IMG/VR virus record: IMGVR_UViG_3300045135_000391
Span: 1 to 39,841 of that record
Length of the DNA: 39,841 nucleotides
Direction: 5' to 3' (one strand)
DNA from: a virus
The position numbers and the translations under genes were made by a program. Below are positions 1-39,841 of the stretch, piece after piece (positions within the stretch are counted from its first letter, which is position 1; every line of letters begins with the position of its first letter). Below the pieces are notes generated by a model. It ran no database searches and was not told where the DNA came from. It saw only the letters and a program-made list of their open reading frames with translations.

Positions 1-127
1 CACTCTGCAACAAGCTATTGTATACGCCAAGTGCTGCCCCCGCATAACCCCCTGCCTCGTAGGCATTGTCTGCAACCTCTAAAGCCCAGTTATCAATCTT
101 AACTTCACCCTCAGACCCCTGCTTCTT
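1..127. repeat. 127-base exact direct repeat (copy 1), inside thyX
   Basis: The first 127 bases of the window are identical to 37497-37623. The next base differs (g at 128, a at 37624), and the base pairs beyond match only partly because both are thyX coding sequence. The length equals the largest SPAdes k-mer, so this is most simply an assembly-graph vertex left at the contig end rather than a biological terminal repeat. The last 127 bases of the window do not match it. Confidence 0.9.
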
Positions 128-469
128 GTCAGCACTACGTCCACGCCATACGTCAGGCACATAGAACTCAGGCTCATCATCTACGTAACGACGACTGATC
201 TCATTCCAACGCAGGAACTTATGCTTGACCAACTGACGTGCTACAAAGATAGGGGCCTTGACGTGGAAGCTTGCGAAGGCATGACCAAAGGGGCTGATGT
301 GTTTGTGCTTGGCGAGATACTTGATAAGCTTGGCGTCTCTCTCAAGCAGGCCCTCTCTTAGTGCAGAGAACTCCCAGTCACTCTTCTTACCAAAGCTAAC
401 CCGTGCTGCGTTGACGACCGAAAGGTCTGAACCCATGTGGTCGATAAGTGTTACTGCAATCTGTGTCAT
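1..469 (-). CDS. thyX: Flavin-dependent thymidylate synthase ThyX, allele B, cut off by the window edge
   Basis: This gene makes dTMP from dUMP with FAD, NADPH and methylenetetrahydrofolate. I translated it from ATG at 469: it begins MTQIAVTLIDHMG and reads open to base 1, about 156 residues, so the C-terminal third is missing. It carries the same ThyX core as the complete copy at 37282-37938 (KHK-x7-S, RRYVDDEPEF) but has a different N-terminus, including DWEFSALREGLLERD where the other copy has a shorter segment. Its start overlaps the stop of the upstream 50-residue gene (ATGA). Joined in phase to 37496-37282 it would give a 227-residue protein. Family assignment is firm. Whether it is a second gene or a strain allele is unresolved. 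Confidence 0.92.
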   Translation of the reverse strand, partial: MTQIAVTLIDHMGSDLSVVNAARVSFGKKSDWEFSALREGLLERDAKLIKYLAKHKHISPFGHAFASFHVKAPIFVARQLVKHKFLRWNEISRRYVDDEPEFYVPDVWRGRSADKKQGSEGEVKIDNWALEVADNAYEAGGYAGAALGVYNSLLQS

Positions 470-618
470 GAGGACATATGCTCCTGTGTCTCTTCGTTGT
501 ATGCTGGTAGGTCTTCCTCTTGGCCTGTAGGATTAACTACAGCATCAAGCTCCTCAAACGAGGATAAAGGGATAAGACCAATAGTGATTAAGTGTTCTTC
601 TAGTGTAACAGGTAACAT
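466..618 (-). CDS. Small hypothetical protein coupled to thyX allele B
   Basis: A 50-codon frame begins at ATG 618 (MLPVTLEEHLITIG) and ends with TGA overlapping the thyX ATG (ATGA), which implies translational coupling. An AAAGGA Shine-Dalgarno stands about ten bases upstream. The protein is acidic, has no membrane segment, and has no family I recognise. A promoter candidate at 669-696 lies just upstream, so it would be the first gene of a thyX-containing transcript. The second thyX at 37938 is preceded by unrelated sequence. Confidence 0.55.
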   Translation of the reverse strand: MLPVTLEEHLITIGLIPLSSFEELDAVVNPTGQEEDLPAYNEETQEHMSS

Positions 619-668
619 TAGAAACCTATCCTTTCAGGTGTATGTGGCGGGGGGCATCGTTAATACTT

Positions 669-696
669 ATTATACCGTGAATTTCCGATCCGTCTA
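669..696 (-). promoter_or_regulatory. Candidate sigma70-type promoter upstream of the thyX allele B genes
   Basis: On the minus strand a perfect TATAAT (669-674) is preceded at 16 bases by TAGACG (691-696, four of six to TTGACA). It lies in the gap between the 76-codon frame ending at 716 and the small gene starting at 618, where an internal promoter would drive the thyX segment. Confidence 0.5.
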
Positions 697-715
697 CCCC
701 TAATCGACACAAAGC

Positions 716-928
716 CTAACTTTTTTTCTTGGCTGTGATCCAGTAAACCCATGACATGTAGCAGTGATCCTTCTGAGATAGCCTGTCAATTAACCAAACG
801 GCATTGGGTTTCCCCTCTCTCTTCCACCCATAGTTACGGGCCGAGAATGTCTGGTTACTTTCTCCTAACAGGATTACATTGAACAGGACAGAAAGGGCAA
901 TGCCTACTTTATAAAGATATCTAAGCAC
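716..928 (-). CDS. Small membrane-anchored phage protein, function unknown
   Basis: I prefer the GTG start at 928 because GGAGG lies nine bases upstream; the ATG at 946 has no such site. The protein (about 70 residues) has one N-terminal hydrophobic segment (YLYKVGIALSVLFNVILLG) followed by a polar tail with TFSAR, a Trp-Lys-rich stretch and DHCYMSW. I recall small phage and prophage proteins with this SxSAR...GK...HC layout, but I do not know a function and am not certain of the match. Its start overlaps the end of the upstream gene by eight bases, so it is in the same leftward operon. A lysis or membrane role is possible but unsupported. Confidence 0.6.
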   Translation of the reverse strand: MLRYLYKVGIALSVLFNVILLGESNQTFSARNYGWKREGKPNAVWLIDRLSQKDHCYMSWVYWITAKKKS

Positions 929-1133
929 GGTGTGAACCCTCCGCATTGTTGGCTAATTCTAGGAGCTTGTTCAACCTTACAGTCTCTTCAAGAATCTCCT
1001 CTCTGATAGTGTTGAATATCTTTAGTCTCTCTTCATCCGTCAACCCACTGCTCTTGAATTTAATATTAAACTCCTTAGTCCTCAGAGATTTGATTGCGTT
1101 CTCTGTGTTCTCTATCTCTCCGCAAATGCTCAT
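921..1133 (-). CDS. Small coiled-coil hypothetical protein
   Basis: The gene encodes 70 residues (MSICGEIENTENAIKSL). It is charged and predicted largely helical, with a Leu/Glu-rich C-terminal half (EEILEETVRLNKLLELA) that looks like a short coiled coil. The ATG overlaps the stop of the HTH gene upstream (ATGA at 1130-1133), and GAGGAG lies within that gene's last codons, so it is probably translationally coupled to the HTH protein. I recognise no family. Confidence 0.65.
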   Translation of the reverse strand: MSICGEIENTENAIKSLRTKEFNIKFKSSGLTDEERLKIFNTIREEILEETVRLNKLLELANNAEGSHRA

Positions 1134-1348
1134 TGCTCTTGCTCCTCAAGTAGAAAGTAACGGACATACCTTTGACCAGTGACAGGGTGTTTCTTTCGGA
1201 CTGATTCAATGTCATAACCCATGCCTCGCAACTCATGCACCCGCTTAGTCAGACTACTGATAGAGTATTCAATCAATGCCTCTCGCACTGTCAGACCCTT
1301 GGCCGTTTGCAAGTGCTTGATGATCTTTGTGTGTTGTGTGTTTGTCAT
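1130..1348 (-). CDS. Helix-turn-helix DNA-binding protein (HTH_39-like)
   Basis: The 72-residue product is essentially one winged-helix domain: KIIKHLQTAKGLTVREALIEY, SISSLTKRVHELRGMGYDI as the recognition helix region, then a basic VRKKHPVTGQRYVRYFL wing. This arrangement matches the small phage and alphaproteobacterial helix-turn-helix family I know as HTH_39 (recalled, not searched). It probably binds DNA and could regulate the early genes around it. A strong site (AAGGGATAAGAC) precedes the ATG, part of a leader shared by several neighbours. It is coupled by ATGA to the next gene. Confidence 0.75.
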   Translation of the reverse strand: MTNTQHTKIIKHLQTAKGLTVREALIEYSISSLTKRVHELRGMGYDIESVRKKHPVTGQRYVRYFLLEEQEQ

Positions 1349-1359
1349 AGTCTTATCCC

Positions 1360-2196
1360 TTACAGTAATTTAAGTTGCGTAGGTTCTTTATATATTTCTT
1401 CAACCCTTGGATGCAGAACCTCAGTAAACTCGATGTCGCAGAAATTACCACAGTCAGGGGTGATTGCCTTTTGCTGGCGTCCAGCGTCAGGGTCTAGCTC
1501 ATCTAAGAATGTGTGTCGAATACAACTATTCCCTACAGCACGTTCAGCCTTAGCCATCTTGTCGAATGTCTCAGGAAAGTCTTTTCTGATCTTGTTCCAG
1601 TAACCCATGCCGCCCTTGACGCATCCGATACAGTTGTTGTTGCCGTAACCTAATTCATACATAACTGGGCGTTTGATGCCCTGCTTTTCAAGGTAGTGTA
1701 AACACTCTGGCTTAGTCATACGATTCTCAATCAAAGGAAACAAAGGCTTGGCGTCAGGGTATTGTTCATTGAAACGAATAGCCCTGTTGATTTCTTTCTT
1801 GGTATACTCAAACCCAAACACTTGCCCATCGTATTCTATTTCTCTTTCTAGTCTTTGCCTGACCCGTTTCTTTAAGACAAGTGTGCACCTCGCCCCTCCC
1901 GGACCGTTCACATATTTGTCTTTCAGGATCACGTCGAAATGGTCCTTATACTTTTCGGGTGCTCTTTCTACAGTAATTTCCTTGCCATACCAATCTTCAC
2001 ACTCTTGCTTGAAACGTAGGTTATCGGGGTGGGCACTGTCGATCTGAAAGTAAATCGGCTCCACGTTTTCCTTCCCATACATATCAAGGGCAAGTTTAGT
2101 TGCGACTGCACTTGTTACCCCTGCACTCCACCACGCAATAATCACAGACCCAACTCCTTTTCTATTCTCCAGTAACTCTCTTTGTTCCTTTGTCAT
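1360..2196 (-). CDS. PAPS-reductase-like PP-loop protein (DndC/CysH superfamily)
   Basis: The product is 278 residues from ATG 2196, chosen because AAGGATAAGACA precedes it; the longer frame to 2256 has no such site. The N-terminus has a PP-loop, S24-A-G-V-T-S29, which in this family binds ATP to adenylate a substrate. A Cys-rich C-terminal half follows, with C189-IG-C192 in CIGCVKGGMGYWNKI, and C249-GNF-C253. The CIGC...GYWNKIR..FP signature is typical of phage proteins annotated as phosphoadenosine phosphosulfate reductase family. Such proteins are more plausibly involved in thiolation or another nucleic-acid modification than in sulfate assimilation, as no cys genes are nearby. It sits next to the GP88-like gene in the same operon. 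Substrate unknown. Confidence 0.8.
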   Translation of the reverse strand: MTKEQRELLENRKGVGSVIIAWWSAGVTSAVATKLALDMYGKENVEPIYFQIDSAHPDNLRFKQECEDWYGKEITVERAPEKYKDHFDVILKDKYVNGPGGARCTLVLKKRVRQRLEREIEYDGQVFGFEYTKKEINRAIRFNEQYPDAKPLFPLIENRMTKPECLHYLEKQGIKRPVMYELGYGNNNCIGCVKGGMGYWNKIRKDFPETFDKMAKAERAVGNSCIRHTFLDELDPDAGRQQKAITPDCGNFCDIEFTEVLHPRVEEIYKEPTQLKLL

Positions 2197-2200
2197 TGTC

Positions 2201-2440
2201 TTATCCTTCTTCTTTCTTTGGTGAACTCGTCCAGCTTTTGATACTGAACCAATCAATATTGTTTCCGAATGTCTGGCTGATCCAATCTGTTACAGCCCAA
2301 TATTCTGCCGCATCACGGGTGCAATCATCCCAATGCCAAACACATTCGATACCTTGCACCGTCATGTTTTCTTCTTTGGCAGTCTCCCGATACCGCATTA
2401 CAAAATCAGCATCCACGAAAATTCTTGTCTCACGTTCCAT
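2201..2440 (-). CDS. Hypothetical protein, 79 residues
   Basis: The gene starts MERETRIFVDADFVMRYRE and is preceded by AAAGGATAAGAC. It is acidic and Trp-rich (WHWDDC, WAVTDWISQTF, WFSIKSW) with no membrane segment. It ends four bases before the PAPS-reductase-like start and belongs to the same leftward operon. I recognise no family. The size and tryptophan pattern would fit a small inhibitor or accessory protein, but that is only a guess. Confidence 0.6.
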   Translation of the reverse strand: MERETRIFVDADFVMRYRETAKEENMTVQGIECVWHWDDCTRDAAEYWAVTDWISQTFGNNIDWFSIKSWTSSPKKEEG

Positions 2441-2478
2441 AGTCTTATCCTTTCAAGGTTTGGGTTTTGTGGGGATGC

Positions 2479-3204
2479 TTACACATCCACCACGAATCCA
2501 GATGTATCTTTCTTGGCCTTGCCTTTGGCATACAGCGCCACGATATGTCCACCCTTAGGGTCCAAGATCCGCAGGTCATCCGCATCGCCGTTCACTACTG
2601 GCAAGCCCATCCATGTGTTTGCATAGTCGAAAGCCTTGCGGAATACTGTTGCCACGTTCATACCACGGTCTAGGGCTGTTTGCATCATGGCCGCATATTT
2701 AGGAGATGCATTCGAGTAGGACCACGTCAGATGATAGTTGGGGATGTGATCCGTGTTGCGGTTGGCAATCTTGGTGTAGTCGTAAAATTGCACCCGTGGG
2801 AACAATTCAAAGATAGTTAGACCGTCAATCTTGACCAATTCCCAGCGGATATCTGTCGTCCCGTTCAATCGCACCACGGGTTCAATCCCACGTTTATTGC
2901 AGTAGTTTTGAAATTTGGCGATATCCTGCATAAGCTGGATCATAAACCCGTCACGGTCTGAATAGAACCACTGGGCCTTGCGTTCACGGGCAGCTTGCAC
3001 ACAATTCATTGCACCACGTCCCGCAGTATTCAAGCAAGCCTTCACGCATCCAGCTTGTTCCGCCATGCTACAGCTATTGAATGTCTTATTGCCTACGGTC
3101 ACTTTCCAAGGCGTCATGTATAGGATTGCAGTTAGATATTCGTCACCGTCACCCTTGACGGTCTTTGCATTAGTCCCTACGCCTAGCAGTTTATACTTTG
3201 ACAT
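2479..3204 (-). CDS. GP88-like cysteine-rich protein of unknown function
   Basis: The product is 241 residues. The N-terminus LLGVGTNAKTVKGDG, then LTAILYMTPWK, then a cysteine cluster C45, C53, C57, C68 (CSMAEQAGCVKAC...) resembles the phage family I recall as gene product 88 (GP88). In that family an N/K-T-K motif is followed by Cys residues and an AGRG segment, as here. Four close cysteines suggest a metal or Fe-S site; that is inference. It lies upstream of the PAPS-reductase-like gene with only one small gene between them, and shares their GGATAAGAC leader, so the two may act in one pathway. Codon choice looks more C/G-ending than the replication genes. Function unknown. Confidence 0.7.
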   Translation of the reverse strand: MSKYKLLGVGTNAKTVKGDGDEYLTAILYMTPWKVTVGNKTFNSCSMAEQAGCVKACLNTAGRGAMNCVQAARERKAQWFYSDRDGFMIQLMQDIAKFQNYCNKRGIEPVVRLNGTTDIRWELVKIDGLTIFELFPRVQFYDYTKIANRNTDHIPNYHLTWSYSNASPKYAAMMQTALDRGMNVATVFRKAFDYANTWMGLPVVNGDADDLRILDPKGGHIVALYAKGKAKKDTSGFVVDV

Positions 3205-3270
3205 TGTCTTATCCTTTCAGTTTGGTTTATCTAGGTACACCCAGTGAGATGCACCCGATAAACCAAAGCT

Positions 3271-3534
3271 TTACACTCTACGCTTGATCGACCATTTCTC
3301 CGAAACAAACCACGACCGCCCATCCGTCTCACGTTCGTCCACGATAACATATGCGACCCCGCCAAGAACAAGGGCATGACGCCAGCCCTGCCCTATAACA
3401 TCCCCCACATAAACCTTGTGACCATATACCATATTTTTCCCACCATGTGGCGCTGGGGCAAGAACGCTTTCTTCTTGATCGCAACATTCAAATTGAAACG
3501 AAACACCCGTTTCCGTATTAATAAAGCTTTGCAT
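3271..3534 (-). CDS. Hypothetical protein, first gene of the left early block
   Basis: About 87 residues from ATG 3534 (MQSFINTETGVSFQF). I chose this start because GGAG lies seven bases upstream; the in-frame ATG at 3582 has no ribosome site. The protein contains many beta-prone segments (KVYVGDVIGQGW, VLGGVAYVIVDERE) and ends in a basic KWSIKRRV tail. No family recognised. It is the first gene downstream of the promoter candidate near 3805 and so probably an early transcript. Confidence 0.6.
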   Translation of the reverse strand: MQSFINTETGVSFQFECCDQEESVLAPAPHGGKNMVYGHKVYVGDVIGQGWRHALVLGGVAYVIVDERETDGRSWFVSEKWSIKRRV

Positions 3535-3804
3535 TTGTCTTGCTCCGTTGTGCTGTTCGTTTCGTTGATCAATAGAAAACATTTATCGAAAGACATTGCA
3601 ACAACTTTTTTCACTTTTCTTGTATTTATTTTGATTATCTAGCAATATCAGAGACTTGCATAAAGCCTGCCCAATAGTCCCTAACATAGTCCTTATAATG
3701 GAAAGAAAAGGTTATGTAGTAAGGTAACCAATTTATGCAATCTTTCCAGTGTGTTAGGATGTGTGGGGGGTAGTCCAGTCATAACACCGCAACAATAGTG
3801 TTAC

Positions 3805-3813
3805 ATTATAACA
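3805..3813 (-). promoter_or_regulatory. Candidate extended -10 promoter for the left early block
   Basis: On the minus strand TGTTATAAT gives a perfect -10 hexamer with the TGn extension. No good -35 hexamer sits at 16-18 bases; TTGTCC is present at 19. Extended -10 promoters can work without a strong -35, so this is a reasonable driver of the gene at 3534 and those below it. Confidence 0.4.
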
Positions 3814-3831
3814 TACCCAAGCAATACTGGG

Positions 3832-3870
3832 ACAATCGGGCAACAGGTGTCACAATCAGGCAACACCGTG
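3832..3870. repeat. Short tandem direct repeats (iteron-like)
   Basis: Two copies of ACAATCrGGCAACA begin at 3832 and 3852, exactly 20 bases apart, with one difference. The core GCAACA recurs at about 3789 and 3900. The helical-phase spacing resembles protein-binding iterons or tandem operator sites. Only two full copies are present, so the call is tentative. Confidence 0.4.
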
Positions 3871-4045
3871 GCAGGAATGACACCCCATGTGATAATTATG
3901 CAACAAGCCTAGGGGGAGGAAGGGGGGATAGGGGGTGGCCTGCTGTATGTACATCATACAAAAATATTTACTAACAGAAATTCTAGACACCTTAGGTAAC
4001 ATAGTCACACAATCTAGTTAATTTCATAGTTAGGTAAATTAACAC

Positions 4046-4074
4046 TTGACATACAAAATCCGTATGTGTATAAT
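4046..4074 (+). promoter_or_regulatory. Late promoter PL1, perfect sigma70 consensus
   Basis: TTGACA (4046-4051), a 17-base spacer and TATAAT (4069-4074) form a fully consensus bacterial promoter 120 bases before the first late gene. Bases 4065-4096, which include the -10 and about 22 bases downstream, are identical to 12002-12033 at a second late promoter. Such a strong promoter implies transcription by host RNA polymerase, which fits the lack of a phage polymerase gene. Confidence 0.85.
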
Positions 4075-4096
4075 AGTCTTAACAAGTCTCCCCTGC
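4065..4096 (+). repeat. 32-base promoter/leader repeat, copy 1
   Basis: This segment starts four bases before the -10 and runs through AGTCTTAACAAGTCTCCCC to the end of the early leader. It is identical to 12002-12033, although the spacers and downstream sequences differ. Conservation beyond the -10 suggests the initially transcribed region has its own role, such as an operator or an RNA signal. Confidence 0.9.
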
Positions 4097-4120
4097 CTGT
4101 ATATACTCATAAGAGGGAGA

Positions 4121-4201
4121 ATGAAAGGATGGCCTGTTACATTAACAGGTAACTCCTTTATCCCCTTTCTTATGGTAAGGAACAAACAGAGACATGGCTA
4201 A
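4121..4201 (+). CDS. Possible 26-residue leader peptide
   Basis: A frame from ATG 4121 reads MKGWPVTLTGNSFIPF and stops at 4199-4201, overlapping the start of the small terminase gene (4194). AGGGAG lies only a few bases upstream of the ATG, closer than ideal. It spans the perfect leader hairpin at 4133-4149. It could be a coupled leader peptide or chance. Confidence 0.22.
   Translation: MKGWPVTLTGNSFIPFLMVRNKQRHG
4133..4149 (+). promoter_or_regulatory. Leader hairpin before the first late gene
   Basis: CCTGTTA and TAACAGG form a perfect seven-base-pair stem around a CAT loop. No T-run follows, so it is not a terminator. It may stabilise the late mRNA 5' end or act as a dyad operator. Confidence 0.45.
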
Positions 4202-4685
4202 GAAACCTAGTAAGATGTGGTTCTACGAGACTACACTTCCAGACACTCGTAATGAATTTACAAACTACTCTTTAAAGAAGAGAGATCATAAGGTAGGTGA
4301 TAAGACTTACCTGTCACTGCATAAGATTTACATTGAAATGGAAGACCCTACAGAGTATGAGTTTGCTCTATCTGTGTTTGGTGATTACTCTGTTTGGGAG
4401 AACTTGTGTAACCTGTCATGGTTTAAGACACACCATGTACAGATGCAGAAAGAGTTAATGTTGAAGTTGAAGGCTCGTACCATCAGGAACATGATCAATG
4501 ATCTTGAAGAAGGTAAGGCAAGCTACAATGCTCAGAAGTACTTGGCTGATGCTGGTTACTTGGATAATGGAAGTAAGAAACGGGGTAGACCCTCTAAGGA
4601 TGAACTTGATGGTGCTCTGAAACAGGCTGCCCTTGAAAAAGCTGAAACAGAAGAGGATGCAACACGAATTGGGTTGATGAACTAA
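4194..4685 (+). CDS. Terminase small subunit (DNA maturase A-like)
   Basis: This subunit would recognise concatemeric phage DNA and present it to the large terminase. The 163-residue protein contains KIYIEMEDPTEYEFALSVFGDY, VWENLCNLSWFKTH and QKELMLKLKARTI, then a basic GSKKRGRPSKDE segment. This pattern (MkDPTEYEFA..., ...W..L..., ...F..H..., GRPsK) is what I know from small packaging proteins of T7-like marine podoviruses. It is the first late gene and lies one gene upstream of the large terminase. The unusual point is that the tail fibre gene separates the two terminase genes. The start at 4194 has AAGGAA upstream, somewhat distant. Confidence 0.75.
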   Translation: MAKKPSKMWFYETTLPDTRNEFTNYSLKKRDHKVGDKTYLSLHKIYIEMEDPTEYEFALSVFGDYSVWENLCNLSWFKTHHVQMQKELMLKLKARTIRNMINDLEEGKASYNAQKYLADAGYLDNGSKKRGRPSKDELDGALKQAALEKAETEEDATRIGLMN

Positions 4686-4686
4686 C

Positions 4687-6576
4687 ATGGCTAAGAAACC
4701 AACAGTAACTACACTGCAGTCAGGGTTTAACTCCACTGAGGTGTTGAATGAAAACTTTGATAACATCAGGGATGCTTTTGACAATACTCTGTCTTTGGAC
4801 GGGAGTACTCCTAATGCTATGCAGGCAGACCTAGACCTTAACGGCAACAACCTTATTGGTGCTACTGGTTTGCTTATCAATGGTACTGATTACCTATCTG
4901 ATGTAGAGGCTGCTAGGGCTGCTGCTTCTACAAGTGCAAGCAATGCAGCAACGTCTGAAACGAATGCTGCCGCTTCTGAGACTACTGCTGGTTTGTCAGC
5001 TACGGCTGCTGCTACGAGTGCTACAGCTTCTGCTGCTAGTGCAGTTGATGCAACCAACAACGGTGCTGCTCAAGTTGCTTTGGCTGCAGATCAAGTTACT
5101 CTAGCTGCTGCACAGGTAACATTAGCAGAAACAGCTAAGACTGGGGCTGAACTAGCTGAGACTAACGCAGAGACCGCTGAGAGCAATGCTGCTACTTCTG
5201 CTACCAATGCAGCCACTTCTGCAACTACGGCCTCTACGGGGGCTTCTACGGCCTCTACGAAGGCATCTGAGGCTGCTACCTCCGCAACCAATGCAGCTAC
5301 GTCAGCCACTGAAGCTGAGGCAGCTAAGACTGGGGCAGAGGCAGCAAGAGATTCAGCACTAGCTGCTTTGGACTCGTTTGATGATCGTTACCTAGGTGTT
5401 AAGACTACTGACCCAACTGTAGACAATGACGGTGATGCCCTTGTTGTAGGAGCTATCTACTTCAACTCAAACACTGACTTGCTCTACGTTTACAACGGTA
5501 CAACTTGGCAGGTTACAGCTAACGCAGCATCTGGTGATCTTGTTTCAACTAACAACCTGTCAGACCTAACAAGTCCAGCTACTGCTCGTACTAATCTTGG
5601 TCTTGGCACAGCTGCTACTACAGCTTCTACTGACTATGCTACTGCTGCTCAGGGTACACTAGCTGACACAGCAGTACAGCCCAATGACAGCCCTACGTTT
5701 GCAGGTCTAACTACAACTGCTAATGTGTCCTTCGGTGACAACGACAAAGCCACCTTCGGCGCTGGGTCTGACCTACAGATTTACCATACGGGGTCAGCGA
5801 GTCGTATTCAGGACACAGGTACAGGCAATCTTTATATTGCTGGTACAAACCTACAGCTTACCGATTCAACAATTACTGACAACTATTTACAGGCAGTGTC
5901 TGGTGGCGCACTTACAATTTACCATAGCGGTGACGCCAAACTCGCCACCACCTCCACTGGTGTTGACGTTACTGGCACTGTCACGGCTGATGGGCTGACT
6001 GTGGACACAAACACGCTGTATGTGGATGCGACGGGAAATAAGGTTGGGATTGGCAAGACCAACCCTGCCACAGCCCTTGACGTAACTGGCACTGTCACAG
6101 CCACATCTTTTGCGGGCGATGGCTCTGCGTTAACGAATTTGCCTGTTTCCGTGGCTGTTTATGTGGATGCCGCAGGAGGCGCTAGTGTAGATTCAACCTC
6201 TGACACTGTTGTTCCTGCAACCACTGCTGAGATTGAAGACACATCGAATTACAGCAACACGTCAGGAGTTGTCACGGTCACTGATGCAGGGACTTACTGC
6301 GTAAAAGGCACCGTGGGTATCACCAGCACAACGTTAAACTACCGCTGGACGGGTGAGCTTTCTATTGTGAAAAACGGAGCGACAGTCGTGGGCAAGGTGC
6401 GAGGTGCATATCTTCGGGGTAACGGCGGATCGAATGACAGCTACATTCACATCGACAAGATGTTATCTCTAGCTGCAAGTGACACCATTCAACTAAAGGT
6501 TAAAAGAATCTCCAACACAACTGGAAACGGTACGTTTGTGGCTGACGTAAGCACGCTGCAGTTGCAGAAATTGTAA
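4687..6576 (+). CDS. Tail fibre protein
   Basis: A 629-residue fibre. Residues 1-75 resemble podovirus fibre N-termini that dock to the tail (LNENFDNIRDAFDNTLS, DGSTPNAMQADLDLNGN). Residues about 76-235 are an Ala/Ser/Thr-rich repeat region (SASNAATSETNAAAS type) expected to form a trimeric shaft. Then come beta-repeats of the kind seen in marine phage fibres (FGAGSDLQIYHTGSAS, TGTGNLYIAGTNLQL), and a C-terminal domain from about residue 485 with a jelly-roll-like look (VAVYVDAAGGASVD...). Base composition and codon choice shift to more G/C-rich codons from about 5890, suggesting an exchanged receptor-binding end. It sits one base after the small terminase. Confidence 0.88.
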   Translation: MAKKPTVTTLQSGFNSTEVLNENFDNIRDAFDNTLSLDGSTPNAMQADLDLNGNNLIGATGLLINGTDYLSDVEAARAAASTSASNAATSETNAAASETTAGLSATAAATSATASAASAVDATNNGAAQVALAADQVTLAAAQVTLAETAKTGAELAETNAETAESNAATSATNAATSATTASTGASTASTKASEAATSATNAATSATEAEAAKTGAEAARDSALAALDSFDDRYLGVKTTDPTVDNDGDALVVGAIYFNSNTDLLYVYNGTTWQVTANAASGDLVSTNNLSDLTSPATARTNLGLGTAATTASTDYATAAQGTLADTAVQPNDSPTFAGLTTTANVSFGDNDKATFGAGSDLQIYHTGSASRIQDTGTGNLYIAGTNLQLTDSTITDNYLQAVSGGALTIYHSGDAKLATTSTGVDVTGTVTADGLTVDTNTLYVDATGNKVGIGKTNPATALDVTGTVTATSFAGDGSALTNLPVSVAVYVDAAGGASVDSTSDTVVPATTAEIEDTSNYSNTSGVVTVTDAGTYCVKGTVGITSTTLNYRWTGELSIVKNGATVVGKVRGAYLRGNGGSNDSYIHIDKMLSLAASDTIQLKVKRISNTTGNGTFVADVSTLQLQKL

Positions 6577-6583
6577 ATAGTAA

Positions 6584-8128
6584 ATGGCTACAGTAGAAGA
6601 AATCAGAGAAGCTGCTGAACAAAGTCTTATCACATTCATCAAGCTTGTAGCACCTCAACGTGTACTAGGTAACTGTCACGAGGATGTCTGTAAGTGGTGG
6701 ACAAGACAAGACCGTAAGAGTCACCAGCTTCTCCTTTTCCCACGAGATCATGGCAAGTCTGCTATGGTCGCCTATCGTGTTGCTTGGGAGTTAACCAAGA
6801 ACCCTACTCTCCGTGTACTGTATATCTCAGCAACATCTAACCTAGCTCAGAAACAACTCTCGTTTATCAAGAACATCTTTGAGTCAGACATTCACCAGAA
6901 GTATTGGCCTGAGCATCTCCACAAGGATGAAAGTAAACGTGAGAAGTGGACTACATCAGAGATTGCACTTGATCACCCAGACCGTAAGAAGGAAGCTATC
7001 CGTGACCCTTCTATCTTTACAGGTGGCCTTACTACCTCTCTTACAGGTATGCACTGCGATATTGCCGTACTAGATGACGTTGTTGTTTTTGAGAATGCCT
7101 ACACAAACGAAGGCCGTAACAAGGTTAAGTCTCAGTACTCCCTGCTTTCGTCTATCGAAGGTAGTGAAGCACAAGAGTGGGTAGTAGGTACACGTTACCA
7201 TCCTAAAGACTTGTACTCAGACTTGATGGGTATGGAAGAGGATATCTACTCCAAAGAGGGAGAGCTTGTAGGTAAAGAGAATATCTACGAGGTAATGGAG
7301 AGGGCTGTAGAAGATAACGGCGATGGTACAGGGGAGTTCCTCTGGCCTCGTCAACTTCGTAAGGACGGTAAGTTCTTTGGCTTTGATGTACAAATCCTTG
7401 CCAAGAAGCGTGGACAGTACTTGGACCGTGTTCAGTTCAGAGCACAGTACTACAATGACCCTACCGATCCTGACAGTCAACCTATCGCCTATGAAAAGTT
7501 TCAGTACTATGATAAGAAACATCTCACCAGAGATGGCGGTCAGTGGTTCTACAAGGGGCAGAAACTTAATGTAAGTGCAGCTGTTGACTTTGCTTACTCT
7601 GTCAGTAAACGAGCAGACTATACAGCTATTGTAGTTATTGGTGTTGACTCAGAGAACAACGTCTACGTCTTGGACATTGACCGCTTTAAGACAGATAAGA
7701 TTTCTGAGTACTTCCGTCACATCCTAGACCTCCTCAACCGTTGGGACTTTAGGAAGTTACGGGCTGAATGTACAGCTGCTCAGTCAGCTATCGTTTCTGA
7801 ACTCAAGGACAACTACATCAAACCTAATGGCCTTGCTTTGAAGATTGATGAGCACAGACCTAACAGACATCAAGGTTCTAAGGAAGAACGGATCGCTGCT
7901 ATCCTTGAGCCTCGTTATGATAACCTACAGATGTATCACTACCGTGGTGGTAACTGTCAGGTTCTGGAAGAGGAACTTGTTTCCTACAACCCAGCGCATG
8001 ACGACTGTAAAGACTGTCTTGCTGCAGCGGTTGAGGTTGCCGTTAAGCCTAGTTCAACAGTAAGAAGAAAAAGAAGTCAAGATAATAATGTAGTATTTCA
8101 CCCTAAATTCGGTGGTGTTGCATTTTAA
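6584..8128 (+). CDS. Terminase large subunit (DNA maturase B-like)
   Basis: This ATPase and nuclease packages DNA into the prohead. The 514-residue protein has a Walker A-like P-loop FPRDHGKS (52-59), LRVLYISATSNLAQKQ as the adjacent motif, Walker B IAVLDDVV with D164/D165, and a C-terminal RNase H-like nuclease beginning near AAVDFAYS (about 335) with further acidic residues near HDDCKDCLAAAVE. The length is normal for podovirus terminases. It starts seven bases after the fibre gene, and I see no clear Shine-Dalgarno before the ATG, only AAATAGTAA, so translation may depend on coupling or be weak. Late promoter 2 follows it. Confidence 0.93.
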   Translation: MATVEEIREAAEQSLITFIKLVAPQRVLGNCHEDVCKWWTRQDRKSHQLLLFPRDHGKSAMVAYRVAWELTKNPTLRVLYISATSNLAQKQLSFIKNIFESDIHQKYWPEHLHKDESKREKWTTSEIALDHPDRKKEAIRDPSIFTGGLTTSLTGMHCDIAVLDDVVVFENAYTNEGRNKVKSQYSLLSSIEGSEAQEWVVGTRYHPKDLYSDLMGMEEDIYSKEGELVGKENIYEVMERAVEDNGDGTGEFLWPRQLRKDGKFFGFDVQILAKKRGQYLDRVQFRAQYYNDPTDPDSQPIAYEKFQYYDKKHLTRDGGQWFYKGQKLNVSAAVDFAYSVSKRADYTAIVVIGVDSENNVYVLDIDRFKTDKISEYFRHILDLLNRWDFRKLRAECTAAQSAIVSELKDNYIKPNGLALKIDEHRPNRHQGSKEERIAAILEPRYDNLQMYHYRGGNCQVLEEELVSYNPAHDDCKDCLAAAVEVAVKPSSTVRRKRSQDNNVVFHPKFGGVAF

Positions 8129-8131
8129 GTG

Positions 8132-8160
8132 TTGACATAAATATCACAGTGTGTTATTAT
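8132..8160 (+). promoter_or_regulatory. Late promoter PL2 before the portal gene
   Basis: TTGACA (8132-8137), a 17-base spacer and TATTAT (8155-8160) stand in the 59-base gap between the large terminase and portal genes. It has the same -35 and spacing as the other two late promoters and a similar TGTG just before the -10, but it lacks their shared 22-base downstream element. Confidence 0.75.
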
Positions 8161-8187
8161 TAACACATAGCTAGACTAGGAGTCACA

Positions 8188-9969
8188 ATGGCTGGCACTA
8201 CTATTGACATTGAAAGCATGATTGATCCTCACAGCCTAGCTGTGGAGATTGCTAACCGTTGGACTTCTTGGAACAATGCACGTTCTGAAAAGGTTAAAGA
8301 GTGGAAAGAGCTTCGTAACTATATCTATGCTACGGACACTCGTACCACCTCTAACAACAAGTTGCCTTGGTCTAACTCTACAACTACCCCCAAGCTAACT
8401 CAGATTGCTGACAACCTTCACGCAAACTACTTTGCTGCTTTGTTCCCTCAGAAGAGTTGGTTCCGTTTTGAAGCTACTGATGCTGACTCCGATACTAAGA
8501 TCAAACGGTCTATCATTCAGGCGTATATGCAAAACAAGCTACGCCAGTCTGACTTTGTAAACACTACGAGTAAACTAGTTAACGACTACATCCAGTATGG
8601 TAACTGCTTTGCTACTGTAGACTTTGAACGTAAAGTAACTGAGTATGAAGACGGCGACCGTATCGTAAACTACGTCGGTCCTAAAGTAGTTCGTATCTCT
8701 CCCTTCGATATCTGTTTCAATCCTCTTGCTGCGAATTTCTCGGACACACCTAAGATCGTTAGGTCTGTTCTTACCTTGGGTGAAATTCAACGCATGGTAG
8801 AGAATGACTCATCAAAGGGTTACATGGCTGACATCTTCAACAAGATGCTTGGTAACCGTGGTTCTGCCAGAGGTAACGAAGTAGATATCAACAAGTCTGA
8901 GGGTTTTGTAGCTGATGGCTTTGCCTCTCTCACAGACTACTACGAATCAGACTACGTAGAGGTTCTTACTTTCTACGGTGACATCTACGACAAGGTTGAG
9001 GGTAAGCTCCTTAACAACCGTATCATCACTATTGTAGACCGTGCGTACGTCCTGTCAAACGAAGAGAACCCTTCTTGGCTTGGTCGTGATCCTATTTTCC
9101 ACGTTGGCTGGCGTGACCGCCCTGACAACCTGTACAGCATGGGGCCACTTGATAACCTCGTAGGTATGCAGTACCGTATTGATCACCTTGAGAACCTTAA
9201 GGCTGATGTGTTTGATCAGATCGCCTACCCTGTCCTTAAGATCAGGGGTGACGTAGAGGACTTCGACTTCGAGCCTAATGCTCGTATCTACTTGGGCGAT
9301 GAGGGTGATGTAGGTTACCTTGTACCTGACAGTACTGCACTTAACGCAGACTTCCAGATTCAGAACATCGAAGCTAAGATGGAGATGATGGCAGGTGCTC
9401 CTCGTGAGGCTATGGGTATCCGTAGTGCAGGTGAGAAGACAGCCTTTGAAGTAAGTCAGCTTATGACAGCTGCTGGTCGTATCTTCCAACACAAGACTGC
9501 TCACTTTGAACGTGTGTTTCTTGAGCCTATCCTGAACGCCATGCTTGAGACTGCTCGTCGTAACATGGACTATGAGGATACAGCCAAGGTCTTGAATGAA
9601 GACACGGGTCTTTACTTCTTCACACAGATCACACGGGACGATATCAAAGCCAATGGTAAGATCGTTCCAATGGGTGCTCGTCACTTTGCTGAACGTGCTC
9701 AACGTGTCCAGAACCTAACAACAATGTATCAGATCAAAGCTTCTGATCCTACAGTAGCAGCCCACCTTTCAGGCAAAGAGTTTGCCCGTCTCCTTGCAGA
9801 CGAACTTGGTGAGCCAGCACTCTTCAAAGAGAACGTATCTGTCAGTGAACAGATGGAGACTCAGAAGGTTGCTACAGAGGCTCAGATTGAGTTTGAGGCT
9901 GAACAAGAGGAGATGGTTGACCGAGGCTTACAAGAGCTTCAACCTGTCCCTGAGGAGCCTCTTGAATGA
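8188..9969 (+). CDS. Portal (head-to-tail connector) protein
   Basis: The portal forms the dodecameric ring through which DNA is packaged and ejected. At 593 residues it has the usual podovirus length. Recognisable segments include the N-terminal RWTSWNNARSEKVKEWKELRNYIYA, PWSNSTTTPKLTQIADNLHANYF and, late, MAGAPREAMGIRSAGEKTAFEVSQL, which is characteristic of T7-type connectors. The C-terminus is acidic (EFEAEQEEMVDRG...PEEPLE). It has its own promoter, and its stop overlaps the next start (ATGA). Confidence 0.93.
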   Translation: MAGTTIDIESMIDPHSLAVEIANRWTSWNNARSEKVKEWKELRNYIYATDTRTTSNNKLPWSNSTTTPKLTQIADNLHANYFAALFPQKSWFRFEATDADSDTKIKRSIIQAYMQNKLRQSDFVNTTSKLVNDYIQYGNCFATVDFERKVTEYEDGDRIVNYVGPKVVRISPFDICFNPLAANFSDTPKIVRSVLTLGEIQRMVENDSSKGYMADIFNKMLGNRGSARGNEVDINKSEGFVADGFASLTDYYESDYVEVLTFYGDIYDKVEGKLLNNRIITIVDRAYVLSNEENPSWLGRDPIFHVGWRDRPDNLYSMGPLDNLVGMQYRIDHLENLKADVFDQIAYPVLKIRGDVEDFDFEPNARIYLGDEGDVGYLVPDSTALNADFQIQNIEAKMEMMAGAPREAMGIRSAGEKTAFEVSQLMTAAGRIFQHKTAHFERVFLEPILNAMLETARRNMDYEDTAKVLNEDTGLYFFTQITRDDIKANGKIVPMGARHFAERAQRVQNLTTMYQIKASDPTVAAHLSGKEFARLLADELGEPALFKENVSVSEQMETQKVATEAQIEFEAEQEEMVDRGLQELQPVPEEPLE

Positions 9970-10208
9970 AGGCAGCTTGGTTCAGAGACTGTAAGTCAAA
10001 GAAAGAAAAAGAGGCGGTTGCCCAGACACTCCAGTCTAACAGAGATAGTCTAGACCGCCTCAAAGAAATCCTAGAGCCTATGCTTAAGGAGACTACCCCT
10101 GCCGCAGACTATGACTCACCTTCGTGGGCATATAAACAGGCAGACCGTAACGGGTTCAATAGAGCAGTGACCACTGTGTTGGACCTGATCAACTTAGACA
10201 AGGAATAA
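9966..10208 (+). CDS. Small hypothetical protein between portal and scaffold
   Basis: The 80-residue product begins MKAAWFRDCKSKKEKE and is highly charged and helical, with LDRLKEILEPMLKE as an amphipathic stretch. It overlaps the portal stop by ATGA and ends two bases before the scaffold start. Small genes at this position occur in related podoviruses, and a role in head assembly is plausible from position alone. No domain is recognised. Confidence 0.75.
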   Translation: MKAAWFRDCKSKKEKEAVAQTLQSNRDSLDRLKEILEPMLKETTPAADYDSPSWAYKQADRNGFNRAVTTVLDLINLDKE

Positions 10209-10210
10209 CA

Positions 10211-10978
10211 ATGAGTGTATTTTCTGAAGAGCAGGTGACCCCCGCAACGCAGAGTGAGCAAGTTTCATCTTTTGAGGAGCCGACCAGCCCTTCTGTTGTG
10301 AATGAACTTGTGGGAGAGGGACGTAAGTTCAATGATGTCGAAGCACTAGCTAAAGGCAAACTTGAAGCAGATAAGTTCATCGAACAGATGAAACAAGAGA
10401 ATGCTGCTTTGAAGGCTGACCTTGAGAAACAGGCTTATCGACTAGGAGTTACTGAACATCTGAAAGAAAAGGCCTCGGCCTCCACCGCCGAACTTTCAGA
10501 CCCCAATAATAATATCGGTGGCACTGCGGATGTAGCTAATACCCAGCCAAGTTCGAGTGAAGCAGACATTGAGAGCCTAGTTGAACAGACCCTGAGGAAG
10601 CGAGAGCAGGAAAGTGTAGCTAAAAGCAACATTGCTCTGGTTGAGTCGGAACTTGAAAAGGCCTACGGAACAGAGGCAGCTGCTACAGTGCAGCAAAAAG
10701 CTTCTGAGCTAGGGCTACCAATGGAGGAGCTACAGAGTATGGCTGCTAAGTCCCCTGCTGCTTTTATGCAGTTGATGGGTAAGCCAGCACCCCGTTCAAA
10801 CCCACTGGTTCAAGGGAGCATTCGTACCGAAGGTTCTACAATGCAAGCCTCTTCTGAGAGGGACTTTGGTTACTACCAACGCCTTCGCAAAGAGAACTCG
10901 TCACTATACTATAAACCGTCTACCCAGCGAGCAATGATGGCTGATGCCGAGCGTCTGGGCGACAACTTCTACCGATAA
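10211..10978 (+). CDS. Capsid assembly scaffolding protein
   Basis: The scaffold directs prohead assembly around the portal and leaves before maturation. The 255-residue protein lies directly between portal and capsid genes, as in T7 (gene 9). It is Glu/Lys/Ala-rich with a long predicted helix (ALAKGKLEADKFIEQMKQENAALKADLE, and further on SLVEQTLRKREQESVAKSN). The C-terminus is basic and aromatic (DFGYYQRLRKENSS...), typical of a capsid-binding scaffold tail. Position and composition support it more than any catalytic motif. Confidence 0.85.
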   Translation: MSVFSEEQVTPATQSEQVSSFEEPTSPSVVNELVGEGRKFNDVEALAKGKLEADKFIEQMKQENAALKADLEKQAYRLGVTEHLKEKASASTAELSDPNNNIGGTADVANTQPSSSEADIESLVEQTLRKREQESVAKSNIALVESELEKAYGTEAAATVQQKASELGLPMEELQSMAAKSPAAFMQLMGKPAPRSNPLVQGSIRTEGSTMQASSERDFGYYQRLRKENSSLYYKPSTQRAMMADAERLGDNFYR

Positions 10979-10990
10979 AGGAACACTACA

Positions 10991-11932
10991 ATGGCTGGTA
11001 ACACAGCAGCAACGCTTGCACTTGCAAAACGTGCAGAAGTTTGGTCCGCCGAACTTAAAGAAATCCTGCGTGACGAACTGCAGGGTATGAAATATGTCAA
11101 GTGGCTGGATCAATTCCCAGACGGCGACACCTTCAAAATCCCATCGCTCGGTGATGCGACAATCAACGACTACACTGAAGATTCGGCTGTAACGTACGAC
11201 CCCATCGACGATGCACAGTTTACGTTCTCAATCACTGAGTACCTGCAAGCTGGTAACTACATCACCAACAAAGCAATGCAGGATGTTTACTACGCAAACG
11301 AGATCATGTCTCAGTTCGTACCTCTTCAGGAACGTGCTCTCATGGAACGTCTTGAGTCGGACATCATGGCTCTCGGTGGCCAGCAAACTGTTGACGATGC
11401 CAACACTATCAATGGCGTTGATCACCGTATGCTAGGTTCGGGTGCAGGCGGTAAGATCGGCGTAGAAGACTTTGCTAAAGCCAACCTTGCTCTTAAGACT
11501 GCTAAAGTTCCGCAGAAGAACCTCGTAGCTATCGTTGATCCTTCTGTTGAGTTTGAACTCAATACCTTGTCGCAACTGACCAACGTATCCAACAACCCCC
11601 GTTGGGAAGGTGTTGTACGTGATGGTATTGCAACTGGTATGTCGTTCATGGCGAACATCTTCGGTTTCGACGTTTACACTTCTAACTACCTGAAGAGAGA
11701 GACTGCTGAAACAATCGGTGGAACCACTGTAAACAACGCAATCACGAACATGTTCTTCTCTGCTGACCAAGCTGTACTGCCTTTCGTTGGTGCATGGCGT
11801 CAGATGCCAGAAGTGGACACAGAGTACAACAAAGACCACCAGCGCACGGAGTTCGTTACTACTGCACGTTACGGTCTGAAACTGTACCGTCCGGAGAACC
11901 TTGTAACAGTTTTGACTGCGCCTCTTGCGTAA
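10991..11932 (+). CDS. Major capsid protein
   Basis: The 313-residue protein follows the scaffold gene at 12 bases and is followed by a terminator, the same arrangement as T7 gene 10. Sequence features fit an HK97-fold coat protein of marine podoviruses: an N-terminal helix region (LAKRAEVWSAELKEILRDE), GDTFKIPSLGDATINDY, ITNKAMQDVYYANEIMSQFVP, and a C-terminal HQRTEFVTTARYGLKLYRPENLVTVL. Codons are more strongly biased toward C-ending forms than in neighbouring genes, as expected for the most highly expressed late product. Confidence 0.93.
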   Translation: MAGNTAATLALAKRAEVWSAELKEILRDELQGMKYVKWLDQFPDGDTFKIPSLGDATINDYTEDSAVTYDPIDDAQFTFSITEYLQAGNYITNKAMQDVYYANEIMSQFVPLQERALMERLESDIMALGGQQTVDDANTINGVDHRMLGSGAGGKIGVEDFAKANLALKTAKVPQKNLVAIVDPSVEFELNTLSQLTNVSNNPRWEGVVRDGIATGMSFMANIFGFDVYTSNYLKRETAETIGGTTVNNAITNMFFSADQAVLPFVGAWRQMPEVDTEYNKDHQRTEFVTTARYGLKLYRPENLVTVLTAPLA

Positions 11933-11945
11933 CTAACTTGCAACA

Positions 11946-11978
11946 GGGGGAGGGGAGAAATTCCCTCCTTCTTCTTTT
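11946..11978 (+). terminator. Rho-independent terminator after the capsid gene
   Basis: GGAGGGGA (11949-11956) pairs with TTCCCTCC (11961-11968) around a GAAA loop, followed by the T-rich TTCTTCTTTT (11969-11978). It corresponds in position to the T7 terminator after gene 10 and would be partly read through or bypassed by the promoter just downstream. Confidence 0.75.
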
Positions 11979-11982
11979 ATGC

Positions 11983-12011
11983 TTGACAAGATATTTACCT
12001 GTGTGTATAAT
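11983..12011 (+). promoter_or_regulatory. Late promoter PL3 after the capsid terminator
   Basis: TTGACA (11983-11988), a 17-base spacer and TATAAT (12006-12011) form a perfect consensus promoter only a few bases beyond the capsid terminator. It restarts transcription for the head-fibre and tail genes. The sequence from 12002 to 12033 is identical to that at promoter PL1. Confidence 0.85.
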
Positions 12012-12033
12012 AGTCTTAACAAGTCTCCCCTGC
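12002..12033 (+). repeat. 32-base promoter/leader repeat, copy 2
   Basis: This is identical to 4065-4096 and placed the same way relative to the -10. The flanking sequences on both sides differ, so the repeat is limited to the -10 and initial transcript. It ends 15 bases before the ATG at 12049. Confidence 0.9.
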
Positions 12034-12048
12034 TAAGGACTAATTATT

Positions 12049-12621
12049 ATGGCTAACGTAGAACATTCCTCTCTTACTGGTAGTGCATTGCATGAACCTA
12101 AGGGTACAGCTACAGCTAACAGTGGTGAAGTATATGTTGCTAATGGTTCTGGTAGTGGTACATGGCAACCTATCCATAGACACCTAGGTGCTGCTACTTC
12201 TTTCTCTGCTACTTCTCCTTATGCGTACACCCTTGATACGGACACAGTTGAGAAGTTCCTATCCTTCCCAGTCTCTTCTACTCATGTAGAAGGGTTTACT
12301 GTTCTTACATCCCCTAACCTTCGTTTTAGATACGATGACCCCACAGAGATTACAAGTCTCATTAATGTAACTATGTCATCCTCACAGACTGGTGGAACAA
12401 ATCACGCAGTCCAGTGGGCTTTGTTTAAGAACGGTGTAGAGATTGTAGGCTCAAGAGCAATCCGTACCATCTCTTCAGGAGGTTGGGGTTCTATTAGTCT
12501 AACAGGTGTTACTACCCTAGGTCAAAACGATTACATTGAGATCAAGACTAAAGCAGATTCAGATAACGTAGATGTAAACTACGCAAACATCTATGCCTCT
12601 ATTATTGGAATGAGTGCATAA
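12049..12621 (+). CDS. Head-fibre or capsid decoration-like protein
   Basis: The 190-residue protein starts MANVEHSSLTGSALHEPKGT, an N-terminus I associate with phage head-fibre and decoration proteins (H-x-PKG followed by VYVANGSGSG..W). The remainder is beta-rich and ends in a jelly-roll-like pattern (VQWALFKNGVEIVGSR, GDNDYIEI-like QNDYIEIKTKA). It follows the capsid gene and has its own strong promoter, consistent with a surface protein of the head. Its C-terminal design resembles that of the tail fibre, so it may bind a receptor or host surface. Exact attachment site is inferred. Confidence 0.65.
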   Translation: MANVEHSSLTGSALHEPKGTATANSGEVYVANGSGSGTWQPIHRHLGAATSFSATSPYAYTLDTDTVEKFLSFPVSSTHVEGFTVLTSPNLRFRYDDPTEITSLINVTMSSSQTGGTNHAVQWALFKNGVEIVGSRAIRTISSGGWGSISLTGVTTLGQNDYIEIKTKADSDNVDVNYANIYASIIGMSA

Positions 12622-12622
12622 C

Positions 12623-13372
12623 ATGAAAATGACTCTCCTCGAAATGGTTCAGAACATCTTGTCCGACATGGATTCGGAGGAGATCAACAGTATTGTAGAT
12701 TCTAATGAAGCTGAACAGATTGCTAAAGTAGTAGAGAATACTTACTTTGCAATGATTGCTACTCGCTTTATCCCTGAGCATTCTCAGACTCTGAAGCTTA
12801 CTTCTTTCTCTAGTTCAGCCCGTCCTACTCACTTCTCATTCCCTGACCGTGTTAAGAGCATTGAGTTCCTCGACTACAACGTATCTAAGGCTGTGGGTGG
12901 GGTTGAGTACCGAAGACTTAAGTACCTCAGCCCTGATGAGTTCTTTGGTCTCTCAGATGGCCGAGACAGTCTAGCCTCTAACGTAAAACAGGTTGCTGAC
13001 GTAGGTTCTGAAAGCATTCTTCTTATTCGTAACGATGCTATGCCTATGTACTACACATCGTTTGATGATGACACTATTGTACTAGACTCGTATGACGCAT
13101 CTGTGGATGCTATTCTTACATCAACTAAGACACGGACCTACGGAGTCAAGTATCCTACGTTTGATTCCTTCTCTGATACCTTTGTACCAGACATGGATGA
13201 TACGATGTTTCCTTTCTTGTTGGCAGAGGCTAAGTCTACTGCAATGTCTCTGTTTAAGTCAGGTGCTGATCCTAAGATCGAACAGACTGCTCGTAGACAA
13301 AAGGTCTATGTTCAGAACGATATGCATAAAGTAAACACAGGAAGAGCTAAGAACAACTATGGCAGAAATTGA
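12623..13372 (+). CDS. Tail tubular protein A (T7 gp11-like)
   Basis: This protein would form the adaptor ring below the portal. It is 249 residues from ATG 12623; a GTG at 12614 would add three residues and overlap the previous gene. It begins MKMTLLEMVQNILSDMDSEEINSI, then EAEQIAKVVENTYFAMI and PTHFSFPDRVKSIEFLDYNV, which are typical of T7-like gatekeeper/tail tubular A proteins. The Arg/Lys-rich C-terminus (QTARRQKVYVQNDMHKVN) is also typical. It precedes tail tubular B in the usual order, with one small gene between. Confidence 0.85.
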   Translation: MKMTLLEMVQNILSDMDSEEINSIVDSNEAEQIAKVVENTYFAMIATRFIPEHSQTLKLTSFSSSARPTHFSFPDRVKSIEFLDYNVSKAVGGVEYRRLKYLSPDEFFGLSDGRDSLASNVKQVADVGSESILLIRNDAMPMYYTSFDDDTIVLDSYDASVDAILTSTKTRTYGVKYPTFDSFSDTFVPDMDDTMFPFLLAEAKSTAMSLFKSGADPKIEQTARRQKVYVQNDMHKVNTGRAKNNYGRN

Positions 13373-13676
13373 AGTAAGTAAAAGTGAAGACGGTCAGACT
13401 TATGTTGTGAAGAGTGACAAGACCGAGAAGGCTTTGGTTGTTTATAAGCCTCAGGATGGTTTTAAGTTCTACGCAGTTAAGTATGAGAACGGTGCTCCAC
13501 TTCCCGCAGGACTTCAAGGTAGTTGGACTGGAGCAGCAGGTGCTCTCGCAGCTGTTAAACTTCACTTAGCTCATAAGAAACCTACCGCTAGAAAAGCTGT
13601 TAATGACCGAGCCAAAGAACGTCAGGCTGAGAAGGAAAAACTAAATGCCACAAAGCCTGACCCAGAGAACGGTTAA
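13359..13676 (+). CDS. Small hypothetical protein between the tail tubular genes
   Basis: The 105-residue product begins MAEIEVSKSEDGQTYVVKS and ends in a highly charged Lys/Glu tail (DRAKERQAEKEKLN). It overlaps tail tubular A by 14 bases and tail tubular B by 32 bases, so it is translationally embedded in the tail cluster. A small protein here is seen in related podoviruses; it may be a tail or chaperone component. No domain is recognised. Confidence 0.75.
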   Translation: MAEIEVSKSEDGQTYVVKSDKTEKALVVYKPQDGFKFYAVKYENGAPLPAGLQGSWTGAAGALAAVKLHLAHKKPTARKAVNDRAKERQAEKEKLNATKPDPENG

Positions 13677-15807
13677 CACCTTTATCAAGGGTCTCATCAC
13701 TGAGGCCTCTGAACTTACATTCCCAGAGAACGCATCTGTTGATGAGCTTAACTGTTCTCTTGGGCGTGATGGTACTCGTCGTAGACGTAAGGCTGTTACA
13801 CTAGAAGACAACCATGTACTCTCAGATGTTGTTGTACCTGAGGGTGCTCTGGTTCAAACACTTGACTGGTACAACGTAGCTGGTCAGGTTAACCTTGAGT
13901 TTCTTGTAGTACAGGTTAACAACATTCTCTACTTCTATGAGAAGTCTACTGACCCTCTGTCGGCTAACAAGTATTCAGGTAGTGTTGATCTTAATGCTCA
14001 CTCTGCCTCTAACAACCTATCTCCTTCTGAGGAACGTGTTCAAGTCACCTCCTTGAATGGCTACCTGATTGTGGCTTCTCCCGCAATCAACACTTTTTAC
14101 TTAGAGTTCGACACCAGTACAGAAGCCTTCACAGCAACCTCTATCTCCTTTAAGGAAAGAGACTTTGAGTGGCAGGGTTCTGATGCAGCTGTTACCGATT
14201 TCTACTTCGATGAAAGTGCATCACCAATTAACCGAAGGAAATACGACACCTACAACGTAGGTTGGACTGGTACAAAAGGTAGTGCTGCTCTTACTACTTA
14301 CCAAAATTCTTCTTCAGGATCACCGGGTTCTTGGCCTCCACTTACCCACGCTTGGTATTCTGGTAAAGATGCTAACGGTGCTTTTGATGCTTCTGACTGG
14401 AAGGAAATCTATACTGGTTCATCTCTAGCATCTAACGGTCATTTTGTAGTAGACGTATTTAGTAAAGTCCGTACAGGACTGACAACAGAAGTTGAGACAG
14501 GTCGTTTCCGTTCTGTTGCGGCCTATGCTGGTCGTGTATTCTATGCAGGTATTGACTCAGCTAAGAACGGCGGTAAGGTTTACTTCTCTCGCTTAACTGA
14601 ACGTATGTCGGATGTAGGTAACTGCTACCAAGTAAACGACCCTACCTCTGAAGTAATTAGTGATCTCCTCGACACTGACGGTGGTGTTGTACGTATTCCT
14701 GATGCTCACAACATCCGTAAGCTCCACGTACTAGGTTCTTCCCTATTGGTGTTTGCTGAGAACGGTGTGTGGGCTGTTGCTGGTGTTGATAACGTATTCC
14801 GTGCAACTGAGTATGCTATCACTCGCATCAGTGACGTAGGTCTCTCTAATGAGAACTCCTTCGTTGTAGCAGATGGTATCCCTATCTGGTGGGGAAAGAC
14901 TGGTATCTACGCAGTACAGCAGCCTGAAAACCTCAGCCCACCAACTGCTCAAAACTTGTCACTCAGCACTATCCAGACTTTTTGGAACAACATCTCAAAC
15001 GCCAAGAAGGCTCAGGTTACTGTTAAGTATGACAAGATCAACAAACGTGTGTTCTGGTTCTACCCTGATAACGATGAGAGTATCGACTACAAGTATAACA
15101 ACATCCTAGTCATGGACTTGGCCCTACAGGCCTTCTATCCTTGGCGTGTAGAAGACGAAGCATCAAGCACTTCTTACATCATTGGTACTTCTTACTATGG
15201 TGGTCTTGGTTCTACTTCTACAGAGACCCAAGTAGTCAACGGTGCTGATGTTGTTGTGAACGGAAGTGACAACGTAGTAGCTACTCTGTATCGTGACTAC
15301 CTTGAGGGTGACAGTGAGATCAAACTACTTGTTCGGGATGGTACGACAGGTAAGATGACCTTTGCTACATTCCGAGGTGACACATACCTTGACTGGGGTT
15401 CTGCAGACTACAAGAGCTTTGCTGAGGCCGGTTACGACTTCATGGGTGACATTACTACATTCAAGAATGCTCCCTATGTAACAACCTATATGCGAGTAAC
15501 AGAAGACGGTTATGTAGCAAGTGGTGCAGGTTATGAGTTTATCAACCCATCTAGTTGTTTGATGTCTGTGTCTTGGAACCTTTCTAAGAGTGGCAGTACT
15601 CCGAGAGAAATCTACAAACTCAAGGACTTACCTGTTGTAAACCCCAACGATCTATCTTCTATCAACTACCCTAGTGACACGGTTGTAACTAAGTCAAAGG
15701 TACGTGGACGAGGGAGATCAATGAAACTTAGGTTTGAGAGTGTCGCAGGTAAGGACTTCCACCTAGTAGGCTACGAGGTAATCGGTGCTAAAAACAACAG
15801 CTATTAG
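13645..15807 (+). CDS. Tail tubular protein B (T7 gp12-like nozzle)
   Basis: This is the tail nozzle through which DNA leaves. The 720-residue length is near the T7 protein. It begins MPQSLTQRTVNTFIKGLITEA...FPENASVDELNC, the signature N-terminus of these proteins, and carries beta-propeller-like repeats across the middle (for example YLIVASPAINTFYLEF, AYAGRVFYAGIDS, LLVFAENGVWAVAG, IPIWWGKTGIYAV). It overlaps the small gene before and the acetyltransferase after it, so the whole segment is tightly coupled. Confidence 0.92.
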   Translation: MPQSLTQRTVNTFIKGLITEASELTFPENASVDELNCSLGRDGTRRRRKAVTLEDNHVLSDVVVPEGALVQTLDWYNVAGQVNLEFLVVQVNNILYFYEKSTDPLSANKYSGSVDLNAHSASNNLSPSEERVQVTSLNGYLIVASPAINTFYLEFDTSTEAFTATSISFKERDFEWQGSDAAVTDFYFDESASPINRRKYDTYNVGWTGTKGSAALTTYQNSSSGSPGSWPPLTHAWYSGKDANGAFDASDWKEIYTGSSLASNGHFVVDVFSKVRTGLTTEVETGRFRSVAAYAGRVFYAGIDSAKNGGKVYFSRLTERMSDVGNCYQVNDPTSEVISDLLDTDGGVVRIPDAHNIRKLHVLGSSLLVFAENGVWAVAGVDNVFRATEYAITRISDVGLSNENSFVVADGIPIWWGKTGIYAVQQPENLSPPTAQNLSLSTIQTFWNNISNAKKAQVTVKYDKINKRVFWFYPDNDESIDYKYNNILVMDLALQAFYPWRVEDEASSTSYIIGTSYYGGLGSTSTETQVVNGADVVVNGSDNVVATLYRDYLEGDSEIKLLVRDGTTGKMTFATFRGDTYLDWGSADYKSFAEAGYDFMGDITTFKNAPYVTTYMRVTEDGYVASGAGYEFINPSSCLMSVSWNLSKSGSTPREIYKLKDLPVVNPNDLSSINYPSDTVVTKSKVRGRGRSMKLRFESVAGKDFHLVGYEVIGAKNNSY

Positions 15808-16243
15808 TATCCGTGAGGCAGTTGAGGGCGATCTTCTTGACTGTCTCATGTTGTTCAAACAGTTTCACAAAGAGTCCAAACTCCCTTACTCTTGGGATGC
15901 TAAAAAGACACAGGAAGTTTTCCTAGCTACTCTACCATTGGAAGATGTAAATGTCTTTGTAGCAGAGACGGATGGTGAGATAGTTGGTTACATCTGTTGT
16001 CAAGTAATGGAACCCCTCTTCTCCTCTGAGAAAGTGGCTATTGAGATTGCTTGGTTTGTACACAAAGACTACCGTAAAACATCCGCAGGTTTCCGTCTTA
16101 TGTCCACTTACGAGGAATGGGCAGAAGGTCGAGGTGCTAAGTACATCGGTATGGCGTATCTGGAAGAGATAGCAGACTTATCTAAAGTATACAAGAAAAA
16201 GGGTTACGTCAAAGCGGAAACCCATTACATGAAGGAGTTTTAA
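15785..16243 (+). CDS. GNAT-family N-acetyltransferase
   Basis: The product (152 residues, GTG start with GAGG upstream) has a GNAT fold: ISIREAVEGDLLDCLMLF at the N-terminus, VFVAETDGEIVGYICCQV as beta strands 3-4, VAIEIAWFVHKDYRKTSAGFRLM, where the acetyl-CoA loop normally reads RxxGxG/A and here is RKTSAG, and KVYKKKGYVKAETHYMKEF at the C-terminus. It would acetylate an amine from acetyl-CoA; the substrate is unknown. Placement inside the tail/internal virion operon and overlap with tail tubular B by 23 bases suggest a virion or host protein target. GNAT genes at this location are known in several podoviruses. Confidence 0.8.
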   Translation: MLKTTAISIREAVEGDLLDCLMLFKQFHKESKLPYSWDAKKTQEVFLATLPLEDVNVFVAETDGEIVGYICCQVMEPLFSSEKVAIEIAWFVHKDYRKTSAGFRLMSTYEEWAEGRGAKYIGMAYLEEIADLSKVYKKKGYVKAETHYMKEF

Positions 16244-16244
16244 G

Positions 16245-16721
16245 ATGGCTATTTTTGCTTCCATTGGTGCAGCGTTGACAGGGGCTTCAGGGGCCGCAGC
16301 ATTTACCGCAGGTGTTTCAACTGTCGGTGCTGTTGTAGGAGTTGGTGGTACTATTGCCGCAGGTAATGCTTCACGTAAGGCAGCTAGGGCGCAGCAACAA
16401 GCTCAGGAAGTACAGGCAAAACGTCAACGCAGGGCTGCTATCCGTTCTAACATCCTAGCCTCTGCTCGTGCAAGAGCTTCTGCTCAAGCAGCTGGTACTT
16501 CCCAGAGTTCAGGTCTTTCTGGTGCTATTGGTGCAGGTCGTTCACAGCTTGGTTCAGAACTTGGTTTTGGTTCACAACTTAGTGGCTTGTCTGCTAACAT
16601 CTCTAAGTTTAATATGCAAGCCCAGACATATGGCGACATTGCTAAACTTGGTTTCTCAGCAGCGGCTAACGCACCCACTATCGGTGGCTACGCTGAAGAC
16701 TTCGGCTTATTCAAGGAATAA
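16245..16721 (+). CDS. Internal virion protein (T7 gp14-like)
   Basis: The 158-residue protein begins with a Gly/Ala-rich hydrophobic segment (residues about 5-43, including GAVVGVGGTIAAGNASRKAA), then an Arg/Gln/Ala-rich helix (QQQAQEVQAKRQRRAAIRS) and a Ser/Gly tail. This matches the small inner-core protein of T7-like phages, which is ejected first and makes a pore in the outer membrane. It is followed by the two large internal protein genes, the expected order. Confidence 0.82.
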   Translation: MAIFASIGAALTGASGAAAFTAGVSTVGAVVGVGGTIAAGNASRKAARAQQQAQEVQAKRQRRAAIRSNILASARARASAQAAGTSQSSGLSGAIGAGRSQLGSELGFGSQLSGLSANISKFNMQAQTYGDIAKLGFSAAANAPTIGGYAEDFGLFKE

Positions 16722-16735
16722 TTTAAGGCTTAACA

Positions 16736-19700
16736 ATGGATAGCATTGCATCTTTCGAGGAGCTTGAGGGAGGTCTTGAAGAAGAGACCACTCAATCTAA
16801 AAGTAAACCTATTGACCCTAACTCTACTCTTGAGATCGAAACTGTGGAAGCTCAGGCTTATCTTCTTGATGAAGACCCACAGGTTATCTCTGAGACACGG
16901 GCAAACCAAGACTTCACACATGAGGGTCTTGCTAAACAGTATCCCGATCTTACTCGTTACCTTGATACTCTATACGAGGCTGGTGTTTCTGTAGAGGAGG
17001 CTGGCCGACTTGCTCGTGAGCACGTAGAACGTAAGGCTATTGCTGTATCCCCTCAGGAGTTTATCTTCTCAAGTATGTTGTTGGTAGACGATGAGACAGT
17101 GAACCCTGAGTCACTCCGTGTCCTCACTAACTACGAGAAGATTAGCAGTCGTATCTCTAAACGTCTGGAAGAGAATGACCCTTCTACCTTCAAGTGGTTG
17201 ACAGCTGGGGCATTGAACACGGCACGAGACTTTACTGTAGGCGTACTTGAGATGGCTATCCGTAGGGATTCAAGCCTCTCACAGAAGTATGCTGACTCAT
17301 TGTTTATGGAAAACGAAGATGAGTTCAATGCCTTCTGGGATAAAGAGATTGCAGATGCAGAAGCAAAGGGTCTCTTCAACATTCGTGAGTACGAGAGCCT
17401 GAAAGAACTACAGGCATTGGTTGATAACTTTGGTACTGACACAGATGCTGGCTTCAACCAACTACTAGCCTTTACTGACATTGCAACTCTTGGCGGTACA
17501 AAGGCTGTAGGTCGTCTAGCCTCAGCTGGTGTTAAGAGGGCTGCTACTGGCACTCGTTCCGTAGTTTCCGATCTACTTGCCTCTAAGACTGTCTCAGAAG
17601 CCGTTACAGCCACGAAGGGGGTAGCTGAAGGGGGTAAGGCTACCGTTAAGCAACTTAACTCTGCAAGACCCTCCCCAGCCGTTGCCTACAAAGCAGGCCC
17701 ATCCACTATGGACCCTAAGCCCTCCGTCAACACGCCCAGCGCAGCTGTTGTAACAGAAGGCACAAAGAGATCAATGCTCTTTGAGAAGATGTCAGAGATG
17801 TTGTCTTCACCCTTTGCTGGTAAAACATTCACAACTAAATCCTTGGCGGATGCTACAACAGAAGTAGCTGATCGTCTTGTTGCTCAGTCAACTAACGCCT
17901 TTGTTAAGGTGTCTCGTCGTCGTGCCGAGGGTTCAGACAACTACGTATACACTGCCCTTCTCGGTAAGGCAGACACAGGTAAACCCTTCACCACAAAAGC
18001 AGCTGCAATGAAGGCTGTCAAGGATGACCCTCGTTACAAAGCAGTACGTCTTAACTCAGATCGTACTAAAGCCTTTGGTGTAGATGAGGATAAACGTGGC
18101 TGGTATCTTGAGTACAGTGAACGTGTTGATACAAGTCGTCTTGCTACAGAGATTGAGGATGTAAACGTAGAAGAAGGTTTCATTAAACGGTCTGCTGCTT
18201 CTCTCTTCTCAGCTGGTCAGACTGCCCTCGGCCCCCGCCTTGGGTTTATGCTCAATGCTGCAGAGGGTCTTGTTGCTCGTGTATCCAAAGAGGCTGACGT
18301 ACCCTTCAAGGATATCTCTAAGCTTTCTAAGGGTGAGTCAAAAGAACTTAACAAGGTCATCACAGCATATCGTGATAGTCCTCTTGGGGACACAGAACTT
18401 GATCTTGCTGCACAACGTGGTGCTCCTAGCTCTGCTCAGTTTGAGCAGGACTTCATGGCTATCACAGGTCGTGTACCCTCTGAGCAACAGATGAAAGCCT
18501 ACCGTGCCTTGGTAGACTTCAACAACAGTTCTTGGAATGTCAAGGCCACTGAAATCCTGAAGAAGGTAACAGAAAGTGGTGGCTGGGCAGTAGATGTCAG
18601 TGATGGTTACACGGCTATTGGTGTACCTGTCACGGTAGCTGATGATGCTATTGTGTTTAGTCGTCTACAGGGTTCTGTTCGAGGGACTGCAGTAGGTGAC
18701 CGTATCGTCTACAAGCTTGATGAACCCTTCGAGGATGCCAATGGTAACTTCTTCGAGTACGTCACTGACGTAGCTGATGCTCGTGTACCTCAGAAGTCTG
18801 ATGTACTAGGTTACAACTTCGGTGGTCCACGTAACAACGAAACAACTAACTTCTTTGTTGGTACTCTGTTTGATGTAGAGTTCGTAGGTGGTAAGAAGGG
18901 CAAGGGAGGCTTCCGCAGTCTCCTAGGTTCTTACAGTAGCAAAGAGGCTACCTCAGCTGCTCGTGAACTTAACAACATCCAAGAGGCTATTAATGGTTTC
19001 CTAAAGGCCACAGGCTTGAAGTCTATCTCTAAGCTTGAGTTGTCGGGTGAAGACCTTGATCGTGTTAACGATATCATCTCTCGTAACAACAAGTGGAACC
19101 CTTCAGTAGAGAACTTTGATGACCTGAAAGACTTGGCTCAACGTCACAAGGAAAGCTTTTCTAACAAGTTTGAGGTTAAACGGAGAGACCAACAGGTAGA
19201 CACAGAGATTACTGATGGCTATGGTCTGAGTGTAGGTGACTACCAGTCCCGCCGTGTAGCACGTAAACGTGGTGATGCTCCCCTGATGGAGTATGGTGGT
19301 GGTCGTGTAAGCAACCAAGACCCTATTACCAACATCCTTGAACAGTTCCAGTCCACAGCCTACCGTTACACTCACTCTAAAGCCACTCAGGCTGCAGTGA
19401 ATGGTTGGGTTGATAAGGCTCGTCGGATGGGTAATGTAACCTTTGATGGGCAAGTACCTTCTGATCCTAATGACTTCCTTCGTCGTGCCAAGATTAAGGG
19501 TAGTGAGGGCGTAGATGCTGACATGGCTGAACAACAGGCTGTGATCAAACGCCGCATGGGCCTTGAGGAACGTACAGATAAAGAAAATAACTTCTTTGTC
19601 CGTATGGGACAACACATCTACGACGAGGGTGTGTTTATGGGATACGGTAAAGGCATTAAGACTAAGCCTGAGGAATGGCTTGATGGGGCCGCTGGCCGTC

Positions 19701-21193
19701 TCCGTGCTATGTCTTTCCACTTGAAGATGGGTTTTGCTAACCCTGATCAGATGGTCTTGAACGCATCACACGTAGCACAGATCATGTCTATCTCCCCTAA
19801 GGCGGGAGCTAAAGCAACAGCTGCTGTCCCTATCATTGCACAGCTTATGCGTAAAACAGCTAAGGCTGCAGCCAAGGACATTGACGCTTTGTATGCTAAT
19901 GGCTTTGCGGGTATGACTAAAGAGGAGCTACTTGCTACTGTGAAGTACATGCGTGAGTCAGGTCGTGACATCGTAGGTACTTCTGTTCTTGAACGTAGTG
20001 GCACTGCCTTTGATCCTAAGAAGACTGCTGCTTCTGAGTTGCTTGAGCTTGGTCTTACTCCATATAAGATGGGTGAATTGTTCGGACGTATTGCCTCTGT
20101 AGCCACTGCGGTTGTAGAGCACAATGCTAAGAAAATCTCTGATGATGTATTCAGTGAGGCAGGACTACAGTATGTAGCAAACAGAGAGCAAGTACTCTCC
20201 TTCCGTATGACTTCTGGTCAGAAGGGTGCTTACCAAGAAGGCGCAATCATGGGCCTTGCTACTCAGTGGATGTCTTACACCAACCGCTTCATCGACAACA
20301 TCCTTATTGGTCGTGACTTGACCAAGGCGGAACGTGCTCGAATGGTGGGCGTCAGCACAGTACTGTTTGGTACACGAGGTATGGGCTTCTCACCTAAGAT
20401 GACAGCTGCTCTAGTTGCTTTCGGAGTAGACCCAGAGGACGAGAACTCGACAGCTACACTCAACGCAGTTAAGTTCGGTTTGTTTGACCTTATGCTGTCT
20501 CAGCTTGTAGGTGAGGATGTCTCTCTTGGTTCACGTATTGCTCCTATGGGTGGTATCGTACAGCAATACTCTGATCTGTTTAGAGAAGACCCGGTATATG
20601 AGACACTAGGTGGACCTTCTGCCCAGATTGGTTTTGACACTTACAAGGCTATCAAGGCAACACTTGAAACCCTCTCAGGTGGACACAAACAAGTAGCAGC
20701 TGAAGAGTTCAAGGTTCTTATGCGGAACGTCAAGTCCGTAGATATCTACTCTAAAGTAGTAGAACTTATCGAAACTGGTGAGTACCGTAGTAAACGGCGT
20801 GGCTTGGCAGGTGAGTTCGATGAAGTAGGAACTGGTTTGGTTGCTTCTATCATTGGCGGTGCTACCCCTATGAAGGTCTTGAACCACTACGATGCTAAGG
20901 ATATCTCCTACAAAGAAGATGCTAAGTTCAAGGATGCTCGTAGACGTATCGACACTTGGGCTACTAAAGCTTTGGACTTGATTTCTACAGGAGAACCTGC
21001 TAAAATGAAGGAAGGGAGAGAGCTTTACAACGATGTGATGAACCTCATCGAAGACGGAGGCTTCTCAGAAGAGAACCAGCATAAACTTTACAGAGCCGTA
21101 GTCAATCTTGAGACCATGACGGACCTAGTTAAAAGATCAACTGGACAATCCCAAGCTTCCCAACTTACAGCTAAAGCTTCTCAAGGAGAATAA
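16736..21193 (+). CDS. Large internal virion/DNA ejection protein (T7 gp16-like position)
   Basis: At 1485 residues this is the largest gene. It begins with an acidic SFEELEGGLEEETTQSK segment and has long helical and repetitive stretches throughout. No transglycosylase or lysozyme active-site motif was recognised, in contrast to T7 gp16; a separate virion lysozyme lies downstream at 23240. Segments near residues 900-1150 (MGQHIYDEGVFMGYGKG, AMSFHLKMGFANPDQMVLNAS, ATQWMSYTNRFIDNILIG) resemble the conserved C-terminal part of large ejection proteins in marine podoviruses. It is likely a core protein that helps DNA cross the envelope. Size and position carry most of the call. Confidence 0.8.
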   Translation: MDSIASFEELEGGLEEETTQSKSKPIDPNSTLEIETVEAQAYLLDEDPQVISETRANQDFTHEGLAKQYPDLTRYLDTLYEAGVSVEEAGRLAREHVERKAIAVSPQEFIFSSMLLVDDETVNPESLRVLTNYEKISSRISKRLEENDPSTFKWLTAGALNTARDFTVGVLEMAIRRDSSLSQKYADSLFMENEDEFNAFWDKEIADAEAKGLFNIREYESLKELQALVDNFGTDTDAGFNQLLAFTDIATLGGTKAVGRLASAGVKRAATGTRSVVSDLLASKTVSEAVTATKGVAEGGKATVKQLNSARPSPAVAYKAGPSTMDPKPSVNTPSAAVVTEGTKRSMLFEKMSEMLSSPFAGKTFTTKSLADATTEVADRLVAQSTNAFVKVSRRRAEGSDNYVYTALLGKADTGKPFTTKAAAMKAVKDDPRYKAVRLNSDRTKAFGVDEDKRGWYLEYSERVDTSRLATEIEDVNVEEGFIKRSAASLFSAGQTALGPRLGFMLNAAEGLVARVSKEADVPFKDISKLSKGESKELNKVITAYRDSPLGDTELDLAAQRGAPSSAQFEQDFMAITGRVPSEQQMKAYRALVDFNNSSWNVKATEILKKVTESGGWAVDVSDGYTAIGVPVTVADDAIVFSRLQGSVRGTAVGDRIVYKLDEPFEDANGNFFEYVTDVADARVPQKSDVLGYNFGGPRNNETTNFFVGTLFDVEFVGGKKGKGGFRSLLGSYSSKEATSAARELNNIQEAINGFLKATGLKSISKLELSGEDLDRVNDIISRNNKWNPSVENFDDLKDLAQRHKESFSNKFEVKRRDQQVDTEITDGYGLSVGDYQSRRVARKRGDAPLMEYGGGRVSNQDPITNILEQFQSTAYRYTHSKATQAAVNGWVDKARRMGNVTFDGQVPSDPNDFLRRAKIKGSEGVDADMAEQQAVIKRRMGLEERTDKENNFFVRMGQHIYDEGVFMGYGKGIKTKPEEWLDGAAGRLRAMSFHLKMGFANPDQMVLNASHVAQIMSISPKAGAKATAAVPIIAQLMRKTAKAAAKDIDALYANGFAGMTKEELLATVKYMRESGRDIVGTSVLERSGTAFDPKKTAASELLELGLTPYKMGELFGRIASVATAVVEHNAKKISDDVFSEAGLQYVANREQVLSFRMTSGQKGAYQEGAIMGLATQWMSYTNRFIDNILIGRDLTKAERARMVGVSTVLFGTRGMGFSPKMTAALVAFGVDPEDENSTATLNAVKFGLFDLMLSQLVGEDVSLGSRIAPMGGIVQQYSDLFREDPVYETLGGPSAQIGFDTYKAIKATLETLSGGHKQVAAEEFKVLMRNVKSVDIYSKVVELIETGEYRSKRRGLAGEFDEVGTGLVASIIGGATPMKVLNHYDAKDISYKEDAKFKDARRRIDTWATKALDLISTGEPAKMKEGRELYNDVMNLIEDGGFSEENQHKLYRAVVNLETMTDLVKRSTGQSQASQLTAKASQGE

Positions 21194-21195
21194 GA

Positions 21196-23235
21196 ATGGC
21201 TTTTACACTAGACCAGAACGTATCTGGGGCCGCAGCCGCACCTGAACCCGTACAGAGTATGTCAGGGACTTCCATTGCTGTTTCAGCTTTGGGAGGCCTT
21301 TTGGATGCAGCTGAGAGATCAGCAAGGTCTCGTCAAGGAAGCGGTGTTACTCAGACAGACCGAGATCGTGCAGTATTTAAGACGACACTACAGAAGGCAC
21401 AGTCTGAGCTGTCTGAGGGTATGTCTGTTGATCAGGTATCTCAAAAGTACGCAGCTGACTTTGCTTCCTTGGGTCTCAATGCCGAGGAGAAAGCAGTCGT
21501 TACAAACCTGTTTGGTAAGGATATCTTCTTTGTGCCTAAACAAGTAGAGACACCTGCAGACACAGCCACTAAGTTGTTCAATGATGCTGATGAACTTACA
21601 CGCCTAGGTTTCATTAACATTGAAATGAGAAAGGCAGAAGAGAACGGAGAGAGTATTTCTCTAGATGTAGCTGCGGAACGTGCTAAGAACAACTACGTAG
21701 GTTTCCAAGTCGCAGCTAACGCAGGGGTGTTACAAGGTAACATTGACTTCACTGCAGGCTTTGACCAGAACATGCGAACAATAGACAGCTTCACATCTGC
21801 TGTTTCTGCAGCCCTTCAGGTAGAACAACGTGGAGATAACTTCAGCCTAGAAAGCCTAAGCCGCCTTCGGGATGCTTATTTGCTTTTGAAGTCTCAACCC
21901 GCCTTCCAGAAACCAACAGGTAAGTTGGCTCTTGAGAAGTGGGAGATTATGAACACTCGTCTTGAAGCTATTGATAAACTCTTTGCAACACTTGAAGACT
22001 ATGATGCCAAGGGTGCTACTGCTAAAGCGAAGCAGCTTATGGGTGTGATTGCCCTCTCTGGAAAAAGTCCTTTGTCTGCTCTTGCAGCTAAAGACCCTGA
22101 CTTCATGACTAAGATGGCTGCAAAGATTGCACCTGACATCACTGCAGACCTTGCTAATATGGGTGAAATCCCTGTTGTTGATCACTCTGCTCTTAACTTC
22201 GATCCTGTTGTTCTTGAGCTTATGGGTGTAGCACCTTCTGGTCAACAGACAGGTAACGTACCTGAGGGTGGTTTTGACATTCCTCCTAGTCCTTTCCCTA
22301 CTGAACTGAGTGAAAAGTACGATGGGATGAAGATTGTAGAGAAAGCTAAGTTCCGAGCATACCATCGTTCAGCTATCACAGGTCTTGAAGCAGGAGACCT
22401 TACAACTCCTGAGGCTGTAAATGCTTATGCTTCAAGTGTCACGGCTCTTGCCTTTGACTTGACAAAGAATGATAGACCTTCTTTTGAGAACTACGATGTA
22501 CTGTTCTCAAACAAGAACATTGCTCGTGTAAATGAACTGCAGTCTCGTGGTGGTGAAGCTGGTCGTGTAGCAGCTAACCTCCGTGCTCAGATGGGTGCAG
22601 CCCTCCAGCACAACCAAGCCCGTTATGGTGTACTTGCTGCAGGTCTTGTAGATAATATTCCTCACGTTAAAGTGGATGAGACTAACGGTAAGTTTGTTCT
22701 GGAAACTAAAGACATCCCGATGCTTCAGGAAATTGCTGCGGTAGTATCCACTTACTACGGCGGGGACTTCGAGGCACTCTGGGCAGAGGGCGGTACAGCT
22801 AAGATCACCCTTCAGAACCGTCTAACTCGTGAAGGTAAGATCACTCCTGACTCACCTGAGTTTGAACGGTTTGATGCAGCCACTAAAGTACTTGAAACTA
22901 CTTTCTGGAGAGGTATGGCAGGTCGTTACAACAGAGTACGTGGTATTCCCCAGCGCCTGAAAGGCTTTAAGGATACAGCTGCTAAGTTGAAGCTTGCTCT
23001 TCCCTCTTTTGATGAAGCCACAGACGCTGCACAGATTGCTGAGGAAGCTGTAACCACAGTAAACAATACAATCACTCAGACTGAGCTATCTGATCAAGGT
23101 ACTCAATCTAACCCGTTCAGCCTAGGTGGCGAAGGGGCTACAGAGGAGGAAACAGATGCGGCGTTTGACAGTCTTCCTGTTGGTGCTTACTTTATTAACC
23201 CTGCCGATGGCAGACTTCTTCAAAAGAAAGGGTAA
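21196..23235 (+). CDS. Internal virion protein (T7 gp15-like position)
   Basis: The 679-residue product starts two bases after the 1485-residue gene. It is predominantly helical, with an early Ala/Gly segment (GGLLDAAERSARSRQGSGV) and many charged helices (TLQKAQSELSEGMSVDQV, ALEKWEIMNTRLEAIDKLF). It has no catalytic motif I recognise. Gene order is large-then-medium here, the reverse of T7 gp15-gp16. It probably forms part of the internal core or periplasmic DNA conduit. Confidence 0.72.
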   Translation: MAFTLDQNVSGAAAAPEPVQSMSGTSIAVSALGGLLDAAERSARSRQGSGVTQTDRDRAVFKTTLQKAQSELSEGMSVDQVSQKYAADFASLGLNAEEKAVVTNLFGKDIFFVPKQVETPADTATKLFNDADELTRLGFINIEMRKAEENGESISLDVAAERAKNNYVGFQVAANAGVLQGNIDFTAGFDQNMRTIDSFTSAVSAALQVEQRGDNFSLESLSRLRDAYLLLKSQPAFQKPTGKLALEKWEIMNTRLEAIDKLFATLEDYDAKGATAKAKQLMGVIALSGKSPLSALAAKDPDFMTKMAAKIAPDITADLANMGEIPVVDHSALNFDPVVLELMGVAPSGQQTGNVPEGGFDIPPSPFPTELSEKYDGMKIVEKAKFRAYHRSAITGLEAGDLTTPEAVNAYASSVTALAFDLTKNDRPSFENYDVLFSNKNIARVNELQSRGGEAGRVAANLRAQMGAALQHNQARYGVLAAGLVDNIPHVKVDETNGKFVLETKDIPMLQEIAAVVSTYYGGDFEALWAEGGTAKITLQNRLTREGKITPDSPEFERFDAATKVLETTFWRGMAGRYNRVRGIPQRLKGFKDTAAKLKLALPSFDEATDAAQIAEEAVTTVNNTITQTELSDQGTQSNPFSLGGEGATEEETDAAFDSLPVGAYFINPADGRLLQKKG

Positions 23236-23239
23236 TCTT

Positions 23240-24004
23240 ATGGGAAAAGACTACTCAGATCAGGCAGAGGAGGCGGTACTCCCTAAGTTCGGGGAGACCA
23301 GTGATAAAGTAAAGGCACTACAGACAGCTTTGATTGAAAGGGGTTTCACAGAAGTAGGCAAGGCTGACGGTATTTACGGTGAAGCTACCCGAAAAGCAAT
23401 CTCTAACCTACAGAACAAAGCAGACCTAGAGGTTTCTGGGTTATTAGACCAAGATACATTCATCAGTCTGTATCTTCAGCCTGTTAAAGCTAAAGCAGCT
23501 GTGGATACATCTAAAGAGGCTAGTCTTAAACCTTCGTCTACTACTCAGACTACTCTTCGCAGAGTTGAGGCAGGAGGTTACGACACTCTCTATGGTAACT
23601 TTGAGAAACAAAATACACCGTTCAAGGGTGTATCTGTTTCAAGCATGACCATTGGCGAGTTGATTGAGTTCTCTAAAGCTTCTGGAGCTTATGGGCGGTA
23701 TGTTAAGCCACGCCTAGGTAAGAACACCTACGCATACAAGAATGGTCTTACCTCTACCCCTATGGGTAAGTACCAGATTGTAGGTTCTACTCTTCGAGAC
23801 CTTTCTCGTCGTATGAACCTTCCTGCTGACACAGTGTTCAACAAAGAAACACAGGACAGGATGTTCCTGTTTCTTGCCCGTGAGAACGTAGCTAAGGGTA
23901 AAACTCTTGCAGATAAACGTAAGAATTTACGGAGTATCTGGGAAGGCTTCAAGCACGTAGACAACAGTACACTGGACCGTATTATTCAGGAGATTGGTAA
24001 CTAA
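23240..24004 (+). CDS. Virion-associated lysozyme with peptidoglycan-binding domain
   Basis: I chose ATG 23240 because AAAGGG precedes it and the longer frame overlaps the previous gene out of register. The 254-residue protein has a PG_binding_1 domain at residues 20-75 (KVKALQTALIERGFT...ADGIYGEATRKAI). A C-terminal lysozyme-like domain follows, with RRVEAGGYDTLYGN (candidate catalytic E110), TSTPMGKYQIVGSTLRDL and ETQDRMFLFLARENV, a layout typical of phage muramidases. No signal peptide is seen. Located at the end of the virion-protein genes, it is probably a structural enzyme that opens peptidoglycan during entry, replacing the activity absent from the large internal protein. Confidence 0.8.
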   Translation: MGKDYSDQAEEAVLPKFGETSDKVKALQTALIERGFTEVGKADGIYGEATRKAISNLQNKADLEVSGLLDQDTFISLYLQPVKAKAAVDTSKEASLKPSSTTQTTLRRVEAGGYDTLYGNFEKQNTPFKGVSVSSMTIGELIEFSKASGAYGRYVKPRLGKNTYAYKNGLTSTPMGKYQIVGSTLRDLSRRMNLPADTVFNKETQDRMFLFLARENVAKGKTLADKRKNLRSIWEGFKHVDNSTLDRIIQEIGN

Positions 24005-24930
24005 TGGCTAAGGATTATTCTAAAGTACAGGGTGTAGTTGTCGTAGGTTCCTCAGCATTCAACGAAGTTTCTAGTGTTGCATCAAGTGTAGCTCAAGATG
24101 TGGCAGAGACTGGAGGAAGTATTTGGCAGTCTGTGATAGATAGTGCAGCAGATGTCCTTGCCTCAGGGAAAGAGGCAGTAGTGGACGCTGGTGAGGCCGT
24201 ATACGAAGCCCTTCCTGAAATGGAGGATGTACAAGATGCGGTGCGTGGTGGGGCGGAAGCAGTGGCGGTGCTGGATCGGGCTTATCAGGCCGCTGGTGAG
24301 GCCGTATACGAAGCCCTTCCTGAAATGGAGGGTGTACAAGATGCGGTTGTAGCTGGGGTAGAGGCAGGAGGTAGTGTTCTTCCAGCAATAATGGATACTG
24401 CACAGGCCGCTGGTGAAGGTGTTATAGGTTCTGGGCTGAGTGAATTTAGATTCGTAGCTAGTAACTTCTTTGATGCAGGAGGTCAGTTTACTGAGAAGGA
24501 CTTAAATGGTTCTGACCTACGTGTTTTGAGGGACGTAGTAGCTAAAGCTAAGGCTGCAGGTAAATCAAGTGTAGACTACAAAGACTTTGGAACAGACGAG
24601 GGTGATGTTTTGAAGGGAAGTGTCCTTGCAGGTGTGTTTGATCCTGAACTAAGGATGGCTCGTACCATAGGTTGGTTCTCGTTTGAAGAAGACTCAGAAG
24701 GTAACACCATAATTAGAAACACTTACAACTTCAACGGAGGTCCGAAACGTAGAAAGTTTGTAAAGGCTCGTAAAGATGGTAATATAGAAGACGCCTTAAG
24801 TGTTTTGTTTAGTTCAGTGAAGCGGCCAGTCGAGATTGCTTCAATCCTTGCATATGCCAAACAGGAAGAGCTTAAGGAGCAGGGCAAGCCATACGAAACC
24901 GAAATGGTAATCAATCTGGGTAAACTGTGA
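24004..24930 (+). CDS. Hypothetical virion-region protein with a duplicated 35-residue unit
   Basis: The 308-residue protein begins MAKDYSKVQGVVVVGSSAF. Residues about 62-115 contain two copies of AGEAVYEALPEMExVQDAV, 35 residues apart, encoded by almost identical DNA, with a weaker third partial repeat (AAGEGV). The N-terminal third is Ala/Val/Ser-rich and helical; the C-terminal half (KDLNGSDLRVLRDVVAKAK, TIGWFSFEEDSEGNTIIRNTYNF) looks globular. Its start overlaps the lysozyme stop. I recognise no family. Position suggests a late structural or lysis-associated product. Confidence 0.8.
   Translation: MAKDYSKVQGVVVVGSSAFNEVSSVASSVAQDVAETGGSIWQSVIDSAADVLASGKEAVVDAGEAVYEALPEMEDVQDAVRGGAEAVAVLDRAYQAAGEAVYEALPEMEGVQDAVVAGVEAGGSVLPAIMDTAQAAGEGVIGSGLSEFRFVASNFFDAGGQFTEKDLNGSDLRVLRDVVAKAKAAGKSSVDYKDFGTDEGDVLKGSVLAGVFDPELRMARTIGWFSFEEDSEGNTIIRNTYNFNGGPKRRKFVKARKDGNIEDALSVLFSSVKRPVEIASILAYAKQEELKEQGKPYETEMVINLGKL
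24186..24347 (+). repeat. In-frame direct duplication, 105-base period
   Basis: Bases 24186-24242 and 24291-24347 (57 bases each) differ at one position only (a versus g after TGGAG). The 48 bases between are unrelated. The near-identity at synonymous positions points to a recent duplication or gene conversion within the gene. Confidence 0.9.
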
Positions 24931-25268
24931 TGGGTAGGTTTTTATTCTGTTTAAGCCTAGTACTCCTCTTGGGTGGTTGTCTCAGCCCTATGTCCTTGCT
25001 AGGTGGCGGTGGACCTAACGTAGCTGCTAACGTACAGGCAGGCGCTGAGAACAACCAGACGGGTGCTCAGGTAGGTGACATTACCAAGGCAGAGACTGTG
25101 TACTCAGGGGTGGCTCCTAGTGGCTCTGTGGGGTCTCTGAACATAAGTAATCAGGACATCCCTGTTTGGGTTATCCTACTGCTCATCCTTGGATGGGTAT
25201 TGCCTTCCCCTCAAGAGATATGGCGGGGCTTCTTAAAAACGATAACACTGGGGAAATACCGTGGCTGA
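24930..25268 (+). CDS. Lipoprotein with C-terminal membrane segment, spanin-like
   Basis: From ATG 24930 the product begins MGRFLFCLSLVLLLGGCLSP: a signal peptide with a clear lipobox LGGC. After a Gly/Asn/Gln-rich stretch (ANVQAGAENNQTGAQVGDI) it ends with a hydrophobic segment (IPVWVILLLILGWVLPSP) and a basic tail. I recall this lipobox plus C-terminal PxWxxxxLxLGWxLPSP layout in phage proteins annotated as spanin-like. The predicted lipoprotein would sit in the outer membrane or span the envelope. It overlaps the gene before it and the coiled-coil membrane protein after it, so they form a lysis-type pair. Confidence 0.75.
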   Translation: MGRFLFCLSLVLLLGGCLSPMSLLGGGGPNVAANVQAGAENNQTGAQVGDITKAETVYSGVAPSGSVGSLNISNQDIPVWVILLLILGWVLPSPQEIWRGFLKTITLGKYRG

Positions 25269-25521
25269 CAACTCTTGGCACTTAAGCAAATCCGTACCTG
25301 TAACCTTTATCCTTGCTATCGTCATGCAGACCATAGCCCTAGTGTGGTTTGTGGCTTCACTTGATAGTGAGATTGAGAACAACACAAGGGAACTGGTACG
25401 CCACGAGACCCGTTTAATTGCTCTTGAGACTAGTGTACAGGCTCAGGCTGTTGCTATGGCTAGGATTGACGAGAACATTAATGCGATTAAAGGGATGATG
25501 GAGAGAGACCGTGCCAAGTAA
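25261..25521 (+). CDS. Membrane protein with coiled coil: i-spanin or holin candidate
   Basis: From GTG 25261 (GGGGA upstream), the 86-residue protein has one transmembrane segment at about residues 12-33 (VPVTFILAIVMQTIALVWFV) followed by a periplasmic-type coiled coil (IENNTRELVRHETRLIALETS). N-in topology with an external coiled coil fits an inner-membrane spanin; small phage holins with one membrane segment are the alternative. It overlaps the lipoprotein gene by eight bases. No endolysin gene follows; the SleB-type endolysin lies in the opposite-strand early block. Confidence 0.7.
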   Translation: MADNSWHLSKSVPVTFILAIVMQTIALVWFVASLDSEIENNTRELVRHETRLIALETSVQAQAVAMARIDENINAIKGMMERDRAK

Positions 25522-25765
25522 AAGACTAGATAAAGACAAGATGAAGTGTAACAAGCCTCGTACTACTCCGGATCACCCCACTAAGTCCCATGTAGTTAAG
25601 GCCTGTGATAACGGTAAAGAGAAGATCATCCGCTTTGGTCAGAAGGGTGTCAAGGGTAGTCCTGATGGTACACCTAGAAACAAAGCATTCAAGGCTCGTC
25701 ATGCCAAGAACATCAAGAAGGGCAAGATGTCCGCAGCTTACTGGGCTAACAAAGTAAAGTGGTGA
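25511..25765 (+). CDS. Small basic conserved phage protein
   Basis: From GTG 25511 (GGAGAGAGACC upstream), 84 residues, strongly basic, including CNKPRTTPDHPTKSHVVKAC, IIRFGQKGVKGSPDGTPRN and KARHAKNIKKGKMSAAYWA. I recall this kind of small Lys-rich protein encoded together with the 48-residue protein downstream in several phages. Function unknown; the composition suggests nucleic-acid contact or packaging with the DNA. It overlaps the gene upstream by 11 bases and the next by one base. Confidence 0.7.
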   Translation: MPSKRLDKDKMKCNKPRTTPDHPTKSHVVKACDNGKEKIIRFGQKGVKGSPDGTPRNKAFKARHAKNIKKGKMSAAYWANKVKW

Positions 25766-25911
25766 TGGCTAAAGGACTATACGCAAACATCCATGCTAAA
25801 CGGAAACGAATAGCAGCTGGATCAGGTGAGAAGATGAGGAAGGTAGGCAGCAAGGGTGCTCCCACTGCTAAGAACTTCAAGCAAGCAGCTAAGACTGCAA
25901 AGAAGAAATAA
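25765..25911 (+). CDS. 48-residue basic protein, last late gene
   Basis: I read this frame directly: it starts MAKGLYANIHAKRKRIA, continues SGEKMRKVGSKGAPTAKN and ends AKTAKKK. The stop of the preceding gene overlaps the ATG (TGATG). The GLYANIHAKRKRI..GSGEKMRK..KGAPT pattern is a widespread small phage family without an assigned function (I recall a DUF but not its number). It is the last late gene; the terminator follows at once. Confidence 0.85.
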   Translation: MAKGLYANIHAKRKRIAAGSGEKMRKVGSKGAPTAKNFKQAAKTAKKK

Positions 25912-25950
25912 AATAAGCCCCCAAGGATTAATTTCCAAGGGGGCTTTTAT
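25911..25950 (+). terminator. Bidirectional terminator between late and early transcripts
   Basis: AGCCCCC (25916-25922) pairs with GGGGGCT (25939-25945), with an inner GGA/TCC extension, and is followed by TTTTATTT. On the minus strand the same stem is followed by TTATTTTATTT. It therefore can stop both the rightward late transcript and the leftward early transcript, which ends just after the tRNA. Confidence 0.85.
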
Positions 25951-25951
25951 T

Positions 25952-26028
25952 TGGCCTTCTCTGTAGGACTCGAACCTACAACCTAGTCATTAGAAGTGAC
26001 TTGCTCTATCCAGTTGAGCTAAGAGAAG
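25952..26028 (-). tRNA. tRNA-Arg (anticodon UCU)
   Basis: On the minus strand a full cloverleaf reads from 26028: acceptor CTTCTCT/AGAGAAG, D arm GCTC/GAGC, anticodon arm AGTCA-CTTCTAA-TGACT with TCT anticodon, T arm GTAGG-TTCGAGT-CCTAC. Discriminator G is followed by an encoded CCA (25952-25954). Total length with CCA is 77 bases. It decodes AGA, a common Arg codon in this phage's plus-strand genes such as terminase and portal. It starts one base after the stop codon of the upstream gene, so it must be cut from the early mRNA. Confidence 0.95.
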
Positions 26029-26211
26029 TTACACTTGATCCTGCCACTCGTAGCAGTCCATGTTAATGATATCTCTTTCAGGAGTGTCTTGTACAGCTCT
26101 GTATAGAACAAGAGCATCTTCCATACAAGCCGCCTCATTAGTGTAGACTTTAGGAGGAGTGAAGGTAATGCAAACAAAACCCTGACAGACTACAGTAATC
26201 AAACTAAACAT
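26029..26211 (-). CDS. Small hypothetical protein, possibly secreted
   Basis: The 60-residue product begins with a hydrophobic stretch, MFSLITVVCQGFVCITFTPP, and continues with EAACMEDALVLYRAVQDTPERD. It has four cysteines. A strong GGAGG stands five bases before the ATG. Its TAA is immediately followed by the first base of the tRNA. It may be a small periplasmic or membrane-facing protein. No family recognised. Confidence 0.7.
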   Translation of the reverse strand: MFSLITVVCQGFVCITFTPPKVYTNEAACMEDALVLYRAVQDTPERDIINMDCYEWQDQV

Positions 26212-26212
26212 A

Positions 26213-26506
26213 CTAACCTCCCTCCATTTCAGTAATCAAACGATCCAAGTACCACTGTGCTTTACGTAGGTCCTCTACTGGTTTACCCTTGTGACGGTAT
26301 CTGTGCATGTACTTCTTAGCATTGCCCTCTAGGAAACCCATGAACATCATGAGATCCATGTTGTCCTTCATGTAGTCAATGCACTCAATCTCACCGTCAC
26401 CGTAGTGGGCAGGTTTGTTAACTGGATCGACAGGACTACCCTTGTCTTCATCATACTTGTGCATCTTCGGGTGTTCCATTTGACGTTCCAAGTTCCACTT
26501 AGTCAT
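26213..26506 (-). CDS. DUF3310 family protein
   Basis: The protein is 97 residues from ATG 26506, which overlaps the PhoH stop (TAATG) and has GGAGAA upstream; the longer frame to 26539 lacks a site. DUF3310 signature: DPVNKPAHYGDGEIECIDYM, then FLEGNAKKYMHRYRHKGKPVEDLRKAQWYLDRLI. This family is common in phages and sometimes labelled nucleotide kinase-related, but its activity is not established to my knowledge. It is read with phoH in the early operon. Confidence 0.9.
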   Translation of the reverse strand: MTKWNLERQMEHPKMHKYDEDKGSPVDPVNKPAHYGDGEIECIDYMKDNMDLMMFMGFLEGNAKKYMHRYRHKGKPVEDLRKAQWYLDRLITEMEGG

Positions 26507-27213
26507 TACAAGTTCTCCTTCATAAATACCTTGACCCACTCAGCGCATACACCACTTCTGACAATATCGTCAACTCCAAACTCAATAATAGGTACATCAA
26601 GCATGTGCTTCTTAGCTAGGTGGATAACTTTAGATAGACCGTCTGCTTCCTTCAGGTCTGACTGTTGTGCATCTCCATTAAGAACAATCGTAGAGCCTTC
26701 ATCTACCCGTGTCAACAACATTTTAAGCTCGTGTGTTGTGATGTTCTGTGCCTCGTCTACAATTATGAAGGCATTATCGAAGCTACGCCCACGCATAAGT
26801 GCAAGAGGAGCCATTTCAATGTTACCGTTCTTGATACCTGTTTCGACTGCTCCTTTACCAAGGTGTTTCTCCAATACGTCTAGAACGGGCAAGGCCCAAG
26901 GCATAGTCTTCTCTGTTAAGTCCCCTTTGAGAAAGCCTAGCTCCTTACCTACAGCTACATGAGGACGAGTGATGACGATCTTGTCAATCTCTTTCAGGGT
27001 GTACTGGTCAGCTGCGTAGGTGGCAGTAACGTAGGTCTTACCCGTACCAGCTGGACCAAGGATAAACACCTGACTGCTCTGGCTTAGTGCAGTGATTAGC
27101 AGACCTTGATTATCTGTACGAGGCGTTAGGCCAGACGTCTCCTTAGATGCTGCACCCTTGTAGTTAGTCTTACGACGAGTACGTGTTTGTTTCTTTGGAG
27201 GCGCTTTGGTCAT
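26506..27213 (-). CDS. phoH: PhoH-like P-loop ATPase
   Basis: The 235-residue protein has a basic N-terminus, Walker A GPAGTGKT at 53-60, an IVITRPHVAVGKELGFLKGDL segment typical of PhoH, Walker B/DEAQ-like IIVDEAQN at about 148, and VLNGDAQQSDL. PhoH-like ATPases are common in marine phages and have been proposed to act in RNA or phosphate-related metabolism, but the phage function is not settled. It overlaps genes on both sides (ATGA-type), so it is tightly coupled to the nuclease-like gene and DUF3310. Confidence 0.95.
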   Translation of the reverse strand: MTKAPPKKQTRTRRKTNYKGAASKETSGLTPRTDNQGLLITALSQSSQVFILGPAGTGKTYVTATYAADQYTLKEIDKIVITRPHVAVGKELGFLKGDLTEKTMPWALPVLDVLEKHLGKGAVETGIKNGNIEMAPLALMRGRSFDNAFIIVDEAQNITTHELKMLLTRVDEGSTIVLNGDAQQSDLKEADGLSKVIHLAKKHMLDVPIIEFGVDDIVRSGVCAEWVKVFMKENL

Positions 27214-27659
27214 AGTTTGATCAACTCTGCTTGTGTGAATGGGATGTGAAAGAACTTCTCACCCTTCTGGATGTAACGTCCCTTGGCTTCCTTGAGACTT
27301 TCCTGAGTTAACAGTGTATCCTTGATACGCCATGCCTGCTTGAAGTCTGGTCGGAAGATATAAAAGTTAAGTACACTCTTGCCATCGTCAACATGTTTGT
27401 CAAGTAGACGTTGCTTGCGCTGGGGGATACGTATCTCAGACCAGTGAGTAGGCCAGTCACCCTTCCATGCAGTCTTAACCTCTACCTCATTAAAATAAGT
27501 ATATCCTCCCTTCTGAGAAACAACATCAACATTGAAGTTCTCTTCGTTGTTTACAATGATGTGACCTTTTAGTTCAAGATAACCAACCAGAGCATCACGA
27601 GCAGGTGTATCGTAGGCTTCGTATAGTGCTCTGTCAAATTGCTTACGTACTACTGTCAT
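27210..27659 (-). CDS. Nuclease-like protein (PD-(D/E)XK-type candidate)
   Basis: The protein is 149 residues from ATG 27659 (GGAGTATTTCA upstream), chosen over the longer frame to 27692. It contains NVDVVSQKGGYTYFNEVEVKTAW, where D of NVDV and E/K of EVEVK fit the D...ExK core of the restriction-endonuclease-like fold, followed by RIPQRKQRLL and FYIFRPDFKQAW. The assignment is from motif only. It lies between glutaredoxin and phoH with overlaps on both sides. A role in host DNA degradation or DNA processing is inference. Confidence 0.65.
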   Translation of the reverse strand: MTVVRKQFDRALYEAYDTPARDALVGYLELKGHIIVNNEENFNVDVVSQKGGYTYFNEVEVKTAWKGDWPTHWSEIRIPQRKQRLLDKHVDDGKSVLNFYIFRPDFKQAWRIKDTLLTQESLKEAKGRYIQKGEKFFHIPFTQAELIKL

Positions 27660-27879
27660 TGAAATACTCCTTAAGTTCTGTGTAACCACCAATAAATTCG
27701 TTGTTGCTGTCGAATATTTGAGGCACTGTGTTAGTTTGCTTGAGAATAGCTACAATCGATTTAGTGTCTGGGTCTTGTACGTCATAGACATCTACCGTAT
27801 GCCCGTGGCTATTAAGTAATCCCAGTGCAGCAGTACAGTACTTACAGTTGTCTTGAGATAACATTATGTAGTGTGCCAT
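27643..27879 (-). CDS. grx: Glutaredoxin
   Basis: The 78-residue protein has the thioredoxin-fold redox motif C12-K-Y-C15 (variant of CPYC) after a first strand HYIMLSQ, then NTVPQIFDSNNEFIGGYTEL with the cis-proline TVP and GGY segments of glutaredoxins. It would reduce the C-terminal Cys pair of the class II ribonucleotide reductase encoded upstream. It ends 17 bases inside the following gene. The gap between it and nrdJ holds a structured non-coding region. Confidence 0.9.
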   Translation of the reverse strand: MAHYIMLSQDNCKYCTAALGLLNSHGHTVDVYDVQDPDTKSIVAILKQTNTVPQIFDSNNEFIGGYTELKEYFNDSST

Positions 27880-28153
27880 GTTGTCCTTTCTGTATGACCT
27901 TTACGTCATAGCGTAAGTTTATGACTTTTACGTCATAGAGTAAATGAGCAGTTTCTACACTTACTCAGGTGTTAGTTCCCTACTCATAATGGGCCGTAGC
28001 CTATTGTATAGGGAGGTCACGACTATGTGGCTTTACACAGGGAGGAGCCGAAGCCTGTCCCTCGTCGCTAAAGACCCTTGGTGGTGATCAACCCACCTCA
28101 CCATGTAGACATCCATGGGGTCTTACCGAAAGGTAAGGGTAAACAAGTTAAAC
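27880..28153 (-). ncRNA. Structured intergenic RNA candidate between nrdJ and glutaredoxin
   Basis: This 274-base gap, unusual in an otherwise overlapping operon, has no plausible gene. On the minus strand I see: CTTACC-TTTC-GGTAAG hairpin (28121-28136); a stem AAGACCC/GGGTCTT enclosing hairpins CCATG...CATGG and GGTG...CACC, forming a three-way junction; AGGGA/TCCCT enclosing GGCTTCGGC with a UUCG loop; TGTG/CACA; CCTAT-ACA-ATAGG; and TCCCTA/TAGGGA. On the plus strand the first hairpin closes with GAAA, so the active strand is uncertain. The dense pairing suggests a functional RNA (sRNA, processing or regulatory element). It does not match a riboswitch or group I intron that I can identify. 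Confidence 0.45.
27893..27937. repeat. Tandem palindromes TATGAC-n6-GTCATA
   Basis: Two 18-base dyads, TATGAC/GTCATA with six-base centres (CTTTAC and TTTTAC on the plus strand), begin at 27893 and 27920, 27 bases apart. They lie just upstream of the glutaredoxin start. They may be operator sites or short RNA hairpins; no T-run follows. Confidence 0.6.
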
Positions 28154-30058
28154 TTACGTCAGGTCAACAATCTCACAGCTGTCGCCAGAACAGGCTAGTG
28201 TCTGACTTCCAGATGTGTTGTCCTCTTTCTCATACTCTGCCAGCAAAGCCCAGTCAATAGACTTAGGCATAAGAGACAACAGTTCTTCGTACTCAGACTT
28301 ATCACAGTCCTGATAAGGGGCTTGTTGATAAGTATGATCTGAGTGAGGTAGAAAAGATACCCCAGACATTTCATCAAAGTGTTTGTAGACAAAGGATGCT
28401 ACCTCTACCCACTCACAATCTTTTACTGAGATAGTAACACTTGGCTTATGTTCACACCAGTGACGTTGATAAGTCAACCATGTCTCCAGCTGTTCGATAG
28501 CTGTTGTAGCATTACGAGTTACAGCATTGTCTGGAGCCTTCATAGGAAAACTAAACACTGTTGTCTGTTCAGGCTTAACCACACAAGGTTGACTAGGGAT
28601 ACCTTGGTCCTTCATGAACTGCGTCAGTGGGTCTTTGTTGTCTCCTCTTACGGTTCTAATGTAGTAACCGTTATGACGGGCATGGATACCAGAGGCACTA
28701 TCGACCAGTTGTGAGACTGTTCCTGACGGTTTAACGCAGGAGATAGCAGCAGCAACAGGAATACCGAGTAGATCAGCCCAATGAGCATTTGTCTCAACTG
28801 CAATCTCCCGAAGCTTCTCTAGTGTCTTATCCAAACCAGCATTGGCACTCGTCATCAGAGGGTTGTCCATGATACCTGTGAGGCTTACACCCAGCAGGCG
28901 TTCAGCCTCTGTGTTGTCTCGCCATACTTTACGAAGATAAGGCATCTTAGTGTAAGTAGACTGGATAGTACCAAGGATGGTTGCCAGCTTTACTTTCTCA
29001 GCAAGTGTATCGAAGGTATCAGATGCTCTTACTACAACCTCTGTCAAGTTACAGAATTGATACGGACGGAGGATGATCTCAGAGCACGGGTTAGTACCAA
29101 ACTCAAAGTTAGGATCACGACGACCATTCTTTGCTGCCTGTTTCTTAGAGGCCTGACGGTTGAAGATACCCCGTTCACCTGAGCCACTCTCTACTAGTGC
29201 TGTCCACTCACGCATGAAAGATGCAGCATCTGGCTTCTCTGTGTAAGAGACCGAGTTGTTAGCCAAGGCACGTTGAGGGTTTGTTTCCCACCATGAACCT
29301 GACTTAGCATGACGCATACGGTCATCCGAAAGGTTTGACAGAGAGATCATGGCTGATCGACGTACACCACCTACAACAACAACCTCACCAATCTTACACA
29401 TCAAGTCGTGACACTCAACAGAAGAAAGCTTACGTCCCTGAGCACCTTTGAATGTGTTAACTGCAAAGTTAAACAGATCAATCAGTGGCGCTGGGCCTGA
29501 TGCACGACCACCAAATGTCTTCAAACGAGAACCAGCTGGACGAACACCTGACACATCCCACTTAGGAATTTCACCACTATACAGGAGTGCAATAACTTGA
29601 CGCAGAGCCTTAGCCCAACCTTCCTTGCTATCCTTTACGAAGATAGTGGTATCACTCTCGAAGAGTTCAGGAACCTCTGGGAGCTTGCTGATGAACTGAC
29701 GTTCTACAGAGAAACCAACTCCAGTCCCACAGAGCAGGATGAACATAGCCTCATCGAAGGACTTAAGGTCGTCTACGGGTAGGTAGCTACAGTTGTACAT
29801 ACATGTGTTGTCACGAGCAGCCGCTGGGCCAGCTGTCGTAAGAGAACGCATGGAAGGCATGACATTGAGGTCAAGGATAGCTGTTTCAAGAGCATCAGCT
29901 GTGGCTACATCAACCTTGTCGCCTACGAGGTTAGTCATGTAACGGTTGACTGTCTCACCCCATGTCTCACGACGACCCTCTTCGTCAAGCCAACGGGCAT
30001 AACGTGATGTGTGGATGAATGCTTGGTAGTCTGTAGGTAGGTAGTTGCTGGTGCTCAT
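28154..30058 (-). CDS. nrdJ: Adenosylcobalamin-dependent class II ribonucleotide reductase
   Basis: NrdJ reduces ribonucleotides to deoxyribonucleotides using adenosylcobalamin, without a separate radical subunit and with no oxygen need. The 634-residue protein has the reductase barrel: DNTCMYNCSYLPV, FILLCGTGVGFSVERQ, the GGVRRSAMISL segment, NPCSEIILRPYQFCNL (active-site Cys and Glu) and a C-terminal redox pair C623-SGDS-C628. This monomeric B12-dependent type is a hallmark of cobaviruses and SIO1-like phages. B12 must come from the host or surroundings. Its start overlaps the MazG-like stop (ATGA); a structured gap and glutaredoxin follow. Confidence 0.95.
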   Translation of the reverse strand: MSTSNYLPTDYQAFIHTSRYARWLDEEGRRETWGETVNRYMTNLVGDKVDVATADALETAILDLNVMPSMRSLTTAGPAAARDNTCMYNCSYLPVDDLKSFDEAMFILLCGTGVGFSVERQFISKLPEVPELFESDTTIFVKDSKEGWAKALRQVIALLYSGEIPKWDVSGVRPAGSRLKTFGGRASGPAPLIDLFNFAVNTFKGAQGRKLSSVECHDLMCKIGEVVVVGGVRRSAMISLSNLSDDRMRHAKSGSWWETNPQRALANNSVSYTEKPDAASFMREWTALVESGSGERGIFNRQASKKQAAKNGRRDPNFEFGTNPCSEIILRPYQFCNLTEVVVRASDTFDTLAEKVKLATILGTIQSTYTKMPYLRKVWRDNTEAERLLGVSLTGIMDNPLMTSANAGLDKTLEKLREIAVETNAHWADLLGIPVAAAISCVKPSGTVSQLVDSASGIHARHNGYYIRTVRGDNKDPLTQFMKDQGIPSQPCVVKPEQTTVFSFPMKAPDNAVTRNATTAIEQLETWLTYQRHWCEHKPSVTISVKDCEWVEVASFVYKHFDEMSGVSFLPHSDHTYQQAPYQDCDKSEYEELLSLMPKSIDWALLAEYEKEDNTSGSQTLACSGDSCEIVDLT

Positions 30059-30420
30059 CGGTTATCTCCACTCCCCTGAAGGGTTCCTCTTGCCTCACGG
30101 CTGTCTAGTTTATCAATGTTCTCGTCAAGGATACCCTGCAAGTTAGAACCAAAGTAGTTCGAAAGGGCAGTAGCATAGAAGACTACATCCCCTAGTTCTT
30201 TGATAATATCTTTGTCTGTAAACCTTGTCTCGTCACGAAGTAGCTTCTTGATCTTCTCAGCTACCTCACCAGCTTCACCTACAAGTCCAAGGGTATTCTC
30301 AATCAAACGTGTCTGACCAGTTGTGATGATCTTATCTTCTACCCATTTGCTGTAGTCTAGTGGTTCGTATGGTTCATAGTAACTCATTCCCATAGCATCA
30401 ATGTCTTCTTGCGTGATCAT
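30055..30420 (-). CDS. MazG-like nucleotide pyrophosphohydrolase
   Basis: The start at 30420 (MITQEDIDAMGM) has GAGG eight bases upstream; ATGs at 30459 and 30450 are possible but closer to or inside the previous gene. The all-alpha NTP pyrophosphatase motif is present: GLVGEAGEVAEKIKKLL (E-x-x-E) and DIIKELGDVVFYATALS (E-x-x-D), which binds Mg. It probably hydrolyses nucleoside triphosphates or ppGpp-like nucleotides; in phages it is proposed to clean nucleotide pools or alter the stringent response. It overlaps nrdJ. Confidence 0.9.
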   Translation of the reverse strand: MITQEDIDAMGMSYYEPYEPLDYSKWVEDKIITTGQTRLIENTLGLVGEAGEVAEKIKKLLRDETRFTDKDIIKELGDVVFYATALSNYFGSNLQGILDENIDKLDSREARGTLQGSGDNR

Positions 30421-30436
30421 TCTTAGTTCCTCTACA

Positions 30437-30622
30437 TTATTCGTCTTCATCGACATCATCCTCTATTACAAACCCTTGGTCTATATCCGCCAAGGCTGTC
30501 AGGTTATCAAGTATCTCGTCTTCAAAGGCATCAATGAACATACGAGGAGTAATACCTACAACCTCTGCCAGTTCAGCAATACTAAACCTATCAACGATAC
30601 GGTTAACTAGGTCTTCATTCAT
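30437..30622 (-). CDS. Small acidic hypothetical protein
   Basis: The 61-residue product (MNEDLVNRIVDRFSIAELAEVVG...) is acidic with a helical pattern (IAELAEVVGITPRMFIDAF) that resembles a small helix-turn-helix, and ends in a run of Asp/Glu. It overlaps the end of endonuclease I by eight bases. No family is recognised; an acidic DNA mimic or adaptor is conceivable but unsupported. Confidence 0.65.
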   Translation of the reverse strand: MNEDLVNRIVDRFSIAELAEVVGITPRMFIDAFEDEILDNLTALADIDQGFVIEDDVDEDE

Positions 30623-31016
30623 TTAACCAATCCTCAGGTATGGTCTTGTCTGCGTATAAGAAACCGTGCTTGTTACACCAATCAGCATAAGAGGACTTGG
30701 CCCCTTTGTAAAGCTTTGCTTTGCTGTTAGTGAAAACAAATCGGATATCATACAGTGTTCCAAATTGTTTCTGTATCTCCAAGTGTTTACGTCTGTCAGC
30801 TGCTACGAACCTGCCCTTGGTCTCAATGATCACACCGTTAGGTAATACAAAGTCGGGAGTATATGTCCGCACCTTGCTATCTAACCACTTGATCTTTGTC
30901 TCTTCGTAAGTAAACAGAACCTTACGTTTCTTCAAGTCTTTTGCTGTTTGTTCCTCAAGGCCAGAACGATAACCAGCCTTGAGTGCTCTCTTCCTAGTTG
31001 AACTCTTACTATTCAA
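30615..31016 (-). CDS. Endonuclease I, Holliday junction resolvase (T7 gp3-like)
   Basis: The enzyme cuts branched DNA to resolve replication and recombination intermediates and helps degrade host DNA. The 133-residue length and sequence closely follow T7 endonuclease I: RSGLEEQTAKDLKK, YTPDFVLPNGVIIETKG, then KLYKGAKSSYADWCNKHG and a final IPEDWLNE. Catalytic positions are E21, D55, E65 and K67, matching the T7 set E20, D55, E65, K67. A TTG start at 31016 with GGGGA upstream is inferred; it overlaps the exonuclease end by eight bases. Confidence 0.93.
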   Translation of the reverse strand: MNSKSSTRKRALKAGYRSGLEEQTAKDLKKRKVLFTYEETKIKWLDSKVRTYTPDFVLPNGVIIETKGRFVAADRRKHLEIQKQFGTLYDIRFVFTNSKAKLYKGAKSSYADWCNKHGFLYADKTIPEDWLNE

Positions 31017-31872
31017 CTTCCACTTCCCCTACTCTGGGGGCTTTCTCGACATGTGTAAGGTACACAGTACCAAAGCTATACCCAAAACCCCGCAGACCTG
31101 TGCCGTTGTTAGCATCCTTCCAACACTCCTTCTTAAAGGGACAGAAGGCACAACCCATAGGGAGTTTCTTGTTCCCGTTAGTCTCAGTTACTTCCTCGTA
31201 GCACCGTTCTGGTGGTGTGTCAGAGGCCAAGGCTTCCTTGAGATAGTCTACTCGTTCCTGTGTGTCAGGTAAGAAGTCAGGGTCAGGTTGGAAGAGGGTA
31301 AGTTTACCATCAACCTTGTTCATAGCTAAGAACCCTGAACCCTTGTTACCCTCTACTGCCTCTGAGTATGCTGCGATCTGGTTCATGTAACCAAAGGGAT
31401 CATCAAAGACTAATGAACCCTTATCGAACTTCTTGAAGGCAGCAGCTGAGGCAGACTTAACATCAATCACATGACCATCAATCACTGCGTCCATGTGTCC
31501 TGTGATACCTGCAACTACTACTTCCTGTTGCTCATTTGTCACACTGTGACCAGAAAGTTTAGCTAGAGTAAGAAGAACTTCTTCGATAACGTCACCGTAG
31601 AAAAACTTGAGTAGTTGGTCTCCAGTAAAGTCAGGCTTCTCTACCCCTCGGCTATCGTACCACAGTTGTCGTGCGGGTTTACCGATAGCGGACAGTCGAA
31701 GAGTACCACCTGAGCTTTCCCGTGGTGGCAAACGAGACTTCATCAAGTCCTTCATGGCTTCACCAAAAGCATCAATCAGTTTCTCGTTGTCAGGAGACTT
31801 ACTGTAACCATCAGTGAAGACAGAGTAGATGTCATCAATCAGGGTATCAATGCTCTTGGTTTCCTCAGTCAT
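31009..31872 (-). CDS. PD-(D/E)XK exonuclease (RecB/Cas4-like)
   Basis: The 287-residue protein probably acts as the phage DNA exonuclease, in the position of T7 gp6. The core motifs are GDVIEEVLL (E97), GHMDAVIDGHVIDVKSAS with D128 and D137-V-K139, and QIAAYSEA. A C-terminal CAFCPFKKEC cluster could bind a metal or Fe-S cluster as in Cas4/AddB-type nucleases, but fewer cysteines are seen than in those. It sits between DUF5664 and endonuclease I with overlaps on both sides, consistent with a joint role in host DNA breakdown and recombination. Confidence 0.85.
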   Translation of the reverse strand: MTEETKSIDTLIDDIYSVFTDGYSKSPDNEKLIDAFGEAMKDLMKSRLPPRESSGGTLRLSAIGKPARQLWYDSRGVEKPDFTGDQLLKFFYGDVIEEVLLTLAKLSGHSVTNEQQEVVVAGITGHMDAVIDGHVIDVKSASAAAFKKFDKGSLVFDDPFGYMNQIAAYSEAVEGNKGSGFLAMNKVDGKLTLFQPDPDFLPDTQERVDYLKEALASDTPPERCYEEVTETNGNKKLPMGCAFCPFKKECWKDANNGTGLRGFGYSFGTVYLTHVEKAPRVGEVEVE

Positions 31873-32269
31873 CGTATTTCCTTTCTTCTTCTATGGACTT
31901 CTGTAGTTGAGCTAATGCTCTCCATGCAACAGCTGCCCAATCCTCTTCAAGAAGATGCCGTAACAGGGCGTCATTATGGTCGGTAGACTTACTTCTATCC
32001 CAGTGTAGTGTCTCTCGTGTCTGACCGTGTTGGATACCTCCGATCAGAGATAGTTTAGAGACAGCTACAATAGCATCAGGGAAGTACTTAAAGAAACCAG
32101 AGTAAACAGGTGTGTTCTTTCTGGCCTCAGCATCCTCAGGTAGTGGACCTTGATCTACGTAGGAGTCTTCCTCTACATCGTCGTGTGAGTAAAGAAAAAT
32201 ATCACCATCATAGAGGAGTATTACCCCTTCTTCTTCGATAGAGCGAAGGGGCAAGGACAGCCCCTCCAA
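31865..32269 (-). CDS. DUF5664 (dATP/dGTP diphosphohydrolase-like) protein
   Basis: I place the start at TTG 32269, where AAAGGAG lies five bases upstream; a TTG at 32341 would overlap SSB by 43 bases without a site. From there it is 134 residues. The conserved part FFKYFPDAIVAVSKLSLIGG, HWDRSKSTDHNDALLRHL and VAWRALAQLQKSIEEE matches the DUF5664 family, described as the N-terminal domain of dATP/dGTP diphosphohydrolase. It could remove purine dNTPs or adjust pools with MazG-like and NrdJ. It overlaps the exonuclease start. Confidence 0.8.
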   Translation of the reverse strand: MEGLSLPLRSIEEEGVILLYDGDIFLYSHDDVEEDSYVDQGPLPEDAEARKNTPVYSGFFKYFPDAIVAVSKLSLIGGIQHGQTRETLHWDRSKSTDHNDALLRHLLEEDWAAVAWRALAQLQKSIEEERKYDD

Positions 32270-32297
32270 CTCATCTCCTTTCTTGGTGACTGGGCAA

Positions 32298-32834
32298 TTA
32301 ACCAAAAGGAATCTCCATCTCGTCTTCTGCCATAGCTTCAACAGACTTGTTGATCTCTTTCTCTTTCTTGATCACAGCAGACGGTGCTTCGAATGGGACC
32401 AACTCCATAACCTGACCGAAGTGGAACATCATCTCCTTATTATCCATGTCCACGTCTTCGATGTGACCAAGCTTGATGATGTTACCATAACTGCTCTGAC
32501 CGATGCTTACGAACAGGTTCATCTTGGAACCGTTACCAATCAGGTCTTTGGTAGGGTCACCGTACTCGTCAAAGACTTCACCGTTACGTACCCAACCAGT
32601 CTTTGTACGTGTGTCAAGAGCAATTTTGATGAACTCTTCACCATCAAATGTAGAGTCCTTAGTCTTGAACTGCTTGTTGAGTTTGAAGGACTTCATCAAG
32701 TCACGTAGTTGGTCGTTAGCCTTAACTTCTACAGAGAACTCATACTCTGTCTCTGACTTATACTTGAGGCCTGCCTTTAGCAAATTTGCCCAGCTTACTT
32801 CTACGTTCTTCAGTACGATTTTCTTGTCGGCCAT
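32298..32834 (-). CDS. ssb: Single-stranded DNA-binding protein (T7 gp2.5-like)
   Basis: The 178-residue protein is an OB-fold-type SSB: VLKNVEVSWANLLK, YEFSVEVKANDQLRDLMKSF, FIKIALDTRTKTG, NGSKMNLFVSIGQSS. The C-terminus is acidic and ends EDEMEIPFG, close to the DDDIPF tip of bacterial SSB, a docking site for partner proteins, but with an extra Gly. T7 gp2.5 likewise has an acidic tail ending in Phe. A strong promoter (32868-32896) lies 34 bases upstream, so it can be made separately from the polymerase. A good AAGGAG site precedes the ATG. Confidence 0.85.
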   Translation of the reverse strand: MADKKIVLKNVEVSWANLLKAGLKYKSETEYEFSVEVKANDQLRDLMKSFKLNKQFKTKDSTFDGEEFIKIALDTRTKTGWVRNGEVFDEYGDPTKDLIGNGSKMNLFVSIGQSSYGNIIKLGHIEDVDMDNKEMMFHFGQVMELVPFEAPSAVIKKEKEINKSVEAMAEDEMEIPFG

Positions 32835-32867
32835 GTTTATCTCCTTATGGCGTTGGTCTGTTTGATT

Positions 32868-32896
32868 ATTCTACATTACACAAGATACTGTGTCAA
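32868..32896 (-). promoter_or_regulatory. Early promoter before ssb, near-perfect sigma70
   Basis: On the minus strand TTGACA (32891-32896), a 17-base spacer and TAGAAT (32868-32873) form a near-consensus promoter that overlaps the last codons of the polymerase gene. It would drive ssb and the downstream genes independently of the promoter at 39780. Confidence 0.75.
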
Positions 32897-34635
32897 TGGG
32901 TTTCTAGCCAGTTCTTCCCGATTTTTGCTTCTCCATCCATCGGGCAGTTTAGTTTAAAGAAAGTACCTGCATCCTTGATAGCCTGTACCTGTATCTCGCC
33001 AAGGCGCTGGGCCTGATCTTCATCGACTTCTGTTTGCCATTCGTCGTGAACCCATGCACACTGCTTAAAGTTAATCCCCTCCTTCTTTGCTTGTCGTTGC
33101 CAGAATACATTGGCTAACCTCATGATAACTGTCTCCCCACCCTGTAGGTAAACAGACAATGCTAGGTGGTCACTACCTATTCGTAGTACACGACCATCTA
33201 ATCCCTTCATCCACCCCATGCTCGCTGCCTGTGATGCCTGTGACTTAAGCTTCTTGAGGGACGGAATAGCCTCGTAGAAGTTAGCCATTGCTTCATTAGC
33301 CTGACGGTTATTACAGCCTAGGATACTAGCAATCATACCAGTACCTGCACCGAGCAGGAAGGCGTAGATGAATGTCTTAGCAGTGGGACGATCCTTGCAG
33401 TACCTGCCCAGCGCTTCCTTGTTAAAGGTGTGGATGTCACCATCAATGACCTGTTCAGTATAGATAGGGTCATTCATGTAGTGAGCAAGGACACGCAGCT
33501 GAATACCTGCAGCATCTGTACCCACTAGCAACTTACCTTCTGGTACTTTGAATGCTTGCCTACACTCTGCACCGTACATACCCCCCATCTTCCAGAGGAT
33601 ACCATCCTTACCGTGTGGTACGGAGGGGATGTTAGCCATGTTTGGACCTTGGTGTGCGGCCCTGTGTGTTACTGCACCTGTAAGGATAACCCTACCGTGT
33701 ACCCTACCTGTCTCCTGTGACTTCTGTAGCCACTCCTGTGCTAGCTTCCACCGTGTCTCTAGTACCTTCCATGCCTTCAGTCCTTTAACGGCCTCAGGGG
33801 CTGTGTCAGGGATTGTGGCGAGGTTCTCAGGACAAATCTTATATGAGTTACCTGACTTGGTTTTAACTGTGGGCTTCCAACCCAACCTGTCTAGACGTTT
33901 GTTAACCTGAGCAGGTGAGCCTAGGTTGAACTCCTCCCAAGCTATCTTGGTATAGTCTCCCTGTACATTGCAACCCTCAAGTAGTTGGTTGGAGTAGATA
34001 GAACCATCCTTCTTACGTTTGATGATCACCTCTTTGACAGGGACAGCGATAGGGACCATGAACTCCTTGATCTCTGCTTCGATACGGTTAGTCTCTCGTA
34101 GACATGTGGTGTAGATTTCCTCTGCAATATCAGTGTCAAGCATAAATCCATTCTTCTCTTGCTCACATACGATGGCTTGCATCTGGTGTTCTAGTTGTAT
34201 TGAAGCCTTACCGAAGTTGCTGAGTTCCTCCTTAAGTTGTAGGTAGACCTTCTCGTTAATAGCTACGTCCTGTTTACAGTAGGCCAACATCTCAGGGGTG
34301 TAGGTAGAGAAGTCATGGAAGTCTATCTTCTCGTTACCTGATAGAGCATCCAGACTATGACCACCCTTACGGGTAGGGTCTGACAAACGAGACATGACGA
34401 GAGTGTCTGCTACATCCTTGAGAGGTATCTCATAGCCCCAGAGTTTCTTGATCTGAGGTATGTCGAAGCCTATCACGTTGTGGCCTATCCAGAGTGTTAC
34501 CTGTTTAGCTAGACGTTTGAATGTCTCAGCATCTCGGATAACATAGAAACCTTTCTGGCCTACACGTTTAGCTACGAGAACGTGAATAACTGTAGCATCC
34601 AAGGCGTCTGTCTCAATATCGAATACTACCTGCAT
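32893..34635 (-). CDS. DNA polymerase, family A with 3'-5' exonuclease
   Basis: The 580-residue replicative polymerase resembles T7 gp5. The exonuclease domain has FDIETDAL near residue 5 and GHNVIGFDIPQIK. Polymerase motif A is D374-AAGIQLR, motif B/O-helix AKTFIYAFLLGAG with K420 and Y424, and motif C VHDEW with D531. Compared with T7 (DASGLELR), the motif A Glu that helps exclude ribonucleotides is Q379, and the residue matching T7 Tyr530 is L428. Tyr at the position equal to E. coli F762 is retained, a pattern linked to virulent phages. Its start follows the primase-helicase stop by three bases. Confidence 0.95.
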   Translation of the reverse strand: MQVVFDIETDALDATVIHVLVAKRVGQKGFYVIRDAETFKRLAKQVTLWIGHNVIGFDIPQIKKLWGYEIPLKDVADTLVMSRLSDPTRKGGHSLDALSGNEKIDFHDFSTYTPEMLAYCKQDVAINEKVYLQLKEELSNFGKASIQLEHQMQAIVCEQEKNGFMLDTDIAEEIYTTCLRETNRIEAEIKEFMVPIAVPVKEVIIKRKKDGSIYSNQLLEGCNVQGDYTKIAWEEFNLGSPAQVNKRLDRLGWKPTVKTKSGNSYKICPENLATIPDTAPEAVKGLKAWKVLETRWKLAQEWLQKSQETGRVHGRVILTGAVTHRAAHQGPNMANIPSVPHGKDGILWKMGGMYGAECRQAFKVPEGKLLVGTDAAGIQLRVLAHYMNDPIYTEQVIDGDIHTFNKEALGRYCKDRPTAKTFIYAFLLGAGTGMIASILGCNNRQANEAMANFYEAIPSLKKLKSQASQAASMGWMKGLDGRVLRIGSDHLALSVYLQGGETVIMRLANVFWQRQAKKEGINFKQCAWVHDEWQTEVDEDQAQRLGEIQVQAIKDAGTFFKLNCPMDGEAKIGKNWLETH

Positions 34636-34638
34636 CTG

Positions 34639-36207
34639 TTATCCTTCGTAGCTTTTAAGTCTTCCAGTGTGTCGGGAGTATGTCAGGCTATCTGCCACCC
34701 CAGTCTCACCTGTGAACCGATTCTTGATTACACGTACACGTGTGGTGTTACGTTCTAGTTCATCGTCTGCCTGTGTGTTACGTTCCAAGGCAATGATGAT
34801 GTTAGAGAGTTGACCAATACCTGCTGTACCTCGAATGTCTTGCAGGTTGATAGTCCCACCTTCTTCTGGAGGCTTACGGTTCTTGTCACGGTTAAGGTGT
34901 GACACCATAATCAAACAGATATCTAGCTCTACTGTCAAGGTCTTTAGCTTGGTAGCAATCTCATCCAGTGCTTTACGTTCATCCTTGGCATGATCTGATA
35001 CAACGATACTGATGTGATCCAAGATGATAAACTTACAGTCACATGAACGTGCTAGATAACGAACCATGCTAACAATACGTTCCACAGAATTGCTGCCAAA
35101 AGAATCATAGAGAAAGACCCGACCAGTTCCAAGAGTGCTCTCATACGCATTATCAAATTCTTCCTTAGTGTAGATTGTATCTGTTAGGTGTAGTGGTTTC
35201 TCTGCTTGGATAGACATCATACCAAGACCTGTATCCCTTACAGGTTCTTCTAGGAAGAGTGTCCCTACGTTACCCTTGTCCTGCTGGATCAGTGAGTAGA
35301 GAATCTCTCGCATCACCTGTGTCTTACCAACACCTGTACCAGCTACAAACGTGATCAGTTCCCCTGTTCGTAGACCCTTAGTCATTCTGTTGAGGCCAGA
35401 GAAGGGATAAGGAACACAGTCATACTCAGGTGGTGTTGATACTAGATCGTAGAGGGATGAACCAGCAAGGATACCATCAGGTGTGAAGGGAGCAGCCTTC
35501 TTGTGTGCATCAATGAAGTCTCGTTCACGCCCCTGCTTGATGTAGTCATTAGGATCGTTGAGAGTCATGGTAACAAGACGAACCTTACGGGGATCAAACA
35601 ACTCAGCTACTGCCATAGCTGCATCCTGCCCTGCCTTGTCGTTGTCAAAGGCAATGTTGATCTTATCAAAACTATCAAGCCACTCGTAGTTACGTTTACA
35701 GTCCTTCACTGCACCTGATGATCCGTTAATAACAGAGACACAAGGCTCAGACATATAGAGCATCTGATAAGCAGCCATTGCATCAAACTCACCCTCAGTA
35801 ATGGTGACGGACTTACCTCCCTTAGGGAAGGCTGACTGACCAAACAAGTCTGTCTGCGCTGGGCCGTTGAACTTGAATGTCTTCTCAGATAGGCCCCGTT
35901 CCTTAAAGGATGTGACCTTACCCTCTGTTGTGTAGATCAGGCTAATCTTATCGCCTGATGTAAGAGCACGATACTTCTCAGCTGTTGCCTTGTTTAGTCC
36001 ACGGCTAGGGACAGCCATGATCTTACCCCGAATAGGAGGTAGTGTCTTTTGTTCTGTCACTTGTGTGTCTCCATCATCATTAAATGTTTTAGTCTTGCAG
36101 ACATGACAGTAGATACCATCCTCGTAGGGGTATGCTCCGTCACTACTCCCGCAGCTTTGGCATGGCTGGTGTTTCTTGTGTTCGTAGTCCATCGAAAAGC
36201 TCGACAT
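34639..36207 (-). CDS. Primase-helicase (T7 gp4-like)
   Basis: The 522-residue fusion has an N-terminal zinc ribbon C16-QS-C19...C34-HV-C37, a Toprim primase domain with ITEGEFDAMAAYQ and IAFDNDKAGQDAA, and a RecA-type helicase with FVAGTGVGKTQVMREI (Walker A), FIILDHISIVVSD (Walker B) and a conserved NLQDIRGTAGIGQL. It unwinds DNA 5'-3' and primes the lagging strand. The length is slightly below T7 (566). ATG 36207 has AAAGGA seven bases upstream and overlaps the small zinc protein by 65 bases. It precedes the polymerase in one operon. Confidence 0.95.
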   Translation of the reverse strand: MSSFSMDYEHKKHQPCQSCGSSDGAYPYEDGIYCHVCKTKTFNDDGDTQVTEQKTLPPIRGKIMAVPSRGLNKATAEKYRALTSGDKISLIYTTEGKVTSFKERGLSEKTFKFNGPAQTDLFGQSAFPKGGKSVTITEGEFDAMAAYQMLYMSEPCVSVINGSSGAVKDCKRNYEWLDSFDKINIAFDNDKAGQDAAMAVAELFDPRKVRLVTMTLNDPNDYIKQGRERDFIDAHKKAAPFTPDGILAGSSLYDLVSTPPEYDCVPYPFSGLNRMTKGLRTGELITFVAGTGVGKTQVMREILYSLIQQDKGNVGTLFLEEPVRDTGLGMMSIQAEKPLHLTDTIYTKEEFDNAYESTLGTGRVFLYDSFGSNSVERIVSMVRYLARSCDCKFIILDHISIVVSDHAKDERKALDEIATKLKTLTVELDICLIMVSHLNRDKNRKPPEEGGTINLQDIRGTAGIGQLSNIIIALERNTQADDELERNTTRVRVIKNRFTGETGVADSLTYSRHTGRLKSYEG

Positions 36208-36325
36208 TTTGTGCTTCCTTTACCTTGGCGATACACTTGGGGCATGGTGACCAGTCCTGTCTGTCCTCTTCCCAGTATATCTCGTTGTCTGTTGTCATAG
36301 CATTGCAAATGTAGCACCGCATCAT
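36143..36325 (-). CDS. Small zinc-ribbon-like protein
   Basis: The 60-residue frame begins MMRCYICNAMTTDN and continues QDWSPCPKCIAKVKEA, giving two CxxC pairs (CYIC, CPKC) that would form a zinc ribbon. It overlaps the primase-helicase start by 65 bases, more than usual, and is overlapped at its start by the membrane protein gene. The paired Cys motifs make it more likely real than the larger frame over the same bases. Function unknown. Confidence 0.65.
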   Translation of the reverse strand: MMRCYICNAMTTDNEIYWEEDRQDWSPCPKCIAKVKEAQNVELFDGLRTQETPAMPKLRE

Positions 36326-36510
36326 TCGTCATCCTTGTATGGGCCGTTCGCAATCCGTTCAAGGATTACTCTAACAGCAATGTAAGGCCAGAGCAAGGCA
36401 AGATTAAAGTCAGCATTAGGATTGTCTTCCTCCGTTGCTTCTGTAATAGCCAACAAAAGAATGGCCCCAAGTGAATACATAATAACAAAAACATATAGTC
36501 CATAGATCAT
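36322..36510 (-). CDS. Small membrane protein
   Basis: The 62-residue product has an N-terminal hydrophobic segment (IYGLYVFVIMYSLGAILLLAIT), a short acidic loop (EATEEDNPNAD), and a second hydrophobic stretch (FNLALLWPYIAVRVIL). AAAGGAG precedes the ATG. Two membrane segments suggest an inner-membrane protein; early phage membrane proteins can act in exclusion or host takeover, but nothing here is specific. Confidence 0.75.
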   Translation of the reverse strand: MIYGLYVFVIMYSLGAILLLAITEATEEDNPNADFNLALLWPYIAVRVILERIANGPYKDDE

Positions 36511-36511
36511 T

Positions 36512-36748
36512 TCAATCTCCTTTACTTCCTAGTATGTAAGCCCCTTCGGGCGTATCAAGAGCAGCTACAATCTCAGTAAGTTGTTGGTAAGACATATAGA
36601 TGACGTTGGTTTCCTCCACATCTAACATATGTTGGAGGATAAACACTGAGTTGTCTTCACATACCACCACCTCTACATCATCAAAAGAATCATGATTGTC
36701 GAGGCACGTTATGACTGCGCAGGCTGGCTCAAACTCTACAGTAAACAT
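36512..36748 (-). CDS. Hypothetical protein, 78 residues
   Basis: The product begins [20 protein letters not shown] and is acidic, with alternating beta-type segments (VEVVVCEDNSVFILQHML) and a helical end (QQLTEIVAALDTPEGAY). Its ATG overlaps the preceding stop (TGATG), with GGGGGG upstream. No family is recognised. Confidence 0.7.
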   Translation of the reverse strand: MFTVEFEPACAVITCLDNHDSFDDVEVVVCEDNSVFILQHMLDVEETNVIYMSYQQLTEIVAALDTPEGAYILGSKGD

Positions 36749-36972
36749 CAGTCACCCCCCTGTCTCTGCTCTCCGATAAGCTGCTCATATTTGTCAAACA
36801 ACTGTTCGAACTTCCACTGATACAGTTGGTGCATACCCATCAGGGCGTTCATCAGTTCATCATGGGTAGGCTCACGTTCACCATCACCTATCTGTTTGAA
36901 TACTACCGTAAGATCATCACATACATGCCAGCAGTCCAAGATCATAGCCTCTAGCTCGTATGGTTTAGTCAT
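36748..36972 (-). CDS. Hypothetical protein, 74 residues
   Basis: The start is ATG 36972 ([20 protein letters not shown]), with GGGAGAAACAA upstream; the longer frame to 37014 overlaps the previous gene without a site. It is helical and acidic ([35 protein letters not shown]). The C-terminal part has a coiled-coil look. It overlaps its neighbours at both ends. Function unknown. Confidence 0.7.
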
Positions 36973-37238
36973 TTGTTTCTCCCTAGTAGCCACGCACTGT
37001 AGTCTGCTGTACACATGAAGTCCTCAAGCACTCTCTCAATAGCCTGAAGAATAGAGGTGTCTGGGTCAATCAATTCACCACCCTCATCCTTGTTAGGCTC
37101 AAGGCAGAGGTCGTAGTATTTCATTAAAGCCACGACAACCATTTCCTCTTCGCACTCATCCATAAGGTTGCGCAACATCCTGTCAAAGCGTGTTGTGATT
37201 TTACCTGCTGCGTCACGGGTTTGTTGGTAGTCACTCAT
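36969..37238 (-). CDS. Hypothetical protein, 89 residues
   Basis: It begins [21 protein letters not shown] and is helical and acidic ([32 protein letters not shown]). GTGGAG lies upstream of the ATG. It is the first gene below thyX in the early operon and overlaps the next gene by four bases. No family is recognised. Confidence 0.7.
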
Positions 37239-37281
37239 CTGTCATCTCCACTCTCTTTGAGACTTGTTGTCCCTCTCTCTG

Positions 37282-37938
37282 TCACGCCTCGTCATGAACA
37301 AGTGCCTGCCAACTTACAGGGTATAGCTTGCCCATCACTTCACTGATCTGTTGTGCAACTACACGTGTTTCCTGCTGTGTGTCTGAAGGTAAACGTAGAC
37401 GACACATATCAGCGAAGGCATCCAGTGATCCCGACCAATAAAACTCAGTCATCGTGGACTGTGGTAGGACCATACGGGCTTGCTCTGGTGCTACTCCACT
37501 CTGCAACAAGCTATTGTATACGCCAAGTGCTGCCCCCGCATAACCCCCTGCCTCGTAGGCATTGTCTGCAACCTCTAAAGCCCAGTTATCAATCTTAACT
37601 TCACCCTCAGACCCCTGCTTCTTATCAGCACTACGTCCACGCCACACATCAGGAATATAGAACTCAGGCTCATCATCTACATAGCGACGACTAATCTCAT
37701 TCCAACGCAGGAACTTATGCTTGACCAACTGACGGGCTACAAAGATCGGTGCCTTGACGTGGAAGGAGGCAAAGGCATGACCGAAGGGACTCAGATGCTT
37801 ATGCTTTGCTAGGTATTTGATTAGCTTGTCGTTCTGCTCTTTAGTATAACGGCCAGAGTGCTTGCCAAAGCTAACCCGTGCTGCATCTACTACAGAATTA
37901 TCATTACCCATGTGGTCGATATATGTTGCTTCAATCAT
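37282..37938 (-). CDS. thyX: Flavin-dependent thymidylate synthase ThyX, complete copy (allele A)
   Basis: ThyX makes dTMP from dUMP using FAD and methylenetetrahydrofolate, completing the dTTP supply started by NrdJ. The 218-residue protein has FGHAFASFHVKAPIFVARQL, then KHK (73-75)-x7-S83 in place of the family's RHR-x7-S, then RRYV and a C-terminal VLPQSTMTEFYWSGSLDAF, which matches the substrate-binding end of ThyX. The KHK substitution is present in both alleles. The start has AAAGGAG upstream. Residues 30-45 differ from allele B, while 45 onward are nearly identical; 127 bases within the gene are identical between copies. Confidence 0.95.
   Translation of the reverse strand: MIEATYIDHMGNDNSVVDAARVSFGKHSGRYTKEQNDKLIKYLAKHKHLSPFGHAFASFHVKAPIFVARQLVKHKFLRWNEISRRYVDDEPEFYIPDVWRGRSADKKQGSEGEVKIDNWALEVADNAYEAGGYAGAALGVYNSLLQSGVAPEQARMVLPQSTMTEFYWSGSLDAFADMCRLRLPSDTQQETRVVAQQISEVMGKLYPVSWQALVHDEA
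37497..37623. repeat. 127-base exact direct repeat (copy 2), inside complete thyX
   Basis: Identical to bases 1-127 in the same orientation. The repeat begins exactly where the window begins and ends at the first allele difference, the pattern expected of a de Bruijn graph vertex. If base 37496 is joined to base 1, the thyX reading frame stays intact and the leftward gene block runs on without interruption. Confidence 0.9.
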
Positions 37939-38060
37939 TTTATCTCCTTTAAAGTGTGGCCTAACAGCGTACTCACAGTCTCCTGCTTTGGGTGTTTCAA
38001 GGTTTCTGGTCTGCCACTGTTTAACGTCCTACTATAAACCCTTGTTCGGACATCCTTGTG

Positions 38061-38234
38061 TTACTGTACTACGTCAAATGAACGTACATTGCCCTTGTTG
38101 TCAGGCTCTTCTCGTCTGATGTACTCAAGATAGGCATCAGCTACCTGAAGAACTAGGTCTTCGTTTACATCAGCACAGTTCTTAAAGGTTTCTACTGCCA
38201 ACTCTAGGCATGCTAGTTTTCCTTGGTCAACCAT
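38061..38234 (-). CDS. Small hypothetical protein, 57 residues
   Basis: I read this frame directly: ATG 38234, MVDQGKLACLELAVETFK, ending SFDVVQ at TAA 38061-38063. GGAGAGGGGG lies upstream. It is acidic and helical (LQVADAYLEYIRREEP). The 122 bases between it and thyX hold no clear gene. No family is recognised. Confidence 0.65.
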   Translation of the reverse strand: MVDQGKLACLELAVETFKNCADVNEDLVLQVADAYLEYIRREEPDNKGNVRSFDVVQ

Positions 38235-38290
38235 CACACCCCCTCTCCTTTGTTGTAGTGTCCGGTGTTTCTCGTGTCGGTCATCTTCAA
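38234..38290 (-). CDS. Possible 18-codon mini-gene
   Basis: A TTG (38290) with the shared GGGGTAAGACC leader opens a frame of 18 codons (L/M-KMTDTRNTGHYNKGEG) whose TGA overlaps the next ATG (TGATG). The leader is nearly identical to the one before the gene at 38480. It may be a real micro-protein, a coupled leader, or the remnant of a deleted gene that kept its leader. Confidence 0.3.
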   Translation of the reverse strand: MKMTDTRNTGHYNKGEGV

Positions 38291-38294
38291 GGTC

Positions 38295-38480
38295 TTACCC
38301 CTTCTCCATTTTCTTTTTGAGGTGCTTCATGAGGTGGCGTTCGGATTGAGCAACAAGCAGCTCATCACCACCGATGTTGTGCGTGATCGCAAGGTCCAGT
38401 GCGTAGTACAGCACCAAATTATCAGTGGACTCACGGGCGTCCTGAAGTTCTTTCAGATCAAGGTCAGCAATCGTTCTCAA
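38295..38480 (-). CDS. Small hypothetical protein, 61 residues
   Basis: A TTG start at 38480 with GGAGTAAGACC upstream gives LRTIADLDLKELQDAREST..., a helical protein ending in basic HLKKKMEKG. The middle is NLVLYYALDLAITHNIGG. No family is recognised. The leader matches the shared early AAGAC pattern. Confidence 0.6.
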   Translation of the reverse strand: MRTIADLDLKELQDARESTDNLVLYYALDLAITHNIGGDELLVAQSERHLMKHLKKKMEKG

Positions 38481-38501
38481 GGTCTTACTCCTTTTTTGGT
38501 A

Positions 38502-38684
38502 TCAGAACGTAGGTTCATAGATAACACCCTCGTCCTTCAAGTTCAAGTAGTAGTCCAGTTGCTTCTGCAAATGTTCTGTTGATTCACCGTAGTTGTCCCA
38601 CAAGACATTATCAATCTCTTTCTGAAGATCATTAATCATGTCATCTACAGGGACTAGGTAGTCCATTGCGTTTCGTGTAGTCAT
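38502..38684 (-). CDS. Small hypothetical protein, 60 residues
   Basis: From ATG 38684 (GGAG six bases upstream), MTTRNAMDYLVPVDDMINDL..., an acidic helical protein with DLQKEIDNVLWDNYGESTEHLQKQLDYYL resembling a coiled coil. The longer frame to 38732 overlaps the endolysin gene and lacks a site. No family is recognised. Confidence 0.65.
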   Translation of the reverse strand: MTTRNAMDYLVPVDDMINDLQKEIDNVLWDNYGESTEHLQKQLDYYLNLKDEGVIYEPTF

Positions 38685-38697
38685 AAGATTCTCCAAC

Positions 38698-39084
38698 TCA
38701 TTTGTATGGTGTATTGTTAGTGTAGAATACATGGTTTCCTACTACACCGTCAAGGTCAAAGTGTTTATTCCAGTGGGGAGACACAGAGGTCGTATGGTAG
38801 TGGGTAGACGTAATCCCTAGTGTATCCCCACCCATAACCTCACTTGCCACTGTAAGGGCTGTCTCAGCCGCTCCTAGAGGGTCTTTAGATGGCAACCTAT
38901 CTGGAAGTCCATCATGCGTGAAGCTAAAAGCCTTCGGCTCAAAAACTACACCACATACAGTGTCAGGATACCTCTCATCTGCAACACGGTTCATTACTAC
39001 TTCAGCTACAGCAATCTGACCATCAATAGGTTCTCCCCTTGCTTCAAAAAATACTGCTACTGCGAGGCACATAAGAGGTTCCAT
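38698..39084 (-). CDS. Cell wall hydrolase, SleB/Hydrolase_2 family (endolysin candidate)
   Basis: The protein is 128 residues from ATG 39084 (GTGGAG upstream). The hydrolase core starts at once: LAVAVFFEARGEP with catalytic-type E14, then GQIAVAEVVMNRV, PDTVCGVVFEPKAFSF, STHYHTTSVSPHWN and VGNHVFYTN, the standard SleB order. It would cut the glycan strand of peptidoglycan. It has no separate export signal, so it needs a holin to reach the wall. It lies in the early block, far from the spanin-like genes at 24930-25521, and is absent from the alternative left cassette. Confidence 0.88.
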   Translation of the reverse strand: MEPLMCLAVAVFFEARGEPIDGQIAVAEVVMNRVADERYPDTVCGVVFEPKAFSFTHDGLPDRLPSKDPLGAAETALTVASEVMGGDTLGITSTHYHTTSVSPHWNKHFDLDGVVGNHVFYTNNTPYK

Positions 39085-39085
39085 T

Positions 39086-39307
39086 TTATGCTCCACTAAT
39101 GCTAAGGACACTATCAAGGCGGAAGCTCTTCCAACCCTCTTCGGTTACTACAGGCACAGCTACAGACTGACGAGGTTCACCCTCTGGCTTTTCCATATAG
39201 CCAGTGATCTCACGCTTGGTACCATCTTTCTTGGTAAACACTACAGTAAACTTCTTGTAGTATCCGATAGTATTGAGTTTGTCTTGAACTTGATCTTGCG
39301 TCATCAT
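39086..39307 (-). CDS. Small SH3/Sm-like protein (WYL_2/DUF2693-like)
   Basis: The 73-residue product has KKFTVVFTKKDGTKREITGYM, then VVTEEGWKSFRLDSVLSI, a pattern I recall from small phage proteins with a WYL_2, Sm-like SH3 beta-barrel fold. These are thought to bind nucleic acid or act in early host takeover; the role is not established. Its stop is two bases before the endolysin start. Confidence 0.7.
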   Translation of the reverse strand: MMTQDQVQDKLNTIGYYKKFTVVFTKKDGTKREITGYMEKPEGEPRQSVAVPVVTEEGWKSFRLDSVLSISGA

Positions 39308-39333
39308 CTCATGATTCTCCTAGTTAGCTTGTG

Positions 39334-39507
39334 TTAAAGACCATAGCCATCTACATACAGACTGTCAAGTGGATACTCGCCACACTTCTCCAAGTAATCA
39401 GCTTGCTCTAGGGCTTCCTCTTCTGTCTTGTGGACGCTGATGAACCCATTGTGCTGGTCAGTTATTACCCATACAGTCATATCAGTTACCTTCCATACTC
39501 TAGTCAT
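39334..39507 (-). CDS. Small hypothetical protein, 57 residues
   Basis: From ATG 39507 (GAGGAG upstream), MTRVWKVTDMTVWVITDQHN..., with FISVHKTEEEALEQADYLEK. The beta-alpha pattern resembles small phage proteins with a SPOR/DUF-like fold, but no family can be named. It overlaps nothing and is the second gene after the promoter. Confidence 0.6.
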   Translation of the reverse strand: MTRVWKVTDMTVWVITDQHNGFISVHKTEEEALEQADYLEKCGEYPLDSLYVDGYGL

Positions 39508-39508
39508 A

Positions 39509-39736
39509 TTACCACTCCTCTGCTTCAATCTCATCAGCATAAGATAGCATCTCATTGATGAGAGCTTTAGGTAGCACCTTCGGGTCTACATCAACACCAA
39601 GGATTTCTACTGCTACTACCTCTACATCACTAGGTTCATACCACACAGGGCTACCAGATACGCCATAATCATTACGCTCCATGTTAGCTTCAAAGGTGAT
39701 TACCATGTCTTCCAGTTCGTATGTTGCTTGTGCCAT
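39509..39736 (-). CDS. Small hypothetical protein, first gene after the early promoter
   Basis: From ATG 39736 (GAGGAGAAAGAC upstream), MAQATYELEDMVITFEANMERN..., 75 residues, acidic, with VEVVAVEILGVDVDPKVLP and a helical NEMLSYADEIEAEEW end. It is the promoter-proximal gene of the right-hand early block, a position where phages usually keep host-takeover genes. No family recognised. Confidence 0.65.
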   Translation of the reverse strand: MAQATYELEDMVITFEANMERNDYGVSGSPVWYEPSDVEVVAVEILGVDVDPKVLPKALINEMLSYADEIEAEEW

Positions 39737-39764
39737 TAGTCTTTCTCCTCTGTGATTGATTCTG

Positions 39765-39793
39765 TTTATACATATTTCCACTTAGGGGGTCAA
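39765..39793 (-). promoter_or_regulatory. Early promoter at the right end, sigma70-like
   Basis: On the minus strand TTGACC (39788-39793), a 17-base spacer and TATAAA (39765-39770), each five of six to consensus, stand just before the first gene of this block. It would start the main leftward early transcript if 37624-39841 is part of the genome. Confidence 0.7.
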
Positions 39794-39841
39794 GAACTCT
39801 TTCATTTTGTTACTTAACCTTTTGTAATCACTCTTAATTTC

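Follow-up and report, generated by a model that had tools for sequence, protein, structure and literature searches.

The gap between nrdJ and the glutaredoxin gene (grx) in the window, by which we mean the whole analysed stretch of 39,841 nucleotides, has as its core a 28-nt H-type pseudoknot, one of a family that is carried by phages, has not been classified before and lies 3' of genes. The fold of these pseudoknots, their co-directional position after stop codons, their G-poor 3' tail and their near absence from cellular genomes are established computationally. Their putative function, to which the sequences lend slightly less than an even chance, is that of a 3'-end barrier that protects the upstream phage mRNA.

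A tiny RNA with exact compensatory changes, which occurs in phages of very different hosts and is nearly absent from cells, points to a shared viral need without a name. Should the pseudoknot indeed guard the 3' ends of messages, it would reveal a way in which phages deal with RNA decay in the host, and RNA stabilisation in bacteria would gain a compact natural tag; whether or not it has a function, phage intergenic regions gain a new annotation marker. No description of the motif was found in literature searches of limited reach, outside which many subscription papers lie. Large computational surveys of viral RNAs exist, and one of them may list the motif unnamed.

Pairing and distribution of the pseudoknot

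The pseudoknot of the window, B (27945–27972, minus strand; ACACCUGAGUAAGUGUAGAAACUGCUCA), is built from the helix S1 (ACAC/GUGU), the one-base loop L1 (C), the helix S2 (UGAGUA/UGCUCA), the loop L2 (A) and the loop L3 (AGAAAC). The consensus of the family is N-C-N-C C U-R-A-N-Y-A n G-N-G-N nn AAAC U-G-N-U-Y-R. The two helices are interleaved, which makes the fold an H-type pseudoknot, and each of them displays compensatory change. The searches for covariation used patterns that required a non-consensus base at both positions of a predicted pair. For the middle pair of S1, where the pattern allows nine base combinations of which four are able to pair, all 107 distinct variants were complementary (T-A 87, C-G 10, G-C 10), and the same was true of all 45 variants at the fourth pair of S2. 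When 111 sequences were aligned, 98.0% of the cells were paired, compared with 87.2 ± 0.6 in shuffles, and the covariation score was 0.342, compared with 0.141, where it must be kept in mind that pattern-based selection fixes some bases and that pairs which never vary carry no evidence. Structures slid along the same 111 sequences gave only 19–40% paired.

Isolates found by BLAST, outside the patterns, carry S1 as UGUC/GACA (S-H35 and NatCom_3357), AGUC/GACU (S-EIVl), CGUC/GACG (Mycobacterium phage Labelle) and CGAC/GUCG (phiEF-1.1), so that S1 is fully paired in these five in spite of its altered sequence, the pair that the patterns had fixed included. In crAss-like cr7_1, Erwinia phage Berlingot and Escherichia phage phiEcoM-GJ1 three of the four S1 pairs are kept. 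Several of the isolate matches are weak when taken alone (E 0.05–2), and it is their pairing and position that make them credible. That B is an RNA structure is thus well supported. An earlier note on this DNA, made from the sequence alone, had proposed covariation as a check on the stems that it drew; covariation is indeed present, but it is confined to the 28-nt pseudoknot, which is not one of those stems. A role for B at the level of DNA, as an operator or an endonuclease site, is disfavoured, because variable positions keep their pairing and not their sequence. The loop and stem bases CC, U, A and AAAC are conserved beyond what pairing needs.

In the window copy S2 has a competitor, a 9-bp hairpin (GAGUAAGUG/CAUUUACUC) in which sequence 3' of B pairs with part of B. 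The program RNAfold, which ignores pseudoknots, prefers the hairpin (−9.6 kcal/mol against −4.3 kcal/mol for S2, without a pseudoknot term), while across the family the 38-nt core has S2 in its minimum-energy fold in 249 of 290 copies. The window copy may be a switch, a decayed member of the family or simply mis-scored.

The consensus CACCTRAGYANGTGNNNAAACTGCTYR occurs in at least 120 stretches of IMG/VR. The bacterial and archaeal genomes of GTDB, 257 Gb altogether, contain one match, on a contig with a tail-sheath gene, and this speaks against an origin in bacterial genomes. Isolates with B range from cyanophages to Mycobacterium phages; the T4 genome has no match to the B pattern. Among 35 records searched over their whole length, 30 hold one copy and five hold two to four. 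Three to four copies lie within about 3 kb of one phage in the loci L361 (11745–14191) and L367 (9949–12755, reverse strand), which is possibly a repeat-driven variant, and in a few contigs B occurs in tandem. In Erwinia phage Berlingot (L401, 910–2428) about 1.5 kb without annotation separate a spanin gene from the gene that follows, and within them lies a pseudoknot-like copy.

Position relative to genes and putative function

The position of the family is defined by the gene that precedes it. A same-strand reading frame stops at most 70 nt upstream of the pseudoknot in 220 of 271 copies, compared with 68 of 270 in the opposite-strand control. The commonest spacing between stop codon and knot is 5 nt, 106 of 189 spacings fall between 3 and 13 nt, and there is a sharp lower limit at 4–5 nt; for a quarter of the same-strand copies the distance is about 38 nt or more. 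Copies are also found at operon ends, and convergent gene ends (21) outnumber divergent gene starts (3), counts which, coming from a crude gene caller, are indicative only. In 10 loci a tRNA gene starts 2–12 nt 3' of the knot, and a tRNA gene is never found upstream. The genes upstream belong to 66 unrelated families, among them Hsp20, SSB, a DUF932-like protein (recognised by eye from sequence), many unknowns and two types of NrdJ that are only about 27% identical. The link to B12-dependent dNTP synthesis suggested in the earlier note is lost with this variety of neighbours.

The knot is followed by a tail that is poor in G. In the window this is the G-free 10-nt segment UUUACUCUAU (27935–27944, minus strand), which overlaps the first of the C repeats described below. 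In the family the frequency of G is 0–0.10 in the first nine positions after the knot and about 0.2 further on; the tail is enriched in U, with at least seven U in 12 in only about 29% of the same-strand copies.

Consider now a phage mRNA that has been cut downstream of the knot by RNase E, or by RNase P at an adjoining tRNA, or that has ended at a terminator. Exoribonucleases working in the 3'-to-5' direction would digest it back to the knot and stall there, leaving about 10 unpaired bases, and the message upstream, nrdJ in the window, would be stabilised. Cleavage by RNase P at an adjoining tRNA would by itself give the mRNA a 3' end immediately behind the knot. A barrier of this kind would explain the stop-proximal position, the unpaired tail, the arrangement with tRNAs and the indifference to gene and host. 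B shares with 3' exonuclease-blocking elements, REP-like or xrRNA-like, the position on the 3' side of genes. The 66 upstream families, together with hosts that range from cyanobacteria to mycobacteria, favour a mechanical role that is general. Small pseudoknots at RNA 3' ends are an established means of engineering against 3' exonucleases, and on pegRNAs such a pseudoknot limits degradation by them (PMC11946880). Against a 3'-end barrier it counts that most genomes have only one or two copies, which is odd for a general stabiliser, that a start codon follows shortly downstream in more than half of the copies, that the bases conserved beyond pairing make recognition by a protein possible, and that RNAfold favours the 9-bp hairpin over S2 in the window copy.

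These conserved bases, paired as well as unpaired, could instead mark the binding site of a protein, in the style of T4 gene 32: an SSB-like protein, another RNA-binding protein or a ribosomal factor, which when bound would control translation or decay of the surrounding genes. The H-type topology is that of the gene 32 operator, and SSB families occur among the upstream genes. We regard such a site as unlikely, since B lies 3' of 66 unrelated families in phages of very different hosts, which have no flanking gene in common.

The start codons downstream could also mean that B is a 5' leader element, a riboswitch or a translational operator, of the gene that follows, which in the window is that of the glutaredoxin. 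A Shine–Dalgarno sequence and a start codon are found within 70 nt downstream in 148 of 271 copies, and B lies between nrdJ and grx in several cobaviruses. The downstream genes, however, fall into 71 unrelated families without a consistent link to B, copies with an upstream reading frame and no nearby start number 102 while the reverse case numbers 30, and there are few divergent starts in the counts given above. A riboswitch or leader also fits badly with the tRNA genes that stand directly downstream in 10 loci, and we consider it quite improbable.

The sharp lower limit of the spacing and the placement directly before tRNAs would both be expected if the knot were an insulator that halts ribosomes, after termination or while reading through, before they reach the gene or tRNA that follows. 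Short pseudoknots are generally unwound by ribosomes, and the quarter of same-strand copies that lie far past the stop would be out of place, so that this function has only a slim chance of being the right one. The idea that stop-codon readthrough carries nrdJ into grx via the knot was rejected: the frame is open in one relative (L146), as read from its sequence, but meets an in-frame stop at once in L085, and the freely varying spacing between stop and knot also counters it.

The U-enriched tail and the copies at operon ends suggest a transcription terminator or attenuator, in which a pseudoknot replaces the hairpin. Such a terminator is hard to reconcile with the co-transcribed tRNAs and genes that follow on the same strand within tens of bases; runs rich in U are the exception among the same-strand copies, and terminator calling gave none in the gap of the window, all of which makes it very improbable. 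Mimicry of a type III antitoxin, which would also be a pseudoknot RNA in one to four copies, was considered, but neither a toxin gene nor a repeat array was noticed beside the motif.

The remainder of the gap

The virus record (39.8 kb) has the cobaviruses SIO1, CRP-5 and ICBM2 as relatives. Its nrdJ gene (28154–30058, minus strand), which encodes an adenosylcobalamin-dependent (class II) ribonucleotide reductase, ends at 28154 and grx (27643–27879, minus strand) starts at 27879. The 274 bases in between, 27880–28153, hold no minus-strand reading frame of 40 or more amino acids, and between 26.2 and 34.6 kb neighbouring genes overlap or come close to it; a long gap without a gene among tightly packed neighbours, as noted earlier, is therefore genuine. 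The gap folds better than its shuffles, none of 200 being as good (z = −4.0 for the minus and −4.2 for the plus strand), but its raw stability is not unique, since its minus-strand z ranks fifth among 289 windows of the same genome. Similar minus-strand values (−3.9 to −4.4) occur at 13016–13289, 23565–23975 and 31237–31510.

Comparison of the gaps among relatives reveals that the minus strand is here a mosaic of four small modules and not one folded RNA. Module D (28016–28153, minus strand, 138 nt) contains the hairpins and three-way junctions that the earlier note had drawn. D is unique to this genome, a search with its loop sequences returned only chance matches in apparently coding DNA, and its fold, taken alone, has no unusual stability (z = −1.1). 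Of the hairpin caps in the earlier note, UUCG and GAAA belong to different strands: the first hairpin of the gene strand has a UUUC cap, and GAAA is confined to the plus strand. Module A (27977–28015, minus strand) is the hairpin CUCCCUAUACAAUAGGC-UACG-GCCCAUUAUGAGUAGGGA. A few related phages have nearly identical copies of it, in which one end pair shows a compensated change from U-A to C-G. Module C (27893–27944, minus strand) consists of two direct repeats, 27918–27944 and 27893–27917, of (C)UUACGCUAUGACGUAAAGnUCAUAAA with a spacing of 27 nt, just upstream of the ribosome-binding site of grx. Its repeats are found also in SIO1, in an Octadecabacter phage and in 18 IMG/VR stretches, in some directly after nrdJ and in some before a ribosome-binding site, and these repeats, of the CTTACGCTATGACGTAAAGATCATAAA type, are widespread in related phages. 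Module C could fold into a pseudoknot like that of gene 32 (UUACG/CGUAA with UAUGA/UCAUA), or it could be a DNA operator.

The pseudoknot B occurs in most of the longer gaps among relatives, a share that is biased because some loci were fetched by the motif itself, and we infer that D, A and C are its exchangeable neighbours in the nrdJ–grx gap. Persistence of the gap in close relatives, on which the earlier note had made its case depend, is partial: CRP-5 has a 4-base gene overlap in its place, while the gap measures about 119 bases in relatives whose NrdJ is 94–98% identical and about 110 bases in SIO1. In L090 (3394–3508) and the matching region of L093 an extra structured stretch of about 115 nt, closed by AGGGG/CCCCU, lies between A and B, and the gap thus seems to be a place of exchange for RNA modules. 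Relative to the window, L083 (SIO1), L087 and L092 have in place of the nrdJ of this locus a class II reductase only about 27% identical; the downstream gene stays in all three, and the pseudoknot stays in SIO1 and L087. The z of the whole gap might suggest that all 274 nt form a single branched RNA that regulates in connection with B12-dependent dNTP synthesis. This is largely refuted and scarcely credible, given that the modules occur separately in relatives, that D is unique and not unusually stable, and that close relatives have a shorter gap or none.

Comparison with known systems

The gap contains a functional RNA structure outside every Rfam family, in keeping with the earlier statement that it matches no class that could be identified. 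A scan of the window with Rfam 15 gave only a tRNA, and across the gap nothing credible appeared at E values up to 10. In the loci that bear the motif only tRNAs reached the gathering score, and no relaxed match could be assigned to the motif; a tRNA or a group I intron as the content of the gap is without support from Rfam.

The pseudoknot of T4 gene 32 lies in the 5' leader of that gene and is bound by gp32 (PMC3014915). It resembles B in being an H-type pseudoknot of a phage intergenic region with a first loop of one base, and its leader has the string CUAUGA...UCAUA in common with module C. B differs from it in sequence and loop lengths and lies 3' of many unrelated genes, the window copy being placed between nrdJ and grx, and is not an operator of this type. 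STAXI elements are small pseudoknots that occur in repeats close to genes for SSB and for other DNA-handling proteins (PMC2864571). They are small like B, which is itself in tandem in a few contigs, but are repeated two to three times and often have UUCG loops, whereas B usually stands alone, its loop is nnAAAC and it finds no match in Rfam, which sets it apart from STAXI.

With regard to position, B resembles the short structured elements that stand behind genes and between the genes of operons. In enterobacteria these are the REP-type structures, which are thought to slow 3' exonucleases. REPs are hairpins that occur in hundreds of copies in cells, whereas B is a pseudoknot, has one to four copies per phage and is nearly absent from cells.

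The exoribonuclease-resistant RNAs and 3'-UTR pseudoknots of eukaryotic RNA viruses are, like B, compact and viral; they lie in 3' UTRs and stop an exonuclease. Their opponent is the 5'-to-3' enzyme Xrn1, whereas B belongs to dsDNA phages and the putative enzyme would be a 3'-to-5' exonuclease or RNase J. By analogy, and with a probability that we place rather below even, the B family may be the dsDNA-phage counterpart of these RNAs, a phage-specific, nuclease-resistant 3' cap. Such a cap would, on the same tentative footing, be set on selected messages in unrelated phages of cyanobacteria, proteobacteria, Bacteroidota, Bacillota and Actinomycetota.
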